This document shows positions 1 to 64,000 of a stretch of DNA of 64,000 nt, piece by piece. The notes under the pieces are model-generated. The model was given only the letters and a program-made list of their open reading frames with translations. It had not been told where the DNA came from and ran no database searches. The position numbers and the translations under genes are program-made. How positions within the stretch are numbered: the first letter of the stretch is position 1; each line of letters starts with the position of its first letter. Origin of the DNA: Symploca sp. SIO3C6 (GTDB taxonomy: Bacteria > Cyanobacteriota > Cyanobacteriia > Cyanobacteriales > Coleofasciculaceae); the NCBI GenBank assembly GCA_010692425.1, contig JAAHHJ010000008.1, positions 1 through 64,000 of the forward strand, in the 5' to 3' direction.

Positions 1-127
1 AAAATTTTCCCAGTGATAGTTGAGGAGCTGAAGGTGGACTAAGTATTTTTACTTAACAACTGCCTCGATTTAGCACTCGCTTTGAGCACCCTCAGTCCAT
101 GTGACAGTTGAGGGTGCGGAATGTGGG

Positions 128-145
128 TTAATACGTACTGCTATA
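128..145. repeat. Solo right end of MITE-like repeat
   Basis: The bases TTAATACGTACTGCTATA match the right terminus of the two fuller MITE-like copies at 13577-13692 and 33711-33810. No left end is visible upstream, so this is probably a truncated remnant. The rest of 1-320 shows no convincing gene; it is the upstream region of the LuxR-type regulator. Confidence 0.6.
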
Positions 146-320
146 TAAAATTGGATCGGGTTAAATCCCCATCCAATTTGTCCCCGCGTCTTTAATTGGA
201 AGTTTCTTGTTGAGTAATGTTGAGTAAAAACTAGGATTAACCCTGATAATTATTGAGAGCATCAATTCCGTAATCACAGGTTGGCAAGTATAAGCAGCCA
301 TTAGCCAACAGGTACTAGAT

Positions 321-992
321 ATGAGCCAAGAAAGATTAAAGCAAGCCCAGCAGAGATTTCTGGTTGTTGACGACCATGAGGCAATCTTAGAGGGAACTGT
401 CCCAGCTCTCAAGAATGCATATCCTGATGTGGAAATCATCACAGCTCAAGATCGTGCTCATGCTCAGCAGAAAGTAGAACTGTATCACCCTGAATTGGTG
501 GTAATTGACCTGAGTATACCGGAAAAGCCTTATGCCCCTGCTAATCCTGAGGTGGGAATTCAATTTCTTAAGGCTTTAATGAGCACTACTCCAGCTCCTA
601 ATATTATGGTTCTCAGTACTGATATTAAACCACTGGTGCGCTTGAAACCGATGATTAACGCCTATGAAGGCGGTTTTGCTGCCATGGATAAATCCTTGCC
701 AATTAGGGAGATGTTGAAACTGATTGATATGGCACTGCGAGGTTCAATTCACTTGCCGCGACAGGTAAGAGCGCGTCCAGAATTTGACCGCAAGTGGCTA
801 GAGGTGCTATCTCTAAAATTTGAGGCAGGATTAACTGATAAAGCAATTGCCCAGCGTTTGGGTGTAAGCGATCGCACTGTGCGCAACTACTGGATTAGAA
901 TTCAAGATACTCTAGGCGTTTATGATGAACCAGAAAAAGACCTGCGATTGCAAATTCAGATTGAGGCAAGAAAAATAGGTTTAATCAACTAA
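321..992 (+). CDS. LuxR/NarL-family response regulator
   Basis: A 223-residue cytoplasmic response regulator. Seen: an N-terminal receiver domain (about residues 12-135) with the acidic pair in FLVVDDHE, the phospho-acceptor Asp63 in VVIDLS, and a conserved Lys in AAMDKSLP. A C-terminal LuxR-type helix-turn-helix (about 160-200) contains TDKAIAQRLGVSDRTVRNYW. By family knowledge, phosphorylation at Asp63 would alter DNA binding or dimerisation. The CHASE2 kinase gene starts 25 bases downstream on the same strand, so the two probably form one operon and a cognate two-component pair. The target genes cannot be told from the sequence. The ATG start fits the expected length; the ribosome-binding site is weak. 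Confidence 0.93.
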   Translation: MSQERLKQAQQRFLVVDDHEAILEGTVPALKNAYPDVEIITAQDRAHAQQKVELYHPELVVIDLSIPEKPYAPANPEVGIQFLKALMSTTPAPNIMVLSTDIKPLVRLKPMINAYEGGFAAMDKSLPIREMLKLIDMALRGSIHLPRQVRARPEFDRKWLEVLSLKFEAGLTDKAIAQRLGVSDRTVRNYWIRIQDTLGVYDEPEKDLRLQIQIEARKIGLIN

Positions 993-1017
993 ATCAATAT
1001 AATGGTCAAATTAGACT

Positions 1018-3060
1018 GTGGCAACTAAATTATGGACAACAATTAAGCAGAGGGTGAAACTCTGGCGGGAGGTGATTCTACCAGGAGCCTTAATCGTTGG
1101 CATTGTTATCCTGGTTCGTTGCACTGGAGTTTTACAAGTGCAGGAATGGATGGCTTTTGACTATTTTCTACAGCTTCGTCCTTCTGAAGCAGTAGATCAA
1201 CGAATTGTCATTGTGGGAATTAATGAAGATGACCTCAAGAATATGGGAGGTTTTCCCATACCAGATAGATATCTGGCAAGAATGCTGAACATCCTGCACG
1301 AATATCAACCTAGAGTTATTGGTCTTGATCTCTTTAAAGATCTGCAAAATTCTCCTGGTCGTGATTTGTTGGCTCAAGCTTTAAAAGATATACCTAACAT
1401 TATCGGGATTGAAGTAGTCTTAAATTCAGAAGATACCTTAAATATTAAACCACCACCAGAATTACCTCCCGAGCGAGTTGGTTTTGCCGATTTCATTGTC
1501 GATCCTGATGGTAAGATGCGCCGCTATCTTCTCGCTAGCAGAACTTGGCCTAAGGAAACTTCGCCTGGTGAACTCAAGTACTCTCTAGCATTACGACTGG
1601 CACAAGCTTATTTAGCTGCTGAAGATATTAGTTTTGAACACGGTTCTATTGAGTTGGACTCAACTTCAATTCATACCCAAGCTGCGACTAAAAATCCTAA
1701 ATCTACTGACCCGATAAAATTTGCTCAAACTAAACTACCTCGATTTTTACCCAATGCCGGAGGATATGTGGGAGCAGATGCCAATGGTAATCAAATATTA
1801 CTCAATTTTCGCGTTCATAGTAAGCCTTGCCAAGTTCTATCTTTAATAGATATTGTCGAGAGAAAATTCAATCCTAACTTAATTCGCGGTCGCATTATTA
1901 TCATTGGTATGACTGCTGCCAGTGTTAAAGACAGAGTTAGTACTGCTGCTGTTAAAAGCACCATCTTTTCTCAAAAACAAAGGAATTCATCTAACCATTA
2001 CCAGTTAATCGATGGAGTAGAAGTTCATGCCCATGCTACCAGTCAAATTATTAGTGCAGTTCTAGATCAACGACCCTTGTTAAGAGTTTGGACAGAGCCG
2101 TGGGAATACCTCTGGATAATTTTGTGGGGATTGTTAGGGATTGCTCTGGGCATAGTTTTTCCATCTCCCTGGAAAAGTCTTTTAAGTATCGTAATCGCCA
2201 GTTTAATACTCACCATTATTGGTTATTTTTTGATAATTGTGGGCTGGTGGATTCCTTTTGTACCAACTTTACTAGCTCTATGTGGTGCTGGACTAACTAC
2301 ACTATTTTTTGACCGCAATTTGCGCTTTGATTTTGAGCAGCGCAGTTTGACCATTGAGCGCACCTTTGAGGCTGTCCACAATGGCCCTCTACAGCATCTT
2401 GCCGTAATTTTAAGAAGTACTGAAGAGAATAAATTATCTTCTGAGCAATTGCGCTCACAGCTACAATGCCTTAATCAAGAACTGCGAAGCATTTATAAAT
2501 CTATGAAACAGGAGGTATTGACTCAAAGTGAAGGTTTTTATCTAGATGATCATCTTACTCTCGATATAGAAACCTCTATTTCTGAACTTCTCTATCAGGT
2601 TTATGACAACACTTTGGAAAGGGATTTTCCCTGTTTGGCAACAATTAAGACTTATATTCCTCCCAATTTTGCCCCTTTAGAAAAGAGCCACTTCACTCTA
2701 GACCAGAAGTGGGGTTTGTGTTTATTTCTTCAAGAAGCTTTGTGCAATGTTGGTAAACATGGAAGGGGAGCAACTCGCCTTGACGTTATCTGCTCTCAAG
2801 AAGCTGGTTGGTATAGTATTCGCATTATTGATAATGGAGTTGGGCTTGGTAATTCATCTAATTCTATAGCTGGTAATCAGGGAACTAAACAAGCTCAAGA
2901 GTTAGCCAAAAAACTGAAGGGAAAGTTTCAACGATACCTTAACTATCCTCAAGGAACCATCTGTGAGTTAAGCTGGCCAATTTCGGGTAGATGGCGATTA
3001 AAATTAAATAAATGGCTGAGAGTTTTTAGTAAGTTGAACTTCAAGATTCTTAAGGTTTAA
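1018..3060 (+). CDS. CHASE2-domain sensor histidine kinase
   Basis: A 680-residue membrane kinase. Seen: one N-terminal membrane segment (about 20-40), a long extracytoplasmic CHASE2 sensor region (about 45-340, with GLDLFKD and DGVEVHAHATSQI), three closely spaced membrane segments (about 355-430), then a kinase core. The phospho-acceptor region is probably around FEAVHNGPLQHLA, a HisKA_3-like variant. The ATPase domain has an N-box like EALCNVGKHG and a G-box IIDNGVGLG. CHASE2 domains sense unknown small molecules from outside. The start is GTG at 1018; the upstream ATG at 1002 runs into a stop after eight codons. It lies 25 bases after the LuxR-type regulator, its likely partner. Confidence 0.9.
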   Translation: MATKLWTTIKQRVKLWREVILPGALIVGIVILVRCTGVLQVQEWMAFDYFLQLRPSEAVDQRIVIVGINEDDLKNMGGFPIPDRYLARMLNILHEYQPRVIGLDLFKDLQNSPGRDLLAQALKDIPNIIGIEVVLNSEDTLNIKPPPELPPERVGFADFIVDPDGKMRRYLLASRTWPKETSPGELKYSLALRLAQAYLAAEDISFEHGSIELDSTSIHTQAATKNPKSTDPIKFAQTKLPRFLPNAGGYVGADANGNQILLNFRVHSKPCQVLSLIDIVERKFNPNLIRGRIIIIGMTAASVKDRVSTAAVKSTIFSQKQRNSSNHYQLIDGVEVHAHATSQIISAVLDQRPLLRVWTEPWEYLWIILWGLLGIALGIVFPSPWKSLLSIVIASLILTIIGYFLIIVGWWIPFVPTLLALCGAGLTTLFFDRNLRFDFEQRSLTIERTFEAVHNGPLQHLAVILRSTEENKLSSEQLRSQLQCLNQELRSIYKSMKQEVLTQSEGFYLDDHLTLDIETSISELLYQVYDNTLERDFPCLATIKTYIPPNFAPLEKSHFTLDQKWGLCLFLQEALCNVGKHGRGATRLDVICSQEAGWYSIRIIDNGVGLGNSSNSIAGNQGTKQAQELAKKLKGKFQRYLNYPQGTICELSWPISGRWRLKLNKWLRVFSKLNFKILKV

Positions 3061-3185
3061 CCCTAACCATCACCAGCTCTCACCTATCATCTCCATGAGG
3101 TAAATTACTATTCCCTATTCTCCAATTGATTACGGATTGTTAGATTAAACTCGTGTAGTTAAGTGCAGTTAATTGATACTTGCTT

Positions 3186-3195
3186 GAGGGGAGGA
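3186..3195 (+). promoter_or_regulatory. Strong Shine-Dalgarno site that decides a TTG start
   Basis: GAGGGGAGGA lies 6 bases before TTG at 3202, giving near-ideal spacing. The GTG at 3163 has no comparable site. This favours translation of the DUF928 protein from 3202. Confidence 0.65.
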
Positions 3196-3201
3196 TTAAA
3201 G

Positions 3202-3927
3202 TTGGATATTAAACGAATTGCCAGTATTGCTCTGAGTTTACCCTTCTTAGTTACTACAGTTGCCCTTGCCAACACTGATATTTTTGACGATTTGCCACCA
3301 AATACCAGTGGCAGATCGGGTGGTTCTAGAGGATGTAGTACACAGACAGTACAATCTAAAGAAAGAATACCAGCGCTTATTCTGCTTGCACCTACTCAGC
3401 AGGGTACTAAAGCTGTTGCTACGAATCCAAGCTTCAGCTGGTTTGTGCGTGATCCTGGTTCTTGGCAACTGGAATTTAGACTATATCGCTATGATCCAGT
3501 TAGTGAAGAAACTCAGTTAGTTAAAGAGATTAAAGATGATAGCTTTACAAGTTTACCAGGGATTATGACTCTATCTCTGTCAGAATCTATCCCAGAATTA
3601 CCAGTTGGTCAGAGATATCTGTGGCAGGTAGAATTAGTTTGTGACCCGAATCATCCTTCAGGCAATCCTTTTGCTGAGGCTGAAATTGAAGTAGTGGCAC
3701 TGTCAACAGAATTAAAAACAGAGCTTGCTAATACTCAAAACAAATTTAAGCAAGCAACTCTTTACAAGCGCTTAGGCTTCTGGTACAACGCCTGGGATGT
3801 AGTTTTAAACACTGAACAAACTCCAATGATGAATGAACTTAAGTCTTCCCTGCTTGAGAAGGTAGCGCTAGCAGAACAAGAGATAGTTAAAGTTAGAACA
3901 AGTGCAATTAATAAAGTGCAGCGCTAG
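3202..3927 (+). CDS. DUF928 domain exported protein
   Basis: A cyanobacterial DUF928-family protein of unknown function. I chose TTG at 3202 (241 residues) instead of the longer GTG frame from 3163, because a strong Shine-Dalgarno sits just upstream and because the protein then begins with a clean signal peptide (MDIKRIASIALSLPFLV, cleavage probably after VALA). The mature part contains the family pattern PALILLAPTQQG near its start, a FSWFVRD-like strand, and a helical C-terminal region. DUF928 genes often lie next to CHASE2 sensor genes in cyanobacteria, which fits the kinase gene 141 bases upstream. A role in envelope sensing is inference only. Confidence 0.85.
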   Translation: MDIKRIASIALSLPFLVTTVALANTDIFDDLPPNTSGRSGGSRGCSTQTVQSKERIPALILLAPTQQGTKAVATNPSFSWFVRDPGSWQLEFRLYRYDPVSEETQLVKEIKDDSFTSLPGIMTLSLSESIPELPVGQRYLWQVELVCDPNHPSGNPFAEAEIEVVALSTELKTELANTQNKFKQATLYKRLGFWYNAWDVVLNTEQTPMMNELKSSLLEKVALAEQEIVKVRTSAINKVQR

Positions 3928-4004
3928 GATATTTTGAATTACTTCAATTCCCTAATTAACTGGGATTTAACTCAACTTATTAGTGTTCCTTTCTCACTAT
4001 CAGT

Positions 4005-5429
4005 TTAACTATAGGGAATCATAACAGTGAAGGTTGTACCAACTCCAATTGCACTCTCTAAGTTAATCCTGCCACCATGTAATTCCACACACTTTTTAAC
4101 AACGGTTAGCCCTAATCCTGAACCAGCTATATTCTCAATATTCCCACCCCTATAGAATGCCTCAAAGACATGAGATTGGTCTGAGTTAGAAATGCCAATA
4201 CCTTGGTCTCTGATTCTAAAAGAAGCCTTTCCCGACGTGCAAGTTACCTCCAAACTAACTTCACCACCTTGAGGGGAATATTTGACAGCATTGGATAATA
4301 AATTGACCAGGATAGAATTTAGATTGTTTTTATCAAAGCAAACTTGGTTATAATCACCTTTAATAGTAAAATTAATAGTATAATTACTGCTGGCATTAAG
4401 TTTTATTTCCTCTAATAAATCAGAACAAAATTGCTTTAGATTAAGTGGTTGAACCCAGAGTTCTATTTTACCAGATTCAGCTCGACTAATTGTCAGAAGA
4501 TCATTGATTATTTGGGTCATTCTTTTAGAAGCCTTTTCAATTTGGCTAAATTTTCTGATTCTTTGCTCATCTGATAATTGATGAGAAAAAGATAGCAGTA
4601 ACTGGATCGTGACTAAAATAGTACTAAGGGGAGTGCGCAATTCATGAGAAGCCATGGAAAAAAAGCGGAGTCTCATTAGAGAGCCTTCTTGCTCTCTAAC
4701 TAGTGTTCGACGGTTTTCTTCTGCACGCTTTCGTTCTGTAATATCTCTAATTAGCCAGCATAAGCTGCCAGTTTTCCCTTGGGAGTCTAGTATAGCTCTG
4801 ACAGTGATAGTCGCTGGGAATACTTTGCCTCTGTTGGGCTTTAGGTTCATTTCCCAGTTGTGACTTGGCTGTAGAAATGTAGGGTAGTGTAACTCTGTTG
4901 TTAGTTGTTCTAACTTGGCGCTAAAAGTTTTATATTCTTGTGAAGGTATAAAAGTAAAAAAAGGTTTGCCCACTAAACAGTTTGAATCTTTACCTGGAAA
5001 AAGCAGGGCTGCTGCCGCCTGGTTAGCCTCTTCAATCTTGCCTGTCGTATCGGTGACAAGATAGCCGTCGGGAGCAAAATTGAACAAATCAAGATATCTT
5101 TGATACTGAGCTTCTGATACTTTGCGAGTGAATATTAGTTCCTCATTCTGCACGAGTAAATTTTCTTGAGCAGCCTCTAGCTCTTCAAGATATTTTTGCA
5201 ATTGCTTAGCTGCTAATTCAGTAGCACGTTTCTCTAAAGAATTATAAGCATGGCGGATTTCTACCTTTGTTCGCTGGCGCTCAGCGCTAAGTTCTTCCTC
5301 TAGATGCTGGCGCATACGCCTTTCCCGTGTTAACTGAATATTTAGTTCCTCAATTTGCCTTTCTAAATCATTTTGTTGCTTTATTTCTATCGGTATGATT
5401 ACTTGATTGTGAGTTTTGTTTTCGTGCAT
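4005..5429 (-). CDS. PAS-domain sensor histidine kinase
   Basis: A 474-residue, apparently soluble hybrid of coiled coil and kinase. Seen: a charged coiled coil (about 20-110), one PAS domain (about 108-232, ending in the PAC-type RDITERKRAEE), a HisKA domain with the phospho-acceptor His262 in SMASHELRTPL, and an ATPase domain with NLLSNAVKYS, DQGIGI and GSGLGLTVV. No membrane segment is visible, so the signal is probably cytoplasmic. It is divergent from the OmpR-type regulator starting at 5732, with a 302-base gap; the two may form a pair under a shared control region. The ligand is unknown. Confidence 0.92.
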   Translation of the reverse strand: MHENKTHNQVIIPIEIKQQNDLERQIEELNIQLTRERRMRQHLEEELSAERQRTKVEIRHAYNSLEKRATELAAKQLQKYLEELEAAQENLLVQNEELIFTRKVSEAQYQRYLDLFNFAPDGYLVTDTTGKIEEANQAAAALLFPGKDSNCLVGKPFFTFIPSQEYKTFSAKLEQLTTELHYPTFLQPSHNWEMNLKPNRGKVFPATITVRAILDSQGKTGSLCWLIRDITERKRAEENRRTLVREQEGSLMRLRFFSMASHELRTPLSTILVTIQLLLSFSHQLSDEQRIRKFSQIEKASKRMTQIINDLLTISRAESGKIELWVQPLNLKQFCSDLLEEIKLNASSNYTINFTIKGDYNQVCFDKNNLNSILVNLLSNAVKYSPQGGEVSLEVTCTSGKASFRIRDQGIGISNSDQSHVFEAFYRGGNIENIAGSGLGLTVVKKCVELHGGRINLESAIGVGTTFTVMIPYS

Positions 5430-5731
5430 AAGTCGTGCATAGTTAACTTCTAAGGAAGTCCATTCCTTAATCGACTGAAACTAATACTCTCTTTAATTTA
5501 ATACTAAACTAAGCTCATCCAAGCAGGAGAAATATTAGAATTTTCTCATCATTTGTCATTTATGGTTTATTTTTTGCAATAATCCCAGACTAATTACAAA
5601 TGATTGCAATGGGCGTAACGCTCCTCTCACTAATCTTCCGGAGTAAGTTTAAGCAGTCGATCTTTATTAAAAAGGGTTATTTTAAAATAGAATAGTAGAG
5701 TCAAAAATTATTCACTATAACCAAGCTTTTC
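5430..5731. promoter_or_regulatory. Divergent intergenic region between PAS kinase and OmpR regulator
   Basis: These 302 bases separate two divergently transcribed signalling genes and must hold both promoters. The stretch is AT-rich, with TATGGTTTATTTTTTGC and AAATAGAATAG near the regulator side. I cannot assign -35/-10 boxes or an operator with confidence, and there is no gene in it. Confidence 0.5.
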
Positions 5732-6409
5732 TTGAGAATTCTATTAGTTGAAGATGATGCACCTTTAGCAGAAAATCTAGCCGATATGCTAATTAATCAG
5801 CTCTATGTAGTTGATATTGCAAGTGACGGTGAAGCTGCTTGGGAACAAATTACAACCGTTGATTACGACTTAATTCTGCTAGATTTGTTGCTTCCCAAGC
5901 TGGATGGAGTGAGTTTGTGCAAGCGACTACGCTCTCAAGGCATTAAAAAGCCAATCCTGATGTTGACTGCTCGTGATACAATCACAGATAAAGTGAGAGC
6001 ATTGGATATCGGTGTTGATGACTATATCGTCAAACCTTTTGATATCTCGGAATTATTAGCACGGGTTCGAGCTTTGCTGCGCCGTGCAGGTTCTTCCTCA
6101 ACGCCAATTTTAGAATGGGGAAGCTTATGTCTTGACCCAAGCACCTCTAAAGTTACCTATGAGAATCAACCTCTGCACCTAACTTCCAAGGAGTATTTTA
6201 TCTTGGAACTTCTCATGCGCAATGGCGAGCAGGTGTTAACACGCAGTGTTATCCTCGAACATATTTGGCCTGTTGATAACCGACCTTCAGAACATACTAT
6301 CAAGGCTCATATCAATAGTTTACGACACAAACTCAAAGCTGTAGGGGCACCAGATGGTTTGATTAAAACAGTACGCGTTATGGGTTATTGTCTCAAAGAA
6401 TTATCTTAA
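5732..6409 (+). CDS. OmpR/PhoB-family response regulator
   Basis: A 225-residue transcription factor. Seen: receiver domain (1-115) with acidic residues Asp8/Asp9 in LLVEDDAP, phospho-acceptor Asp51 in LILLDLLLP, the switch Thr in MLTARD and Lys101 in DYIVKPF; then a winged-helix DNA-binding domain (about 125-222) with the typical LTSKEYFILELL and VRVMGYCL segments. The start is an unusual TTG at 5732: the first codons give MRILLVEDD, exactly the family N-terminus, and no upstream in-frame alternative fits. The divergent PAS kinase is the likely partner. A 7-bp repeat tract follows 22 bases after the stop. Confidence 0.93.
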   Translation: MRILLVEDDAPLAENLADMLINQLYVVDIASDGEAAWEQITTVDYDLILLDLLLPKLDGVSLCKRLRSQGIKKPILMLTARDTITDKVRALDIGVDDYIVKPFDISELLARVRALLRRAGSSSTPILEWGSLCLDPSTSKVTYENQPLHLTSKEYFILELLMRNGEQVLTRSVILEHIWPVDNRPSEHTIKAHINSLRHKLKAVGAPDGLIKTVRVMGYCLKELS

Positions 6410-6431
6410 GCTGTGGTACATTAGACACCTC

Positions 6432-6483
6432 TATTACTTATTACTTATTACTTATTACTTATTACTTATTACTTATTACTTAA
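6432..6483. repeat. STRR, heptamer TTACTTA
   Basis: About seven head-to-tail copies of a 7-bp unit (ATTACTT) between the convergent OmpR regulator and TPR-CHAT genes. The same unit, in one or the other orientation, recurs at 34049-34081, 58722-58778, 62498-62535 and 63027-63127. Confidence 0.95.
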
Positions 6484-6526
6484 GATTAGACTATTTGTAA
6501 CATTCTTTTTTATATTTAAAATAACC

Positions 6527-9226
6527 TCAAAACCAGTTACCAACTATAATGAAGGGTGCCCAGTATCCAGGATGACTGTAACGCCCCTTAGGATGCACCT
6601 CTAACCAAGCCTTTTGGGTAGCTTGCAGTGCTTCTACTTTACTCAAACCTTGACGTAAACCTTGATAAAATCTAGTAATAATTGTTGCTGTTGCTTGATC
6701 ATCAACTTGCCAGAGAGTTGCCACTGCGCTCTGGACTCCAGCTTGCAAAGCAATACCAGCAATACCAAGGGCATCTCTATCACTACCAGCAGCCGTCTCA
6801 CAAGCGGTTAGGATTAATAACTCTAATTGTTGGTTGCCATTATCAATAGTTCTAATAATTTGATAAAGCTGATTCATGGTTAACTTTTCATTGTAATCGT
6901 TAGTAGTAGATCCTTCCTTTTGACTGCTAATTAACTTGCCTGTAACCAAGAAAGTTTGTCGGGGATCAATGTCAAATTTAGCATGAGTTGCTAAGTGCAG
7001 AATGGGGTGATTATTGTGTTGTAGTTCTTGTTGTAAGCGCTCTCGTGTGAATTTTTCATCCAATAACCCCTTGCTATTGGGGATAGTTATGCCGATACTT
7101 TCAATCTCAGATTTAACGTTTTCTAGAGGTGGGAAAAAAGTTTGTGGAGCAATCCGAGATGGCTTAGTTAATCCAAAAGCTAATACCTTTAATGCTTTCT
7201 TATCTAAGAGTGAATGGTTGGTAAGTTTAAGGCTTGGGGTATTAGTGATCGCATATTTTTCAATTAGGAATTGCTCTCCATCATATAGTATTGCCATTGG
7301 TATACTGCGTAAGATACCATCATGCATAAATACTATAGTTTTGATATCGGCTGCCTCTAAATCAGCAGCAAACGGACGAATTAACAAGTCATATACTTGT
7401 CTGGCTTGTTGCTTATAGGAATGCCCTCGATCAGAAAGTTTTTCTAACTTAAAGCGCAAGTCATTAATAAGAACTCTGATTTCTTGACTATTGATAGGCA
7501 ACCAATGAAGCTGTAATCTTAATTTACCTTGGTATTCAGGTAGTGTAAGAATAATCGCAATACGCTGACCAAGGATAATAGAACTTAACAGAGCAGTTCT
7601 ATCATTTACTTGGGCAATTGATTTCTCAGTCATGGGTAATTCACATTCATTACCAAGATAGTTTTGTAGTTCTGCTAATCTCAATTCATCAATGGTTGCC
7701 ATCGCTGAAGTTAATTCGGTTTGAAAATCCGAAGTGTTCGCTGAATGGAAGGCATTCTCCAGTCTAATTTCAGTTAATTGACGGTAAATAGGCTCAACTG
7801 CTTCTCGGAAATCCAACTGAAAATCTCGACTGGCGATTGCTAAATTACCTCTGATCGTTTTGAGGGTGTCAACAGCTCTTTGATAGGCTGCGATTGCCTT
7901 CTTTTCCTTAGCTTGGGCTTTAAATATACGTCCCTCCTGCCACTGCCAGAGGTAAAGGCTCTCTTTGTTAATCAAAGCTAGTTGAGCCTGCTGAGTTAGC
8001 TTTAATGCCAGCTCATAATCCCCAAGACATTCATAAACATGACCCAATCTACCAAGGGCAAAGGACTCTGCACTTGTGTCCTGAAGCTGTTGGGCGATGA
8101 AAATTGCTTGTTCAAGTAGTTCTATTACTTTCTCTGTGGACTCTGATCGCAGAGATTTACTTGCCTGCTCAGTATCAAAGGCAGTAAAAGCTAAACTGCT
8201 TTTTGGCACAAAGGGTGCCACTTTAATAAAAGCATACACTTTTTCGCGAGAATTGGGTAGTGTCTCTATTAAAGCCAGTGCTTGTTGAAGAGTATTGCTA
8301 AACTTGGAACTATCAGTATTAGAGTTTTGGTGGGTAAGTGTAAGCAAGTTTAGTAGCGATCGCATTTCACCCCAGTGGTGATTGTGTTGGCGGGCAAGCT
8401 TGAGGTTGGCTTCAAAGTACGTCAGGGCCTTGTGCTGATAATTACTAGCATTGTGTCTAAAGTTTTGTAGAGCTTGCTTATCCCTTGCTTGTTGAGCAAA
8501 CTGAGCATAGCGGTAATCGCGTTTGGCGATAGAGGCGTAGAGATTACCCAAACTATTTTGAGCAGCTAAAATGTAGGCTGGCTGTTCAATTTGCTTAGCA
8601 ATCTCTAAACTAGTCTCCAGGTATTGAGTTGCCAAGTCGTACTCACCTTGGAGACGATAGGCATTACCTAAACTACCTAGGGCCGCTGCTTGACCGAGGT
8701 CATCTGACTCAGAGCGAGCGATTTGCCAAGCGCTATTGTCATCGCAAGCTAAATTTTTTCTACTACGACTACACAAAATTGCGATCGCGTCTCTATGCTG
8801 CCCTAGGCTAATATAAGCTTGAGCTTTTTCTGTGAGCATGCGTCCTAACTGCACTCGTAACCCAGCTTGACGGTAAGAGTTAATAACTCGATCTAAATAA
8901 GTGATCTTTTGCTCAACTTGACCTATTTGCTGATATGCTCTGGCTAAGTACTTTAAGATCTTTACTTGCTGTTGGGGTTGTGACTGGCTACTTAAAGCGT
9001 TTTGCCAAAGTTCAATGGCAGCATGAAAATCACCGGAGTGGTAGTGATCAATACCCTGCTGCACTAATTGGTTTGTCTGAAGAGATTGGGCATTTGCTGC
9101 TGTTTCCAGTTTCAGTTGCCACCCACTAGAGGGAATAATATCTAGACACAGACAAAGTATTAAGCTGCCTAGAAATAGGAAGCTCAAGAATTGGCGATAA
9201 CTTAATTGGTGAGGCTTACCTAGCAT
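6527..9226 (-). CDS. TPR and CHAT domain protein
   Basis: An 899-residue protein. Seen: an N-terminal membrane anchor or signal (about 12-35), tetratricopeptide repeats (about 50-460, e.g. SLGNAYRLQGEYDLATQYL and GRLGHVYECLGDYELAL), and a C-terminal CHAT domain (about 600-899). The caspase-like dyad is present: His748 in HLATHAKFD and Cys809 in LTACETAAG. CHAT domains belong to the caspase/separase clan (C14/C50), so peptidase activity is plausible, with TPRs as the docking part. It stands alone on its strand, with an STRR after its 3' end. A second CHAT-TPR protein with a very different N-terminus lies at 41775-46265. Substrate and trigger are unknown. Confidence 0.9.
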   Translation of the reverse strand: MLGKPHQLSYRQFLSFLFLGSLILCLCLDIIPSSGWQLKLETAANAQSLQTNQLVQQGIDHYHSGDFHAAIELWQNALSSQSQPQQQVKILKYLARAYQQIGQVEQKITYLDRVINSYRQAGLRVQLGRMLTEKAQAYISLGQHRDAIAILCSRSRKNLACDDNSAWQIARSESDDLGQAAALGSLGNAYRLQGEYDLATQYLETSLEIAKQIEQPAYILAAQNSLGNLYASIAKRDYRYAQFAQQARDKQALQNFRHNASNYQHKALTYFEANLKLARQHNHHWGEMRSLLNLLTLTHQNSNTDSSKFSNTLQQALALIETLPNSREKVYAFIKVAPFVPKSSLAFTAFDTEQASKSLRSESTEKVIELLEQAIFIAQQLQDTSAESFALGRLGHVYECLGDYELALKLTQQAQLALINKESLYLWQWQEGRIFKAQAKEKKAIAAYQRAVDTLKTIRGNLAIASRDFQLDFREAVEPIYRQLTEIRLENAFHSANTSDFQTELTSAMATIDELRLAELQNYLGNECELPMTEKSIAQVNDRTALLSSIILGQRIAIILTLPEYQGKLRLQLHWLPINSQEIRVLINDLRFKLEKLSDRGHSYKQQARQVYDLLIRPFAADLEAADIKTIVFMHDGILRSIPMAILYDGEQFLIEKYAITNTPSLKLTNHSLLDKKALKVLAFGLTKPSRIAPQTFFPPLENVKSEIESIGITIPNSKGLLDEKFTRERLQQELQHNNHPILHLATHAKFDIDPRQTFLVTGKLISSQKEGSTTNDYNEKLTMNQLYQIIRTIDNGNQQLELLILTACETAAGSDRDALGIAGIALQAGVQSAVATLWQVDDQATATIITRFYQGLRQGLSKVEALQATQKAWLEVHPKGRYSHPGYWAPFIIVGNWF

Positions 9227-9313
9227 CAGGCAGTCTTAAATAGATAGGAGTGAAGCAGGTTGGGTCAAGGAACGAAACCTAACCATAGTTAAGTACTAAC
9301 GTCGCCACTTCCG

Positions 9314-10024
9314 CTACTGTTTCTCTAGCTGACGAGTTCCAAATAAATTCTCCCTTGCTTCCTTGTCCATTTCCCGGTTAACACTTCGATCTTTTAAAAT
9401 TGCCAAGCCCCTTTGTACAGCAGGTCGTGCATTAAGATCATCAAACCATCTTTGAAGGTGAGGATAATCTGCCAAATTTTGTCCTTGCCTTTGATAGGGT
9501 ATAATCCAAGGTAGGATGGCCATATCTGCGATCGAATAACCCCCGGCAACATACTCACTCTCAGCAAGTCTGTTGTTGAGAACGCCATACAAGCGAGTTG
9601 CTTCGTTAGTATAACGATTAATAGCGTAAGGGATTGTTTCTGGAGCATATTGACGGAAATGATGTGCTTGCCCTAGCATAGGGCCAACACCACCCATCTG
9701 GAACATTAGCCACTGCATAACTGTATAGCGCTCGCGAGAGCTACTGGGCAGAAAGCGACCAGTTTTTTCTCCCAGATACCAGAGAATTGCCCCAGATTCA
9801 AATAGAGAAATTGGCTCCCCGTCTGGACCTTGAGGATCTACAATCGCGGGCATTTTATTATTAGGACTAATCGCCAAAAACTCCGGCTTAAACTGCTCTC
9901 CCGCCATGATATCAACTGGAATCACATTATAAGGAGTCTCCGTTTCTTCGAGCATAATCCCGACTTTCCAGCCGTTGGGCGTAGACCAGTAATAAAAATC
10001 TATTGGTTGAGTCACGCTTGTCAA
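9314..10024 (-). CDS. Glutathione S-transferase, YghU/YfcG-like
   Basis: A 236-residue GST. Seen: an N-terminal thioredoxin-like domain (about 8-95) with YYWSTPNGWKVGIMLEE and the glutathione-contact ISPNNKMPAIVD and LFESGAILWYL; then an all-helical C-terminal domain (about 105-215) with YSIADMAILPW. The TPNGWK motif is that of Nu-class GSTs (YfcG, YghU), which act as glutathione-dependent disulfide or peroxide reductases, so that is a likelier activity than xenobiotic conjugation. It is the last gene of a tight minus-strand operon: sodC lies 28 bases upstream and a second GST before that. The grouping suggests oxidative-stress defence. Confidence 0.92.
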   Translation of the reverse strand: MTSVTQPIDFYYWSTPNGWKVGIMLEETETPYNVIPVDIMAGEQFKPEFLAISPNNKMPAIVDPQGPDGEPISLFESGAILWYLGEKTGRFLPSSSRERYTVMQWLMFQMGGVGPMLGQAHHFRQYAPETIPYAINRYTNEATRLYGVLNNRLAESEYVAGGYSIADMAILPWIIPYQRQGQNLADYPHLQRWFDDLNARPAVQRGLAILKDRSVNREMDKEARENLFGTRQLEKQ

Positions 10025-10052
10025 ATCCTCCAGCTAGTCTACTTCCAAAAGT

Positions 10053-10658
10053 TTAAGTAACCTTAATTATTCCACAGCCAATACGTCCACCAGCATTACC
10101 TGTAGGTTGACCGAAATCATCTGGTTTCTCATGAACAATCACGCTTAAATTGCCAAGAGCATACTTTCCTTCACTGAGGGTAAGCCCGGGAATAGTTACA
10201 TTCATGGTGCCAGTACCTTCAGGACTAACAGTAATATTCCCTAAGTCTCCAGCATGAGCATTTTCAAAACCATCCTTGATTAGCAATCCGTGTTGAACAC
10301 CGTCGGGGTTAAAATGACCACCAGCAGCTTTACCTCCATCTTCACAACTTCCAGTCTCATGAATATGGAAGCCATGCTTCCCAGGCGGTACTTGCTCCAA
10401 GTTGGCTTCAATTAAGAGTCCTTCTTCCATTTCCGAAAAACTAACTTTCCCCATAACTGTCGAGGGTTCCGATGTCGTGTTAATAATGGCTTGAGCATCA
10501 GCCTTTTGAGCTGTTTGGGGTTGGCAGCTAGACAAGAGGATCAATATGCTGGAAAAAATTGTGATCGCGGTGATCTTAATAGTTGTCATAATTTGAGCAA
10601 AAAATTTCATCGCTTTAATTATTGATGCCGAAGAGCTAAAACGCTTTCTAGTTTTCAT
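10053..10658 (-). CDS. sodC: Cu-Zn superoxide dismutase, lipoprotein
   Basis: A 201-residue Cu-Zn superoxide dismutase, converting superoxide to hydrogen peroxide and oxygen outside the cytoplasm. Seen: a signal region with the lipobox LLSSC, so it is probably a lipid-anchored envelope enzyme. Metal ligands are intact: HGFHIHE (two copper His), AGGHFNPD and QHG (bridging and zinc His), AHAGDLGN (zinc His and Asp), VIVHEKPDD (copper His), and the second disulfide Cys in GGRIGCGI. Translation may begin at Met17 or Met24, since the first 16 residues before MKFFAQIM look like an extension. It sits between two GST genes with gaps of 22-28 bases. Cu-Zn enzymes are less common than Fe, Mn or Ni types in cyanobacteria. 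Confidence 0.94.
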   Translation of the reverse strand: MKTRKRFSSSASIIKAMKFFAQIMTTIKITAITIFSSILILLSSCQPQTAQKADAQAIINTTSEPSTVMGKVSFSEMEEGLLIEANLEQVPPGKHGFHIHETGSCEDGGKAAGGHFNPDGVQHGLLIKDGFENAHAGDLGNITVSPEGTGTMNVTIPGLTLSEGKYALGNLSVIVHEKPDDFGQPTGNAGGRIGCGIIKVT

Positions 10659-10680
10659 ACTTACTTTTAAGTAACACAGT

Positions 10681-11289
10681 TCAAGCCTGGAGAATAGAGA
10701 TGTGTCCTGGTTGGGCTTTTACTCGCTCTAACCACGCCTGGATAGCTGGAAATTTAGTCAGTTCAAATCCCCCTTGATTAGCAACATGAGTGTATGCAAA
10801 CAATCCGATATCAGCAATCGTATAACAGTCTCCCACAAAAAAACTACACTTTGTCAAATGTTTTTCCATCACCGAGAGGGCAGCATAACCAGGTGCGCGT
10901 TTTTCCTGGATTGCTTGCCTGTGTTCATCGGCTTTGCCCAGGATAGAAATCCAATATCTGGAGGTAGCAATATAGGGTTCATGGCTATACTGCTCAAAAA
11001 ATAACCATTGCATCACTTGTGCTTGTTCAAAAGAATCATTGGGGAAGAACTTAGTCCCTGCACCAAGATAAAAAAGAATGGCATTAGATTCCCAAAGAAT
11101 CTGACCATTATTCGTTTCCAAAATAGGAATACGACCATTAGGATTTTTGCTTAAAAATCCTGTCGTCCGGCTTTCTCCTTTAAGAATATTAATCTCCACT
11201 CGTTTAAAGGGAACACCAAGTTGGCTCAGGAGTAGACGTACTTTATAGCCATTCCCAGAAGGTAAAAAATCATAGAGAATCATGCCCAA
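10681..11289 (-). CDS. Glutathione S-transferase family protein
   Basis: A 202-residue GST. Seen: an N-terminal thioredoxin-like domain (about 3-80) with YDFLPSGNGYKVRLLLSQL, the cis-Pro loop GRIPILE and the glutathione-binding LWESNAILFYL; a C-terminal helical domain (about 85-200) with CYTIADIGLFAYTH. It is the first gene of the operon GST-sodC-GST on the minus strand, with 22 bases to sodC. Its substrate cannot be told. The two GSTs are clearly different proteins, not a recent tandem duplication. Upstream is a long 7-bp repeat tract, so any promoter must lie in or beyond it. Confidence 0.92.
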   Translation of the reverse strand: MGMILYDFLPSGNGYKVRLLLSQLGVPFKRVEINILKGESRTTGFLSKNPNGRIPILETNNGQILWESNAILFYLGAGTKFFPNDSFEQAQVMQWLFFEQYSHEPYIATSRYWISILGKADEHRQAIQEKRAPGYAALSVMEKHLTKCSFFVGDCYTIADIGLFAYTHVANQGGFELTKFPAIQAWLERVKAQPGHISILQA

Positions 11290-11298
11290 ACATTAACC

Positions 11299-11403
11299 TT
11301 ACTTATGACTTATGACTTATGACTTATGACTTATGACTTATGACTTATGACTTATGACTTATGACTTATGACTTATTACTTATGACTTATTACTTATTAC
11401 TTA
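11299..11403. repeat. STRR, heptamer TTATGAC with TTATTAC variants
   Basis: About fourteen head-to-tail 7-bp copies, mostly ACTTATG with three TTACTTA-type variants near the right end. The mixture suggests that the TTATGAC and TTATTAC unit families interconvert by point mutation and spread within an array. It fills most of the gap between the GST and the channel gene. Confidence 0.95.
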
Positions 11404-11413
11404 AACTTGAATC

Positions 11414-13450
11414 CTACTGAGGGTGGGAAATCTCTACCAGAAAAGCCAAAACTTGTCTTTTACTCAGTTGCCTGACTAAACGTTGAGCTTGCTGCCGATA
11501 AAGTGGTGTTGGCAGTGTCCCAGGTAAATTTTTCATCAATTTTCGTGCTTGTTGGAGAGTACATCCCGAAATTCTGGCAATCGCATTAGCACCTTCAAAT
11601 ACAGCATCCTGAGTTAAGGCCTTCTCCACTTGCACACGCCATTGTTTTGGCTGAATGTAGATTTTACCGCCCTCAATCCGCTGCAAGCCATTAATAGTTG
11701 CCAGCACCACCATGCGATCGCCCACTACCAGTTTGATATCATCTGAGGGCATTAGTTTAGCATCCTGGTGAGGTTGCTGGTGCAGAATTGGCACTACACC
11801 ATAGCCGCAGGCAACCTCTGCCAGAAGCAAGCCGTTAAGGGTATCTCCTGCCTCAATCTTGTACTCAGTTACCAAAATTGTCTGATTATTGAGACGAAAT
11901 AGACTGCGGATATGTTCTCCAAATGCTGCCCCAGCAAAGGCTTCTGCTGCTAAACCATAGGCACATAGAACCTGGGCTTCAGGCAACATTTGCTTTAAAT
12001 TCTCGCTGAGGCGCTGCTCAAAAGTCCGAATTACTAAACCTACTTTCGGATTAGCATTATTCGCCATTAAGCCGATTTCTAAATTGAGAATCTCATCATC
12101 TGTAGCAATCAAGAGGCTTTTAGCTGTTGCTACATTAGCTTTCTTTAATGCCTCCGTGAAGTTACCACCAATCACTGGCAGCTGGGGTAAAAGATTGGGT
12201 TCCAACTCCCTCCTAGTGAGGGCAACTAAAGGTTGTTGGAATTCCTGCAAAATTGTTGCTACTCTCTGACCAACTCTTCCTAAACCTACCAAAATTATAT
12301 GGTCTTGTGAGGGAACTGGGGGACGTTGCTGCAAGAATTGGAATCTGGTGCTAAGAAGAGCTTGTGTGAGTAAAGCATAGAGTACCCCAACCAAAGCTGT
12401 ACCAGCCAGAGTCAGCCCTAAACTAAACAGTTGCAACCACCAAGGAAGGGTTACTTGCGCCGGAAATTCTCCGAATAAGTCAGCGTAACCACCGAGCAGC
12501 AGGATAGCTGTAGTGTGAAAGGCTTCTGGCAGAGTAACTTCAGGGTATTGCCAGTTAAAGAGGACAGTTCCACACACTAACAAGAAAATTACTGTTATCG
12601 TGCAGACTATTGCCACCCGCTGCACCTGATTGCGGTGACTGTCATACCAAAATTCAATTAGTTTTTGTTGGAATTTATCCCAACTCAAGCTTTTAAATTG
12701 TTCCTGCCAAAACTGCCACCAATGCTTTGGTATTTCTATGGGGGTTGCTGGCAATTGAGAGAACAAGGGATCAGTGATTTCGATGCAAACAATGGTATCT
12801 CCTGGGAGTATTATTGTTTCTTGATCCCAACGGCGAAAGACCTTTGGCATTTCCATAGACGGGGTAAGGTGAGTCAAAACCCTACAGCTACGATTATTGA
12901 GTTCCCAGATTTGGCGTCGGTTGCACCAAGGATCACCGGCTTGCATTTGACGGGTGACGACTCGCAACCACTTGCCATCGAGCTGGAAAAACCCCAAAGT
13001 TTCACATCCCAAAGCAGCCAGAGCAAAGGCTGGTGCTGGCAGTTGCGTTGCCTCGTAGGCAACAAAATTACCCAAACGCTGGCTCAAAAGTCGATTAAGA
13101 TTTTTTTGGGCAGAGCGCACTACTAAGCGGGTTTGGGGATTGAGTTGTCTGGCGATTAAAGCCGTCTCAGTGTTAACGCGCTCATTACTAGTGACGATGA
13201 CCACAGCGCGGCATTGCTCAATTTGAGCTTGTTCAAGGACTTTTTTCTGGCGGCAGTCTCCAATAATGAATTCATCTAATAAATCTGAAAGGTTACTGAT
13301 TTCCCAATTTTCAGGTACTCTCTGCTCAATGGCGATCACACTTACCCCGAATTCTTTGAGTGCAGCAACACAATGCTGACCTAAACTACCCAGCCCACAA
13401 ACTAAGAAACAGTCTAATTTTAGTTGCTGGGAACTTGCGGCTTGTTCCAT
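11414..13450 (-). CDS. RCK-pore-RCK potassium-channel-like protein
   Basis: A 678-residue membrane protein. Seen: an N-terminal NAD-binding TrkA-N/RCK domain (about 11-220, with FLVCGLGSLGQH), a two-helix pore unit (TM about 278-299, pore loop about 307-326, TM about 337-362), and a second TrkA-N domain (about 383-510, IILVGLGRVGQRV) followed by TrkA-C regions. RCK domains gate potassium channels through bound nucleotides or ions. The selectivity-filter position reads GGYAD (320-324) instead of the canonical GYGD, so ion selectivity is uncertain. The gene is monocistronic, between an STRR and a repeat-rich intergenic region. A non-channel ion-regulatory role is the alternative. Confidence 0.85.
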   Translation of the reverse strand: MEQAASSQQLKLDCFLVCGLGSLGQHCVAALKEFGVSVIAIEQRVPENWEISNLSDLLDEFIIGDCRQKKVLEQAQIEQCRAVVIVTSNERVNTETALIARQLNPQTRLVVRSAQKNLNRLLSQRLGNFVAYEATQLPAPAFALAALGCETLGFFQLDGKWLRVVTRQMQAGDPWCNRRQIWELNNRSCRVLTHLTPSMEMPKVFRRWDQETIILPGDTIVCIEITDPLFSQLPATPIEIPKHWWQFWQEQFKSLSWDKFQQKLIEFWYDSHRNQVQRVAIVCTITVIFLLVCGTVLFNWQYPEVTLPEAFHTTAILLLGGYADLFGEFPAQVTLPWWLQLFSLGLTLAGTALVGVLYALLTQALLSTRFQFLQQRPPVPSQDHIILVGLGRVGQRVATILQEFQQPLVALTRRELEPNLLPQLPVIGGNFTEALKKANVATAKSLLIATDDEILNLEIGLMANNANPKVGLVIRTFEQRLSENLKQMLPEAQVLCAYGLAAEAFAGAAFGEHIRSLFRLNNQTILVTEYKIEAGDTLNGLLLAEVACGYGVVPILHQQPHQDAKLMPSDDIKLVVGDRMVVLATINGLQRIEGGKIYIQPKQWRVQVEKALTQDAVFEGANAIARISGCTLQQARKLMKNLPGTLPTPLYRQQAQRLVRQLSKRQVLAFLVEISHPQ

Positions 13451-13576
13451 CGTTCGGATCTGCTCTCAGAGGGATATCGATGATTATAAGCAAGGTATTG
13501 GTGTTATTGGTGATCGCAGTTTAATTGACACTCCCCACCCCATAGAGTAATGGTGAGGAATGCACTCTTGAGCAGA

Positions 13577-13692
13577 TATAGCGCTACGCGCAAGGCTCCA
13601 GGGCAGAGGGCTCCAGGGCAGAAGGCTCCAAGGCAGAATTTGACAAAGTTCTAGCGATTTAGCTTGTCCTAACCTTAATACGTACTGCTATA
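13577..13692. mobile_element. MITE-like element, copy 1
   Basis: A 116-bp non-coding element beginning TATAGCGCTACGCGCAAGG and ending CTTAATACGTACTGCTATA. The ends form an imperfect terminal inverted repeat (TATAGC..TACG). The interior starts with three units of a GGCTCCAGGGCAGA-type tandem repeat and ends with a 50-bp segment that is almost identical in the copy at 33711-33810. No open reading frame is inside, so it would need a transposase in trans. Confidence 0.7.
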
Positions 13693-13790
13693 GGCAGTAC
13701 TCTTGTTAAAGATCTAGTGAGCATTGCAATTACCATTGACCGAGCCTTTGATCTCCGAAGGCAGGGGGCAGGAGGCTCCAAGGCAGTCCC

Positions 13791-13810
13791 GATGAAAAAA
13801 TTTTTTCATC
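13791..13810. repeat. Perfect 20-bp palindrome
   Basis: GATGAAAAAA followed directly by its reverse complement TTTTTTCATC. It has no loop, so it is more like an operator or recombination site than a terminator. No neighbouring gene start makes its role clear. Confidence 0.6.
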
Positions 13811-13835
13811 ATCAAGCATTAAAGAGGGTTATTTC

Positions 13836-13868
13836 CCCTACACCCTACACCCCACACCCTACACCCTC
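13836..13868. repeat. STRR, CCCTACA/CCCCACA units
   Basis: About four copies of a 7-bp unit (CCCTACA, with one CCCACA variant) in the repeat-rich gap before comB. Confidence 0.8.
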
Positions 13869-14049
13869 TTTCAAGTCAGAAGGAAATGTCCTCCACCTCT
13901 TCCTCCTCATCCGTTACAAGCTCCGCCTTTAAAGGCGAAAGTAATTTGGCAGAGGTAACAATTGTCTTCTAAATTCCCTCCTCCAGCATCGGTTCTTTCC
14001 ACTGCTGCCTGCTTCAACGTTTTGATAACTAGCCAAATCCTGTGAACAA

Positions 14050-14784
14050 CTAATTCTTAACCAAAACCCCTAGTTCTTTCTGGATAGGCAAAACTTCTAA
14101 AATATCAGTTTGGGCACAGTACTTTAAATCTTCATGACCGTTCAAGCGCAACAGTCGTTTACCGTGACTGGCATGGTGAAACATCTCTAATAACTTATCT
14201 TGCCATTGGGAGTAAAGAGCGATCGCATCCACCACTTCATCATTGCCGACAAGTTCATCTAAGGAATATCTGCTTTGCTCAAGGAGGCTGTGGGCAATTG
14301 CTCCAGCACAGACAGTATCTTCGAGGGAAAAAGAACCTTCCCAGCCTGAGCCCACTAGCCAAGTTATCTCTGGCTGCTGCGCTAGCAAATACTGCACTGC
14401 TGCCTGACGATTAACCAAGGCTGCTGTCAGTACTACTGAGGCATTTTCTATACATTGCAAGGCACGGGTACCATTGGTGGTACTAATAAACAATCGACGT
14501 CCCTTTACTACTTCTGGTGTGCAATCAAGGGGAGAGTTCCCCAAATCACAGCCAGATACTTTATTACCGCCTCGTTCACCAGCCCTCAAGCGTTTGTTAG
14601 CAGGCCATTGCTGACTAATTTGCATGAGTTTGTCAAGATCACTAAAGGCTTGAACAGCTTCAGCACCAGCATTCAAGGCTGTGGCAATTGTAGTTGTTGC
14701 CCGCAGAACATCAATGGCAATCGCACAGTCTGGTACTTTATCTTTTGGAGTCAGTTCGGGAGTGTGGTAGACAAATAGCTTCAC
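14050..14784 (-). CDS. comB: 2-phosphosulfolactate phosphatase family protein
   Basis: A 244-residue ComB-family hydrolase. In archaea and Bacillus ComB removes phosphate from 2-phosphosulfolactate; in cyanobacteria, which lack coenzyme M, the true substrate is unknown. Seen: the family N-terminus with [13 protein letters not shown], the acidic [17 protein letters not shown], the loop [10 protein letters not shown], and [20 protein letters not shown], which holds metal-binding and catalytic residues. The length is normal and the start is the ATG preceding [11 protein letters not shown]. It lies 87 bases beyond the hydrolase gene, so it could be read with the kinase-hydrolase pair, though the functions are not obviously related. 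Confidence 0.9.
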
Positions 14785-14871
14785 TATTCCTGTATGTATC
14801 TAAGTTTTGTAACCGTAGCTTTGAATATGCTTGGTATTTTAAGGTTCAAATGAAACTCAATCCCAGCCACA

Positions 14872-15624
14872 TTAGTTTATAGTATCCAAGATAAAGCTGC
14901 GCATTAGATCTACAACTGCTGGTCTAATCTCATGACCCATATCAAATTCTTGATATTTCAGTTCCACTCCTAGAGCTTTAATAGTATCCCTAGCATGCAC
15001 TGCTGCTGCTAAAGGCACCACCTGGTCTTGTTTTCCATGGACAATTAATACAGGTGGAAAGGATTTCCCGGCTATTGGTTCAGGTTGAGAATGTAGATAG
15101 CCACTTAAAGATACCAACCCTGCCAGGGGAAGAGTTAACCCCACATCCAGTGTCATTGCCCCTCCTTGGGAAAATCCACTTAAAATTGTGCGCGATAGAG
15201 GAACGCCAGTATGACTCTCTAAAGACTTCAGCGAGTCTGTTAAAAGCTGCCGACTAGAGGTTAAATCTTGAAAATCTTTGCTATTTAAGTCATACCACAT
15301 CCTACCCCCAGGCAGATTAGGATGGGACAAAGGGGCCTCAAGAAACAGAAACTGGTAATCTGGTAAGTTCAGTAATTGTGCAATAGATATTAAATCTTGG
15401 GCATTTGCACCAAAACCGTGTAAGCAAACTAACAACTTTGTTGGTTTTTGAGAGTTAGCTGGTGGGACACTAATAAATTGTAAAGACAATGACTGCCCTC
15501 CTAAATCAGAATTGGTGGGATTTTTGGTAGCAGCAGGATATCTGGTGCAAGCTTTCAGCAGTAATGATGCTGAGATGGTAGCACAAGTTTGTAAGATAAA
15601 TTTACGCCTACTCATTTTCCCCAT
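14872..15624 (-). CDS. Alpha/beta hydrolase (carboxylesterase/phospholipase type), Tat lipoprotein
   Basis: A 250-residue serine hydrolase. Seen: an N-terminal twin-arginine-like SRRKFILQ followed by a hydrophobic stretch and lipobox LLKAC, suggesting Tat export and lipid anchoring. The catalytic set is intact: oxyanion region CLHGFGAN, nucleophile Ser in SGFSQGGAM, Asp in HGKQDQVVP and His in DMGHEIRP. The family covers acyl-protein thioesterase-like carboxylesterases, so small esters are likely substrates. The kinase stop codon is only 6 bases upstream, so the two are almost certainly cotranscribed. That is an unusual partner for a histidine kinase. Confidence 0.9.
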   Translation of the reverse strand: MGKMSRRKFILQTCATISASLLLKACTRYPAATKNPTNSDLGGQSLSLQFISVPPANSQKPTKLLVCLHGFGANAQDLISIAQLLNLPDYQFLFLEAPLSHPNLPGGRMWYDLNSKDFQDLTSSRQLLTDSLKSLESHTGVPLSRTILSGFSQGGAMTLDVGLTLPLAGLVSLSGYLHSQPEPIAGKSFPPVLIVHGKQDQVVPLAAAVHARDTIKALGVELKYQEFDMGHEIRPAVVDLMRSFILDTIN

Positions 15625-15630
15625 TTCCCC

Positions 15631-17571
15631 TTAACCTGTCGCTAAGAATTGAGAACAGATGGGTAGATAGACAACAAATTCTGTACCTTCACCAGGCTCT
15701 GAAATCACCTCGATTCTACCATGGTGTCTGTCAATAATCTCGGAGGAAATAGAAAGTCCTAAACCAGTACCTTTACCCTCATTCTTAGTTGTAAAAAACG
15801 GCTCAAACACTTGATCTTTAATTTCCGTAGAAATCCCCGAACCATTGTCACGAATACTGACTTTAATTTGGTCTTTATCAACCTGGGCTGTTTTAATCAC
15901 AACTTGAAGTTTTTTAATTTGTCTATTGGTATTTGTTTGGTACTGTTTACTATAATCTACTGATTCTTCTAGAGCATCAATAGCATTAGCTAAAATATTC
16001 ATAAATACTTGATTGAGCTGGGCTGGATAGCACTCAACTAAGGGTAAGTTTCCATATTGTTTGATGACTTCAATGGAACGCTTAAGCCGATTATTGAGAA
16101 TCAACAAAGTGCTGTTAATTCCTTGGTGAATATCGACGGCTTTCATCTGGGCTTCATCTACGCGAGAAAAAGTGCGTAGCGATAGCACAATGTTACGGAT
16201 GCGGTCAACTCCTAGTTGCATAGAAGACATAATTTTGGGCAAATCTGTAGCTAGGAAATCCAGTTCAATCTCCTCAATCCGCTCTTGAATTTCGGCTGCT
16301 GAATTGGGATAGTGCAGCTGATAGAGTTCGACTAATTCTAGTAATTCTTGAGTATAGTCTTTAGCATATTGGAGGTTGCCGAAAATGAAGTTGACGGGAT
16401 TGTTGATTTCATGGGCAACGCCTGCCACTAACTGCCCCAAACTGGACATTTTTTCACTTTGAATCAGTTGAGACTGGGTTTGTTTGAGTTCCTGTAGTGC
16501 TTGAGTGAGTTCAACTGTTCTTGCTTCTACACGCTGCTCTAACATCTGACGAGCTAGCTCTAGTTCCTTAGTGTATTCCCCTACCCATTGAATCAGCTGA
16601 TTGAGAGAGGTTGCTAATAAAGCCACTTCATCTTCTGTGGTAACAGGCACTTGCAGCTCAAAATTTGATTCCTGAGTAACTCGTCGGGCAATGCTGGTTA
16701 CTTCTGTCAGGGGGGTAGCAATTTCTCGACCCAGATATAGGGATAAGAGCATAGCAACAGCTACACTTAGTAACATGCTGGCGCTAATAATTTGCAGTCG
16801 CAGTGCCTGGACTCGATTAAGGGTGAGAGTTGCTTGCGTCTTTTGTGTTTGGGCTGCTTCTATAATTTGGTTTAAATTCTCTGAAAGGAGTTTAAACTCA
16901 TCATTGAGTTTGTTAGTTACCTCCCCACCAATAAAGTCTAAAAGTTGTTGCTGGGCAGTGGGAATTTCCGCTGGCTTTAAGTTAGGGGGGTCAATTTGTT
17001 TTAATAGAGCATTAAGTTGCCCGAGGTAGGATTCTGTAGTTCCTTCATAAGCTTGCAATAATCGTTTGAACTGGGTAGTGTCTACGGCTGAGTAGCTGGG
17101 ATAGTTGTCAATAAAATCACCAAGGCTGGAGAATTGTTGCCTAACCTCAGCAACATTTTCAGAAAATTCAGAACTTTCGTAGTAAAGTAGTATTGACTTG
17201 CCCAGAAGAGGCAAAAGCTGTTGTGGGTGCGATCGCATCCCGATCACGGCCTTTTCTAAATTAGTGACAAGTTGTTTTTGCTCATCAGCAAGGGTCAGCT
17301 TTCGCAGAGCTTGTCTTTCATAGTATTCTGCTAAAGTCAGTCCTACTGTCGTACCGATAACAGGAATACCAATGGCCAAAGCATAGCTAAAACCAAATTT
17401 TTGGGTTATGCTCAACCGACTCATGAGCTTACCTATCCACGTAGAGTGGATTTTTTGAGAAACTTGATGCACCACGTTGGGGATGCTTTGTCGGCTTCTG
17501 AACTTGGTTGGAGCTGAAACATTTTCACTTTCCCGACTCTTGTGGGAAGATTGAGGGTCTTCAAACGGCAT
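15631..17571 (-). CDS. HAMP-domain sensor histidine kinase
   Basis: A 646-residue membrane kinase. Seen: TM1 (about 58-82), an extracytoplasmic helical sensor (about 85-255), TM2 (about 257-280), a HAMP domain (about 280-335), a coiled coil, a HisKA domain with the phospho-acceptor His in GVAHEINNPVNF, and an ATPase domain with NILANAIDAL, IRDNGSGI and GKGTGLGLSIS. The HEINNPV form is typical of the NtrB-like or ZraS-like kinase group common in cyanobacteria. There is no response regulator nearby, so it is an orphan. A small frame overlaps its start by one base (TGATG), and a lipoprotein hydrolase follows 6 bases after its stop. Confidence 0.92.
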   Translation of the reverse strand: MPFEDPQSSHKSRESENVSAPTKFRSRQSIPNVVHQVSQKIHSTWIGKLMSRLSITQKFGFSYALAIGIPVIGTTVGLTLAEYYERQALRKLTLADEQKQLVTNLEKAVIGMRSHPQQLLPLLGKSILLYYESSEFSENVAEVRQQFSSLGDFIDNYPSYSAVDTTQFKRLLQAYEGTTESYLGQLNALLKQIDPPNLKPAEIPTAQQQLLDFIGGEVTNKLNDEFKLLSENLNQIIEAAQTQKTQATLTLNRVQALRLQIISASMLLSVAVAMLLSLYLGREIATPLTEVTSIARRVTQESNFELQVPVTTEDEVALLATSLNQLIQWVGEYTKELELARQMLEQRVEARTVELTQALQELKQTQSQLIQSEKMSSLGQLVAGVAHEINNPVNFIFGNLQYAKDYTQELLELVELYQLHYPNSAAEIQERIEEIELDFLATDLPKIMSSMQLGVDRIRNIVLSLRTFSRVDEAQMKAVDIHQGINSTLLILNNRLKRSIEVIKQYGNLPLVECYPAQLNQVFMNILANAIDALEESVDYSKQYQTNTNRQIKKLQVVIKTAQVDKDQIKVSIRDNGSGISTEIKDQVFEPFFTTKNEGKGTGLGLSISSEIIDRHHGRIEVISEPGEGTEFVVYLPICSQFLATG

Positions 17572-17738
17572 CAGAACAACTTCTCCGCTGTTGGTTGAAC
17601 TGGCTGTACACCGCCGTTACTAATCATTACAGACAATAGACGAGAAAATCTAACTCCTGTGGCTCTTATCCTAGCTTCTTGGAGGCTAATACGTCTCACC
17701 TGTGGTTTTGTCTGACTACTCTTGGAGGTGTCCCCCAT
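17571..17738 (-). CDS. Possible small leader protein coupled to the HAMP kinase
   Basis: A 55-residue frame (MGDTSKSS..., ending AEKLF) whose TGA overlaps the kinase ATG by one base, a layout typical of translational coupling. It is basic and has no membrane segment or recognised domain. There is no clear Shine-Dalgarno before its ATG, and the frame stays open upstream into the tRNA, so chance is possible. I do not recognise the protein. Confidence 0.25.
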   Translation of the reverse strand: MGDTSKSSQTKPQVRRISLQEARIRATGVRFSRLLSVMISNGGVQPVQPTAEKLF

Positions 17739-17814
17739 TTTTTTTAACAGGGATTGTTCAGAACAAGAGTTAGTTTTTTGGTGGTGCCACCCTACTCTCG
17801 GCTCCAACAGGTAA

Positions 17815-17898
17815 CGGAGAGGGTGGGATTCGAACCCACGGACCTTTTGGGTCACTCGATTTCAAGTCGAGCGCATTCGACCACTCTGCCACCTCTCC
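17815..17898 (-). tRNA. tRNA-Ser(UGA)
   Basis: On the minus strand the acceptor arm GGAGAGG pairs with CCTCTCC. The D-arm is GCAGAGTGGTCGAATGC, the anticodon arm is CTCGA-CTTGAAA-TCGAG (anticodon TGA), the T-arm contains GGTTCGAATCC, and the long variable arm is that of a class II tRNA. The discriminator is G, as required for serine. The encoded 3' end has no CCA. Confidence 0.97.
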
Positions 17899-18008
17899 AA
17901 GCTTATCAAGGATAGCACATCTATACCAAAAGTCTATCTATCCTTGTCTAGATATTTACAGAAATTCAGTTATCGTTTCCAGCCCTTGGGTACTAATGAC
18001 GACTCTGT

Positions 18009-18935
18009 TTAAACAGTTGGCGCTGTAAGTGTTCCAAGACTTTGGTAGAGTAATTCCTCAGACACTACAGTATATTCTTTATCCACCCAAACCAGAGAGA
18101 CTTTCTCCACTACACCCCCTTGCAGTAACACCAAGGAAAAATTACGTAGTCGGTCATTTTCGGTTTCAATAATTCGGGGTACACTTGCCGCATTCAAGTA
18201 AACACCTCCTAAAGGACTAGTAGAGATCATAGTTCGCAGCCGTTCCTTAGTGTGGCGTAGTCTGTGGTGCATGTGACCAAAAGTAACTAGGGAGACTTTT
18301 TTCCCCAGCGCCTGAGTTTTGGCAATTGCCTCCTCGAAATCTGGGTCTCCATAATCACCACCAAGGGGTTGCCAATCCTTGCCACAGGGAGATTCTGGTA
18401 AGTCGCCTAAACCAGTAGGACCATTATGACCGACAAACAGGAGTGTTTCATAGGCTGTACTTTTGGCTGCGGTAAGGATACGAGCAGTAGATTCTTCAAA
18501 ATTGGTAATGCCATATCGTTCCTTCAAAAACTCCTCATTTTTCCAATCTGGACCACCCCAGCTAAAAGGGCGGCTCCCCACCACAGATAAGTTTAATTTG
18601 GGGAAGTCAAGGTAGCTATAACCAACATGAGTTTCACCAAGTAAGTCCAATTGTTGCTGTACCCAGTCTTCTTGTTCATGGTTATAGGGAGACTTTTTTC
18701 TACCCCATGCAGAGGCAGTATACCAGGCGTCATGATTTCCCATAATTGCTGCCTTAGGAAGGTCTAGGTGAGAAATCAAGCGCACCACTTCCACTGCCTC
18801 ATTGCCGAAATCTCCAACAAACAGCACCAGATCTACACCCAACAGCTTGAGGGCAAAATTATCCTCAGCTTCCCATTGATTGTGAATATCCCCAACAACA
18901 GCGATTTTGATTTGTTGATGGCAATGACTGGTCAT
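18009..18935 (-). CDS. Metallophosphoesterase, TIGR04168 family
   Basis: A 308-residue calcineurin-like phosphoesterase of the family found in cyanobacteria and plastids. Seen: all five metal-binding blocks in order: VVGDIHNQW (about 13-21), FVGDFGNE (about 40), MGNHDAW (about 64-70), LFVGHNGPTGLG (about 166-177) and TFGHMHHRL. Two metal ions at this centre would hydrolyse a phosphoester; the substrate is unknown. No signal peptide or membrane segment is visible, so it is cytoplasmic. The gene is alone on its strand and divergent from the glycosyltransferase pair, with a 287-base gap. Confidence 0.9.
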   Translation of the reverse strand: MTSHCHQQIKIAVVGDIHNQWEAEDNFALKLLGVDLVLFVGDFGNEAVEVVRLISHLDLPKAAIMGNHDAWYTASAWGRKKSPYNHEQEDWVQQQLDLLGETHVGYSYLDFPKLNLSVVGSRPFSWGGPDWKNEEFLKERYGITNFEESTARILTAAKSTAYETLLFVGHNGPTGLGDLPESPCGKDWQPLGGDYGDPDFEEAIAKTQALGKKVSLVTFGHMHHRLRHTKERLRTMISTSPLGGVYLNAASVPRIIETENDRLRNFSLVLLQGGVVEKVSLVWVDKEYTVVSEELLYQSLGTLTAPTV

Positions 18936-19222
18936 GTGTGTATCCTTGCTAATCTTTCTACAGCATAGAAAAGCCTAGCCAGTTTTAACAGTTTTTTTAA
19001 AATAGTTGAGGATCTCTTAAGTAGTAGGACACAATTAAAGTTACCTGTGAGGAGGAGGGAACAGGGAACAGTAATGGTTTGAGTATAAGTAACATTTCTT
19101 AATACAGCGACAAAAATTTATGTCTGACTACTTATAAGTGCTAGGTTGAGTAGAGGAAAAGGGAAGACAAGACAGTTCAATCCATACTCTTCTGGAAGCG
19201 ACAAGATAAAAAAATTTCAGAT

Positions 19223-19870
19223 ATGGATACAGATAACCAAGAGCTTCTTAGGGAGCGCCTAATTATTTTTACTCGTTATCCAGAGCCAGGAAAGACTAAG
19301 ACACGCATGATCCCAGCCCTTGGTGCATCAGGGGCAGCCGCGCTACAACGCCAGATGACAGAACATACTATGTCTGAGACTAGAGAACTTAAGGCTTGGC
19401 GTTCTTTATCCGTTGAAGTACATTTTAACGGTGGTAGCCAACAGCTGATGCAAGAATGGCTAGGGTCTGAGTTTGTCTACCGAAAACAAAGGGAGGGAGA
19501 CTTAGGTATTCGTATGACAGCAGCTTTTGAGGCGTCTTTTGCGGCAGGCATGACTAGGGTAGTGATTATTGGTACTGATTGCCCTGATTTGAATGCTAAG
19601 CTGATGTCACAGGCATTGCAAGCGCTGGCTGAGCATGACTTGGTACTGGGGCCAGCCAGGGATGGGGGCTATTATCTAATTGGTCTGCGTCGGTTGTTTC
19701 CAGAGCTTTTTAGAGGAATTAGTTGGGGCACCTCTGAGGTTAGGCAAAAAACTCTAGAGATTGCTAAAAATCTTAACTTGGAAATAGCTCAACTTTCTCC
19801 TCTGAGTGATGTTGACCGTCCAGAAGATCTTTGGGTAGTCTCTAACTTTAACTGGTCTAGGTTTAACTGA
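19223..19870 (+). CDS. TIGR04282-type arsenosugar biosynthesis glycosyltransferase
   Basis: A 215-residue nucleotide-diphospho-sugar transferase-like protein (DUF2064). Seen: the N-terminal nucleotide-binding segment LIIFTRYPEPGKTKTRM, the metal-binding IGTDCPDL near residue 120, LGPARDGGYYLIGL, and the SDVDRPEDL motif near the end. By family naming, such proteins pair with TIGR04283 proteins in arsenosugar gene sets; the reaction is not firmly known. The next gene, 80 bases downstream, is exactly that partner. No arsenic methyltransferase or radical-SAM arsenosugar gene is beside them, so an arsenic role here is inference. Confidence 0.88.
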   Translation: MDTDNQELLRERLIIFTRYPEPGKTKTRMIPALGASGAAALQRQMTEHTMSETRELKAWRSLSVEVHFNGGSQQLMQEWLGSEFVYRKQREGDLGIRMTAAFEASFAAGMTRVVIIGTDCPDLNAKLMSQALQALAEHDLVLGPARDGGYYLIGLRRLFPELFRGISWGTSEVRQKTLEIAKNLNLEIAQLSPLSDVDRPEDLWVVSNFNWSRFN

Positions 19871-19950
19871 AATGCTACTAGAAAAAGTACAGGAGTACTT
19901 GCAGGAGTTATAAAATATTTCCACACTTTAAGCTAGGAGATTGAACAAGG

Positions 19951-20637
19951 ATGATGGCAACTTCTCAAATTTCAATCATCATCCCGGTGTTGAATGAAGC
20001 TAGCAAAATTGCTGAGACCTTGGCTAATGCCTACAAGGCCTCAAATGTGGAAGTGATTGTGGTAGATGGAGGTTCTCAAGATCAAACTATAGAGATCGCT
20101 TTATCCTCTGGTGCTCAAGTCCTCTCTTCTCCAGCAGGTCGCGCTAACCAAATGAATACTGGTGCTTTAGCTGCTAGCGGTGAAATCTTGTTATTCCTTC
20201 ATGGGGATACTCGTTTACCCACAAACTTCGACACCTTGATTCGCCAAGCGATTGCTTCTCCAGATACCATTGCTGGTGCCTTTGAACTGCGCATTGATGC
20301 CCACATGGGAGGACTGCGGCTGATTGAAAAGATTGTGAATGCAAGATCACACTGGTTTTCAATGCCCTACGGTGACCAGGCAATCTTTCTGCAAAAGAGT
20401 GTTTTTCAAGAAATTGGAGGTTTTCCAAACTTACCAATCATGGAAGATTTTGAATTGATGCGACGACTAAGGGGCTTAGGGAAAATTGCCATTGTTTCAG
20501 CAACAGTGTTAACTTCTGGACGTCGATGGCAGAAGCTTGGCGTTGTAAAAACCACACTTATTAATCAACTGATTATTATCGGCTATTTTCTGGGGGTGCC
20601 CCCTAAGATCTTAGTTCGCTGTTATCGACGTAGATAA
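19951..20637 (+). CDS. TIGR04283-type arsenosugar biosynthesis glycosyltransferase
   Basis: A 228-residue GT-A family 2 glycosyltransferase. Seen: the N-terminal ISIIIPVLNEASKI, VIVVDGGSQDQT with nucleotide-binding acidic residues, AGRANQMNTGA, the metal-binding LFLHGDTRLP, then FSMPYGDQAIFL and IMEDFELMRRLR as the acceptor-side ED motif. A hydrophobic C-terminus (about 205-220) may touch the membrane. It follows the TIGR04282 partner by 80 bases and is likely in the same operon. There are two adjacent starts (ATGATG); either is possible. Confidence 0.9.
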   Translation: MMATSQISIIIPVLNEASKIAETLANAYKASNVEVIVVDGGSQDQTIEIALSSGAQVLSSPAGRANQMNTGALAASGEILLFLHGDTRLPTNFDTLIRQAIASPDTIAGAFELRIDAHMGGLRLIEKIVNARSHWFSMPYGDQAIFLQKSVFQEIGGFPNLPIMEDFELMRRLRGLGKIAIVSATVLTSGRRWQKLGVVKTTLINQLIIIGYFLGVPPKILVRCYRRR

Positions 20638-20862
20638 GTAGATGTGCCCAGTTTTAAAATTGCAGTTACTTCCCCCGTTCAATCTTCCCTGATTAGCAAT
20701 AACAAACATTAGTTTTGAAAGTCAGCTATCGATAGAAATACCCATAAAGCTACCTGAACCTGGTTGGGATCAAGCAAAAGTAGGCTTTTGGACAGTTGAA
20801 GATTGATAAGTATCCTCTCAGAGTAAGGTGAGTAAAGACAGAATTCCTTGTCCAAAAGTTGT

Positions 20863-22638
20863 CTAAGCTATTCCTAACCACCCACATAAGTTTTGCTTCT
20901 GAACCTCAGTGGGATTCTTAAGCTGTACAATTTTACAACGGCTAGGTCGCGGTGGTGCTAGCGTTACTGCTAGTGTACACAGTTGATCATGGTGGAAGAG
21001 ACTGACTTCGATGGTATCACCAGGGCTGTAATCTTTGAGGCGATCGCTCAATTGCCCAGCCGCTACTCGCAAACCATCAATTGCTAGTAACTGATCACCA
21101 GCATCAACTCCTGCTAAGCCAGCAGGCGAACCAGCTTCCACAAACTTGATCAACTCTTGACTATTATCTGTCTTGGTAATTATCCCTAAAAAGGGTATTG
21201 GTTCACCCTCCTCAACACCAATCAATTGTAAACCAAAAGGTTCTAGATATTCATTGAAGGGCAGTTCAGCTGTGCCATTGATATAATTGTCGAAAAAGTT
21301 GCTTAAATCACAACCGACAACTGACTCAATCACCCTTCGCAGCTGTTTAGGAGTATAACCAATTTCCTCCTTGCCAAACTGCTGCCACATCTGGCGCATC
21401 ACATCATCAAGCGATCGCTGATTCTGATAACGGGCGCGAATCAGTAAATCCAGTAATAGCGAAACCATTTCTCCTTTCAAATAGTAGGAAATCTGGGAGT
21501 TATCGCTATTAGCATCCCGCCGATAAAGTTTAATCCAAGCATCAAAACTCGACTCGCTTAAGGATTGCACTTGGCGACCTGGTGTATTTTGAAATTTGCT
21601 AATCTCCTTACTCAAAGCCTCTAAAAAGGTCTTGGCATCGTAAATTTTTGCTCTTAAGGGGATGAATAAATCGTAGTAGCTAGTTGTTCCCTCACAAAAC
21701 CATAGAGAACTCGTATAATTTTCCCGTTCGTAATCGAATACCTCCAGGGCTTTTGGTCGAATTCGTTTGACATTCCAGAGGTGGAAAAATTCGTGGGCCA
21801 CCAACTGCAAGAAGCGGTTATAGTTATCCTGAGTTCTAAAATTGAAGCGGGGATAAATTAAGGAACAAGCATTCTTATGTTCAAGACCACCGAAGTTGTT
21901 AGCTGCTAGATGTAGCAGAAACAGATATTTTTCATAGGGCAAACCTCCATACAACTTAGCTTCCACTTCAATAATTTTCTTGATGTCATCAATAATGCGT
22001 TGGGGATTAGCATTACCCTTGCCCCAAATTGCTAGTTGATGAGGAATACCAAGTACCTCAAACTCATATAGTTGCTGGCAACCAATTTCAAAGGGAGAGT
22101 CTACTAAGGTGTCAAAATCTGCTGCTAGAAAGCTATTACTTTTCCCTGGAATCCTTGGCAGAGGTGTTGTAATTCGCCATTCCTGATGGGGAGGAACAAT
22201 TTTCACTTGAATTGGTTGTTGCTGGTGTCCCTCAATAAAAAAGAACAGGGCCGCACCATTGAAGTAACCGTGAGTAGCATCCAGGTGATTAGTCCTTACT
22301 GTCAATTCATTAGCAAATACACAGTAATTTATTTCTATTTCAGAGGTATCTGCCGTCTCAATTTGCCAGTGATTTTTAGCCAGTTTACGCCATGGTAAAG
22401 GCTGTCGGTTTCCGCTAGCAGCACTGAAACCCTGCAGATGCTTGGTGTACTCCCGAACCAGGTAAGAACCAGGAGTCCATACGGGCATTTTCACATCTAG
22501 TATCGGTTGGTGCCAGTCTTTAACAAATAAAGTTACCTCAAATAGATGCAATTGAGGCTTAGGCATTGCCACTTGGTAATGGATTGTCGGTCTTCTTTTG
22601 AGTAAGTTACTGGGGCGAATAGTTACTGTTGCAGTCAT
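20863..22638 (-). CDS. M61-family metallopeptidase with PDZ domain
   Basis: A 591-residue glycyl-aminopeptidase-type enzyme. Seen: an N-terminal beta-rich domain (about 1-190), a gluzincin catalytic domain with substrate-binding GGLEHKNA (about 250-257) and zinc-binding HEFFHLWNVKR (from 282), the downstream Glu ligand in WFCEGTTSYYDL, and a PDZ domain (about 480-570, LAGVDAGDQLLAIDG). M61 peptidases prefer N-terminal Gly or Ala. No signal peptide is evident, so it is probably cytoplasmic. It is a single gene, convergent with the glycosyltransferase pair. Confidence 0.93.
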   Translation of the reverse strand: MTATVTIRPSNLLKRRPTIHYQVAMPKPQLHLFEVTLFVKDWHQPILDVKMPVWTPGSYLVREYTKHLQGFSAASGNRQPLPWRKLAKNHWQIETADTSEIEINYCVFANELTVRTNHLDATHGYFNGAALFFFIEGHQQQPIQVKIVPPHQEWRITTPLPRIPGKSNSFLAADFDTLVDSPFEIGCQQLYEFEVLGIPHQLAIWGKGNANPQRIIDDIKKIIEVEAKLYGGLPYEKYLFLLHLAANNFGGLEHKNACSLIYPRFNFRTQDNYNRFLQLVAHEFFHLWNVKRIRPKALEVFDYERENYTSSLWFCEGTTSYYDLFIPLRAKIYDAKTFLEALSKEISKFQNTPGRQVQSLSESSFDAWIKLYRRDANSDNSQISYYLKGEMVSLLLDLLIRARYQNQRSLDDVMRQMWQQFGKEEIGYTPKQLRRVIESVVGCDLSNFFDNYINGTAELPFNEYLEPFGLQLIGVEEGEPIPFLGIITKTDNSQELIKFVEAGSPAGLAGVDAGDQLLAIDGLRVAAGQLSDRLKDYSPGDTIEVSLFHHDQLCTLAVTLAPPRPSRCKIVQLKNPTEVQKQNLCGWLGIA

Positions 22639-22784
22639 ATAAAATATAAACCCAGCGTCTTTAGACCTGGGAGAAAACTACAAAACTTGGGCAAAGGAAG
22701 AGAGTGAATTAATCTTTGAACGATAGGATCATAAAACCAAAAAACCTAGACCTTTTACGAAAATGTAAGAGATCGTAGGATAAC

Positions 22785-22977
22785 ATGCCAGCAACAGGGA
22801 ACCGATTCAGCCAATTTATAACAATTATGCTGTGGGCTGTACTTGGCTGACTCCCAAAAGTTTTGGAATTGGCTGGAACAGGACAGGCAGAATGCAACCG
22901 ACTTGCTAAAAGTACCTTTGGCAGCAGTGCATGATTTTCTGCAATACCGCTTGTCTACAGACAGTATTAGTGTTTGA
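22785..22977 (+). pseudogene. Possible frameshifted small gene
   Basis: An ATG at 22785, preceded by AGGA at a 4-base spacing, opens MPATGNRFSQFITIMLWAVLG and stops at 22848. The overlapping frame one base on continues DSQKFWNWLEQDRQNATDLL and ends in a TGA at 22975-22977. Read across one frameshift this would be a protein of about 62 residues. I do not recognise the family; the composition looks protein-like, but chance cannot be excluded. Confidence 0.3.
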
Positions 22978-23081
22978 GCTGACTTTTGTATTAGTAGCAT
23001 TAGCTAAACCTTTGCCACTGTCAAATTACCTACAACCAGATTTCTCAATTTATGATCTGTAGGTAAAAGCAATTAGTTGTT

Positions 23082-23116
23082 GCTCATAGTTCATGGCTCA
23101 TGGCTCATGGCTCATG
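23082..23116. repeat. STRR, heptamer GCTCATG
   Basis: About five 7-bp units (GTTCATG/GCTCATG). It is related to the TTCATGG array at 62450-62493. Confidence 0.85.
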
Positions 23117-23240
23117 AAAGCTAAATGCCTTAAAATACCTGATTAATCAATATTAGTAAGCTACTTGGATACTGCTTGGCTTAAGGAAACTCCGAGAAAT
23201 AAATTATCCAATTTACTAGAGAAACACAACCTCAAGATTC

Positions 23241-23281
23241 ATCTCCCCATCTCCCCATCTCCCCACCCCCCCATTTTCCCC
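23241..23281. repeat. STRR, octamer CTCCCCAT
   Basis: Three to four 8-bp units followed by a C-rich decay. The same octamer family occurs at 30604-30661, 36313-36330, 39876-39938 and 63810-64000. Confidence 0.85.
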
Positions 23282-23347
23282 TGCTCGACTAGATATTTTT
23301 TTATTTGGAAGTCCCCGAGTTTGTATCTAGAATGCTCTATTAAACCT

Positions 23348-24049
23348 CTAGCCCTTAGTGCCTAAACGCACCCCACTAGCTAGATGAGTCAGCTGCTGAG
23401 TATTGATTAGGCAGATAGTCTGAGCTTGACAATTAGTTTTGATCCAGCCTTTACTATCAAGTTTTTCCATAATTTTGATTGTATCTTCAACACCAATATC
23501 AGTGACATTTGCCAAATCTTGATAAGGGATATTAAATATTTCGGTGCCTTGTTGAGTAGATTGACCGTAGTTCTGTGCTAGGCTGAGCAGCGTATTCGCT
23601 AATTTGACGGCTGGTGGCTGGTGGCGTTCTTGAAAGCGAACATTAGTCTGGCGTAATCTTTGCACCATTAGCTGTAACATACGGTGGTGCAACTGGGAAT
23701 CTTGGAATAAGGTTTGAATGAAGTGCTGTGCCGAAATACTGAATAAGTAAACTGTAGATAGAGCAACAACATCAGTTGAACGGGGAGATTCATCTAGAAT
23801 TGCCATCTCGCCAAAAAAATCTCCCTGACTCAAAATTGCTAGAGTAATAGTACTTTCACCAGATAGGCGTCGAACTTTGACCCAGCCGGAGACAATAAAG
23901 TAAACTGCATTGCCCCAGGCATCTTCCATTAAAACAGCTCTACCGGCAGGATACTCGTGCTTTACGGCAACAGACAGCAGCCATTCTAATGTTTCTAGGT
24001 TGGTGGTGTTAAACAGTGGGAAAAGCTTGCTAAAAGCTTTGGTCTGCAT
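23348..24049 (-). CDS. Crp/Fnr-family transcriptional regulator
   Basis: A 233-residue regulator. Seen: a cyclic-nucleotide-binding beta-barrel (about 15-125) with YPAGRAVLMEDAW and the phosphate-binding-cassette region GDFFGEMAILDESPRSTDV, a dimerisation helix (about 125-155), and a C-terminal winged helix (about 165-225, IPYQDLANVTDIGVEDTIK). The cassette FGEMAILDESPRSTD is close to the cAMP-binding consensus, so a cyclic nucleotide is a plausible ligand. The recognition helix differs from NtcA and Crp, so the operator cannot be predicted. The gene is monocistronic. Confidence 0.88.
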   Translation of the reverse strand: MQTKAFSKLFPLFNTTNLETLEWLLSVAVKHEYPAGRAVLMEDAWGNAVYFIVSGWVKVRRLSGESTITLAILSQGDFFGEMAILDESPRSTDVVALSTVYLFSISAQHFIQTLFQDSQLHHRMLQLMVQRLRQTNVRFQERHQPPAVKLANTLLSLAQNYGQSTQQGTEIFNIPYQDLANVTDIGVEDTIKIMEKLDSKGWIKTNCQAQTICLINTQQLTHLASGVRLGTKG

Positions 24050-24190
24050 GAAAGGTGTTTAAGGTTGTAAGGATGCACATTGGCAAGAGTTAAGAACCAG
24101 TGTAACGCTGTCGGAGCTTACTCGCATCGGTTCAAGCAAATTTAATCAGGAGTTATAGGAGTTGCACAGAACACCCCGATCACGAGAATA

Positions 24191-24835
24191 TCAAGGACAC
24201 AGGCGTTGAATATCCCAGCTTCCGTCGCCAAGGCGTCGATAAAGTAACCTATCGTGTAATCTACTCGCACGCCCCTGCCAAAATTCAATCTCTTCTGGAA
24301 TAACTCGAAAACCACCCCAGTGAGGAGGGCGGGGAATCTCCTGATTATTGTACTTGTCCTTGAGCTGTTGTAATTTTTGATCTAGAACTTCGCGACTAGG
24401 GATGACTTGGCTTTGATGGGAAGCCCAAGCAGCTATCTGAGAAGCTTTCGGGCGGCTTTGAAAATAAACATCGGACTCAGTAGGTGAAACCTGCTCAACC
24501 TGCCCAGTAATGCGAACCTGTCTTTCTAACTGGGCCCACCAAAAAGTAAGTGCAGCCCACGGATTCTTTTGCAAATGCTGCCCTTTGCGACTTTCGTAGT
24601 TAGTATAGAAGACGAAGCCTCGCTCGTCGTAATCTTTGAGCAGTACCATCCGGGCAAAAGGCTTGCCCTCCGGCGTCGCAGTAGCAATTGTCATCGCATT
24701 TGGTTCTGGCAGCTTGGCAGCCAAAGCTTGCTCAAACCAGGTTTGGAATTGCTCGAAAGGATTGGGGTGTACATCCTTTTCGCTCAGCCCATTGAGGGTG
24801 TAATCTCTACGTAAATCTGCTACGTTTGTATCCAT
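24191..24835 (-). CDS. pdxH: Pyridoxamine 5'-phosphate oxidase
   Basis: A 214-residue FMN-dependent oxidase converting pyridoxamine or pyridoxine phosphate to pyridoxal phosphate, the cofactor of enzymes such as the SpeA encoded nearby. Seen: the N-terminal LRRDYTLNGL, MTIATATPEGKPFARMVLLKDYDERGFVF for FMN binding, NYESRKGQHL, the RQVRITG strand, SRPKASQIAAWAS, and the C-terminal EFWQGRASRLHDR and WDIQRLCP. Full length and all family motifs are present. It is divergent from the LapA-like gene with about 110 bases between. Confidence 0.97.
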   Translation of the reverse strand: MDTNVADLRRDYTLNGLSEKDVHPNPFEQFQTWFEQALAAKLPEPNAMTIATATPEGKPFARMVLLKDYDERGFVFYTNYESRKGQHLQKNPWAALTFWWAQLERQVRITGQVEQVSPTESDVYFQSRPKASQIAAWASHQSQVIPSREVLDQKLQQLKDKYNNQEIPRPPHWGGFRVIPEEIEFWQGRASRLHDRLLYRRLGDGSWDIQRLCP

Positions 24836-24946
24836 TTTGATTGTGCCTACCTTATTGTTGAAATTTGGTCTGAACTATACTATCTCCACTACTTATTTAC
24901 AATCTAGTAAAATTGACAAAAAATTGCCAAGTAAAGGATTGAGTTA

Positions 24947-25309
24947 ATGCGACAGATTAATTTTATTATTATTTTTGCTGTATGTTTGGCACTAGTTCTG
25001 TTTAGCTTGGAAAATACTGAGCCTGCCTCTATTAAAATTTTCCATGGATTTCAGGTTAAGGCTCCCCTTGCCATTGAACTACTTTTAGCAATGTGGTTAG
25101 GTGCAGTTCTTGCCTGGTTATTCAGCCTCTGGACGCAGTTACTCAAACAGCTAGAGTCTCGCGAAAACCTTCGCCAAATGCGCTCCCAGGAACAACTCAT
25201 TCAAGAATTAAAGCAAGAGGTTGACAAAAGCAAAACTAAGCTCGAACAACAACAACAGCCTTTACTCTCACCATCTGAATCATTGCCAGAAGGCGCAACA
25301 ACTGAGTAA
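24947..25309 (+). CDS. LapA-like membrane protein (DUF1049)
   Basis: A 120-residue small membrane protein. Seen: two membrane segments (about 4-22 and 40-63) separated by a short loop with NTEPASIKIFHGF, then a cytoplasmic charged coiled coil (about 65-105). This is the layout of LapA/YciS lipopolysaccharide-assembly proteins. In cyanobacteria the exact role is not known. A gap of 144 bases separates it from scpA on the same strand, so cotranscription is possible. Confidence 0.85.
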   Translation: MRQINFIIIFAVCLALVLFSLENTEPASIKIFHGFQVKAPLAIELLLAMWLGAVLAWLFSLWTQLLKQLESRENLRQMRSQEQLIQELKQEVDKSKTKLEQQQQPLLSPSESLPEGATTE

Positions 25310-25453
25310 ATTTATCTGCAATTCAAGCCGTCATTATTAACTTAAAAACTGCTATAAATGATGGGATTAATGGGTTACAAGATTTAGTAATTAGGCTGAG
25401 GTTATTTCTTCTAGACTGGCATTTGACAACCTAAGTCTCCCAGACAACATTTA

Positions 25454-26254
25454 ATGACACAAACACCCGCTAATGAAGCGATCGCTCTTCTCATTGACCT
25501 AGCACAGCGAGGGGAAATTAACCCTTGGGATGTTCAGGTAATTGAGGTAATTGACCGCTATTTAAGTGAACTGGCACTAGGGAATAAAACAGAATCAGGA
25601 AGCATTGAAACTGACTTATCTCAGTCAGGTCAAGCTTTTCTATGGGCTTCAATGCTAGTTTTACTCAAAGCAGATACTTTAGGGAGTCTAGAGGAACCAG
25701 AAGAGCTAGAAATAGCTGAGGTTCCACAGGAGCTAGATAGTATCACAGAACCTAGATTATCATTACATTTAGAGCGTCATCTACGTCGCCGCCAAGCAGC
25801 ACCTCCGCCCAAGAGGCGCCCTGTCACCCTTGGCGAGCTTATAGAGCAGTTGCAGCAGATGGCAGCTCAACTGGGAGAAGCCCCATCTGCTAAAAACTCG
25901 AGGCAGCGCCGCTCTATGTCTCGCACTCAGGCAGCCAAAGTGATTGCCCACTTGGCTCATGATGAAAATCTCACAGAAACAGCAGCCCGTCTAGAAGCAT
26001 TTCTCTGTCATAATTGGCAAGAAATTTCTGCAGGAAAAGATTGGCTGAATTTAGATCAGCTGTTAGAGTGGTGGACGATATCAACAGCAAAATCAGATCC
26101 AGTTGATCTCGATGGCGCTGCTGATCACGAAAAACCGCCAACACATGACCGAGTTGGTGTCTTCTGGGCACTACTGCTGTTGTCGGCTCAGTCTAAGGTT
26201 GAGTTGTACCAAGAAGAGTTCTACCAAGACCTAAAAATCCGTACACTGGAGTGA
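25454..26254 (+). CDS. scpA: Segregation and condensation protein A
   Basis: A 266-residue kleisin subunit of the SMC-ScpAB condensin. Seen: the N-terminal SMC-binding helices starting with EAIALLIDLAQRGEINPWDVQVIEV, the family hallmark FLWASMLVLLKADTL (about 63-77), a low-complexity basic linker (about 105-155), and a C-terminal winged-helix-like segment ending KVELYQEEFYQDLKI. The protein links SMC heads and recruits ScpB to organise and segregate chromosomes. ScpB is not in the window, which is common in cyanobacteria. Confidence 0.93.
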   Translation: MTQTPANEAIALLIDLAQRGEINPWDVQVIEVIDRYLSELALGNKTESGSIETDLSQSGQAFLWASMLVLLKADTLGSLEEPEELEIAEVPQELDSITEPRLSLHLERHLRRRQAAPPPKRRPVTLGELIEQLQQMAAQLGEAPSAKNSRQRRSMSRTQAAKVIAHLAHDENLTETAARLEAFLCHNWQEISAGKDWLNLDQLLEWWTISTAKSDPVDLDGAADHEKPPTHDRVGVFWALLLLSAQSKVELYQEEFYQDLKIRTLE

Positions 26255-26821
26255 AAAATAAGGGGTGCTGGGTTCAGGTGTTGACGCTCGGGTAAACTTT
26301 ACTTTCAAGGAGAGCCTCTTCTCCATTGGTGTTAACCGTTGCGGTAGTCTTAACTCTTAAGAGCTTTCAGCTACAAGGTATTTTGACTACCACTAGCTCG
26401 AGTGTAAATAACTCTTAATGAGGAAATTAGACTCCAAATGCGATTGCTGGGATCTCACAGATGAGAGCTTGGTAAAAAAGTTAAAGTTGTAGTTAAAGTG
26501 GATTGAGTGATTTCTAAAGAGGCGATTTGCCGACTTTTTATTTGCCTAGTGACTTTGTTGCTAGTTCCGCTTACTCTGCCTAAGAGCTCATCTCCAGCGG
26601 AAAATTTTCAGAGTCGCTCAATAAAAGTCAGTTTCTTGCCAAAATTGAGTCAAAATATCTTTAATTTATTCATCTTGTTGCCTGATCCCAATAATTTTTC
26701 CAAGTACACAGTATGTAAGTCTGGTAGATTCTACTCCGACGCCTCGGCGACGAAATGGTTACAATCAGACAAAATTACTCACTCACAACAATCTGTTGCC
26801 TAGCTTGAGGAACCAAAGTAT
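26255..26821. other. Intergenic interval upstream of the nucleotidyltransferase
   Basis: The interval is 567 bases long. It is mostly plain AT-rich DNA with no repeat or RNA gene that I recognise, apart from the doubtful small frame at 26507-26803. Confidence 0.5.
26507..26803 (+). CDS. Doubtful small exported protein
   Basis: A 98-residue frame with a GTG start. Its first 25 residues look like a signal peptide or membrane anchor (EAICRLFICLVTLLLVPLTLP), followed by a polar stretch without a known domain. It ends 18 bases before the nucleotidyltransferase and could be cotranscribed. There is no clear ribosome-binding site and I recognise no family, so it may be spurious. Confidence 0.3.
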   Translation: MISKEAICRLFICLVTLLLVPLTLPKSSSPAENFQSRSIKVSFLPKLSQNIFNLFILLPDPNNFSKYTVCKSGRFYSDASATKWLQSDKITHSQQSVA

Positions 26822-27985
26822 ATGAAAGCAATGATTCTGGCGGCTGGTAAAGGAACCCGTGTTCGCCCTATAACCTACACCATTCCCAAACCATTGATCC
26901 CCATCCTGCAAAAACCAGTGATGGAATTTCTGCTAGAACTACTAAGACAGCATGGTTTTGATGAAATTGTTGTCAATGTCAGTCACCTTGCCAACGAAAT
27001 TGAAGGCTATTTCCGTGATGGTCAAAAATTCGGCGTTCAAATTGCCTATTCGTTTGAAGGTCGTATTGTTGATGGTCAATTAGTTGGTGAGGCGCTGGGA
27101 TCTGCCGGTGGAATGCGCAAAATCCAAGACTTTTATCCTTTTTTTGACGACACCTTTGTAGTCCTCTGTGGCGATGCTCTGATTGACCTAGACTTGTCAG
27201 AAGCTGTGAAGTGGCACAAAGAAAAGGGAGCCATTGCCACAATTGTTGCTAAACCAGTGCCACGAGAGCAAGTTCCTAGCTATGGCGTCGTCGTCACTGA
27301 CGAAACAGGTAGAGTTAAAAGTTTTCAGGAAAAACCCTCGGTTGAAGAAGCACTAAGTACTAATATCAACACAGGCATTTATATCTTTGAGCCAGAGGTA
27401 TTGGATTATATACCCTCTGGTCAAGAATATGATATCGGTAGTGAACTCTTTCCTAAGCTCGTGGAAATCGGTGCGCCTTTTTATGCAACCTCAATGGATT
27501 TCCAATGGGTTGACATTGGTAAAGTGCCAGACTACTGGCGAGCAGTGCGAGGTGTCTTGCAGGGAGACATCAAGAATGTATCAATTCCAGGTCAACAAGT
27601 TGCTCCAGGGATCTATACTGGCTTGAATGTATCAGTAAATTGGGACAAGGTGGATATTACTGGCCCAGTTTATATTGGCGGTATGACTCATATTGAAGAT
27701 GGAGCAAAGATTGTTGGTCCGACGATGATTGGTCCCAATTGTTGGATTTGTCGTGGAGCAACTGTTGAAAATAGCGTTATCTTTGAGTATTCCCGTTTGG
27801 GAGCGGGAGTGCGATTGGTTGATAAACTAGTGTTTGGACGCTACTGCGTTGATAAGACTGGTGCTACCATTGACGTTCAAGCAGCTGCCCTCGATTGGCT
27901 AATTACCGACACCCGCAGAAGTTTGCCATCTCACGAACCGGCAGAAAGGCAGGCAATTGCAGAGCTGCTCGGCAGTGAGACTTAG
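26822..27985 (+). CDS. Sugar-phosphate nucleotidyltransferase (mannose-1-phosphate guanylyltransferase-like)
   Basis: A 387-residue enzyme joining a sugar 1-phosphate to a nucleoside triphosphate to make an NDP-sugar for glycan synthesis. Seen: a Rossmann-like transferase domain (about 1-235) with the signature MILAAGKGTRVRPITYTIPK, VVLCGDALIDLDL (metal-binding Asp), FQEKPS, NTGIYIFEPEVL and WVDIGKVPDYW; then left-handed beta-helix hexapeptide repeats (about 255-345, VYIGGMTHIEDGAKIVGPTMIG). The layout matches GDP-mannose pyrophosphorylase-like proteins; dTDP- or UDP-glucose activity cannot be excluded. The ATG is preceded by GAGG at suitable spacing. Confidence 0.92.
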   Translation: MKAMILAAGKGTRVRPITYTIPKPLIPILQKPVMEFLLELLRQHGFDEIVVNVSHLANEIEGYFRDGQKFGVQIAYSFEGRIVDGQLVGEALGSAGGMRKIQDFYPFFDDTFVVLCGDALIDLDLSEAVKWHKEKGAIATIVAKPVPREQVPSYGVVVTDETGRVKSFQEKPSVEEALSTNINTGIYIFEPEVLDYIPSGQEYDIGSELFPKLVEIGAPFYATSMDFQWVDIGKVPDYWRAVRGVLQGDIKNVSIPGQQVAPGIYTGLNVSVNWDKVDITGPVYIGGMTHIEDGAKIVGPTMIGPNCWICRGATVENSVIFEYSRLGAGVRLVDKLVFGRYCVDKTGATIDVQAAALDWLITDTRRSLPSHEPAERQAIAELLGSET

Positions 27986-28065
27986 TTTTGGTATGAAATT
28001 TGAAGGTTGGTAGATTATCGACTCTCACCTGCTTGCTGTAGGCTGAGTTAGAATTTCAAACTCAA

Positions 28066-30228
28066 TTAATCTGCTAACTTTCCACTCAAGTAAGTGTAGC
28101 TGTCCAGACTCTTCTCATAGTTTTGCAGAAGCAGTTGAGATTGTGCAAGAGTGATTTGCTCCTCTTGCAGGGCTTGCTCTGCGCGGCGGCGAATATTTTC
28201 TACCAAGTCCTCGGCATCATACTGAACGTAACTGAGGACTTCGGCCGCCGTGTCTCCCTTGACAACCTTTTCAATTTCATAGCCTCTGGGCGTTAATCGG
28301 ATATGGACGGCATTGATCTCACCAAACAGATTGTGTAAATTGCCCATAATCTCTTGGTAGGCACCGCCAAGGAAAAGACCTAAATAATAGGGTTGTTTCG
28401 ATTTTGGATTTTGACTGGTCTCTAGGTTTCCCCTGGGAAATGGGGATTTTTGCTCACAACAGTTGATGATACCAGAACCATTACTCCCTAGTTCCGATTT
28501 TGGCAGGTTTTCCACAACTTCCCGCAGAGGATGCAATTCTAGCACTGATTTGACATCCCGCAGATCGATAAATTGGTCCACCTTACCATCACTATCGCAA
28601 GTAAGATCAGCTAGTATGCCCCTACGGGTTGGTTCTTCATCCAGTCGGTGGATAGGCATAATCGGAAATAACTGGTTAATTGCCCAGGCGTCAGGCACAG
28701 ATTGGAATACAGAAAGGTTAACGTAATAAATTGATGCCATGATTTTTTCGAGATCTTCCAAGTCGTCAGGGACATAGTCCTGAGTCTTGGTAATTTCGAG
28801 AATTTTCTGGCAGCATGCCCAATAGAGTCGTTCGGCTTGAGCACGTTCAGTGATACTGAGGTAGCCAAGACTAAAGAGACTTTTGGCTTCTTGATTAAAC
28901 TGAATGGCGTCGTGATATGCTTCCTGGTAATTATCAACGCTGATTGTATCGTAAATCTCCCCAAGGTTACGGAGAATTAGATGCTCTGTTTCCTGCACTG
29001 GCACAACTGTTTCCGAAGGGATGTCACTGGTACTTAGTACGTTGAAAATCAGCACCGACTGATGGGAAGCAATTGCCCTACCACTCTCACTAATCAGCAC
29101 TGGTGCTGGTATTTTACGCGCCACGCAGGCATCTTTAACAGCAGCAACTATATCATTGGCATAGTTCTGCATATTGTAGTTTTTTGAAGCGTGGAAGTTA
29201 GTTTTGGAGCCATCATAATCTATGGCTAAACCACCCCCGACATCAAGATAGTGCATTTCGGCACCTAAAGCAAAAAGCTCAACATAAATTTGACTGGCTT
29301 CTCGGATCGCATCTTTAATTGCACTGATGGCGGAGATTTGAGAGCCAATGTGAAAATGCAATAACTGTAGGTAACTCAGGTGTCCGGCATCTCGTAACTG
29401 TTCAACGCAGGTAAGTATTTCCGCAATAGTTAGACCAAATTTAGCGCGATCGCCTGTGGATTGACCCCAACGACCAGTACCTGGTGTACTCAGCTTTGCC
29501 CTTAAACCGATTATCGGCTCAATCTCCAGAGCCTGCGCTGCCCTCATTACCAACTGTACTTCTTCCACCTGTTCAATGACAATTACTGGTTTTTGTCCTA
29601 AGCGCTTGGCTAGCAATGCCGTTTCAATGTATTCTCTGTCTTTGTAACCATTGCAAATTAGTAGGGCATCTGGCGTCTTTAAGGTTGCCAGGGCAATCAT
29701 TAATTCAGGTTTAGAACCAACCTCCAAACCAAATTGATAGGGTTGACCAAACTGCACAAGATCCTCAACTAGATGTCGATGCTGATTACACTTAATCGGA
29801 AACACTCCTAGGTAAGTACCGGGGTACTTGTAGCGAACGATCGCTTTGGCAAAACAAGCATGTAACCGTTCGATGCGGTCTGCTAAGATATCAGAAAAGC
29901 GAATTAAAAGTGGTAATCCTAGATTGCGCTGTTTGAGGGCTATAACTAGTTCCAATAAATCTAGTGAGCCGCCGCGATCGCCTTTGGGAGAAACTGTGAC
30001 GTGACCAGCAGCATTTATTGAAAAGTATGGTTCTCCCCAGCCCTCAATTCGATAAAGCTTCTCACTATCCTCAATTGTCCAGGATTTGGATACCTCTGCA
30101 AACTGTTCCTGTTTTTCTGCAAGTGGTGCCTGGTATTGCTTTTCGTCTTGATTGTGATTGCTGATCCCGATTTTCGGCGTTAGCTCTACTCCCATTTTTC
30201 CCCTTTCCATTACTGCGTGCGCTGTCAC
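28066..30228 (-). CDS. speA: Biosynthetic arginine decarboxylase
   Basis: A 720-residue PLP enzyme of the alanine-racemase fold III type, converting arginine to agmatine and CO2 in polyamine synthesis. Seen: the PLP lysine Lys146 in GVFPIKCNQH, substrate and cofactor motifs GLEVGSKPEL, LQLLHFHIGSQIS, YLDVGGGLAIDYDGS, and SESGRAIASHQS, then the C-terminal barrel with LFLGGAYQEIMGNLHNLFG. Between about residues 598 and 628 there is a polar segment around KSPFPRGNLETSQ that looks like a species-specific insertion just before the conserved PYYLGLFL. The rest is normal for cyanobacterial SpeA. Confidence 0.96.
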   Translation of the reverse strand: MTAHAVMERGKMGVELTPKIGISNHNQDEKQYQAPLAEKQEQFAEVSKSWTIEDSEKLYRIEGWGEPYFSINAAGHVTVSPKGDRGGSLDLLELVIALKQRNLGLPLLIRFSDILADRIERLHACFAKAIVRYKYPGTYLGVFPIKCNQHRHLVEDLVQFGQPYQFGLEVGSKPELMIALATLKTPDALLICNGYKDREYIETALLAKRLGQKPVIVIEQVEEVQLVMRAAQALEIEPIIGLRAKLSTPGTGRWGQSTGDRAKFGLTIAEILTCVEQLRDAGHLSYLQLLHFHIGSQISAISAIKDAIREASQIYVELFALGAEMHYLDVGGGLAIDYDGSKTNFHASKNYNMQNYANDIVAAVKDACVARKIPAPVLISESGRAIASHQSVLIFNVLSTSDIPSETVVPVQETEHLILRNLGEIYDTISVDNYQEAYHDAIQFNQEAKSLFSLGYLSITERAQAERLYWACCQKILEITKTQDYVPDDLEDLEKIMASIYYVNLSVFQSVPDAWAINQLFPIMPIHRLDEEPTRRGILADLTCDSDGKVDQFIDLRDVKSVLELHPLREVVENLPKSELGSNGSGIINCCEQKSPFPRGNLETSQNPKSKQPYYLGLFLGGAYQEIMGNLHNLFGEINAVHIRLTPRGYEIEKVVKGDTAAEVLSYVQYDAEDLVENIRRRAEQALQEEQITLAQSQLLLQNYEKSLDSYTYLSGKLAD

Positions 30229-30495
30229 TGTAGCGCATCCGCAATAGTTGTCAAGAGCAGACAGAAGATGTTAAACATTCTCAATTAAACAATAGTACCA
30301 CCAAAGATGTAAGTAAATTTCTTCCTTCTCTGAAAATCCTCTTAAGAAGGGTTTGATCACAGAGTTTCTGATAGAAACTCACAAACTTAGCCCAAGTGGG
30401 AAAAATTTGTCACATATAGCACTTAGGCAGTGAAATCAAAAATCAAGGGTTTCAGTTATGGGGAACTCTTAACAGGGAATTGCAGGAATTTTATT

Positions 30496-30525
30496 TATAG
30501 CAGTTTTCACTTGGGTGAAGTACAA
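30496..30525. repeat. Dispersed repeat TATAGCAGTTTTCACTTGGG, copy A
   Basis: The 30 bases here, ending GGGTGAAGTACAA, match the reverse complement of 51792-51821 except for a few internal changes. Both start TATAGC, like the MITE-like ends, so this may be the end of another small element family. Confidence 0.6.
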
Positions 30526-30603
30526 CGCCTCTGAGTTTTTTGACCAAGGTTTTTGACCAAGGAATTATATTAAGGGCAGCCCAAAAGAATAATTTCCCCT
30601 TGT

Positions 30604-30661
30604 CTCCCCATCTCCCCATCTCCCCATCTCCCCATCTCCCCATCTCCCCATCTCCCCATCT
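30604..30661. repeat. STRR, octamer CTCCCCAT
   Basis: About seven nearly perfect head-to-tail 8-bp copies upstream of the hypothetical membrane protein. Confidence 0.95.
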
Positions 30662-30829
30662 TTATTCAAAGCTTTGTCATGGTATAATTCAATCTGGTTA
30701 TAGACATATGTCCTTTGTAAGAGCGACTATTGGTTAAAGGACTTTAAATTTCCAGAAGTTAACGGCTTTTTGGGCTCCTATTGTTAATTGTTCGCGTTTT
30801 GAATTTTGTCGTGACTGTTAAAGGCGTCG

Positions 30830-31606
30830 ATGCTCAACCCCTCAGATAATCATCTAGACCAGCAAAATCGTCTACAGCCTCTAAAACAGCTGATCAATCG
30901 CCATCCGATCGCCTTTTGGAGTGGTCTGTGGGCGTTTTTGGTATTGGTTGGCAGTGTGGCAGCAATTGGTCTGATCAAGCCTGGTCCAATAGAAAAACCG
31001 ATTATTAAGGAAGCTTCTAAATCAACACCCCCTTTCACAGCAATTCGGCAATCAGAGACAAAAGGAGATTTGTCAGTGTCCTTGTTGGGTACTCTTACCC
31101 TAGGCTGCGCAGGGGTTTCTTTATTGATGATTCAAGCGTTGAAACAATCAAGCCAGCGTCGGAAAAACTCAGCAGAGTTCAAGCAAACGCCTACAAAGCA
31201 CAAACCTAAAAAAAATAGGGAACAACAGAGCACATTAGGGATACCGAGACAAATTCAAATTAGGGAAAAGAGGAAATCTTACAGTCGAGTTACAGAAAAT
31301 CTTCCCTTGGTCTCACCTTTACCCCTTCACTCTGTTCCTCCCTATGGAAGCAAAGCTTCTCCTCCTGTGCAAAAACAACGGCTGGGTTTCTCTAAAAAGC
31401 GCAGCCCAGTTCCTGGAAAACCTCAAAAAGCTTCAAAACAGCCTGCATTTGAGACTATAGTACCTACAGCAGATAAACGACTACCTCAGGTAACAGTTTT
31501 ACCGCCTGAGCCAAGCTATCCCCTAGATGTGAAGGAAGAAAAACTTGTCGATTTGATGGATTTGCGCAAGCGTCGTTCTCTGACGTCCATAATGCGTGGC
31601 GATTAG
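30830..31606 (+). CDS. Hypothetical protein with two membrane segments
   Basis: A 258-residue protein I do not recognise. Seen: two hydrophobic segments (about 28-50, FWSGLWAFLVLVGSVAAIGL, and about 83-105, LSVSLLGTLTLGCAGVSLLM), then a long basic, proline- and lysine-rich, probably disordered tail (about 108-215) and a conserved-looking C-terminal motif EEKLVDLMDLRKRRSLTSI. It is probably an inner-membrane or thylakoid protein with a large cytoplasmic tail. Codon use and length look like a real gene. Start is the ATG at 30830. Confidence 0.7.
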   Translation: MLNPSDNHLDQQNRLQPLKQLINRHPIAFWSGLWAFLVLVGSVAAIGLIKPGPIEKPIIKEASKSTPPFTAIRQSETKGDLSVSLLGTLTLGCAGVSLLMIQALKQSSQRRKNSAEFKQTPTKHKPKKNREQQSTLGIPRQIQIREKRKSYSRVTENLPLVSPLPLHSVPPYGSKASPPVQKQRLGFSKKRSPVPGKPQKASKQPAFETIVPTADKRLPQVTVLPPEPSYPLDVKEEKLVDLMDLRKRRSLTSIMRGD

Positions 31607-31962
31607 CTAAAATAAATAAACCCCCTGCAAGAGCTGAGGAAGGGGATTGCTGCTTGGATAGGTTCAACTACTGTTTCCTATTCTCTCTTAACTTATCAAA
31701 AATTTCCCTTAATTCTTCTTCTTGATGAGTAACGAGGTAATCATCAAGCTAATCACAACTCTGTTTCCCTAAATCATCTAAATCAAAATTCCATCGTGTC
31801 GTCCCAACTAGCAGAAGCGATGGTTTTACAGTCTCGGCTAAAGGCAACGCTTTGGACATTATCGCTATGCCCGGTGAGGGTGTACAGTTCCTTACCTACT
31901 GGCTATATATTTTTTTTAAGTAAAATGTAAAGACTCAATAGCCCGGGGATTATGGAAGGAAT
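31607..31962. other. Intergenic interval with WD40 relic
   Basis: This is the 356-base gap between the hypothetical membrane protein and miaE. It contains the minus-strand WD40 relic at 31783-31905; nothing else is recognised. Confidence 0.6.
31783..31905 (-). pseudogene. Relic of one WD40 repeat
   Basis: The minus strand reads PVGKELYTLTGHSDNVQSVA, then FSRDCKTIASASWDDTMEF and a TGA. This is a textbook cyanobacterial WD40 repeat (GH dipeptide, SVAFS.D.KT.ASAS.D). It is preceded by a stop codon and followed by stops, so only about one repeat of a formerly much longer WD40 protein survives. Confidence 0.75.
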
Positions 31963-32616
31963 GTGAGTCGGTTGCATTCTGAATTATTCAAAACTAAGTT
32001 GATTTCACCAAAAACTGTGTCTTTTTCTAGAAAACCACTTATTAATACCCTCAAGAAACCCACTAGCTGGGCTTGGGTGGAGCAAGTAATGGCCAACCTA
32101 GATACTATTCTACTAGACCATTCCCATTGTGAGCGCAAGGCTGCTGGTGTAGCCTTGAACCTAATGTTTCGCTACCCTTCCTATACTAGACTAGTACGCC
32201 AGTTGACAGCAATTGCTCGTGAGGAACTAGAACATTTTGAGCTGGTTAATCAGTGGCTGGAGAAACGGGGCATTCCCTTAGCTCCCCTCTCTTCTCCTCC
32301 CTATGGAGCTTTGTTGAAAGCTGAGATTCGCCGAGATGAACCAGAACGTTTGTTGGATTCTTTGCTAGTTTCTAGTTTAATTGAGGCTCGCTCTCACGAG
32401 CGCTTGGGATTACTGGCAACTCACTGTCAAGATCGAGACTTAGCTGATTTTTATCAGAGCTTGATGGCGTCTGAAGCCCGTCATTATGGGGTTTACTGGG
32501 TATTGGCTGATACCTATTTTGAGCCGGATGTGGTTACTGAGCGTTTAGAAGAGTTAGCAATTAAAGAAAGTGAATTCTTGGCACATTTGCACCCAGAGCC
32601 GAGGATTCACAGTTAA
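31963..32616 (+). CDS. miaE: tRNA-(ms2io6A37) hydroxylase
   Basis: A 217-residue di-iron monooxygenase that hydroxylates the isopentenyl group of ms2i6A at tRNA position 37. Seen: a ferritin-like four-helix bundle with iron ligands in DHSHCERKAAGVAL, the EELEHFELV motif, VSSLIEARSHERLGLL, and SEARHYGVYW. The length is typical. The first in-frame start is GTG at 31963, only 2 bases after GGAAGGA; TTG at 31972 has better spacing (11 bases), so the exact start is open. It is one of the less common tRNA-modification enzymes in cyanobacteria and needs molecular oxygen. Confidence 0.93.
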   Translation: MSRLHSELFKTKLISPKTVSFSRKPLINTLKKPTSWAWVEQVMANLDTILLDHSHCERKAAGVALNLMFRYPSYTRLVRQLTAIAREELEHFELVNQWLEKRGIPLAPLSSPPYGALLKAEIRRDEPERLLDSLLVSSLIEARSHERLGLLATHCQDRDLADFYQSLMASEARHYGVYWVLADTYFEPDVVTERLEELAIKESEFLAHLHPEPRIHS

Positions 32617-32687
32617 GTAGCTTTGCCTTGGAGAGGGGGAGAGGGGGAGAAGGATTGAGGACAATAGCTTGTTTAAGATCATAGCCG

Positions 32688-33179
32688 ATGAATAATTGGG
32701 AAATTCAATTCTATGAGTTTCTAATTCGTGGTTGGAAGCCTAAGGATCGAGAGGCTACGGCGGCGATAATTAGGGATGTACTTGCTGAATATGGTTTGCC
32801 TTGGGAACCAACATTGGCAGATAGGGATGTTATGGAGGTGGAAGCTTTTTACTGGCAAGTGGGGGGAGAATTTTGGGTGATTGAACAGGAGGGGCAGCTT
32901 GTTGGTACTGCTGCTTATTATCCAACTACTCGGGGTCAAAAGGCTGTGGAAATTCGCAAAATGTATCTGTTGCCGATTGCTAGAGGAAAGGGTTTGGGGA
33001 AGTTTTGTTTACAACAACTAGAGAGGGTAATTACTCAGAGTGGTTTTCAGACAATTTGGCTAGAAACTGCTAGTGTTCTGAAGGAAGCGATTAAACTCTA
33101 TGAGAGTAGTGGCTATCAACCAACAACTGGTGTGGAGACAAAACGGTGCGATCGCATTTATTTTAAATCCCTATTTTAA
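32688..33179 (+). CDS. GNAT-family N-acetyltransferase
   Basis: A 163-residue acetyltransferase. Seen: the acetyl-CoA-binding signature around IARGKGLGKFCLQQL (motif A, Q/RxxGxG/A) after the strand KMYLLP, the central VGTAAYYP strand, and the C-terminal LYESSGYQPTTG typical of GNAT enzymes. The substrate is unknown. It follows miaE by 71 bases and precedes a membrane protein by 36 bases, so a small operon is possible. A G-rich short repeat (GGAGAGGGGGAGAGG) lies in the gap before it. Confidence 0.88.
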   Translation: MNNWEIQFYEFLIRGWKPKDREATAAIIRDVLAEYGLPWEPTLADRDVMEVEAFYWQVGGEFWVIEQEGQLVGTAAYYPTTRGQKAVEIRKMYLLPIARGKGLGKFCLQQLERVITQSGFQTIWLETASVLKEAIKLYESSGYQPTTGVETKRCDRIYFKSLF

Positions 33180-33215
33180 AGGTAAAATCTATATTTATTC
33201 TCTGGCTATTTTTTT

Positions 33216-33656
33216 ATGTCTTTAGAGTCATTTGAAACCAAGGATTCACAAAGTAGTAATTCGCTGTGGGGATATTGGCAACAGACATTTAATCGACCTT
33301 GGATGGGGGTTTATCTAAGAGTTTTGAGCATCATTGTTGCTTATAGTGCCTTGGTTCATGGTGCTAATTTAGCAGGATTTGGGGAAAAGCATTGGAGTGA
33401 CATGCCCTTAACTTGGAAAGTTGGGGATATAGTTTATGCGATTGTTGATACGGTTGCAGCTATTGGACTGTGGAAAAGAACTGTTTGGGGTGTTGTTTGC
33501 ATGCTGGTTGGGGTTTTATCCCAGTTCATTATATATACAGTCTTTATCGAATATTTTGCTTTTACAAGCCAACAGAGACAGACTATTAATATTCTTTTAG
33601 TGGAGGAGGTGGTTTTACTTCTGGTGTTTCTTGTTTTATTAATTGGTAAAAAATAA
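33216..33656 (+). CDS. Four-helix membrane protein of unknown function
   Basis: A 146-residue integral membrane protein. Seen: four hydrophobic segments (about 30-50, 68-88, 92-113, 122-143) and a short polar N-terminus. The sequence resembles small DoxX-like or DUF-type four-helix proteins, but I do not recognise the family firmly. It lies 36 bases after the GNAT gene on the same strand, so it is probably cotranscribed. No catalytic motif is visible. Confidence 0.75.
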   Translation: MSLESFETKDSQSSNSLWGYWQQTFNRPWMGVYLRVLSIIVAYSALVHGANLAGFGEKHWSDMPLTWKVGDIVYAIVDTVAAIGLWKRTVWGVVCMLVGVLSQFIIYTVFIEYFAFTSQQRQTINILLVEEVVLLLVFLVLLIGKK

Positions 33657-33710
33657 ACATTACTTATTTTATGTTTATGCACCGCAAGTGACGGTGGGGT
33701 ATTTAACCCA

Positions 33711-33810
33711 TATAGCGCTACGCGCAAGGCAGAAGGCAGAAGGCAGAAGGGGTGAATTTGAAAAAGTTCTAGCGATTTAGCTTGTCCTAACCTTAATACG
33801 TACTGCTATA
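33711..33810. mobile_element. MITE-like element, copy 2
   Basis: A 100-bp element with the same ends as copy 1 (TATAGCGCTACGCGCAAGG and AATACGTACTGCTATA). From the GTTCTAGCGATTTAGC segment to the right end it is identical to copy 1. The interior differs: it carries three GCAGAAG units instead of the GGCTCCAGGGCAGA units, so internal repeat number varies between copies. Confidence 0.75.
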
Positions 33811-33963
33811 TTAATTTCAGTAAAATCTTTACAGATTTCTTCAGATTAAAAATAAGGGGTAATTATATCCTGATTTTGCCTCAGTTTTTGCCGAATAAAT
33901 CACCAGTGTTGGAGCCTAATTTTATGAAAAAATTGGCGGCTTACTGTTTCATATTGCTTTCCC

Positions 33964-34022
33964 AATGAACAATCAACAATGAACTATGAACAGTTTATAG
34001 GCTAATGAACAATGAACAAAGG
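33964..34022. repeat. STRR-like ATGAACA heptamers
   Basis: Two short tracts of ATGAACA/ATCAACA/ATGAACT units. The same units occur at 53160-53248 and at the start of the cheW-like gene at 62553. Confidence 0.7.
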
Positions 34023-34048
34023 ACAAGCAACAAATATTATTGTTGTCA

Positions 34049-34081
34049 TTTATTACTTATTACTTATTACTTATTACTTAA
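34049..34081. repeat. STRR, heptamer TTACTTA
   Basis: Between four and five 7-bp copies upstream of the Omp85 gene. Confidence 0.9.
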
Positions 34082-34238
34082 AGCCAGACCATTCATAGCA
34101 TCCTTCTTTCAATGTCAAATAGTAGTAGTGTGGCAGATAGAAATGTGGCACAGCCCGTGGAACCCAGTTACAAACTCCAAAGTCACTTGAAACACAAGCC
34201 CAGTAACTAAGAAATTACTATCTGTCGAGGCTATTGTC

Positions 34239-36296
34239 ATGCTCAATAAAACTCTGGTCATTTCTAGTTTGAGTATCCTCGCAGTCGGTGAGTTAACCCA
34301 AGAAGCAATAGCTTCTCCTGTGATAGATACCTCCACAGCAAAACCGACAGCGAGAAACTATGTTGTTCCAGCTCAAGCTATCTCAACAACACCATCAGTG
34401 GTGGCAGTTACCCCACCGGAAGCCGTTGTTGCCCAGCCAGAGTTTGTTGAGTCAACTGGAGTTCGTGAACAAAGGAATAGGGAAGTAGAAAAGGATAATT
34501 TAAATAGTACCCCCGTTCCTGAAGAAACACTCTCTTCCTCTTCTTCAACTAAAATTGCTGCTGTTTTAGATAGTATTAAGGATCAAGATTTAGCAGTTAC
34601 TGCCACCGATGTTAAGGTAGTTGGAGTAACTGAGGAATTACAACCAATTGTTTTGAGAGCAATTGGCACTCGCCCTGGCAGTGCTACCAGTCAAAGCCAA
34701 CTGGCAAGTGATATTGAGGCAATTTTGAATACTGGTTTCTTTGCCGATGCCCGTGTGACTCATAATAGTAACCAAGATGGCTGGGATGTAGTCTATGAAG
34801 TGGAGCCAATAGTGATGCAATCGCTGCAACTTATTGGTAATCAGGTTCTTACTTCAGAGGTGGCTAATGAGTTTTTAAAATCTCAATTAGGAGCGCCTGT
34901 TAGTCCTGTTACCTTGCGCCAAAGTCTACAAAAACTAGAGCAATGGTACGCTGACAATGGCTATGTACTAGCACAGGTGTTAGACGTACAGTCAAGACCC
35001 GATGGTGTAGTTACCATTGAAGTGGCTGAGGGTATCGTTAAGGATATCAATTTCCGCTTCCTAGATCAAGACGGTGATCCCACTAAGGGGCGTACCCGCG
35101 AAGACTTCATCACTAGTGAGTTAAAGCTGCAACCAGGTGAGGTCTTCAGCGCGGAGATAGCGCGTCAAGACTTGCAGAAACTGTATCGCTCAGGGCTATT
35201 TGAAACAGTAGATATTTCCCTTGATGGCAATGCTAGCAACGTTGATGTTACTTACGAACTCAGTGAGCGACAATCCCGTGGCGTTAATCTTGGTGCTGGC
35301 TATAGTAATGATAGTGGTCTTTTTGGTACTCTGAGCTATCAAGACCAAAATTTTAGTGGTCTTAATCAGAAGTTAGGATTAGATGTGCAGGTAGGTTCAG
35401 GGGACGTGCAGTTTGGAGGTAACTACACTAACCCCTATCGTGCCAGCAATCCAGGTAAACTTGGTTATAATCTCAACGCTTTTCGCCGTCGTGGTCTATC
35501 AAGAACTTTCGATGGTGATGTAGAGTTAGCTAATGGAGACCAACCCCGTGAAGGCAAATTTGGCGGCGGCATTGCTTTTACACGTCCTTTGAATCAATGG
35601 GATGCTTCCTTTGGTTTAGACTACACCCGCACCAGCATCCGTGATGGAGATGGTGAGATTACCCCATTTGATGAATTTGGTAATCCCCTTGCCTTTAGTG
35701 AAACTGGTATTGACGATTTAGTTACTATTAACGCTGGTTTAAAAACGGATAGACGGGACAATCCTGTTAATCCCACCCAAGGCTCCCTGCTCAGCTTTAA
35801 TACTGAACAGTCTGTGCCAATTGGTAGTGGTAGTATTTTAATGAACCGACTACAGGCAAACTATTCTTTATACGAACCCATAAGGTTATTTGGCTCTGAA
35901 AAACCAGAAGTGCTAGCATTTAATCTCCAAGCTGGCACCACGATTGGTGATTTACCACCCTACCGGGCTTTTAATCTAGGCGGTATCAATTCTGTACGGG
36001 GTTATGGTAGTGGTGATGTTGGCAGTGGTCGCTCTTTTGTCTCAGCATCAGCAGAGTATCGTGTCCCTGTCTATAAACCCTTAAGTGCTGTTGTTTTTGC
36101 TGACTTTGCCTCTGATTTAGGCTCTGGTGATACAGTGCCAGGAGAACCTGGAGTAGTGCGAGATAAGCCAGGAACAGGTTTTGGTTATGGTGCCGGTTTG
36201 CGTTTAAATTCGCCACTGGGAATCCTGCGAGCAGATTACGCTTTCAATGATGAGGGTAATGGTAAACTGCAGTTTGGTATTGGGCAGAGGTTTTGA
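34239..36296 (+). CDS. Omp85/BamA-type outer membrane protein
   Basis: A 685-residue beta-barrel assembly or protein-translocating porin of the BamA/Toc75 family. Seen: a signal peptide (about 1-26), a proline- and serine-rich linker (about 30-115) typical of cyanobacterial Omp85, three POTRA-like domains (about 120-345; e.g. LQLIGNQVLTSEVANEFL and KDINFRFLDQDG), and a surface-antigen barrel (about 350-685) with the diagnostic INSVRGYGSG (VRGY/F) motif and a C-terminal aromatic residue (IGQRF). It either assembles outer-membrane proteins or translocates partners. The genome neighbourhood (TolC, MacA-like, TPS-domain protein) is an envelope-export block, but this protein looks BamA-like more than FhaC-like. 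Confidence 0.9.
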   Translation: MLNKTLVISSLSILAVGELTQEAIASPVIDTSTAKPTARNYVVPAQAISTTPSVVAVTPPEAVVAQPEFVESTGVREQRNREVEKDNLNSTPVPEETLSSSSSTKIAAVLDSIKDQDLAVTATDVKVVGVTEELQPIVLRAIGTRPGSATSQSQLASDIEAILNTGFFADARVTHNSNQDGWDVVYEVEPIVMQSLQLIGNQVLTSEVANEFLKSQLGAPVSPVTLRQSLQKLEQWYADNGYVLAQVLDVQSRPDGVVTIEVAEGIVKDINFRFLDQDGDPTKGRTREDFITSELKLQPGEVFSAEIARQDLQKLYRSGLFETVDISLDGNASNVDVTYELSERQSRGVNLGAGYSNDSGLFGTLSYQDQNFSGLNQKLGLDVQVGSGDVQFGGNYTNPYRASNPGKLGYNLNAFRRRGLSRTFDGDVELANGDQPREGKFGGGIAFTRPLNQWDASFGLDYTRTSIRDGDGEITPFDEFGNPLAFSETGIDDLVTINAGLKTDRRDNPVNPTQGSLLSFNTEQSVPIGSGSILMNRLQANYSLYEPIRLFGSEKPEVLAFNLQAGTTIGDLPPYRAFNLGGINSVRGYGSGDVGSGRSFVSASAEYRVPVYKPLSAVVFADFASDLGSGDTVPGEPGVVRDKPGTGFGYGAGLRLNSPLGILRADYAFNDEGNGKLQFGIGQRF

Positions 36297-36312
36297 TACC
36301 GAATAAAATCTT

Positions 36313-36330
36313 CTCCCCATCTCCCCATCT
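36313..36330. repeat. Short CTCCCCAT tract
   Basis: Two units of the octamer between the convergent Omp85 and TolC-type genes. Confidence 0.7.
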
Positions 36331-36366
36331 TCCAAATAAGCAAGTTAAATGTGTAACAGCTTACTC

Positions 36367-38430
36367 CTACTCCTCCCTTTCAATCTTCACCTGCCAAGTA
36401 TCTAATGTAGTCCCCAGAGTTTGATCTAACCTAGTCAGAGTGTTAAGATAATTAATAATAGCATCAAGCTCGGCGTTTCTTGCCTGTGCCAAATCGTTCT
36501 GAAGGTTGACAATCTCGAAGATTGTAGAACCCCTTCCTAATCTCTGCCTTTCTTGTTCAATTTCTAGCTGCCTCTCAGATAACTCTGTTGCTCTACGGGC
36601 CAGCTCTACCTGAGAGAAGCTTAAATTAACATCTCTAATTCGGTCTGTCAACTCAATCTCCAGACTTCCGCGCTGCTCCTCCAAATTGTTTGCTGCTTGC
36701 AGTTGATTAACTCGGCTACGTTGGAAATCCCGCTCCAAAGTTAAATCTCCTAATTCGCGGCTTAAAACAACTCCAGCTCTCACATCAGTTGTAGCATTAG
36801 AGGCACTACTGACACTAGTATCTAAACTTAAGTCCCAGAGTCGGTTATTTTCTGCCTGCAACAAATCAAGTTTAGCTCTATCTAGTTCTAATTGTGCCTG
36901 CAAATAGGCTGGTTGATTTTTAAATGCTAATTCTTGCAAATTCTGATAGTTTAAATCAACAGCTTCTGCTGTCGGTTGCTCAGCTGCTAACATCTCAATA
37001 TTTCTTTCAATATCGAGAATGTTAATTAGCTCTAACCTGGATGCCTCCAGATCATTTTGAGCAGTTAATAAGCTAACTTTGCGATTAGCAACAGCTGTTT
37101 CACTTTGAACGATATCTACTGGTGCGCGTCTACCAGCATCGATTAAAACTTGGGTAATTTCCAAAAGTTCCTGAGCCCCTTCAAGGGCAAGTTCCTCAAT
37201 TTTTAGTCTCTCTTGAGCTTGAAGTAAACGACGATAGGCAACAATAGCATCTGTAATCGTGTCGATTAGTGTGGATTTTAAACCCAAGATATTAACCTGC
37301 TCAGTGAGTCGAGCGATCTCCAGATTTGCTCTATTTACTTTAATTCCTGCTCCCCTTAAAAGTGGTTGATTAAAACTCAGTTCTAGATTTTGCCGGAATG
37401 TATCATCATTAGTATTGATACTTAAGCCATTTCCTGACAAAGTTTGAGCATTACCTATCCACTGGAAAGTCAGCTCTCCACCTGTAGGAATCCTGACAGA
37501 AACATTAGCTCCTAGACTAAAGTCATTAGTACCTGTCGTATTGCCATCTAATCCAGAACGCTCAAGTGAAACTGAAACTTCTGGAGTAAAATTAGGGACA
37601 AATTCATCTTCAGCAACTACTAAGTCTTGTCTTTGAACTATCCTTTCAAGATAAGCATTTTTGATGTCTCTATTATTTTCTAAAGCTAAGACAATAACAT
37701 CAGACAAGTTAAGTTCAACTCCTGATTTATTCTGTGTAGATTTAATGTCAGTTTGCTTGAGTTGAGTTTCATTGATTTTTGTGTTCGATTCTCCTGATTC
37801 AATTAAAGATTTAGAAATTATCTCTGTTGTTGGCTGCGGTTGCTTTAATCTTTTAAGATTTAAGCTATTTGACGATAAACCAGTTGTCAATAGTGATCCA
37901 AAGTCAATTTCAAGGGTAGGCATTTGCTTGGAAAAAGATTGACTTGTTATATGTTGGTGAGATTTAGACTCTAACTCTACTACACCTTTTTTTTGTAGTG
38001 GCAACAAGTTAACTGCAGGAGCCTCCAAACTGTTGAGTTCGTGAAACTGAACCCCGTAGTCTTCCACTCCTAAAGTTGAAATCGATAACTCCTGTGGTGG
38101 AGTTTCTAATTCCTGAATACTTTCTTGATAATTGTCTGAGGGTAAAACAACTATTTCCTGCTGTGGTAGCTGCTGATCAATCTGCTGGTGGGAAAATTCA
38201 ATGTCTCCAAAGTTTGCAGGCTTAAAAATTGAACGCACCCTAGCTTTTTCATGTGAAGCAACTGGTTGCTCAATTGATTGTGGTTCAACAGCAATTACAA
38301 ATAGAAACGCTGTTCCCAAGGTGGCAACTAAAGTTCCCACGATATTCAGAGTTAAGAAGTTTATGGGGCGATTTGGAAACTCCTCATAGTGGTTAGGCTG
38401 TTGAGAATTTTGCTCAGGCAGCTTTGGCAT
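36367..38430 (-). CDS. TolC-family outer membrane efflux protein
   Basis: A 687-residue outer-membrane channel protein. Seen: an N-terminal hydrophobic segment (about 24-48, NIVGTLVATLGTAFLFVIAV) after a polar 20-residue lead, a long low-complexity Gln/Ser-rich region (about 50-240), then two OEP repeats (about 245-455 and 470-675) with helical patterns such as GRRAPVDIVQSETAVANRKVS and RLGRGSTIFEIVNLQNDLAQA. It would form the trimeric exit duct of a tripartite pump. The extended N-terminus before the first OEP domain is longer than in E. coli TolC. It follows the MacB-like permease on the minus strand by 257 bases. Confidence 0.9.
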   Translation of the reverse strand: MPKLPEQNSQQPNHYEEFPNRPINFLTLNIVGTLVATLGTAFLFVIAVEPQSIEQPVASHEKARVRSIFKPANFGDIEFSHQQIDQQLPQQEIVVLPSDNYQESIQELETPPQELSISTLGVEDYGVQFHELNSLEAPAVNLLPLQKKGVVELESKSHQHITSQSFSKQMPTLEIDFGSLLTTGLSSNSLNLKRLKQPQPTTEIISKSLIESGESNTKINETQLKQTDIKSTQNKSGVELNLSDVIVLALENNRDIKNAYLERIVQRQDLVVAEDEFVPNFTPEVSVSLERSGLDGNTTGTNDFSLGANVSVRIPTGGELTFQWIGNAQTLSGNGLSINTNDDTFRQNLELSFNQPLLRGAGIKVNRANLEIARLTEQVNILGLKSTLIDTITDAIVAYRRLLQAQERLKIEELALEGAQELLEITQVLIDAGRRAPVDIVQSETAVANRKVSLLTAQNDLEASRLELINILDIERNIEMLAAEQPTAEAVDLNYQNLQELAFKNQPAYLQAQLELDRAKLDLLQAENNRLWDLSLDTSVSSASNATTDVRAGVVLSRELGDLTLERDFQRSRVNQLQAANNLEEQRGSLEIELTDRIRDVNLSFSQVELARRATELSERQLEIEQERQRLGRGSTIFEIVNLQNDLAQARNAELDAIINYLNTLTRLDQTLGTTLDTWQVKIEREE

Positions 38431-38687
38431 ATTAGCAGTAGATTTGGTAGATTAGAGGGTATTGAAACAATCGAAATTACAACCTCAACATAACTAATAT
38501 TAAAGATAACAGGGAATAGGAAACAGAGGCGTTTCACACAGAGCACAATTTTCTTAATAATGTCTTACCAAGAGTATAATTGAACACTTGCTTTAGCAAC
38601 TGAAAGTTTATCTTTGCAAAGACACATCACTGCGCCAATAGCTAAGAATTAGGTTAGATTATGCAACTTGAAATTACATCAGCTTAA

Positions 38688-39869
38688 TTAACTGCTGCGT
38701 AGTGCCTTTACTGGATCGAGCTTGCTAGCTCGTATAGCAGGGAGAAAACCCGCACCAACTCCTACCAGCAATGCTGAACCTAAGGAAAATGATGCAGTAC
38801 TCAATTCAAATTCATAGGGCAAAGCAAAGGAATTAGCTACCACAACTGTTAATCCATGCACGCTAACTAGAGCAACTGTTCCTCCTAATAAACTCAAAAG
38901 CGCTGCCTCCAGAATAAATTGCAGCATAATCTCCCTCTGAGTTGCCCCAAGCGCTCGCCGCAGACCAATTTCTGAAGTACGCTCCATTACTGCTGCAATG
39001 GTAATATTGGCAATACCAACACCACCAACCAACAGCGAGATTACACCCACAGCTGAGAGTGCCAGCGATGCCATTTGCAGAATTTGCTGCTGTGTCAGAA
39101 TATCTTCTATGTTGTTCCAACTATTAAAATTGGCTCCTGAAAAGCGCTGCTGCAGCATTTGCTCAGCTTGGTTTCCCAAATCTTCCAAATCTTTTTGATG
39201 ATGGGGGCGTAGCCGCAGAATCCCAATATCACGACTACCTGTCATAGCACTGTAAACTGACATCGTAATTAACAACTGACCTTCAGGCTCTCCCCCCCAA
39301 CTTTGTTGAGTGGGCAATACTCCGACAACAATATATGGTCTATTTTGGGCATAAATGCGCTTTCCGATAGCTTCAGTGCCTGGAAATAATCTATCTGCCA
39401 AAAACTGATCAATTACCACCACCGGGCGATAAGACTCAAAATCAGCAGGTGTAAAAAATCGCCCTGCTACCAACTGTTTACCATAAGTGAGTAAGAAGTC
39501 TTGGGAAACAGCCGTCATCAAAGGATTAGCTTCTTGATCCTCAAAGACTGTATTGACAGAGCCTACCCACTCAGAAGCACTTATAGCTTTTAATGCTGTT
39601 AGTCGCTGTTTCAAAAATTCCAAATCTTCTAAGCGCAGCTGAATGCTGGGGCCTTCGGGTTGCCAGGCTGGGAAAACCATAACATTAGGAGCACCTCTTT
39701 GGGACAGTTGCTCTGCAAGTACAGCCTTACCAATGCTCCCCACCTGGAGCGTGGCGCTAACTGCTGCCACACCCATGAACACTCCTAGGGAAGTCAAAGT
39801 AGAGCGCAGGGGATTCGCCCTTAGGGAGTTACAAGTAAGAGATAGTAAGTCTAGGGGTGAGAGGCTCAT
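38688..39869 (-). CDS. MacB-like ABC transporter permease (FtsX fold), ATPase absent
   Basis: A 393-residue inner-membrane permease. Seen: TM1 (about 25-47, STLTSLGVFMGVAAV), a large periplasmic MacB_PCD domain (about 50-260), and three C-terminal TM helices with the FtsX-type region SEIGLRRALGATQREIMLQFI. MacB in E. coli joins ATPase and permease in one chain; here the chain has only the permease half, and no ABC ATPase gene is beside it. It must use an ATPase encoded elsewhere. It lies between the adaptor gene and the TolC-type gene, so the likely complex is ATPase-permease-adaptor-TolC. Substrate unknown. Confidence 0.9.
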   Translation of the reverse strand: MSLSPLDLLSLTCNSLRANPLRSTLTSLGVFMGVAAVSATLQVGSIGKAVLAEQLSQRGAPNVMVFPAWQPEGPSIQLRLEDLEFLKQRLTALKAISASEWVGSVNTVFEDQEANPLMTAVSQDFLLTYGKQLVAGRFFTPADFESYRPVVVIDQFLADRLFPGTEAIGKRIYAQNRPYIVVGVLPTQQSWGGEPEGQLLITMSVYSAMTGSRDIGILRLRPHHQKDLEDLGNQAEQMLQQRFSGANFNSWNNIEDILTQQQILQMASLALSAVGVISLLVGGVGIANITIAAVMERTSEIGLRRALGATQREIMLQFILEAALLSLLGGTVALVSVHGLTVVVANSFALPYEFELSTASFSLGSALLVGVGAGFLPAIRASKLDPVKALRSS

Positions 39870-39875
39870 TTTATT

Positions 39876-39938
39876 GGAGAGGGGGAGATGAGGAGATGGG
39901 GAGATGGGGAGATGGGGAGAGGGGGAGATGGGGAGATT
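39876..39938. repeat. STRR, GGGGAGAT/GGGGGAGA units
   Basis: Reverse-orientation relatives of the CTCCCCAT octamer, about seven units, inside the adaptor-permease operon gap (39870-40010). Confidence 0.9.
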
Positions 39939-40010
39939 TTTATATTTTTTATATAGATTTTACCCACCTTTCCTATACTTCCTAAATTCCTTACTCCATC
40001 AATCCCTACT

Positions 40011-41537
40011 TCATTTGATAATGGGAGTAGAACTTGATGCGGAAGGATCTTCTTGAGGAATTACAGGTATCCCTGGCTCTAGGGAGGATTCCGGTGGGGG
40101 TAGTAAGACTTGCTCTCCTGCTTTTACACCAGAGGTTATCTCCACACTCGTCAATCCTTCTAGCCCTAAAGTAACAGGCTTTTTCTGGGCATTACTATCT
40201 TCGTCGCGCACCCAGACAAAAGGTTTGGGAGCAGAGTGAACTATTGCCTCTGTACTCAAAGCCAGCACATCTTGTTTGCGTTCTAAAACAATTTCAACAT
40301 TAACTTGGCTACCAGGAATTAGGATACCAGTTGGTTGATCCAGCAGTACTGTTGCCGCTACCGTTGCTTGTCCAGAACTAGAGCTCGACTCTCCAGAGTT
40401 AGAATTAGTTGCTTGGGGAGATAAACTTTGCACTCTTCCTTGATAAATCTGGGAGTTAGGACCAATCACACTAATGCGAGCCTTTTGACCTACTTTAACC
40501 CGAGCAGCATTAAGGGTAGAAAGCCTTAGGGAAACTAACTCTTGAGTAGGATCGCCGAGAGTCAGTAGCTTGGCACCCCGATTTACTCCATCTCCATTTT
40601 TGACCATAATCTGTAATATTGAGCCATCAATTGGTGCACTTACTACATTGTTTTGAAGTTGCTGCTCAATCTTTTGCAATTCTAGCTTTAGACGCTTTAG
40701 TGATCCTTGATCAGTACGAAGCTCTAATTGAGCATTCTTGACGGCTGCCTGTGCCTCTAAAACTTGATTTCGGATTTCTTTTTCTTCATCTAGGCGCTGC
40801 TGCTTAAGGTTCTGGAGTTCAAGGAGATCTGTGGCAACAGTTGACTGAGCATCTCGCAGTGCTGACTGGGCAGAGCGCAAACTCTCCTGCTGGGTACGCA
40901 GTTCATTCTTGGGAATAAAGCCCTTTTCGTCAAGAGTTTCTAGTTCCTCAAGTTCCAGTTGCTCAGCAGCAAGTTTTTCTTGGGCTTCAACCAGTTTCTC
41001 ACGGTTACGCTCTAAGGTAAGTTCTTGTTTTTGAATTGCCACTAGTTTGCCATTAAGCAGTGCTTGTTGAGCTACTACTAACTTTTCTTGGGCTTCAGCA
41101 AGCTTCTGACGATTGCGCTCTAAGGTGAGTTCTTGGTTCTTAATCTCTAGTTGCTTAGCAGTGAGACTAGTTTGTTGTTCAGGGTTGCGTAGGGTGATTA
41201 GAGGTTTACTACGGGGTACGCGATCGCCTACGCTAACTAATACCTGTTCTACTGCTCCTTCTTCTGGAGAGGTGAGGGTTTGTTGAGAGAGCAATTCCAC
41301 TATACCACTTTCGTTAATTGTGGTTTCAACATTGTCTCGCTTAACTTTGATGATGCGCACCGCTATTGGTTCAGCAGAGCGACTCTCAAGCTGGGTATAG
41401 ACTAGCCAACCTCCAACACTGAGTATAGCTAAAGCTCCTGACCAGATTAACCATCTAACTCCAGTTTTAAACTGCTTTTTTCCCTGAGGATCCATTATCC
41501 ACCAATAATCACCAACTAGTAAAGCTTGAGATTTCAC
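40011..41537 (-). CDS. HlyD/MacA-type efflux adaptor protein
   Basis: A 508-residue membrane-fusion protein. Seen: one N-terminal TM (about 28-48, WLIWSGALAILSVGGWLV), the first half of a lipoyl domain (about 85-125, SPEEGAVEQVLVSVGDRV), a very long heptad-rich coiled coil (about 125-300, with two near-repeats around LTLERNRQKLAEAQEKLV and LTLERNREKLVEAQEKLA), the second lipoyl half (about 300-330, VSAPIDGSILQIMVKNGDGV) and beta-barrel or membrane-proximal domains. It bridges the inner-membrane permease and the TolC channel. It is the first gene of the minus-strand set and is divergent from the TPS-TPR-CHAT gene, with a 237-base gap. Confidence 0.92.
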   Translation of the reverse strand: MKSQALLVGDYWWIMDPQGKKQFKTGVRWLIWSGALAILSVGGWLVYTQLESRSAEPIAVRIIKVKRDNVETTINESGIVELLSQQTLTSPEEGAVEQVLVSVGDRVPRSKPLITLRNPEQQTSLTAKQLEIKNQELTLERNRQKLAEAQEKLVVAQQALLNGKLVAIQKQELTLERNREKLVEAQEKLAAEQLELEELETLDEKGFIPKNELRTQQESLRSAQSALRDAQSTVATDLLELQNLKQQRLDEEKEIRNQVLEAQAAVKNAQLELRTDQGSLKRLKLELQKIEQQLQNNVVSAPIDGSILQIMVKNGDGVNRGAKLLTLGDPTQELVSLRLSTLNAARVKVGQKARISVIGPNSQIYQGRVQSLSPQATNSNSGESSSSSGQATVAATVLLDQPTGILIPGSQVNVEIVLERKQDVLALSTEAIVHSAPKPFVWVRDEDSNAQKKPVTLGLEGLTSVEITSGVKAGEQVLLPPPESSLEPGIPVIPQEDPSASSSTPIIK

Positions 41538-41774
41538 TCTCTTCTCAAGTTACAACAAGTGAAAGCCCGGCTTTGGAACTCCCTCACTCCTGGGATAGGA
41601 TAGACTTGGGTGCTGGTGCTACAAATTTCTATACTTGATAATGAGTCATTGCTCATTAGCATTTAACTCTAAACAGAGAAAATATCTTCCCATGCCAGAT
41701 CTCGGGGAGCATAGCAATGCAGGGTTTCTACCAGTTTGAGCTAGAGCATCGGATGGGGCAATTAATTCTAGAAT

Positions 41775-44700
41775 ATGAAATCACGTATACGAGGAATTTG
41801 TTTATTACTCGCTATTGTTCTCCCTGCAATTGCATCCTGGAGAGTACAGGCGCAAATTACACCTGAATCAGGAGTTAACGGCACTGGTACTAACGTTAAC
41901 CTCGAAGGTGATCAATTTAATATTACTGGGGGAAGCTTAGGGGGAGAAAATCTCTTTCATAGTTTTGAACAGTTTGGTCTTGAAGAAGGTCAGATTGCTA
42001 ATTTTATTCTTAACAACCCAGATATTGAAAATATTTTAGGTCGGATTGTTGGCGGTGATCCTTCAGTTATTAATGGTATTCTCCGGATTACTGGAGGTAA
42101 TGCCAATCTCTTTTTAATGAATCCAGCTGGGATTGTTTTTGGGCCAAATGTAAGGCTAGATCTACCTGGTTCCTTTACTGCCACTACTGCCACCGGTATT
42201 GGTTTTGGTGAAGATAATTGGTTTAATGCTTTTGGTGCCAATGATTACGAAAATTTGGTTGGCACTCCCAATACCTTTATCTTTGAACAAACTGAATCAA
42301 GAGCAATTATCAATAGAGGTAATCTCGAAGTTAAGGAAGGGCAAAATTTAACTTTAATTGGTGGCAGTGTACTCAATACAGGAGGTATTATTGCACCTGG
42401 AGGAAATCTAACTATTTCTGCAGTTACTGGTGAAAATTTAGTGCGCATTAGTCAGCCAGGAAGTTTACTAAGTTTAGAGATTGAACCTCTCAAGACAGCC
42501 GAAGGAGAGAATCAACCTATTCGACTTGAGGAGTTACCAAAATACCTTACCGGGAGCGAGGAGGATGTTAAAAATTTAACTGCTAATCCAGGTGATATTG
42601 ACAGTAGTGAAGGGAGAATCAGTTCTATTTCTAAAACTGGTAATGGTGGAGAAATTAACTTGAATGCCACTAATCAAATTACTACAGGGAGTATTGATTC
42701 TAGTTCTATAAATGGTGATGGTGGTAGCGTTAGGCTTAAAGCTGGTGGTGATATTGAAGTTGACTATATTAATGCTGAGGGTGGAGATAACGCCATAGGT
42801 GGTGAAGTTGATATTGAAACAGAAGGCTTTTTCAGAGCCACTGATACCTTCACCGCTTCTAATGGTTCAGAAGCTAGTATTTCCAATATCGTCGGTATTG
42901 GTAGCGGTAGTAGTGATATTACTATTAAACATGATGGTAACGAAGAAACCCCTTTTATAGTTGGGGATGCAACAGAAAATGGTACAGCGGGCTCAATAAT
43001 TACTAATGGTAATTTTGAGCTTGTGCCAGTTGAATCTCTTATCGAAAACGAAACTGAACCACCACCCACTGACACCTTTGATCTACTGAACGAGTCCTTA
43101 ATACCTGAAGACGTAAATGACGTGTTTAATCTCAATGAGATTAATGATTTAACTACTGACAGTCAAAATAACAATGACTCCGTAATCTCTGATTTAACTA
43201 CTGAAAATCAAAATAACAATGACTCCGTAATCTCTGATTTAACTACTGAAAATCAAAATAACAACACCTCCGTAATCTCTGATTCAACTACTGAAAATCA
43301 AAATAACAACACCTCTACAATCTCTGATTCAACTACTGAAAATCAAAATAACAACACCTCTACAATCTCTGATTCAACTACTGAAAATCAAAATAACAAC
43401 ACCTCCATAATCTCTGATTCAACTACTGAACAAATTTCTGAATCTAAAAAAGAAACAGACACAGAATTACCAACAGAGACAACATCCCAACTAGCGCTAA
43501 GGGAATGCAACCAAATAGGAGCTAACGTTACAGTACTTAATGACAACTCCTCCGGCGAATTAGAACAATTGAGAGCAATACCAACTAGCACTTCAATAAC
43601 AGCTTTGGAAAGTTACTGTCGCTCTCAAGCAAGCTCTAGCACTAAGCGTAATCGTCGTCCAGTAATCACCTATGAAGAATTTGATCCCAATAGTAATAGA
43701 CCCGATATCGCGGCTCAACACTGGCACCGATTTTTGGCTATTGCTCAAAGAAATAGTGATCGCAATCAGGAAAGAAAGGCACTAAGAAATCTTGGCCTCT
43801 CTTACCATTCCTTAGCCGAATATCCTAAAGCTATAGAATACCATCAACAAAGCTTAAAACTGGCACTGGAATTAAATGATCGTTATGGGGAAGTAACAGC
43901 TTTAGGTTCTCTGGGTAAAGCTTACACTAATTTAGGAAACTATACTGAAGCAATTAATTACCATCAACAGAGTTTAAAACTGGCACGAGAGCTTGGTAGC
44001 AAGAGAGCGCAGGCAGCAATTATAGGAAATCTAGGAATTACCTATCATTTCTTAGATAATTATCCCCAAGCTATAGAATACCATCAGCAACACCTGAAGA
44101 TTGCACGGGAAATTGGCGATCGACAGGGAGAAGGGGCAGCACTAGGAAATCTCGGCATCGCCTACCGTGCCCTAGGAGACTATGCCCAAGCTATTGACTA
44201 TTATCAACAACAATTAAGTATTGCCCAAGCAATTAGCGATCGCCAAGGGGAATCCAATGCTTTAGGTAATCTAGGTAATGCTTACCAAATCTTAGGTGAG
44301 TATGTAAAGGCAATTGAATACCATCAGCGTACTTTAGCAATTAAGCAATACATTGATGATCGTCAGGGTGAAGCCAGGGTATTAGGCAATCTGGGAAATG
44401 CTTACGAAGTTGTAGGCGACTATAACCAAGCCCTAGAATATTACCAACAAGCTTTAACTAAAGTGCAAAAAATTGGCGATCGCCATACAGAAGGCTCTAT
44501 ATTAAGAGCCTTAGGAGTAATCCAAACTGACTTAGGCAATAATATCAAAGCTATTAGTTACTATCAGCAAAGTTTAGAAATAGCACAGGCAATTGATGAC
44601 CGCCAAGGTGAAGCTAGCAGTCTCAATAAAATAGGATTTGCCTACTATCTGCAAGGTGATTTCAAACAAGCCTTGGAGTTAACTCAACAGAGTTTGGCAA

Positions 44701-46265
44701 TTACAAGGCAATTAGGCGATCGCCGTACTGAAGTTGCAGCTCTCGGCACTTTAGGACTAGTTTACGAGAAACTAGACCAAATACCAATAGCGATTGATTA
44801 CCATCACCAGAGTTGGGCAAAGGCACAGGAACTTGGTGTTAGAGGCGGAGAATGGGGAGCTTTAGCCTATCTCGGCAATGCTCTATTTCAAAAAGGTAAT
44901 TTCAAACAAGCAGAGGAAAAACTGCGAGACTCTCTGGAGATCTTAGAATCTCTTCGACCAGGATTAGATGACCTACAGAAAGTATCGCTTGTTGACACCC
45001 AAATTCAAACCTATGCCCTACTACAACAAGTCCTAGTCGCCCAGGGAAAAACTCAAGCCGCTCTCGAAATTGCAGAGCGAGGTAGGGCAAGAGCTTTTGT
45101 AGAGTTACTCTCAAAACGATTATCTCCTGAGGCGGCTACTAAATCTGCTATCAATCAAGCTCCACCAACGATAGAGGAAATTAAAACCATTGCCAAACAA
45201 CAGAATGCCACACTAGTTCAATATTCGATTGTTCCGGAAGAGTTTCTGCTGCAAGGCAAACTGCGAGGCAAACCATCCCAGCTTTATATTTGGGTAGTTC
45301 AGCCCAGTGGTGAAGTAGCATTTCGCCAAGTTGATCTCAAACAGTTGCCACAGCAAAATACTTCCTTAAAAAAGTTAGTCTTAGATAGCCGTAACTTCCG
45401 CCGTCAAAGAAGCTCAGAGGCTGCCAGACAGAAACTACATCAACTGCTAATCGAACCAATTTCCGAGCTTTTGCCTACCAACCCAGATCAACATGTCATC
45501 TTCATTCCTCAAGACTCTCTATTCCTGCTACCCTTCCCAGCATTGCAAGACTCCTCAGGAAAATATCTAATTGAAAAACACACTACCTTAACTGCCCCAG
45601 CGATTCAGGTGTTGGAGTTAACCCGTCAACAGCAGCAGCGCCTCAAGAAACGGTATCGAGAGCCAATTCAGGGTGACAATGCCCTAGTGGTGGGCAATCC
45701 TCTGATGCCCGGAAATTTAATGCAGTTACCAGGTACAGAAGTAGAAGCCAAGGAAATCGCTCAACTTTTGAACACTGAAGCGGTGATTGGGAAAAAGGCA
45801 ACCAAAGTAGAAATATTACAGCAACTGCCTTCAGCAAGGCTGATTCATTTAGCTACCCACGGCTTACTTGATGATATGGATACCTTAGGGATGCCAGGTG
45901 CGATTGCCCTTGCTCCTTCTCCTGAAGATGATGGCTTTTTGAGGGCAGGGGAAATTTTGGATTTAAAACTAAATGCCGAATTAGTAGTACTTAGCGCTTG
46001 CGATACAGGCAGGGGTGAAATTACCGGAGATGGGGTAATTGGACTATCTCGTTCCTTAATTGCTGCTGGGGTTCCTAGTGTCCTCGTCTCCCTGTGGGCG
46101 GTACCAGATGCCCCTACTACTGAGTTAATGATTCAATTTTATCGGCAAATGCAGCAAAATCAAGACCAAGCTCAGGCACTGCGTCATGCCATGCTAAAGA
46201 CTATGCAAAAACACCCTAATCCCATTAGTTGGGCAGCATTTACACTAATTGGTGAAGCAGAATGA
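41775..46265 (+). CDS. TPS (haemagglutinin-like) domain - TPR - CHAT protease fusion
   Basis: A 1496-residue multidomain protein. Seen in order: a signal peptide (about 1-27, ending RVQAQ); a filamentous-haemagglutinin N-terminal two-partner-secretion domain (about 28-240) with the cyanobacterial hallmark NANLFLMNPAGIVFGPN; a Gly/Asn-rich beta-helix-like region to about 400; six perfect-period 15-residue Asn/Ser/Thr-rich repeats (458-547); a linker with two Cys; at least ten tetratricopeptide repeats (about 650-1080); and a C-terminal CHAT domain (about 1180-1496) with the His1362 (HLATHGLL) and Cys1409 (VVLSACDTGRG) dyad intact. TPS domains target proteins for Omp85-type export, while CHAT-TPR proteins are usually intracellular. 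The fusion suggests a secreted or surface peptidase-like effector. One uninterrupted frame supports a real fusion. Confidence 0.9.
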   Translation: MKSRIRGICLLLAIVLPAIASWRVQAQITPESGVNGTGTNVNLEGDQFNITGGSLGGENLFHSFEQFGLEEGQIANFILNNPDIENILGRIVGGDPSVINGILRITGGNANLFLMNPAGIVFGPNVRLDLPGSFTATTATGIGFGEDNWFNAFGANDYENLVGTPNTFIFEQTESRAIINRGNLEVKEGQNLTLIGGSVLNTGGIIAPGGNLTISAVTGENLVRISQPGSLLSLEIEPLKTAEGENQPIRLEELPKYLTGSEEDVKNLTANPGDIDSSEGRISSISKTGNGGEINLNATNQITTGSIDSSSINGDGGSVRLKAGGDIEVDYINAEGGDNAIGGEVDIETEGFFRATDTFTASNGSEASISNIVGIGSGSSDITIKHDGNEETPFIVGDATENGTAGSIITNGNFELVPVESLIENETEPPPTDTFDLLNESLIPEDVNDVFNLNEINDLTTDSQNNNDSVISDLTTENQNNNDSVISDLTTENQNNNTSVISDSTTENQNNNTSTISDSTTENQNNNTSTISDSTTENQNNNTSIISDSTTEQISESKKETDTELPTETTSQLALRECNQIGANVTVLNDNSSGELEQLRAIPTSTSITALESYCRSQASSSTKRNRRPVITYEEFDPNSNRPDIAAQHWHRFLAIAQRNSDRNQERKALRNLGLSYHSLAEYPKAIEYHQQSLKLALELNDRYGEVTALGSLGKAYTNLGNYTEAINYHQQSLKLARELGSKRAQAAIIGNLGITYHFLDNYPQAIEYHQQHLKIAREIGDRQGEGAALGNLGIAYRALGDYAQAIDYYQQQLSIAQAISDRQGESNALGNLGNAYQILGEYVKAIEYHQRTLAIKQYIDDRQGEARVLGNLGNAYEVVGDYNQALEYYQQALTKVQKIGDRHTEGSILRALGVIQTDLGNNIKAISYYQQSLEIAQAIDDRQGEASSLNKIGFAYYLQGDFKQALELTQQSLAITRQLGDRRTEVAALGTLGLVYEKLDQIPIAIDYHHQSWAKAQELGVRGGEWGALAYLGNALFQKGNFKQAEEKLRDSLEILESLRPGLDDLQKVSLVDTQIQTYALLQQVLVAQGKTQAALEIAERGRARAFVELLSKRLSPEAATKSAINQAPPTIEEIKTIAKQQNATLVQYSIVPEEFLLQGKLRGKPSQLYIWVVQPSGEVAFRQVDLKQLPQQNTSLKKLVLDSRNFRRQRSSEAARQKLHQLLIEPISELLPTNPDQHVIFIPQDSLFLLPFPALQDSSGKYLIEKHTTLTAPAIQVLELTRQQQQRLKKRYREPIQGDNALVVGNPLMPGNLMQLPGTEVEAKEIAQLLNTEAVIGKKATKVEILQQLPSARLIHLATHGLLDDMDTLGMPGAIALAPSPEDDGFLRAGEILDLKLNAELVVLSACDTGRGEITGDGVIGLSRSLIAAGVPSVLVSLWAVPDAPTTELMIQFYRQMQQNQDQAQALRHAMLKTMQKHPNPISWAAFTLIGEAE
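43146..43430 (+). repeat. Coding minisatellite, 45-bp unit
   Basis: Six complete 45-bp units begin at 43146, 43191, 43236, 43281, 43326 and 43371, then a partial unit follows. Each encodes a 15-residue block of the type SDSTTENQNNNTSTI. Units 1-2 carry the NNNDSV variant and units 3-6 the NNNTS variant. The tract is in frame within the TPS-TPR-CHAT gene. Confidence 0.97.
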
Positions 46266-46284
46266 ACTCTTAATATTGAAGTAT

Positions 46285-46308
46285 TAAAGTCTTTATTTTT
46301 GGACTTTA
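46285..46308. terminator. Possible bidirectional terminator
   Basis: A 7-bp stem TAAAGTC/GACTTTA with a T-rich loop lies between the convergent TPS-TPR-CHAT and xisI genes. The stem is AT-rich and weak, so this is tentative. Confidence 0.35.
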
Positions 46309-46338
46309 TTAGTACATGTGTACGTGGAAACTTCAGTT

Positions 46339-46677
46339 TTAAGAAACAGCAAAATCAGTAATTTTTCGTCGTTCAGGTGTTTTATAGGCAAGTACGATTT
46401 GCTTGGGAGATATGCCTAAGTTGACAAGTTCATTGGCAATGCCTTCTTCTGTGCCGTCTTGTTGTATCCAAATTTTTTGATCAATGATGTCGATATGAAT
46501 AAGGGTTCCATAAATGCGTCTGCTGCTATGCCAACCTATTTCTATTAGTAGGTAATGGTTTTGGGTTTCATCTATGACTAATTGGCTTCCGCTTTCGGGA
46601 TCCTTGCCGAGAAATTCGACATAGTCTTGTAAGACTTTGACAATAGCTTGTTTAAGATCAATATTTAAGATATCCAT
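46339..46677 (-). CDS. xisI: XisI family protein
   Basis: A 112-residue XisI (fdxN-element excision controlling factor). Seen: the family pattern with VKVLQDYVEFLG, LLIEIGWHSSRRIYGTLIHIDI, KIWIQQDGTEEGIANELV and LGISPKQIVLAYKTPERRK near the end. In Anabaena, XisH and XisI are needed for excision of the fdxN element by XisF, but homologues are widespread, often in many copies, in cyanobacteria with no such element. It overlaps the end of xisH by 13 bases, so translation is coupled. No XisF recombinase is nearby. Confidence 0.95.
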   Translation of the reverse strand: MDILNIDLKQAIVKVLQDYVEFLGKDPESGSQLVIDETQNHYLLIEIGWHSSRRIYGTLIHIDIIDQKIWIQQDGTEEGIANELVNLGISPKQIVLAYKTPERRKITDFAVS

Positions 46678-47084
46678 TTGATAATTACCTCTTCAGTAGG
46701 ATTAAAACTAAAAAGACGTAGTATTCGATCTTCTATTAATACTGTTCCAGCCTCTTCTTCAAAAACCGATTGACGTACTTCTTCCGGAACCGCTAGATAT
46801 AATTTTCGGTCAGGTTCATAGCGATTTAAAATATGTTCGTATAAAACAAATTGACCAAGAGCTTCTTCTAGATCTCTGATTTCTGAGGCACTACGAAAGC
46901 TTTTGACTTCAATTGCAATTTTTTCGAGTCCTTTTTCCGCAGCAATCAGACGTTGTGCACCTAGATCGACAAATAAATTTTTGCCCCGTGCCAGTTTGAG
47001 GCGATATGGATCGTGGGTAATTGTCCATCCATCTTTTTGAATAGCAGCTTTGACAGTATCATGGTAATAATCACGAGCTGGCAT
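46665..47084 (-). CDS. xisH: XisH family protein, PD-(D/E)XK nuclease-like
   Basis: A 139-residue XisH when started at the ATG at 47084 (MPARDYYHDTV, the usual family N-terminus); a longer frame reaches 47192 but adds 36 residues that do not look like the family. Seen: Asp40 in FVDLGAQR, then Glu59-x-Lys61 in IAIEVKSF, the arrangement of the PD-(D/E)XK restriction-nuclease fold, and a conserved Gln in LGQFVLYE. The family is held to be endonuclease-like, but its real substrate is not known. It overlaps xisI and is divergent from the reductase gene. Confidence 0.95.
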   Translation of the reverse strand: MPARDYYHDTVKAAIQKDGWTITHDPYRLKLARGKNLFVDLGAQRLIAAEKGLEKIAIEVKSFRSASEIRDLEEALGQFVLYEHILNRYEPDRKLYLAVPEEVRQSVFEEEAGTVLIEDRILRLFSFNPTEEVIIKWIS

Positions 47085-47251
47085 TATGACAGTTATCCTC
47101 GGAAGACTCTTTGGGGTAGGAGTAGAACAGTTTATCAAGATTAAGCTACCTTGAAAAAGATACAAAACTCTATACTTTTGAAGTGTCACCAACAGGTTTA
47201 GAATAAGTGAGAACTTGCATTTGAGACTTAGAGAAAAACCAAGATTTTAAG

Positions 47252-48193
47252 ATGGGATATAGCTACGCTGTTTTGGGGACAGGTGCTGTAGGAGGATTTT
47301 ATGGTGCTCGCTTACAACAAGCCGGTTTTGAGGTACATTTTTTACTGCGGAGCGATTATGCCCACGTGCGCGAATTTGGCCTCAAGGTGAAATCTATCGA
47401 TGGAGACTTTAATTTACCGCAAGTTAATGCTTATAACAGCGTAGAAATGATGCCTTCGTGTGATGTTGTTCTCCTGTCACTCAAGGCTACACACAATTAT
47501 CTCTTACCCCAGCTAATCCCACCTCTACTCAAACCAGACGGCATTGTCTTGGTACTGCAAAATGGATTGTATGTTGAAGAACAAGTTGCCTCCGTTGCCA
47601 AGATTCGACATATTATCGCTGGACTGTGCTTTGTTTGCTCTAATAAAATTGCTCCTGGAGAGATTAATCACCTGCATTATGGTAAAATTACCTTAATTGA
47701 ATACGCTCCTGGATATCGCCGTTGCGGTGTCACCACACGAATGGAGCAGATTGCCAAAGACTTTACAAGCGCAGGAATTGCCATCGCCTTTGCTGAGGAC
47801 TTACTATTGGAACGCTGGCAGAAATTACTCTGGAATATTCCCTTCAACGGCTTATCAGTAGTCCTCAATGCCAACACACAGGAAATGTTGGCATCTCCTG
47901 AAATCCGCCAGTTAGTGCTGGAACTCATGCAAGAGGTAGCGACAGCAGCAACAGCCTGTGGTCTCATCATTCCTAAAGACTTATTTTATGAAAGGATAAA
48001 ACTTACAGAAAAGATGAAATCCTATCGCCCTAGCATGAAAATCGACTATGAAAATCACCGCTCTCTAGAGGTTGAAGCTATCTTCGGTGCACCTTTACGC
48101 ATTGCTAATAAAGTTGGGATCCATCTGCCGCGCATTGCTATGCTCTATCGCCAGTTGCAATTTCTGGATGCGCAAAATACTTTACTTCATTAG
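47252..48193 (+). CDS. Putative 2-dehydropantoate 2-reductase
   Basis: A 313-residue NADP-dependent reductase of the ketopantoate-reductase (PanE/ApbA) family. Seen: the dinucleotide-binding AVLGTGAVGGFYGARLQQAG at the N-terminus, the domain junction LLSLKATHNYLLPQLI with the conserved Lys-Ala-Thr, LVLQNGLYVEE, the catalytic-type lysine in ERWQKLLWNIPFNGLS, and SMKIDYENHRSLEVEAIFG near the end. It would reduce ketopantoate to pantoate for coenzyme A, or another 2-oxo acid; family members with other roles exist, so panE is not assigned. Divergent from xisH; followed by phosphoketolase after 214 bases. Confidence 0.88.
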   Translation: MGYSYAVLGTGAVGGFYGARLQQAGFEVHFLLRSDYAHVREFGLKVKSIDGDFNLPQVNAYNSVEMMPSCDVVLLSLKATHNYLLPQLIPPLLKPDGIVLVLQNGLYVEEQVASVAKIRHIIAGLCFVCSNKIAPGEINHLHYGKITLIEYAPGYRRCGVTTRMEQIAKDFTSAGIAIAFAEDLLLERWQKLLWNIPFNGLSVVLNANTQEMLASPEIRQLVLELMQEVATAATACGLIIPKDLFYERIKLTEKMKSYRPSMKIDYENHRSLEVEAIFGAPLRIANKVGIHLPRIAMLYRQLQFLDAQNTLLH

Positions 48194-48407
48194 TCTCGTA
48201 AGCTTCCTACACTTCTTTTAAGTTAAGTGTGGGCTGAACCAGATACCCCTACCATTGAGTAACCTTGAAATATTTTTATAATACTATCAATAAGAAATTT
48301 CACTGCTGTCATAACCCCTATTTACCCTTACATTCATTCAGCAGTAAGCCCATGACTTGTAGGATTAATTTAATACTCTGGAATAATTAGAAGAGGTCTT
48401 TAAGACT

Positions 48408-50606
48408 ATGACAGTTGCTAGTGGAGTTCCGACTTTTTGTCAAGGGATTCAATATTTTGGCAAGACTCTACCTGGTTTTGATAAATATGCTCAAGAACCA
48501 GCCATTGCAACAGGACAAAAAGCGATCGCTTCTCCGATAGAGCCAGCTGCTGTCTTCCAAACTTTACTTGCTGCTGATGCCCTACGTTACCTAACCTTGC
48601 AAGTGACAGCCAGCAAGGCTTCTGGACATCCAGGAGGGTTTGCTAGTATTGCCGAAGGTATCGCTTCCCTAGTAATGCTGGGCTATAAGAACATTATCAC
48701 GGAAGTGGGACATCATGCCCCTGGATTCTATAGCAACATGTTTCTTGACCGTTCCCTAGAGGATATGGGCATTGAGACAGTAGAGCAAATGCGGGAACGT
48801 TTCCGGGAAATGCACGGACTTCTAGGGCACCTTTCTGGTCAAATTCCTGGACTTCTCAATCCTGCTGGGCCTTTAGGACAAGGGCAACATTTTGCTATGG
48901 CTGGAGCAAAGCTGCACCCAGGGCAACTTTTCCCTGTAACTATTGGTGATGGTGGTTTGGGCGAGCCCTATGTGATGAGCAGCATGGCTCACTTCCACAC
49001 CGCCTATCCAGAAGTTACTAATTTCCTACCTATCCTAGTTTGGAATGGTTATTCCCAGGAACACCATAGTATGGTGTCTACTAAGCCCAATCAGGAGATG
49101 ATGGAATACTGGGAGGGCAATGGTTTCCAAGAAATTATCTTAGTTAACGCCAAAGACTATGATGATGCTAACCAAGCTGGTGATTATGTTGATAGCACCG
49201 AGTGTTCTTTGGAAAAACGCCTAGAATTTACCGCATCAGTTCTAGAAGCCACAGATAAAGCCGCTAAATCTGCTCTGGGGGGCAAGCTAACAGTATTAAT
49301 TATCAAACAGTTGAAAGGGGCAGGGGTGCATGCGCGGGGAGCAAAATCCCACAACCTCTATGCTCACCATACCCTAGACAACGAAGAAATCGTGATCGCC
49401 CTGAAAACTCGTGCCTTAGCACCAGCGGCTTGGGAGATAGTGCGGACAAACTTTGAGAGGGCGGCTGGTGGCCCTGCATCCCATCAGGTGGTGACGGAAG
49501 CAGAATTACCTCTGCCGGATTTGGGTGAGTTGCCCTTAGAGGAATTTACAGTTAAGGGTGAAAAGAAAGTCGCAACTACAGCTATGGGTAGTTTAGTTGC
49601 CCATGTGGGACAAAAAGACCCCAATTTTATTATTTCCAATGCTGACGGTAATGCGGCTTCTGGAATTAATAATATTAATATTGCCCTTAAAATCGTTCAC
49701 CCCACTGTGGATGAACTCTATTTCCAAGGACCACAGGGACAAGTTTACGAACCCTTGAGTGAGGATGCTTGTGCTGGTTTAGCAGCTAGTTTAGCATTGT
49801 TTGGTGCGCGTACTCTCTGGTGTTCCTATGAATCCTTTGCAATTAACGGCTTACCGATTTGGCAGACAGTAACCCAAGCAATGGCAGAATTACGCCGTCC
49901 TACTCCTTCTACGGTTACACTATTTACGGCTGGGGCTTTGGAACAAGGGCGTAACGGCTGGACTCACCAGCGTCCTGAAATTGAAAATTACTTTGCCGCG
50001 ATGATGCGCAATGGTAGTATTTTCCCTCTTTTCCCCGCTGATGCCAATAGTATCCAGGCTTGTTATGAGTGGGCGCTAACAACTAAGAATAAGGGAATTA
50101 CCATTACTGCTAGTAAGTCACCTTTGCCAGTGCGCACAACTTTTGAGCAAACTAGGCAAGCATTGAAAGATGGCGGTGTAGTTTTGCATGAAACTGAAGG
50201 TAGCAAGAAGGTTGTATTTGCAGTAATTGGAGATATGACTCTGATTCCGGTATTTGATGCAGCTATCCATCTCGAAGATGAAGGTATCGGTGTGCGTATT
50301 GTCTCGGTAATTAGTCCTCGGCGCTTATATCGTCCTAATGATGTTGCTTGGGAAAGTTGCACTCAAGCTGATAGTCACTTCTTAGATGATGACGGATTTG
50401 AAAAGCTGTTGGGCGGCGATGCTTTGATTGGTGTAACTGGTGGTGCTAGTGCCATGCTAGAACCAATTATGTTGCGCAGTAATTGTAAGCGGGATACTTT
50501 TGCCTGGAAGCGTGGTGAAACCGCTGCTAGTGCTGGTCAAATTATGGCTTTTAATGGTTTGACGGCTGAAGCTTTAGCAAAACGGGCAACTGAGCTAGTT
50601 GGTTAA
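48408..50606 (+). CDS. Divergent phosphoketolase-family ThDP enzyme
   Basis: A 732-residue thiamine-diphosphate enzyme. Seen: the ThDP motif starting IGDGGLGEP and ending near LPILVWN, the middle-domain motifs SEDACAGL and TLWCSYESF matching phosphoketolases, EQGRNGWTHQRPEI in place of QDHNGFSHQDPG, and FPLFPADANSI. Phosphoketolases split xylulose 5-phosphate or fructose 6-phosphate with phosphate to give acetyl phosphate. Two first-domain motifs differ: the usual GPGHGGP is replaced by GHHAPGF and the HEGGELGY-type loop by NPAGPLGQG. It belongs to a cyanobacterial subgroup shorter than classical enzymes (about 790-800 residues), so transketolase-like activity is a real alternative. An IS605-like hairpin follows. 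Confidence 0.78.
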   Translation: MTVASGVPTFCQGIQYFGKTLPGFDKYAQEPAIATGQKAIASPIEPAAVFQTLLAADALRYLTLQVTASKASGHPGGFASIAEGIASLVMLGYKNIITEVGHHAPGFYSNMFLDRSLEDMGIETVEQMRERFREMHGLLGHLSGQIPGLLNPAGPLGQGQHFAMAGAKLHPGQLFPVTIGDGGLGEPYVMSSMAHFHTAYPEVTNFLPILVWNGYSQEHHSMVSTKPNQEMMEYWEGNGFQEIILVNAKDYDDANQAGDYVDSTECSLEKRLEFTASVLEATDKAAKSALGGKLTVLIIKQLKGAGVHARGAKSHNLYAHHTLDNEEIVIALKTRALAPAAWEIVRTNFERAAGGPASHQVVTEAELPLPDLGELPLEEFTVKGEKKVATTAMGSLVAHVGQKDPNFIISNADGNAASGINNINIALKIVHPTVDELYFQGPQGQVYEPLSEDACAGLAASLALFGARTLWCSYESFAINGLPIWQTVTQAMAELRRPTPSTVTLFTAGALEQGRNGWTHQRPEIENYFAAMMRNGSIFPLFPADANSIQACYEWALTTKNKGITITASKSPLPVRTTFEQTRQALKDGGVVLHETEGSKKVVFAVIGDMTLIPVFDAAIHLEDEGIGVRIVSVISPRRLYRPNDVAWESCTQADSHFLDDDGFEKLLGGDALIGVTGGASAMLEPIMLRSNCKRDTFAWKRGETAASAGQIMAFNGLTAEALAKRATELVG

Positions 50607-50631
50607 GCTAACAAGCATCTAAATTTGCACC

Positions 50632-50692
50632 AGTGACATCCTCCCCCGGTAAATCTGCATATTATACCGGGGGCTTCCGAAGAATAAAAATC
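50632..50692. mobile_element. IS200/IS605-like end hairpin or terminator
   Basis: GTGACATCCTC precedes a 9-bp stem CCCCCGGTA/TACCGGGGG (50643-50651 and 50665-50673), then GCTTCCGAAGAATAA. The layout GACATCCTCCC-hairpin-GCTTCC resembles right ends of IS200/IS605 elements, of which no transposase or TnpB gene remains here. Because it lies 37 bases after the phosphoketolase stop, it may now act as its terminator. Confidence 0.5.
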
Positions 50693-51791
50693 ATCTGTTT
50701 ATGGTCAGATATAGCAGTGCGCTCTGGTCTACTTACAGTACAAATGTTCTAAACCTTTACCCATCAAGGCTCTATTTATGATTTGTAAACACACCAGCGC
50801 GCAGCGCCATAGTTGTGGGATGGGTGTCTTGCCCGTCACCTGCCCAGGGTAAGGAAGAGAAAGTGTGGGAGGAAACGAAGGTTTGGGGAAATAAAGAGGA
50901 AACAATGCATAGCACAATCCTCCCTCCCTTGCCACCTTCCCTCTCTATCTTTGCGATGTGCTAAATTAATGTGCTATCTTAGGAAATGGTAAAGCTAGCT
51001 AAAATCTTTGCACTGTAGGCTGATAGGGTGTTCGCTTAGTCACTCAAAGGCATCATCTACTTTGGTAAATGTGTACATAAGTAATTTGAATCATAATTCA
51101 ATAGGCTAACATCAATCTGGGGAACGTCTCTAGACAGCACAGGATAGTCAAGGAGAGAAACTCTAAGATATCTATAAGTTCAAGCTTAGGAGCTTTTTAT
51201 AAGTGAGTCAGACACTCAAACTGTCTGTACTCAATTATGTGTCTAATACCATAAATACCTAGATAAATTACAACTGCAATACTTACTTGCCAGATTTTTT
51301 ACACTATCAGGGCTCTTACTAGGTAGGTATGTGAGTAAGAATTTACTTCCCAAGACTAATTGGGAAGAAGTTTTGTGTAGCGCCCATCAGGAATTAACGT
51401 TAATCAAAAAATCAATGTTTGCAATTTCCGGAAACTTGAAATTTACTCAGAAACAAGAAACTGAGGATTATTGCCAATTACTAGGATGCAAGAAGTAAGA
51501 TATAAGAAGTAAAAAGTCAGAGAAACAAATAAAGATGGGCTGACTGTTTCCAGCATTTAGATTTTCATCTCGATCATCTAGACTTCATCTACAACCATTG
51601 GTATTTTCATCTCTTGGAAAGATTACTATCTCCTGTTTCCTTCTTTATTCACCAACTATTAAGGCTAAAAATTAACATTTATCGACAATAATGTTGACTT
51701 CGTCAGTTTTAGTTTATGACAATTTACTATTTGATGCCATAGGTGTAAATATGGTCTCCTATCCTCTACCTCTTGCCTCTAAATGAAGTTT

Positions 51792-51821
51792 TTGTACTTC
51801 ACCCATATTGAAACAGCTATA
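51792..51821. repeat. Dispersed repeat, copy B (inverted)
   Basis: TTGTACTTCACCC followed by AGCTATA; its reverse complement matches 30496-30525. It ends 13 bases before the pixG start codon, so this element forms the 5' leader of the cluster's first gene. Confidence 0.6.
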
Positions 51822-51824
51822 GAT

Positions 51825-51830
51825 GAGGTG
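51825..51830 (+). promoter_or_regulatory. Shine-Dalgarno site favouring the second pixG start
   Basis: GAGGTG lies 4 bases before the ATG at 51835, while the ATG at 51823 overlaps the dispersed repeat and has no such site. Confidence 0.5.
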
Positions 51831-51834
51831 CCAA

Positions 51835-53088
51835 ATGATATCTAACAAAATATACAGTACAGAAGAACTTGCAAAAACCATTCATACTTGCAGTCAAGAG
51901 CAATTTACAGGTCTTTTGTTAATCGAAAAACTCCAAGGACAACGGTGGAATTTGTATTTCCACCAGGGTGCTTTAATGGCAGGTTCTAGCAAAGAATATG
52001 CCGCTCGTCGCTGGTGTAGACAACTCTATAAACACTATCCACAATTATCATTCGAGGTAGTTTCTTACTGGTCAGAACAGCTTCAGAATGGCAATTACCA
52101 CTTCTTTGCAGAACTCTTGACCAAGGGAACATCTAGGGGTGAGGAAATGGCACCAGTTATTGCTAGCAATACCACAGAAATCCTGTTCGATATCATTCAA
52201 CAGGGGAAGCAACTTTGCCAGAATTCAGTAAACCCCCTCATCTGCAAGCGCATTCTTGAAGATACCATCAACTCAAAATTAATTGTCATGGAAGCCTCCC
52301 AGGCTTGGCAGCAGGCAATCGAGGCTTGGGAGGCTTGGCACAAGGCTGGTTTTGCACATTTTTCGCCCAACTTGGCTCCTGAGATCTCGCAAGTTCAGCA
52401 ACTGAGACAGCATACCTCAGTATCAATCTACAACAATTTAAGTAAATTACTTGATGGAAATCTAAGTTTAAGAGATCTAGCTCTCAAGTTGAAACAGAAT
52501 CCATTGCCCCTAACTCAATCGATTATGCCCTATATCCATAAAGGGTGGATCAATTTAATTGAGGTAGAAGATAGTTGCTTGAACCTGGGTGTCGATACAG
52601 TTACTAGACCTAAACTCAGTATAACTACTAACCCCCAACCAACACCTGCTAATCGAACCGTAAGCAAAACCAAACCTACAACAAATGCACCTTTAATAGC
52701 TTATATCGATGACAGTTCAATTGATAGTCAGAGAATGAATCTTATTCTCACCCAAGCTGGTTATCGGTATCTCAATATTCAGGACTCGGTAATGGCGCTG
52801 CCAACTTTGCTAGAGCAGAAACCGAAGCTAATTTTTTTAGATTTGGTCATGCCCATTGCCAACGGGTATGAGATTTGTGCGCAAATTCGCCGCGTTTCAA
52901 TGTTTAGAGAAACACCTGTAATTATTCTCACCGGTAATGATGGCATTGTAGACAGAGTCCGGGCAAAAATAGTTGGTTCTACGGGTTTTTTGGCAAAGCC
53001 AATTACTCCAGAAAAAGTAATAAAAACTTTACAGGATTATCTATCAGTACAAAAACCTATTTCATCCCGGATAGAAAACACAAGTTGA
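51835..53088 (+). CDS. pixG: PatA/PixG-type response regulator
   Basis: A 417-residue regulator (421 if begun at 51823). Seen: an N-terminal PatA/DUF4388 domain (about 5-115, with QFTGLLLIEKLQGQRWNLYF and the helix after HQGALMAGS), a helical middle (about 120-265), a disordered Thr/Pro linker, and a C-terminal receiver domain (about 285-405) with phospho-acceptor Asp in LIFLDLVMPIANGY and Lys in GFLAKPITP. PixG of Synechocystis and PatA of Anabaena share this layout; in taxis systems PixG is a response regulator acting on type IV pili. It is the first gene of the cluster, 167 bases before pixH, with a heptamer STRR in the gap. Confidence 0.92.
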   Translation: MISNKIYSTEELAKTIHTCSQEQFTGLLLIEKLQGQRWNLYFHQGALMAGSSKEYAARRWCRQLYKHYPQLSFEVVSYWSEQLQNGNYHFFAELLTKGTSRGEEMAPVIASNTTEILFDIIQQGKQLCQNSVNPLICKRILEDTINSKLIVMEASQAWQQAIEAWEAWHKAGFAHFSPNLAPEISQVQQLRQHTSVSIYNNLSKLLDGNLSLRDLALKLKQNPLPLTQSIMPYIHKGWINLIEVEDSCLNLGVDTVTRPKLSITTNPQPTPANRTVSKTKPTTNAPLIAYIDDSSIDSQRMNLILTQAGYRYLNIQDSVMALPTLLEQKPKLIFLDLVMPIANGYEICAQIRRVSMFRETPVIILTGNDGIVDRVRAKIVGSTGFLAKPITPEKVIKTLQDYLSVQKPISSRIENTS

Positions 53089-53159
53089 GCAGTATCTGGA
53101 AAGGTTAATTGTTGGTTGTTCCGAAGAGAATATATACCACAACTGTCGAATATAAACCC

Positions 53160-53248
53160 AATGAACCATGAACCATGAACTATGAACTATGAACTATGAA
53201 CCATAAACCATGAACTATGAACCATAAACCATAAACCATAAACCATAA
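53160..53248. repeat. STRR, ATGAACC/ATGAACT/ATAAACC heptamers
   Basis: About twelve 7-bp units filling the gap between pixG and pixH and ending 8 bases before the pixH ATG, where a ribosome-binding site would be expected. Confidence 0.95.
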
Positions 53249-53255
53249 CTAAGCG

Positions 53256-53627
53256 ATGACTACAGTATTTTTAGTTGAAGATAGCTTGACAGACACAGAG
53301 GTAATGACCAATTACCTCAAACAGGCAGGTCTAATGGTGGTCAGCACCAACAATGGTGATGATGCCCAAAGCCAAATCCAGTCACAAAAACCTGATTTGG
53401 TAATTCTTGATGTGATTTTGCCTGGAAAAAGTGGTTTTGAACTGTGCCATCAACTCAAAACTAATTCCCATACTAAGGCAATCCCAGTGGTAATTTGCTC
53501 AAGTAAAGAAACTGAAGCAGATAAACTTTGGGGTTCAATGTTGGGGGCTGATGCTTATATATCTAAGCCAGTAGACCAACTTCAATTAATGCAAACTATC
53601 AAGCAATTGACTGTTGGTAAATCCTGA
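53256..53627 (+). CDS. pixH: CheY-like response regulator PixH
   Basis: A 123-residue stand-alone receiver. Seen: acidic residues in VFLVEDSLTD, phospho-acceptor Asp53 in LVILDVILPGKSG, Ser/Thr in VICSSKE and Lys in AYISKPVD. No output domain exists, so it acts like CheY, by protein contact or as a phosphate sink for PixL. In Synechocystis PixG and PixH act differently in positive and negative phototaxis. The start has no clear Shine-Dalgarno: an STRR reaches 8 bases before the ATG. pixI follows after 128 bases. Confidence 0.92.
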   Translation: MTTVFLVEDSLTDTEVMTNYLKQAGLMVVSTNNGDDAQSQIQSQKPDLVILDVILPGKSGFELCHQLKTNSHTKAIPVVICSSKETEADKLWGSMLGADAYISKPVDQLQLMQTIKQLTVGKS

Positions 53628-53629
53628 AC

Positions 53630-53663
53630 AGAGGGAGAGGGGGAGAGGGGAGATGGGGAGAGA
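53630..53663. repeat. STRR, GGGGGAGA/GGGGAGAT units
   Basis: About four G-rich octamers in the pixH-pixI gap. Confidence 0.85.
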
Positions 53664-53755
53664 TTTGCAATTGTCCGAAGTTACTTTAAAACCTACACCC
53701 TGCCTCAACCAGTAACCTTTATTAATTTATTAATTATCAATTTCGCAGGTACTTA

Positions 53756-54310
53756 ATGTTGAACTCACTTGATAGTGCCCTCACGACTACTAGTCTTGAT
53801 CCTCTCAGTTTGGAGCCACTACCTCCAGAAACTCGCCAGCGATTGCTTCGCTTTCCTCTTGGTTTGCATGATAGTGCGCTCTTACCCCTAGAGGAAATTG
53901 TGGGAATCATCACCGTGGAACTCAACCAAATTCTACCAGTTCCGGAAGTGCCCGGTTGCGTTTTGGGCATTTGCAATTGGCGGGGAGAAATGCTCTGGCT
54001 TGTGGACTTCAACCATTTAGTTGGTTGTCCTCCTTTATATCAACTCAGAAAAGCTTTAGCACCTCCCTTGGCGATAGTGGTTAAGGTTAATGATCAGCCT
54101 TTGGGCTTAGTGGTGCAGCAAGTTTATGACATCGAGTTGCATGAATTGCAGCACCTACAACCAGCAACTGTAGGTTTATTTCCTTCCCAACTTATACCTT
54201 TTATCCTTGGGATTCTACCAGGAGGCAATGGCCCTGTTTTGAATATTACAGCCATTACTCAGTGTCCCCTCTGGCAAATTCATCGGGGAGAGGAAGAGAG
54301 GGGGAGATAG
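53756..54310 (+). CDS. pixI: CheW-like adaptor PixI
   Basis: A 184-residue CheW-domain protein (about 30-170) coupling receptor and kinase. Seen: LLPLEEIVGIITVELNQILPVPEVPGCVLGICNWRGEMLWLVDF split across the two SH3-like subdomains (motif positions about 42-85), and PLGLVVQQVYDIELH. Its C-terminal residues EEERGR come from a GGGGAGA-type STRR that starts inside the gene at about 54286, so the natural C-terminus has been replaced or extended by repeat sequence. The pixJ gene follows after 152 bases, with the rest of the STRR in the gap. Confidence 0.92.
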   Translation: MLNSLDSALTTTSLDPLSLEPLPPETRQRLLRFPLGLHDSALLPLEEIVGIITVELNQILPVPEVPGCVLGICNWRGEMLWLVDFNHLVGCPPLYQLRKALAPPLAIVVKVNDQPLGLVVQQVYDIELHELQHLQPATVGLFPSQLIPFILGILPGGNGPVLNITAITQCPLWQIHRGEEERGR

Positions 54311-54357
54311 AGAGAGGGGGAGACACGGAGAGGGGGAGACACGGAGAGGGGGAGATG
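54286..54357. repeat. STRR overlapping the 3' end of pixI
   Basis: Units of the GGGGGAGA type, including three GAGGGGGAGACAC-like blocks. The tract begins inside pixI and supplies its last codons and stop. Confidence 0.9.
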
Positions 54358-54462
54358 GTTTTGATAAACTTCCTATCTTCTGCCTTTTTAAAAACTGTCG
54401 AAAGTTTTCTATGCCAGATGCACAACAGCTTACCCAGCTAACGATAACTAGCAAAGTAAATC

Positions 54463-57400
54463 ATGACCAATCTCAGCGATACTAACCAATTCAATGATGA
54501 CCATCCTGTAGCTACTCAAGAGCTAGCCTTAGACTGGCAAGAGGTTGAGGAGTTGGAGCCAAAACCACAGAACTCAGAGTTAAAATCTGAACCATTAGCG
54601 AGTAAAACTAATGGCAATCTCACACCAACACCGTCCAAGACTGATTTTACTTCCGAGCAAGCTTTAGAATTAATTAGCTCTGTCAAAACTGATCTTGAAC
54701 AGACAGGATATCTCAGTAAAGCTGAAGTCCAAGATAAATTTCAATTACTGGAAGAGTGGGTTCAAAACCTGCCTAAAGGATATCTGGCAAAACTAAGTAT
54801 TACTACTGAGCAAAACTTGAAGCGTGAACGACAGTGGCTATCAAGTATTGCTAGCCAGATGCAGCAAGCCAAGAATATTGAGGGGCTATGTGCAACTACA
54901 GTTAAGGAGGTTCGCGCCTATCTAAAGGTAGAGCGAGCCTTGATCTATCGCTTCGATTCTGAAAACCAAGGTTTAGTTATAGCTGAATCTATTGAAACTG
55001 GTTATACTCCCACTCTAGAGCAATCCCTGCCAGCCCTAGCCTTTGGTGGTGAAACTCGGCAGCAATACCAGCAAAGGGAAGTAGTAATTCTAGAGCAAAT
55101 CTACCAAAAGTCTCCCAGTCCCTACCAAGTCCAACTGCTCAAACAGTTTCAGGTTAAAGCTAGCCTCAGTCTGCCTATTTTTCTAGAGGGTAAAGTCTGG
55201 GGCTTACTGGTTGTGCAGCAATGCTCTGGTTTATCGCGGAAATGGCGGGAATCTGAAATTAGTTTGCTCTTTCAAATTGTCGCTCAACTGAGATTATGTC
55301 TCAAACCACTGAAATTCCGCGCCCAACTAAAAAAGCAGATTAACCGGGAAAAGTTCTTAGCCCAAGCCTTTGAAAATATCCGCACCCTCAGTGACTTGCC
55401 CGCCATTTTAGATGCCACTACCTACCAAGTCAGAAAGCTACTGGAATGCGATCGCGCCCTAGTATATCGTTTTAAACCAGACTGGAGTGGGGTCTATGTG
55501 GCAGAATCTGTTGCTCGTAGCTGGTTGCCACTGATGGAGCAACAGTATAAAGACCCATACTTGCAACTTGATGTGATTACCACTTCTAAGAAATGTAGAG
55601 TTTATGAGCTGATGCTGCCAGCCTCAGATACCTACCTGCAAGAACTCCAAGGTGGAAACTATGCTAAGGGTAAAAACTTTACTAGAGTTGATGACATCTA
55701 TGCTCAGGACTATGACCCTTGCTACTTGGAAACTCTAGAGAAATACCAAGCTAAAGCTTACATGGTAGTTCCTATTTTCTATAAAAATAAACTCTGGGGT
55801 ATGTTAGGAGTCTATCAAAACTCAGGCCCCCGTTTATGGGAAGATGACGAAGTACAGTTGCTCAGTTTAGTTGCCTCTCAAGTTGGTTTAGCTGTGGAGC
55901 AGACAGATTACGTCACCCAACTGCAAGCCCAAACCAAGGAAAAGGCGCAAGCAGTGGAGCGAGAAAGAACCTTAACTGCCTTGATTGAGAAGGTGCGCAG
56001 GTCTTTCGATATCCGCAGCATTTTCCGCACCACTTGCCAAGAGTTACGGAATATGACCAAAGCCGACAGAGTGGTTATCTATCGCTTTAATGATGACTGG
56101 AGTGGGCAGTTTTTGGGCGAATCTGTTGGCGCTGGCTGGACACCACTCATTCAAGTCCAGCAACAAGAAACTACTCTGACAGTAGATACAATAACTTACG
56201 ATAGCTGCACAATCAGGGAGATGACTTCTACCTCGACAGTGGATCCAGATACTTACTTGCAGAAAACTGAGGGTGGGGACTATGTCAGAGGCGCTCAATT
56301 TAAGCAGGTTGATGATATTTATGGGATGAATTTTTCCCCCTGCTACCTCGAAACCCTAGAGAGATTTCAGGCAAAAGCCTATCTGACAGTGCCGATTTTC
56401 CAAGAAAATAAGCTCTGGGGGTTATTAGCCGCTTACCAAAACTCAGAACCTCGTCAGTGGCAGGAATCAGAGGTAAGATTGATGCTCAAGCTGAGTAATA
56501 CCCTAGGAGTGGCGATTCAGCAGTGGGACTACGTGGAGCAAGTGCAGGCGCAATCGATCCAGTTCAAAAAAATTGTTGAGATCGAAAAGGCGGTAGCCAA
56601 AATCAGCTCTAAGCTCTTAAAGTTTCCCAAAGTAGAACTCATACTCCATTCTATCAATCGAGAAGTTCGGCTGCTACTAAAATGCGATCGCGTTGCCATC
56701 TATCGCTTTGAGCCTGATTGGAGTGGTAAGTTTATTGCTGAGGACATAGCCAAGGGTTGGGTACCCCTAGTGGGACCTGGTATTGAAACTGTTTGGGAAG
56801 ATACTTACTTACAAGAGACCAAAGGAGGTAGGTATAGCAAAGGCGAAAGTTTTGCAGTTGATGATATCTACAAGGTCGGTTACTCTGAATGTCACCTGGA
56901 AATCCTAGAGCAATTTGAGGTCAAAGCCCATGTCCTAGCACCAATTTTTGTTGAGGGCAAGCTCTGGGGCCTCCTAAGTGTCTATCAAAACAGTGGTCCT
57001 CGCCAGTGGCAAGAGTTTGAAGTCACGGCTATAACTCAAATTGCCCTACAGATAGGTACGGCTTTGCAACAGGCCAACTACCTAGAGCAGGTGCAGCAGC
57101 AGTCTGAGCAAGTGACCAGATTAGCACAGCGAGAAACCAACTTTATCAATCTACTTTACAAAACTGGACAGCGGATTGCTGAGCGCTTACAACAGAAAAA
57201 CCTCAACATCAATAATCTCTTCCGCACCACTAACCAAGAACTCCGACAACTGCTACAAACTGACCGAATTGCAGTCTATCGCTTCGAGCCTGATTGGCGT
57301 GGGGAAATCATCATTGAAGATGTCGGCAGTGGCTATGTCAAGCTAGTAGGGACTGAAACTGGCAGTTTTGCTGATCCTATCTTACAGGAAACCCAAGGCA

Positions 57401-58713
57401 GCATTTATCGCAAAAACGAAACCCGTGCCGTCAGTGATATCAGCACAGCTATTGAGCTAACCTTCTCCAGGGAAAGGCTAGAGGAATGGGGCGCAAAAGC
57501 CTATATCATTGCTCCCATGTTTAAGAATGACAAACTCTGGGGCTTGCTGATGACTTTCCAAAATAGCCAACCTCGTGACTGGGAGGAAGGTGAGGTTAAC
57601 CTGCTGACACAGATGGCGACGCAGTTGGGCATTATGTTACAGCAGTCTGAATACCTCGAACAGATTCAACAACAGTCTCAGCAACTGCAAAAGGCAGCAG
57701 AAAAGGAAAAAGCGGACAAAGAGACTTTACAGCAAGAGGTAATCCAGTTATTGACAGCCGTAAGACCAGCCCTAGATGGGGATCTCACCGTCCGGGCTCC
57801 TATTACCGACAACGAAGTGGGTACAATCGCTGCTGCCTATAATAATACCCTGCAAAGTCTGCGCAATATTGTTATCCAGGTGCAGGAGTCCTCTCGACAA
57901 GTTGCTCAAACTTCTCAAAAAAGTGAATCCTCCATTGCTGGTTTGTCTGGCCAAGCCCAGCATCAGTTTATGGCTCTGGGGATGGCTCTGGAGCGCATTC
58001 AGAAGATGGTTGATTCTACATCTGCTGTCGGCAATAGCGCCCAACAGGTGGAAACTGCCCTCCAACAGACTCATCAGATTGTCCAACAGGGCGATGTGGC
58101 AATGAATCGCAGTGTCGATGGTATTCTCGAGATTCGAGAAACAGTGGCCGAAACCAGTAAACGGATCAAGCGTTTGAGTGAATCTTCCCAAAAGGTTTCC
58201 AAAGTGGTTAACTTAATCAGTAACTTTACAACTCAGACGCAATTACTAGCACTTAACGCCGCGATTGAGGCTACTAGGGCTGGTGAATATGGGCGTGGTT
58301 TTGTTGTCGTTGCTGATGAGGTGCGCTCTCTGGCACGTCAGTCTGCTGATGCTGCTACAGAAATTGCGCAATTGGTGCAGGAAATCCAGCAAGGTACAGC
58401 TGAGGTATCAACAGTGATGGAGAAGGGTATTGAGCAAGTTGCTCAAGGTACCAATCTAGTCACTGATGCCCGCCAGACTCTCAATGCTATTGTCGAAGCT
58501 ACAGCTCAAATCAATCATTTGGTGGAAGGTATTACTAAGGCAACTCAGGTGCAGAATCAAGAGTGCCAATCAGTGACACAAACGATGAATGAGGTGGCAG
58601 CAATTGCTAATCAAACTTCTGAGGATTCTATTGAGATGTCTAACTCTTTTAAGGAGTTGCTGACAATGGCCCAGAATCTCCAGACTAGTGCAGACCAGTT
58701 TAAGGTCAACTGA
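54463..58713 (+). CDS. pixJ: PixJ-like chemoreceptor with five GAF domains, three bilin-type
   Basis: A 1416-residue methyl-accepting receptor. Seen: a disordered N-terminus, five GAF domains (about 125-285, 300-490, 505-690, 705-875, 890-1060), a HAMP-like segment (about 1090-1140) and an MCP signalling hairpin (about 1140-1416, tip around [19 protein letters not shown]). GAF2, GAF3 and GAF4 carry the cyanobacteriochrome bilin-attachment cysteine: Cys420 (DPCYLE), Cys627 (SPCYLE) and Cys810 (SECHLE). GAF4 also has WEDTYLQET, as in red/green types. GAF2 and GAF3 have an extra Cys (378, 582) in an insertion. GAF1 and GAF5 lack the cysteine. No membrane segment is visible, so the receptor looks soluble. 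Confidence 0.93.
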
Positions 58714-58721
58714 ATCTGATT

Positions 58722-58778
58722 TTAAGTAATAAGTAATAAGTAATAAGTAATAAGTAATAGGTAATAAGTAATAAGTGA
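58722..58778. repeat. STRR, heptamer TAAGTAA
   Basis: Eight 7-bp units (reverse complement of the TTACTTA unit) starting 8 bases after the pixJ stop. Confidence 0.95.
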
Positions 58779-59014
58779 AGATCAGAAGGTTGATATGGTC
58801 ATGGTCAGAAGAGTTAAGCTGTCACGCATTTTAATTGGGTATAACTAGTGAATCAGATAGTCGCACTACCAGTATTCACAATTATTGACAATTAGGTTTA
58901 AATGACAGTTTATACCGTTTCACTCTATCATCAGTTATTTGTCTACTACTATATTTATTGCTTATTGCTTAATACTTATTGCTTACAAAGTATTGGTGTC
59001 AAATTAAATTACTA

Positions 59015-62000
59015 ATGAATAATAACCATAAAATTCACGAACAAGGTCTCCACTACTTTCTCCAGGAAGCGCCGGAACTATTGCGAGTGTTAGAACAAGA
59101 TTTGCTTAGTCTCAGAAAAGACTGTAGTCTCAAAAAAATTCACAACCTGATGCGAATTACCCATACCCTTAAAGGCGCTGCGGCTAGTGTTGGGTTAGAG
59201 ACAATCAAAAGTGTGGCTCACTCCTTAGAGGATATTTTCAAAGCCCTCTGCCAACCCGATTTATCAATTGATTCTGAAGTTGAAGCCTTGCTTTTTGAGG
59301 GTTTTGAATGTCTGCGCCTACCTTTAACAGCCCAACTGACAGGAGGACAAGTTAATGATTCTGAAGTGCTTGATCGCACGGCTGTAGTTTTTGCTCAACT
59401 GCAAGACAGGTTAGGGGACTTTTTTAGTCATGAAACTCATCTCCCTTCCTCGGTAGAATTGGGCTTTGATGTAACTCATTCTATATTTGAAGTTGGGGTT
59501 ACTCAGCGCTTGAAGGAAATTGCTGAAGCTCAGCGACATGGGGATTTACCAAAGTTGGCTACCAATCTCAGGACTCAGGCGGAAGTTTTTCTCGGCTTAG
59601 CTGAATCCCTAAATTTAAACGGATTTAAAGCCATTGCCCAAGCCACAATCGCCGCGCTCGACAACCATCCAGAGCAGTTAGAAACTATTGCCAGACAGGC
59701 TTTATCAGATTTTTTAGAAGGACAGGCGGCTGTGCTATCTGGCGATCGTGACCAAGGGGGTGAACCTTCAGAACTCCTGCAAAAACTAAGTGGGTTGCCT
59801 AGCACTATTACTGAATCAGTTATTAAGCAGCATACTCAATCCTTTGTTCCAAATTCTTATTCAGAAAAGTCTCAAAATTTACTAGTTGATACTCCAGAAT
59901 CTGCAACTCCACCAGAACATAACTTGGTGAGTAATAAAACTGACTCGGGCTTGGTTGTGAGTAATTTAGGTGATTCACAATTGAGTGTGGAGGTTTCGGC
60001 ACAGTTTGATGAAAATGAATCAGAAAATGACTCAACTGTTGACTCCCTCCTAGAAGCAATTTGGGGAGAATCAGAGGAATCCCATTCCCAAGATACTAGC
60101 GAATCTCTTGAAATCCCGGTTGAGGGCGAAGAAGTTCTATTTATAGACTCCATTACCAATGATTCTTTGTCAGGGGAAATAAATCAAAAATCACTACTGG
60201 ATTCGACCAGCAATCAAGAACAATTAACTAATGATCAATCACCAATCTCTACACCAAACTATGTTTATCCACCTCCGGCAGTGCGAGTAAATGTTGAACA
60301 TTTAGAACAGCTAAATTATTCAACTGGAGAATTACTAACCAATCAAAACCGCCAGTTGCTTCAGAGTGAACAACTCAAGGCTGAAGTAAAAGTCCTAATT
60401 GAGCGTCTTGATCAACATCGGCAACTACTGACTCAACTCCATGACCTATCTGAAAGTCTGTTAACTTTGCCAGAACGAAGATTTAATAGACAATGGGGAA
60501 TGAAACAGAAATATCTTTCCCTCTCTAAGCGTAAAATAGGCGAGAGAGCAGGTAAAATCCAGAGCCGGAAGGAAGCTTTTTCACCCCTGGTGGTGAGTGA
60601 AAGTTCCCCTTTGTCTCATCAAAACTCTCCATTCCCAGAACACAGCGAGCATTTTGATTCCCTGGAGCTACAGCGCTATAGCGAAGCCCAAATCCTGATT
60701 GAGTCAATTCTCGAAGACACTGTGCAACTAGCAGAAGCAGCTGATGCTATTGATCTATTTGCAACAAGTTCTCATCAGACTCTCGAAAAACAAAGTCGGC
60801 TATTAAACAGTAGCAGGGACGCTATAATCGAAGCCCGGATGTTACCACTGGGAGAAATTTTTGGTCGTTTTCCCCGTGTCCTAGAGCAGTTGGAAATTCT
60901 GCACCATAAATCAGTAGTACTGAAGCTTGAAGGTACGGAAGTCTTGGTGGAGAAATTAGTAGCCCAAAAGCTTTATGAACCTCTATTACACTTAGTTCGC
61001 AATGCCTTTGACCACGGAATTGAGTCCCCTGAGTATAGGCAACAGCAAGGCAAACCGAGTCAAGGTCAGATTTCCATTTGTGCCTACCATCGGGGTTCTA
61101 ACCTGATGATTGTAGTTAGGGATGATGGTCAAGGGTTAAATTTTGAAGAGATTGCTCAAAGGGCAATAGAGCGTCAACTGATTAGTCATCAACAGGCTAG
61201 TACTCTCGATGAGACTCAGCTCAAGAATTTACTATTTGAACCAGGCTTTTCTACCAACTCTGTAGTCAATGATCTTTCCGGGCGAGGTATGGGTTTAGAT
61301 GTGGTACGTACCCAGTTGCAAGCCCTCAATGGCTCAGTGACTGTTGATTGTGAACCCGATAAGGGTACAACTTTCCTGCTCCAAATTCCCCTGAGTCTGA
61401 CAATTGCCAAATTGCTCCTGTTTCAGGCTGGTGAACACATTTATGCCTTACTGGCAGATACAATTGAGCAAATTCTCATACCAGCGCCCACTCAGATGCA
61501 GTATTGGTCAGAGGGCAAAGCTCTACGTTGGGGTAAGGGTGTTGATGAACGACTGGTTCCCATTTACCAACTTGCCAAAGTCCTTGATTATCACTCTCAG
61601 GCTGGGGAACCCTTGCTTTCTCCTAAGTTGCAACCCTTTGTTAATCAAGAGCAATCGAACCCAGTTCTGATTGTGCGCTCTGCCGAACAGCTTCTGGGCT
61701 TAGAAGTTGACCAGTTGTTGGGTGATCAAGAATTGGTCATTCGTCCTTTGGGGGCAATGATTGCTCCACCTAAGTTTGTCTATGGAGGCAGTATTATGGC
61801 TGACGGCAGGCTGACATTGGTACTCGATGGCTCAGTATTTATGCAGTACTTGTTTGAGCAGCAGACTAATACAACTAGTAATCACTTCGCTTTCAATCAG
61901 CCTGAGACCAGACAGCATAACTATACTGCTAAGACAACATATTACACCCATGCTTACCGTGATGTAGACAATGCCACGCCCCCTAGACTCTCTTCGGCTC

Positions 62001-62449
62001 AACAGCAGCAATTACCAGCTGTAACTAATGCTCAGTTACCAGCAGTTGCCCAACATGTCCCACAAAGGTTTGACAAAACTATTCTCCTAGTAGATGACTC
62101 AATCACCGTGCGCCAAACTCTGGCTATGACTCTCAAACAATCTGGCTATCAGGTTGTACAAGCTAGAGATGGTTATGAGGCAATTGAGCAAATTAGGCAC
62201 CATCGACATATCGACTTGGTGATCTGTGATATCGAAATGCCTCGTATGAATGGGTTTGAGTTCCTTAAGCACCGCCAGCAAGACCCACATTTAGCAGAGA
62301 TTTCAGTGATGATGCTAACTTCCCGGAGTGGCAATAAACATCGCTTGTTAGCTAAGGAGTTGGGGGCAACAGACTATATTACTAAGCCCTATCTAGAACA
62401 CCAATTTTTGCTAAAGGTGGCGGAGGTATTACAGAACAAATGCAACTAG
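59015..62449 (+). CDS. pixL: CheA-like hybrid histidine kinase PixL
   Basis: A 1144-residue kinase when begun at ATG 59015; a TTG frame reaches 58979 but adds 12 unlikely residues from AT-rich repeat-like DNA. Seen: an N-terminal Hpt domain with phospho-acceptor His50 in RITHTLKGAAAS, a second Hpt-like or linker region, a long acidic linker (about 285-425), the dimerisation helices, an ATPase domain with LLHLVRNAFDHGIE, VRDDGQGL and SGRGMGLDVVR, a CheW-like domain (about 780-920), and a C-terminal receiver with TILLVDDSITVRQ, Asp in LVICDIEMPRMNGF and Lys in YITKPY. It receives input from PixJ through PixI and phosphorylates PixG and PixH. Confidence 0.93.
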   Translation: MNNNHKIHEQGLHYFLQEAPELLRVLEQDLLSLRKDCSLKKIHNLMRITHTLKGAAASVGLETIKSVAHSLEDIFKALCQPDLSIDSEVEALLFEGFECLRLPLTAQLTGGQVNDSEVLDRTAVVFAQLQDRLGDFFSHETHLPSSVELGFDVTHSIFEVGVTQRLKEIAEAQRHGDLPKLATNLRTQAEVFLGLAESLNLNGFKAIAQATIAALDNHPEQLETIARQALSDFLEGQAAVLSGDRDQGGEPSELLQKLSGLPSTITESVIKQHTQSFVPNSYSEKSQNLLVDTPESATPPEHNLVSNKTDSGLVVSNLGDSQLSVEVSAQFDENESENDSTVDSLLEAIWGESEESHSQDTSESLEIPVEGEEVLFIDSITNDSLSGEINQKSLLDSTSNQEQLTNDQSPISTPNYVYPPPAVRVNVEHLEQLNYSTGELLTNQNRQLLQSEQLKAEVKVLIERLDQHRQLLTQLHDLSESLLTLPERRFNRQWGMKQKYLSLSKRKIGERAGKIQSRKEAFSPLVVSESSPLSHQNSPFPEHSEHFDSLELQRYSEAQILIESILEDTVQLAEAADAIDLFATSSHQTLEKQSRLLNSSRDAIIEARMLPLGEIFGRFPRVLEQLEILHHKSVVLKLEGTEVLVEKLVAQKLYEPLLHLVRNAFDHGIESPEYRQQQGKPSQGQISICAYHRGSNLMIVVRDDGQGLNFEEIAQRAIERQLISHQQASTLDETQLKNLLFEPGFSTNSVVNDLSGRGMGLDVVRTQLQALNGSVTVDCEPDKGTTFLLQIPLSLTIAKLLLFQAGEHIYALLADTIEQILIPAPTQMQYWSEGKALRWGKGVDERLVPIYQLAKVLDYHSQAGEPLLSPKLQPFVNQEQSNPVLIVRSAEQLLGLEVDQLLGDQELVIRPLGAMIAPPKFVYGGSIMADGRLTLVLDGSVFMQYLFEQQTNTTSNHFAFNQPETRQHNYTAKTTYYTHAYRDVDNATPPRLSSAQQQQLPAVTNAQLPAVAQHVPQRFDKTILLVDDSITVRQTLAMTLKQSGYQVVQARDGYEAIEQIRHHRHIDLVICDIEMPRMNGFEFLKHRQQDPHLAEISVMMLTSRSGNKHRLLAKELGATDYITKPYLEHQFLLKVAEVLQNKCN

Positions 62450-62535
62450 CTCATGGTTCATGGTTCATGGTTCATGATTCATAGTTCATAGCTCTTGTTA
62501 TTACTTATTACTTATTACTTATTACTTATTACTTA
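62450..62535. repeat. STRR pair: TTCATGG and TTACTTA heptamers
   Basis: Two arrays side by side: TTCATGG/TTCATAG units at 62450-62493 and TTACTTA units at 62498-62535. They fill most of the gap between pixL and the next cheW-like gene. Confidence 0.93.
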
Positions 62536-62552
62536 ACCCTACTCATAGACCA

Positions 62553-63041
62553 ATGAACAATCAACAATCAACAACCCAAAAATTCATAGTTCTCAAGGTT
62601 GCTGATTATCTCCTAGCACTCCCAATTGTGGATGTACTCAAGGTGGTAAATTGCCCTGCTTCAGCTTACAGAGAATTTAAAAATATGGGGCTTGTTCAAC
62701 TAGGCAGGCATACAATTAGAGTTTTGGATTTACAGGGGCAGTTTAGCTCAGGTGATGTATCTCAAGTATCCACTAACCCTGATTTTCTGATAATTACCCG
62801 TTCTCTTGAGGGAGAATTATGGGGAATTGGAGTGCAGGAAACACCTAATTTAATGGATTTACCTTTAGAGAATATGCAAAGTCTCCCTAAGTTTGAAAGT
62901 CAGTCTGGTTTTCTTGAGTTAGTTAGTCATAGTGCTGTGGTATCTAATTCTGAAGTCACAAATACAATTTTTTTACTGGATATAAGACGGTTGCTGGATG
63001 TTATTAATAATTCCCATCGACAGTCTTTAAGTAATAAGTAA
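62553..63041 (+). CDS. CheW-like protein
   Basis: A 162-residue, divergent CheW-domain protein. Seen: KFIVLKVADYLLALPIVDVLKVV at the N-terminal subdomain (about 10-32), MGLVQLGRHTIRVLDLQGQF, and FLIITRSLEGELWGIGVQETPN. It would be a second adaptor or a coupling-protein competitor beside PixI. The first codons (MNNQQSTTQ) come from ATGAACA/ATCAACA heptamers and the last (SNK, stop) from a TAAGTAA array, so both ends of the gene are made of repeat sequence. It closes the pix cluster. The translation start could also lie further upstream or downstream. Confidence 0.8.
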   Translation: MNNQQSTTQKFIVLKVADYLLALPIVDVLKVVNCPASAYREFKNMGLVQLGRHTIRVLDLQGQFSSGDVSQVSTNPDFLIITRSLEGELWGIGVQETPNLMDLPLENMQSLPKFESQSGFLELVSHSAVVSNSEVTNTIFLLDIRRLLDVINNSHRQSLSNK

Positions 63042-63127
63042 TAAGTAATAAGTAATAAGTAATAAGTAGTAAGTAGTAAGTAGTAAGTAATAAGTAATAA
63101 GTAATAAGTAATAAGTAATAAGTAATA
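63027..63127. repeat. STRR, heptamers TAAGTAA and TAAGTAG
   Basis: Fourteen 7-bp units, the longest TAAGTAA array here. Three TAAGTAG variants sit together in the middle. It supplies the last codons and stop of the cheW-like gene. Confidence 0.95.
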
Positions 63128-63151
63128 AATTGATTATGACTGGTGTCTTTG

Positions 63152-64000
63152 TTATTTGAAGTCCTGACAAAGTTTCAAAAATTGAGCTGGAATTTCTGGA
63201 CGCCCACCCCAGTGAAGGTGAATATAGGAAGCATGTAGCTGATGTACTTTCCAGCCTTCGGTAGCTGTCTTCGTCTTGTGTCTGGGTTCATATCTTTTTA
63301 TTTCAAATAAAGGTTTTTCCGGCATTGTTGTTAGTTGGGAACGATGAAATTCGTGTCCCCAAACTGTTGCACCAGCTTTTAGTAGAGGGCTATCTTGAAT
63401 TGTTCTTGCTTGTCTATATCCTAAAGTGAGACGTTTTGCCATTATTACTTTTGTGGGTAATACTCCCACCATTGACCAAGAAAACCCTTTGAAGTCAGTC
63501 AAAAGTTGACACAAATACATCAATCCACCGCACTCGGCGTAGGTTGGTATTCCCTTAATAATTAATACTTTTACTGCCTCACGGGCGCTGGTATTTTCTG
63601 CTAGTTGTTGGGCAAATACTTCGGGAAAACCGCCACCGAAGTAAAGTCCCTGAATATCTTTAGGCACAGCAGTATCGGCAAGTGGACTCCAGAAAACTAA
63701 CTCGGCACCCAAATCTTGTAAGATATCGAGATTGTCTTGGTAGTAGAAACTAAAAGCTTGATCTCGTGCTACTGCGATTCTGATTTTTGGTAAGGGCGCT
63801 TCTGTGAAGGGGAGAGGGGGAGATGGGGAGAGGGGGAGATTAATTTTCTTACTTCTGCCTCCTGCCTCCTGCCTTCTGCCTTTCCTGGGGAGATGGGGAG
63901 ATGGGGAGAGGGGGAGATTAATTTTCTTACTTCTGCCTCCTGCCTCCTGCCTTCTGCCTTTCCTGGGGAGATGGGGAGATGGGGAGATGGGGAGAAAGGC
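63152..64000 (-). CDS. cbiA: Cobyrinate a,c-diamide synthase, C-terminal part
   Basis: The 3' portion of a CbiA/CobB-type synthase, amidating cobyrinate side chains with glutamine and ATP in cobalamin synthesis. Seen: the class I glutamine amidotransferase half, with KIRIAVARDQAFSFYYQDNL at the start, LYFGGGFPEVFA, the nucleophile Cys in YAECGGLMYL, GYRQART, VWGHEFHRSQ and the C-terminal His motif ASYIHLHWGGRP. The first residue of the clear domain lies near 63800; upstream the frame stays open to the window edge through two in-frame copies of a 78-bp repeat in the inter-domain linker. The N-terminal ATPase half lies outside. A TTG at 63712 is inside the domain and is not the true start. Confidence 0.9.
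   Translation of the reverse strand, partial: AFLPISPSPHLPRKGRRQEAGGRSKKINLPLSPSPHLPRKGRRQEAGGRSKKINLPLSPSPPLPFTEAPLPKIRIAVARDQAFSFYYQDNLDILQDLGAELVFWSPLADTAVPKDIQGLYFGGGFPEVFAQQLAENTSAREAVKVLIIKGIPTYAECGGLMYLCQLLTDFKGFSWSMVGVLPTKVIMAKRLTLGYRQARTIQDSPLLKAGATVWGHEFHRSQLTTMPEKPLFEIKRYEPRHKTKTATEGWKVHQLHASYIHLHWGGRPEIPAQFLKLCQDFK
63810..64000. repeat. 78-bp tandem repeat with CTCCCCAT arrays, inside cbiA
   Basis: A composite unit joins G-rich octamers (GGGGAGAT) with a TTAATTTTCTTACTTCTGCC segment and GCAGGAG/GCAGAAG heptamers. Copies start at about 63840 and 63918, exactly 78 bases (26 codons) apart; a further array runs to the window edge. Read on the minus strand it encodes a repeated Arg/Gly-, Lys- and Pro/Ser-rich block. 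Confidence 0.93.

Follow-up and report, generated by a model that had tools for sequence, protein, structure and literature searches.

Two insertion-loop cysteines mark GAF2 and GAF3 of a Symploca PixJ/PtxD-like receptor as probable insert-Cys photosensors

The 64,000-nucleotide stretch of Symploca sp. SIO3C6 DNA that we analyzed (the window) encodes a PixJ/PtxD-like receptor in which two GAF domains carry a cysteine well ahead of the one expected to bind bilin. Do these extra cysteines make GAF2 and GAF3 dual-Cys photosensors of the insert-Cys subfamily, or do they lie there incidentally? As we discuss below, several lines of sequence comparison point with high probability to a PixJ/PtxD-type phototaxis receptor that has dual-Cys, insert-Cys photosensors in GAF2 and GAF3 and a red/green sensor in GAF4.

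The receptor reading frame translated with no internal stops and contained 12 cysteines, and Pfam matched an MCP signaling domain and five GAF stretches. GAF limits were taken from two half-domain models, seeded on GAF2, GAF3, and GAF4 of this receptor and refined with relatives, which we used instead of a whole-domain seed HMM that broke the domains at the loop. An assembly error as the source of this layout was considered and set aside, as the same five GAF domains are found in a genome of the same genus (G001).

Table 1. Coordinates of the receptor, its domains and cysteines, and the neighboring genes within the window.
Feature	Positions	Strand	Description
PixG-like response regulator	51823..53088	+	named by place in cluster
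PixH-like receiver-only protein (CheY type)	53256..53627	+	
PixI-like CheW	53756..54310	+	
PixJ/PtxD-like receptor ORF	54463..58713	+	1416 aa; five GAF domains and MCP signaling domain
GAF1	54832..55290	+	residues 124-276; without bilin cysteine
GAF2	55345..55887	+	residues 295-475; insert-Cys type
GAF2 insertion loop	55531..55626	+	residues 357-388; holds Cys378 at 55594-55596
Cys420, GAF2 bilin cysteine	55720..55722	+	in CYLE
GAF3	55960..56508	+	residues 500-682; insert-Cys type
GAF3 insertion loop	56146..56247	+	residues 562-595; Cys582 at 56206-56208; CTIR = CXXR motif
Cys627, GAF3 bilin cysteine	56341..56343	+	in CYLE
GAF4	56581..57057	+	residues 707-865; red/green type; VWEDTYL; Cys810 in CHLE; loop without Cys
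GAF5	57169..57630	+	residues 903-1056; without bilin cysteine
MCP signaling region	57772..58710	+	residues 1104-1416; Pfam MCPsignal match itself 1226-1381
PixL-like CheA	58979..62449	+	Hpt, ATPase, CheW, and receiver domains

A sequence-only reading of this DNA had placed bilin cysteines in CY motifs of GAF2 and GAF3 and second cysteines 42-45 residues ahead of them, and both are seen in the translation, with spacings of 42 residues from Cys378 to Cys420 and 45 residues from Cys582 to Cys627. It had also described an insertion of 15-20 residues that is absent from GAF4; the absence stands, but the size was too small, as the stretch from the N-terminal half of the domain to the DTYL motif comprises 32 and 34 residues in GAF2 and GAF3, respectively, versus 11 in GAF4 (11 also precede DPIL in GAF5), giving insertions relative to GAF4 of 21 and 23 residues. 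GAF4 was correctly said to have WEDT, the signature of red/green cyanobacteriochromes, and no second cysteine. Together with a CH motif and Phe at both of the tuning positions considered below, these features make GAF4 look like a red/green domain.

The place of the DXCF motif, whose cysteine is used by TePixJ, is occupied by DTYL in both loop-bearing domains (D389/Y391 in GAF2, D596/Y598 in GAF3), and the tyrosine excludes a DXCF-type dual-Cys identity for either. Loop Cys, DTYL, and CY all support the earlier assignment of GAF2 and GAF3 to the insert-Cys type. GAF3, in which C582-T-I-R matches the CXXR/K motif, has every sequence mark of that subfamily that we examined; GAF2 departs from it at one point, with C378-R-V-Y carrying Tyr instead of Arg or Lys. 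All four cysteines are kept in G001, where the loops are only 81% (GAF2) and 76% (GAF3) identical; the pN/pS of 0.79 for the GAF2 loop comes from 32 codons, a number too small for interpretation.

Passages of PMC5240096 describe how such domains work: an insertion loop provides a second cysteine, sitting in a "poorly conserved CXXR/K motif," that forms a thioether with bilin C10, and efficient switching requires Asp and Tyr at the DXCF place. In both proteins examined there, mutating the loop cysteine to Ala left absorption in the red or orange. By analogy with these characterized relatives, GAF2 and GAF3 would each hold a bilin, probably phycocyanobilin, through Cys420 and Cys627. In the dark, Cys378 or Cys582 would add to bilin C10 and thereby interrupt the conjugated system, leaving near-UV or violet absorption; light would turn the 15,16 double bond, usually with breakage of the second bond and a shift to longer-wavelength absorption, and longer-wavelength light would reset the domain to its dark state. 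GAF4 would act as a red/green domain, a class that includes the single-Cys domains AnPixJg2 and NpR6012g4 (PMC5240096). Signals would pass via the MCP domain to CheW and CheA (PixI, PixL) and to PixG and PixH, response regulators that direct movement. In one variant of this scheme, the second linkage in one or both domains would be stable and near-UV/blue switching would proceed without bond breakage. NpR1597g2, reported to keep its second bond, offers a precedent, but of the four insert-Cys domains that PMC5240096 discusses, three have a labile bond, and we regard the variant, which falls within the main reading and overlaps with it in probability, as unlikely.

We compared the receptor with 522 distinct GAF sequences extracted from 176 loci, most of which were collected by similarity to the GAF2-GAF3 stretch and some via an MCP domain in the source genome. 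Loops of 26 or more residues were called long and those under 18 short, and the main counts took domains with a bilin Cys, read by alignment to model columns, and with Asp or Asn at the DXCF place; short-loop domains were in addition without a DXCF Cys. (An earlier regular expression overlooked many bilin cysteines, and its counts are unused.) A loop Cys was present in 155 of the 158 long-loop domains versus 1 of the 162 short-loop domains, in a pool drawn by similarity to insert-Cys domains that supplied both sets and holds many near relatives, such that the events are not independent. The bilin motif was CY in 156 of the 158 and, among the short-loop domains, CY in 14 and CH in 146. These counts leave aside loops of 18-25 residues, GAF domains without a bilin Cys (nine of which do carry a cysteine in a long loop), and those in which the DXCF place is unaligned (3 of the 158 domains called insert-Cys). 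In an earlier pass over the first 97 loci, a loop Cys was seen in 97/100 long-loop domains and, among short-loop domains taken unfiltered at the DXCF place, in 12/131; some of the gap between 12/131 and 1/162 reflects second halves aligned in part, with the "loop" reaching into them. In a 48-row alignment of insert-Cys domains (GAF2, GAF3, and 46 of the 97 listed), the loop Cys occupied one column in all 48; the rows were picked for having this residue, and the shared column is the only informative feature.

Loop-Cys domains also include one observation of separate interest. At three loci of a single genus (g7, of the same family as the source; L049, L050, and L052), the GAF domain starting at ORF residue 608 has three candidate photo-cysteines, in the loop, at the DXCF place (DTCL), and in the CY motif, a combination found in 3 of the 155 loop-Cys domains; the matching domain of L047 has DTYL.

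A tree built without the loop, from 179 of the 522 domains (fragments, domains without bilin Cys, and near-copies were omitted) and from few columns, held 101 insert-Cys rows and needed four changes of label, at least one of them forced, versus 58.1 in shuffles. A first version, from which GAF2 had been dropped as a near-copy, held 100 such rows and needed six changes, at least two forced. Insert-Cys rows cluster in the loop-free tree, with many forks open and no single clean clade. The only firm groupings of GAF2 and GAF3 are those with the copies from the same genus; the next-nearest rows are insert-Cys domains, and the nearest row outside the genus lies at a path length of 0.98 for GAF2 and 0.61 for GAF3.

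Could GAF3 alone work as a dual-Cys sensor, with Cys378 of GAF2 making no second bond and GAF2 behaving as an orange/red domain of the single-Cys kind or switching poorly? The missing CXXR/K motif and the longer branch of GAF2 point this way; its Tyr at the third position after the loop Cys is found in just 2 of the 155 loop-Cys domains, GAF2 itself and its same-genus copy. Against this idea, 53 of the 155 have no Lys or Arg there either (the other 102 have the CXXR/K motif), PMC5240096 describes the motif as poorly conserved, and Cys378 has been kept in G001 while the loop around it drifted. On balance, we consider a single-Cys GAF2 improbable. That the loop cysteines are incidental and both domains ordinary single-Cys GAFs is hardly credible: composition (Cys at 0.85% of this protein) would place a Cys in a loop of 32 or 34 residues with a probability of 0.24-0.25 and in both loops with p ~0.06, which makes the sequence of this receptor by itself weak evidence and relatives necessary, and the difference between long-loop and short-loop relatives argues that these cysteines are not incidental.

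Structure models fit the assignment of GAF2 and GAF3 to cyanobacteriochrome-type GAF domains. AlphaFold gave mean pLDDT values of 83.6 for GAF3 and 81.6 for GAF2, with much of the loop below 50 (model residues 76-96 in GAF3; 74-80 and 84-95 in GAF2). The best PDB fold matches of the two models (best 50 of 1010 and best 50 of 1095) were AnPixJg2 and other cyanobacteriochromes, led by the AnPixJg2 entries 5zoh and 3w2z with TM scores by query length of 0.71 and 0.75 and rmsd values of 3.6-8.2. By sequence, the top structure among the best 60 of 74 matches was 6bhn, which is NpR6012g4. None of the matches listed (sequence, best 60 of 74 and 56 of 56; fold, best 50 of 1010 and 50 of 1095) was a solved structure named as insert-Cys. 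AnPixJg2, NpR6012g4, and TePixJ share the GAF fold with GAF2 and GAF3 but lack a comparable insertion in the sequence alignments displayed, and the five sequence alignments to structures that were displayed all break at the loop. In NpF2164g3, the loop is stated to change from random coil in the dark state to helix in the photoproduct (PMC5240096).

What colors might these domains sense? We placed tuning positions III and X from residue numbers given in PMC5240096, the mapping being our own, and found Tyr345/Tyr428 in GAF2, Phe550/Phe635 in GAF3, and Phe757/Phe818 in GAF4; Phe/Phe is also the pair in 89 of the 157 CH domains with a short loop. The tuning rule comes from mutants of two proteins in that source: UG1, near-UV/green, became violet/orange with Val at III plus Phe or Val at X and switched abnormally with Val at III alone, and UG2 was red-shifted by Val at III. 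Because the tuning residues of GAF2 and GAF3 are bulky and the first is not Val, both domains are predicted to have a near-UV dark state and a green or blue photoproduct rather than a violet/orange cycle. The GAF3 domains of two PtxD-like relatives (L149 and L150) differ in this respect, with Val/Phe. Green and blue are inseparable by this rule, since the GAF2 domains of the same two relatives have Phe/Tyr, the UG1 pair, yet NpF2164g2 is UV/blue and UG1 is UV/green.

The one odd feature of the receptor is its divergent GAF2. Of the 158 insert-Cys domains (14 of them unreadable at the first tuning position), two have Tyr/Tyr at the tuning positions, again GAF2 and its same-genus copy. With CXXY and this pair, GAF2 appears to be a divergent insert-Cys domain and might, although we think it doubtful, have a color pair new to the subfamily.

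The receptor sits in a pixGHIJL-type cluster, with genes for a response regulator, CheY, and CheW upstream and CheA downstream. The five genes stand in line at 34 of 45 loci (19/20 of L139-L158, 9/11 of L166-L176, and 6/14 others); among the other 11, several loci end inside the cluster, some receptors stand alone, and one (L159) is a histidine-kinase region of the source genome. Beyond the CheA gene comes another CheW-like gene, at 62553-63041 (+). Elsewhere in the source genome, we found three genes of the bilin-reductase family and, in seven other regions (L159-L165), one more insert-Cys domain, in a histidine-kinase-like protein. A GAF domain of L033 (contig C254) would also qualify under a looser rule, but its 64-residue "loop" stems from a partial alignment, and it is left uncounted. 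The closest matches of the genome that carry a name belong to Xenococcaceae. Also in the window, positions 41775-46265 (+) encode a 1496-residue protein that combines a TPS secretion domain with TPR repeats and a CHAT domain.

In Nostoc punctiforme, the closest characterized system, PtxD (NpF2164), is required for positive phototaxis and is described in PMC5812497 as having seven GAF domains, at least six of them bilin-binding, an MCP end, and CheY, CheW, and CheA genes alongside. NpF2164g2 (near-UV/blue) and NpF2164g3 (violet/orange) are both listed as insert-Cys (PMC5240096), and a neighboring pair of such domains in a receptor of this kind was thus already known. As far as these sources describe it, PtxD resembles the Symploca receptor in having insert-Cys second and third GAF domains, a further bilin GAF, an MCP end, and che genes, but the Symploca protein has only five GAF domains, three with a bilin cysteine. 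Among our relatives, 19 of 20 full-length proteins (drawn from the best matches) have at least two adjacent insert-Cys domains, as do 34 of the 77 complete ORFs with such domains, a fraction of similarity-drawn loci rather than a population frequency. Three receptors (L157, L167, and L168, from G375, G342, and G107) have four consecutive insert-Cys GAF domains. Ten of the 20 full-length relatives, all of one family (f19), have a GAF without Cys, two insert-Cys domains, and four short-loop bilin GAFs, a PtxD-like layout, in the same five-gene cluster as the Symploca receptor. Counted from the first ATG, the insert Cys of GAF3 in these seven-GAF proteins is residue 546 in L149, 549 in eight, and 560 in one; 546 is the number given for NpF2164g3, and we claim no identity of L149 with PtxD. 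Any orthology of GAF2 and GAF3 with NpF2164g2 and NpF2164g3 would be tentative, since in the tree each groups firmly only with its same-genus copy and insert-Cys rows form no clean clade.

Two near-UV/green domains of Microcoleus B353, Mbr3854g4 and Mbl3738g2, resemble GAF2 and GAF3 in their loop Cys, the Asp and Tyr of the DXCF place, and bulky tuning residues, with Phe/Tyr and Tyr/Leu, respectively, where GAF2 has Tyr/Tyr and GAF3 Phe/Phe. By the residue numbers in PMC5240096, the loop Cys precedes the Asp of this place by 26 residues in Mbr3854g4 and 14 in Mbl3738g2, compared with 11 in GAF2 and 14 in GAF3.

Judged by its sequence, the receptor adds an example to the published insert-Cys subfamily within an already described architecture, and it is a good but ordinary one, a closely similar arrangement having been described in Nostoc punctiforme. 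The suggestion that one receptor may compare short and long wavelengths is likewise not new, as PtxD is similarly arranged. The Symploca protein joins those that seem to unite near-UV and red/green sensing in one phototaxis protein, and with three candidate bilin domains, compared with at least six in PtxD (PMC5812497), it is a simpler subject for studying how a chemoreceptor sums several colors.
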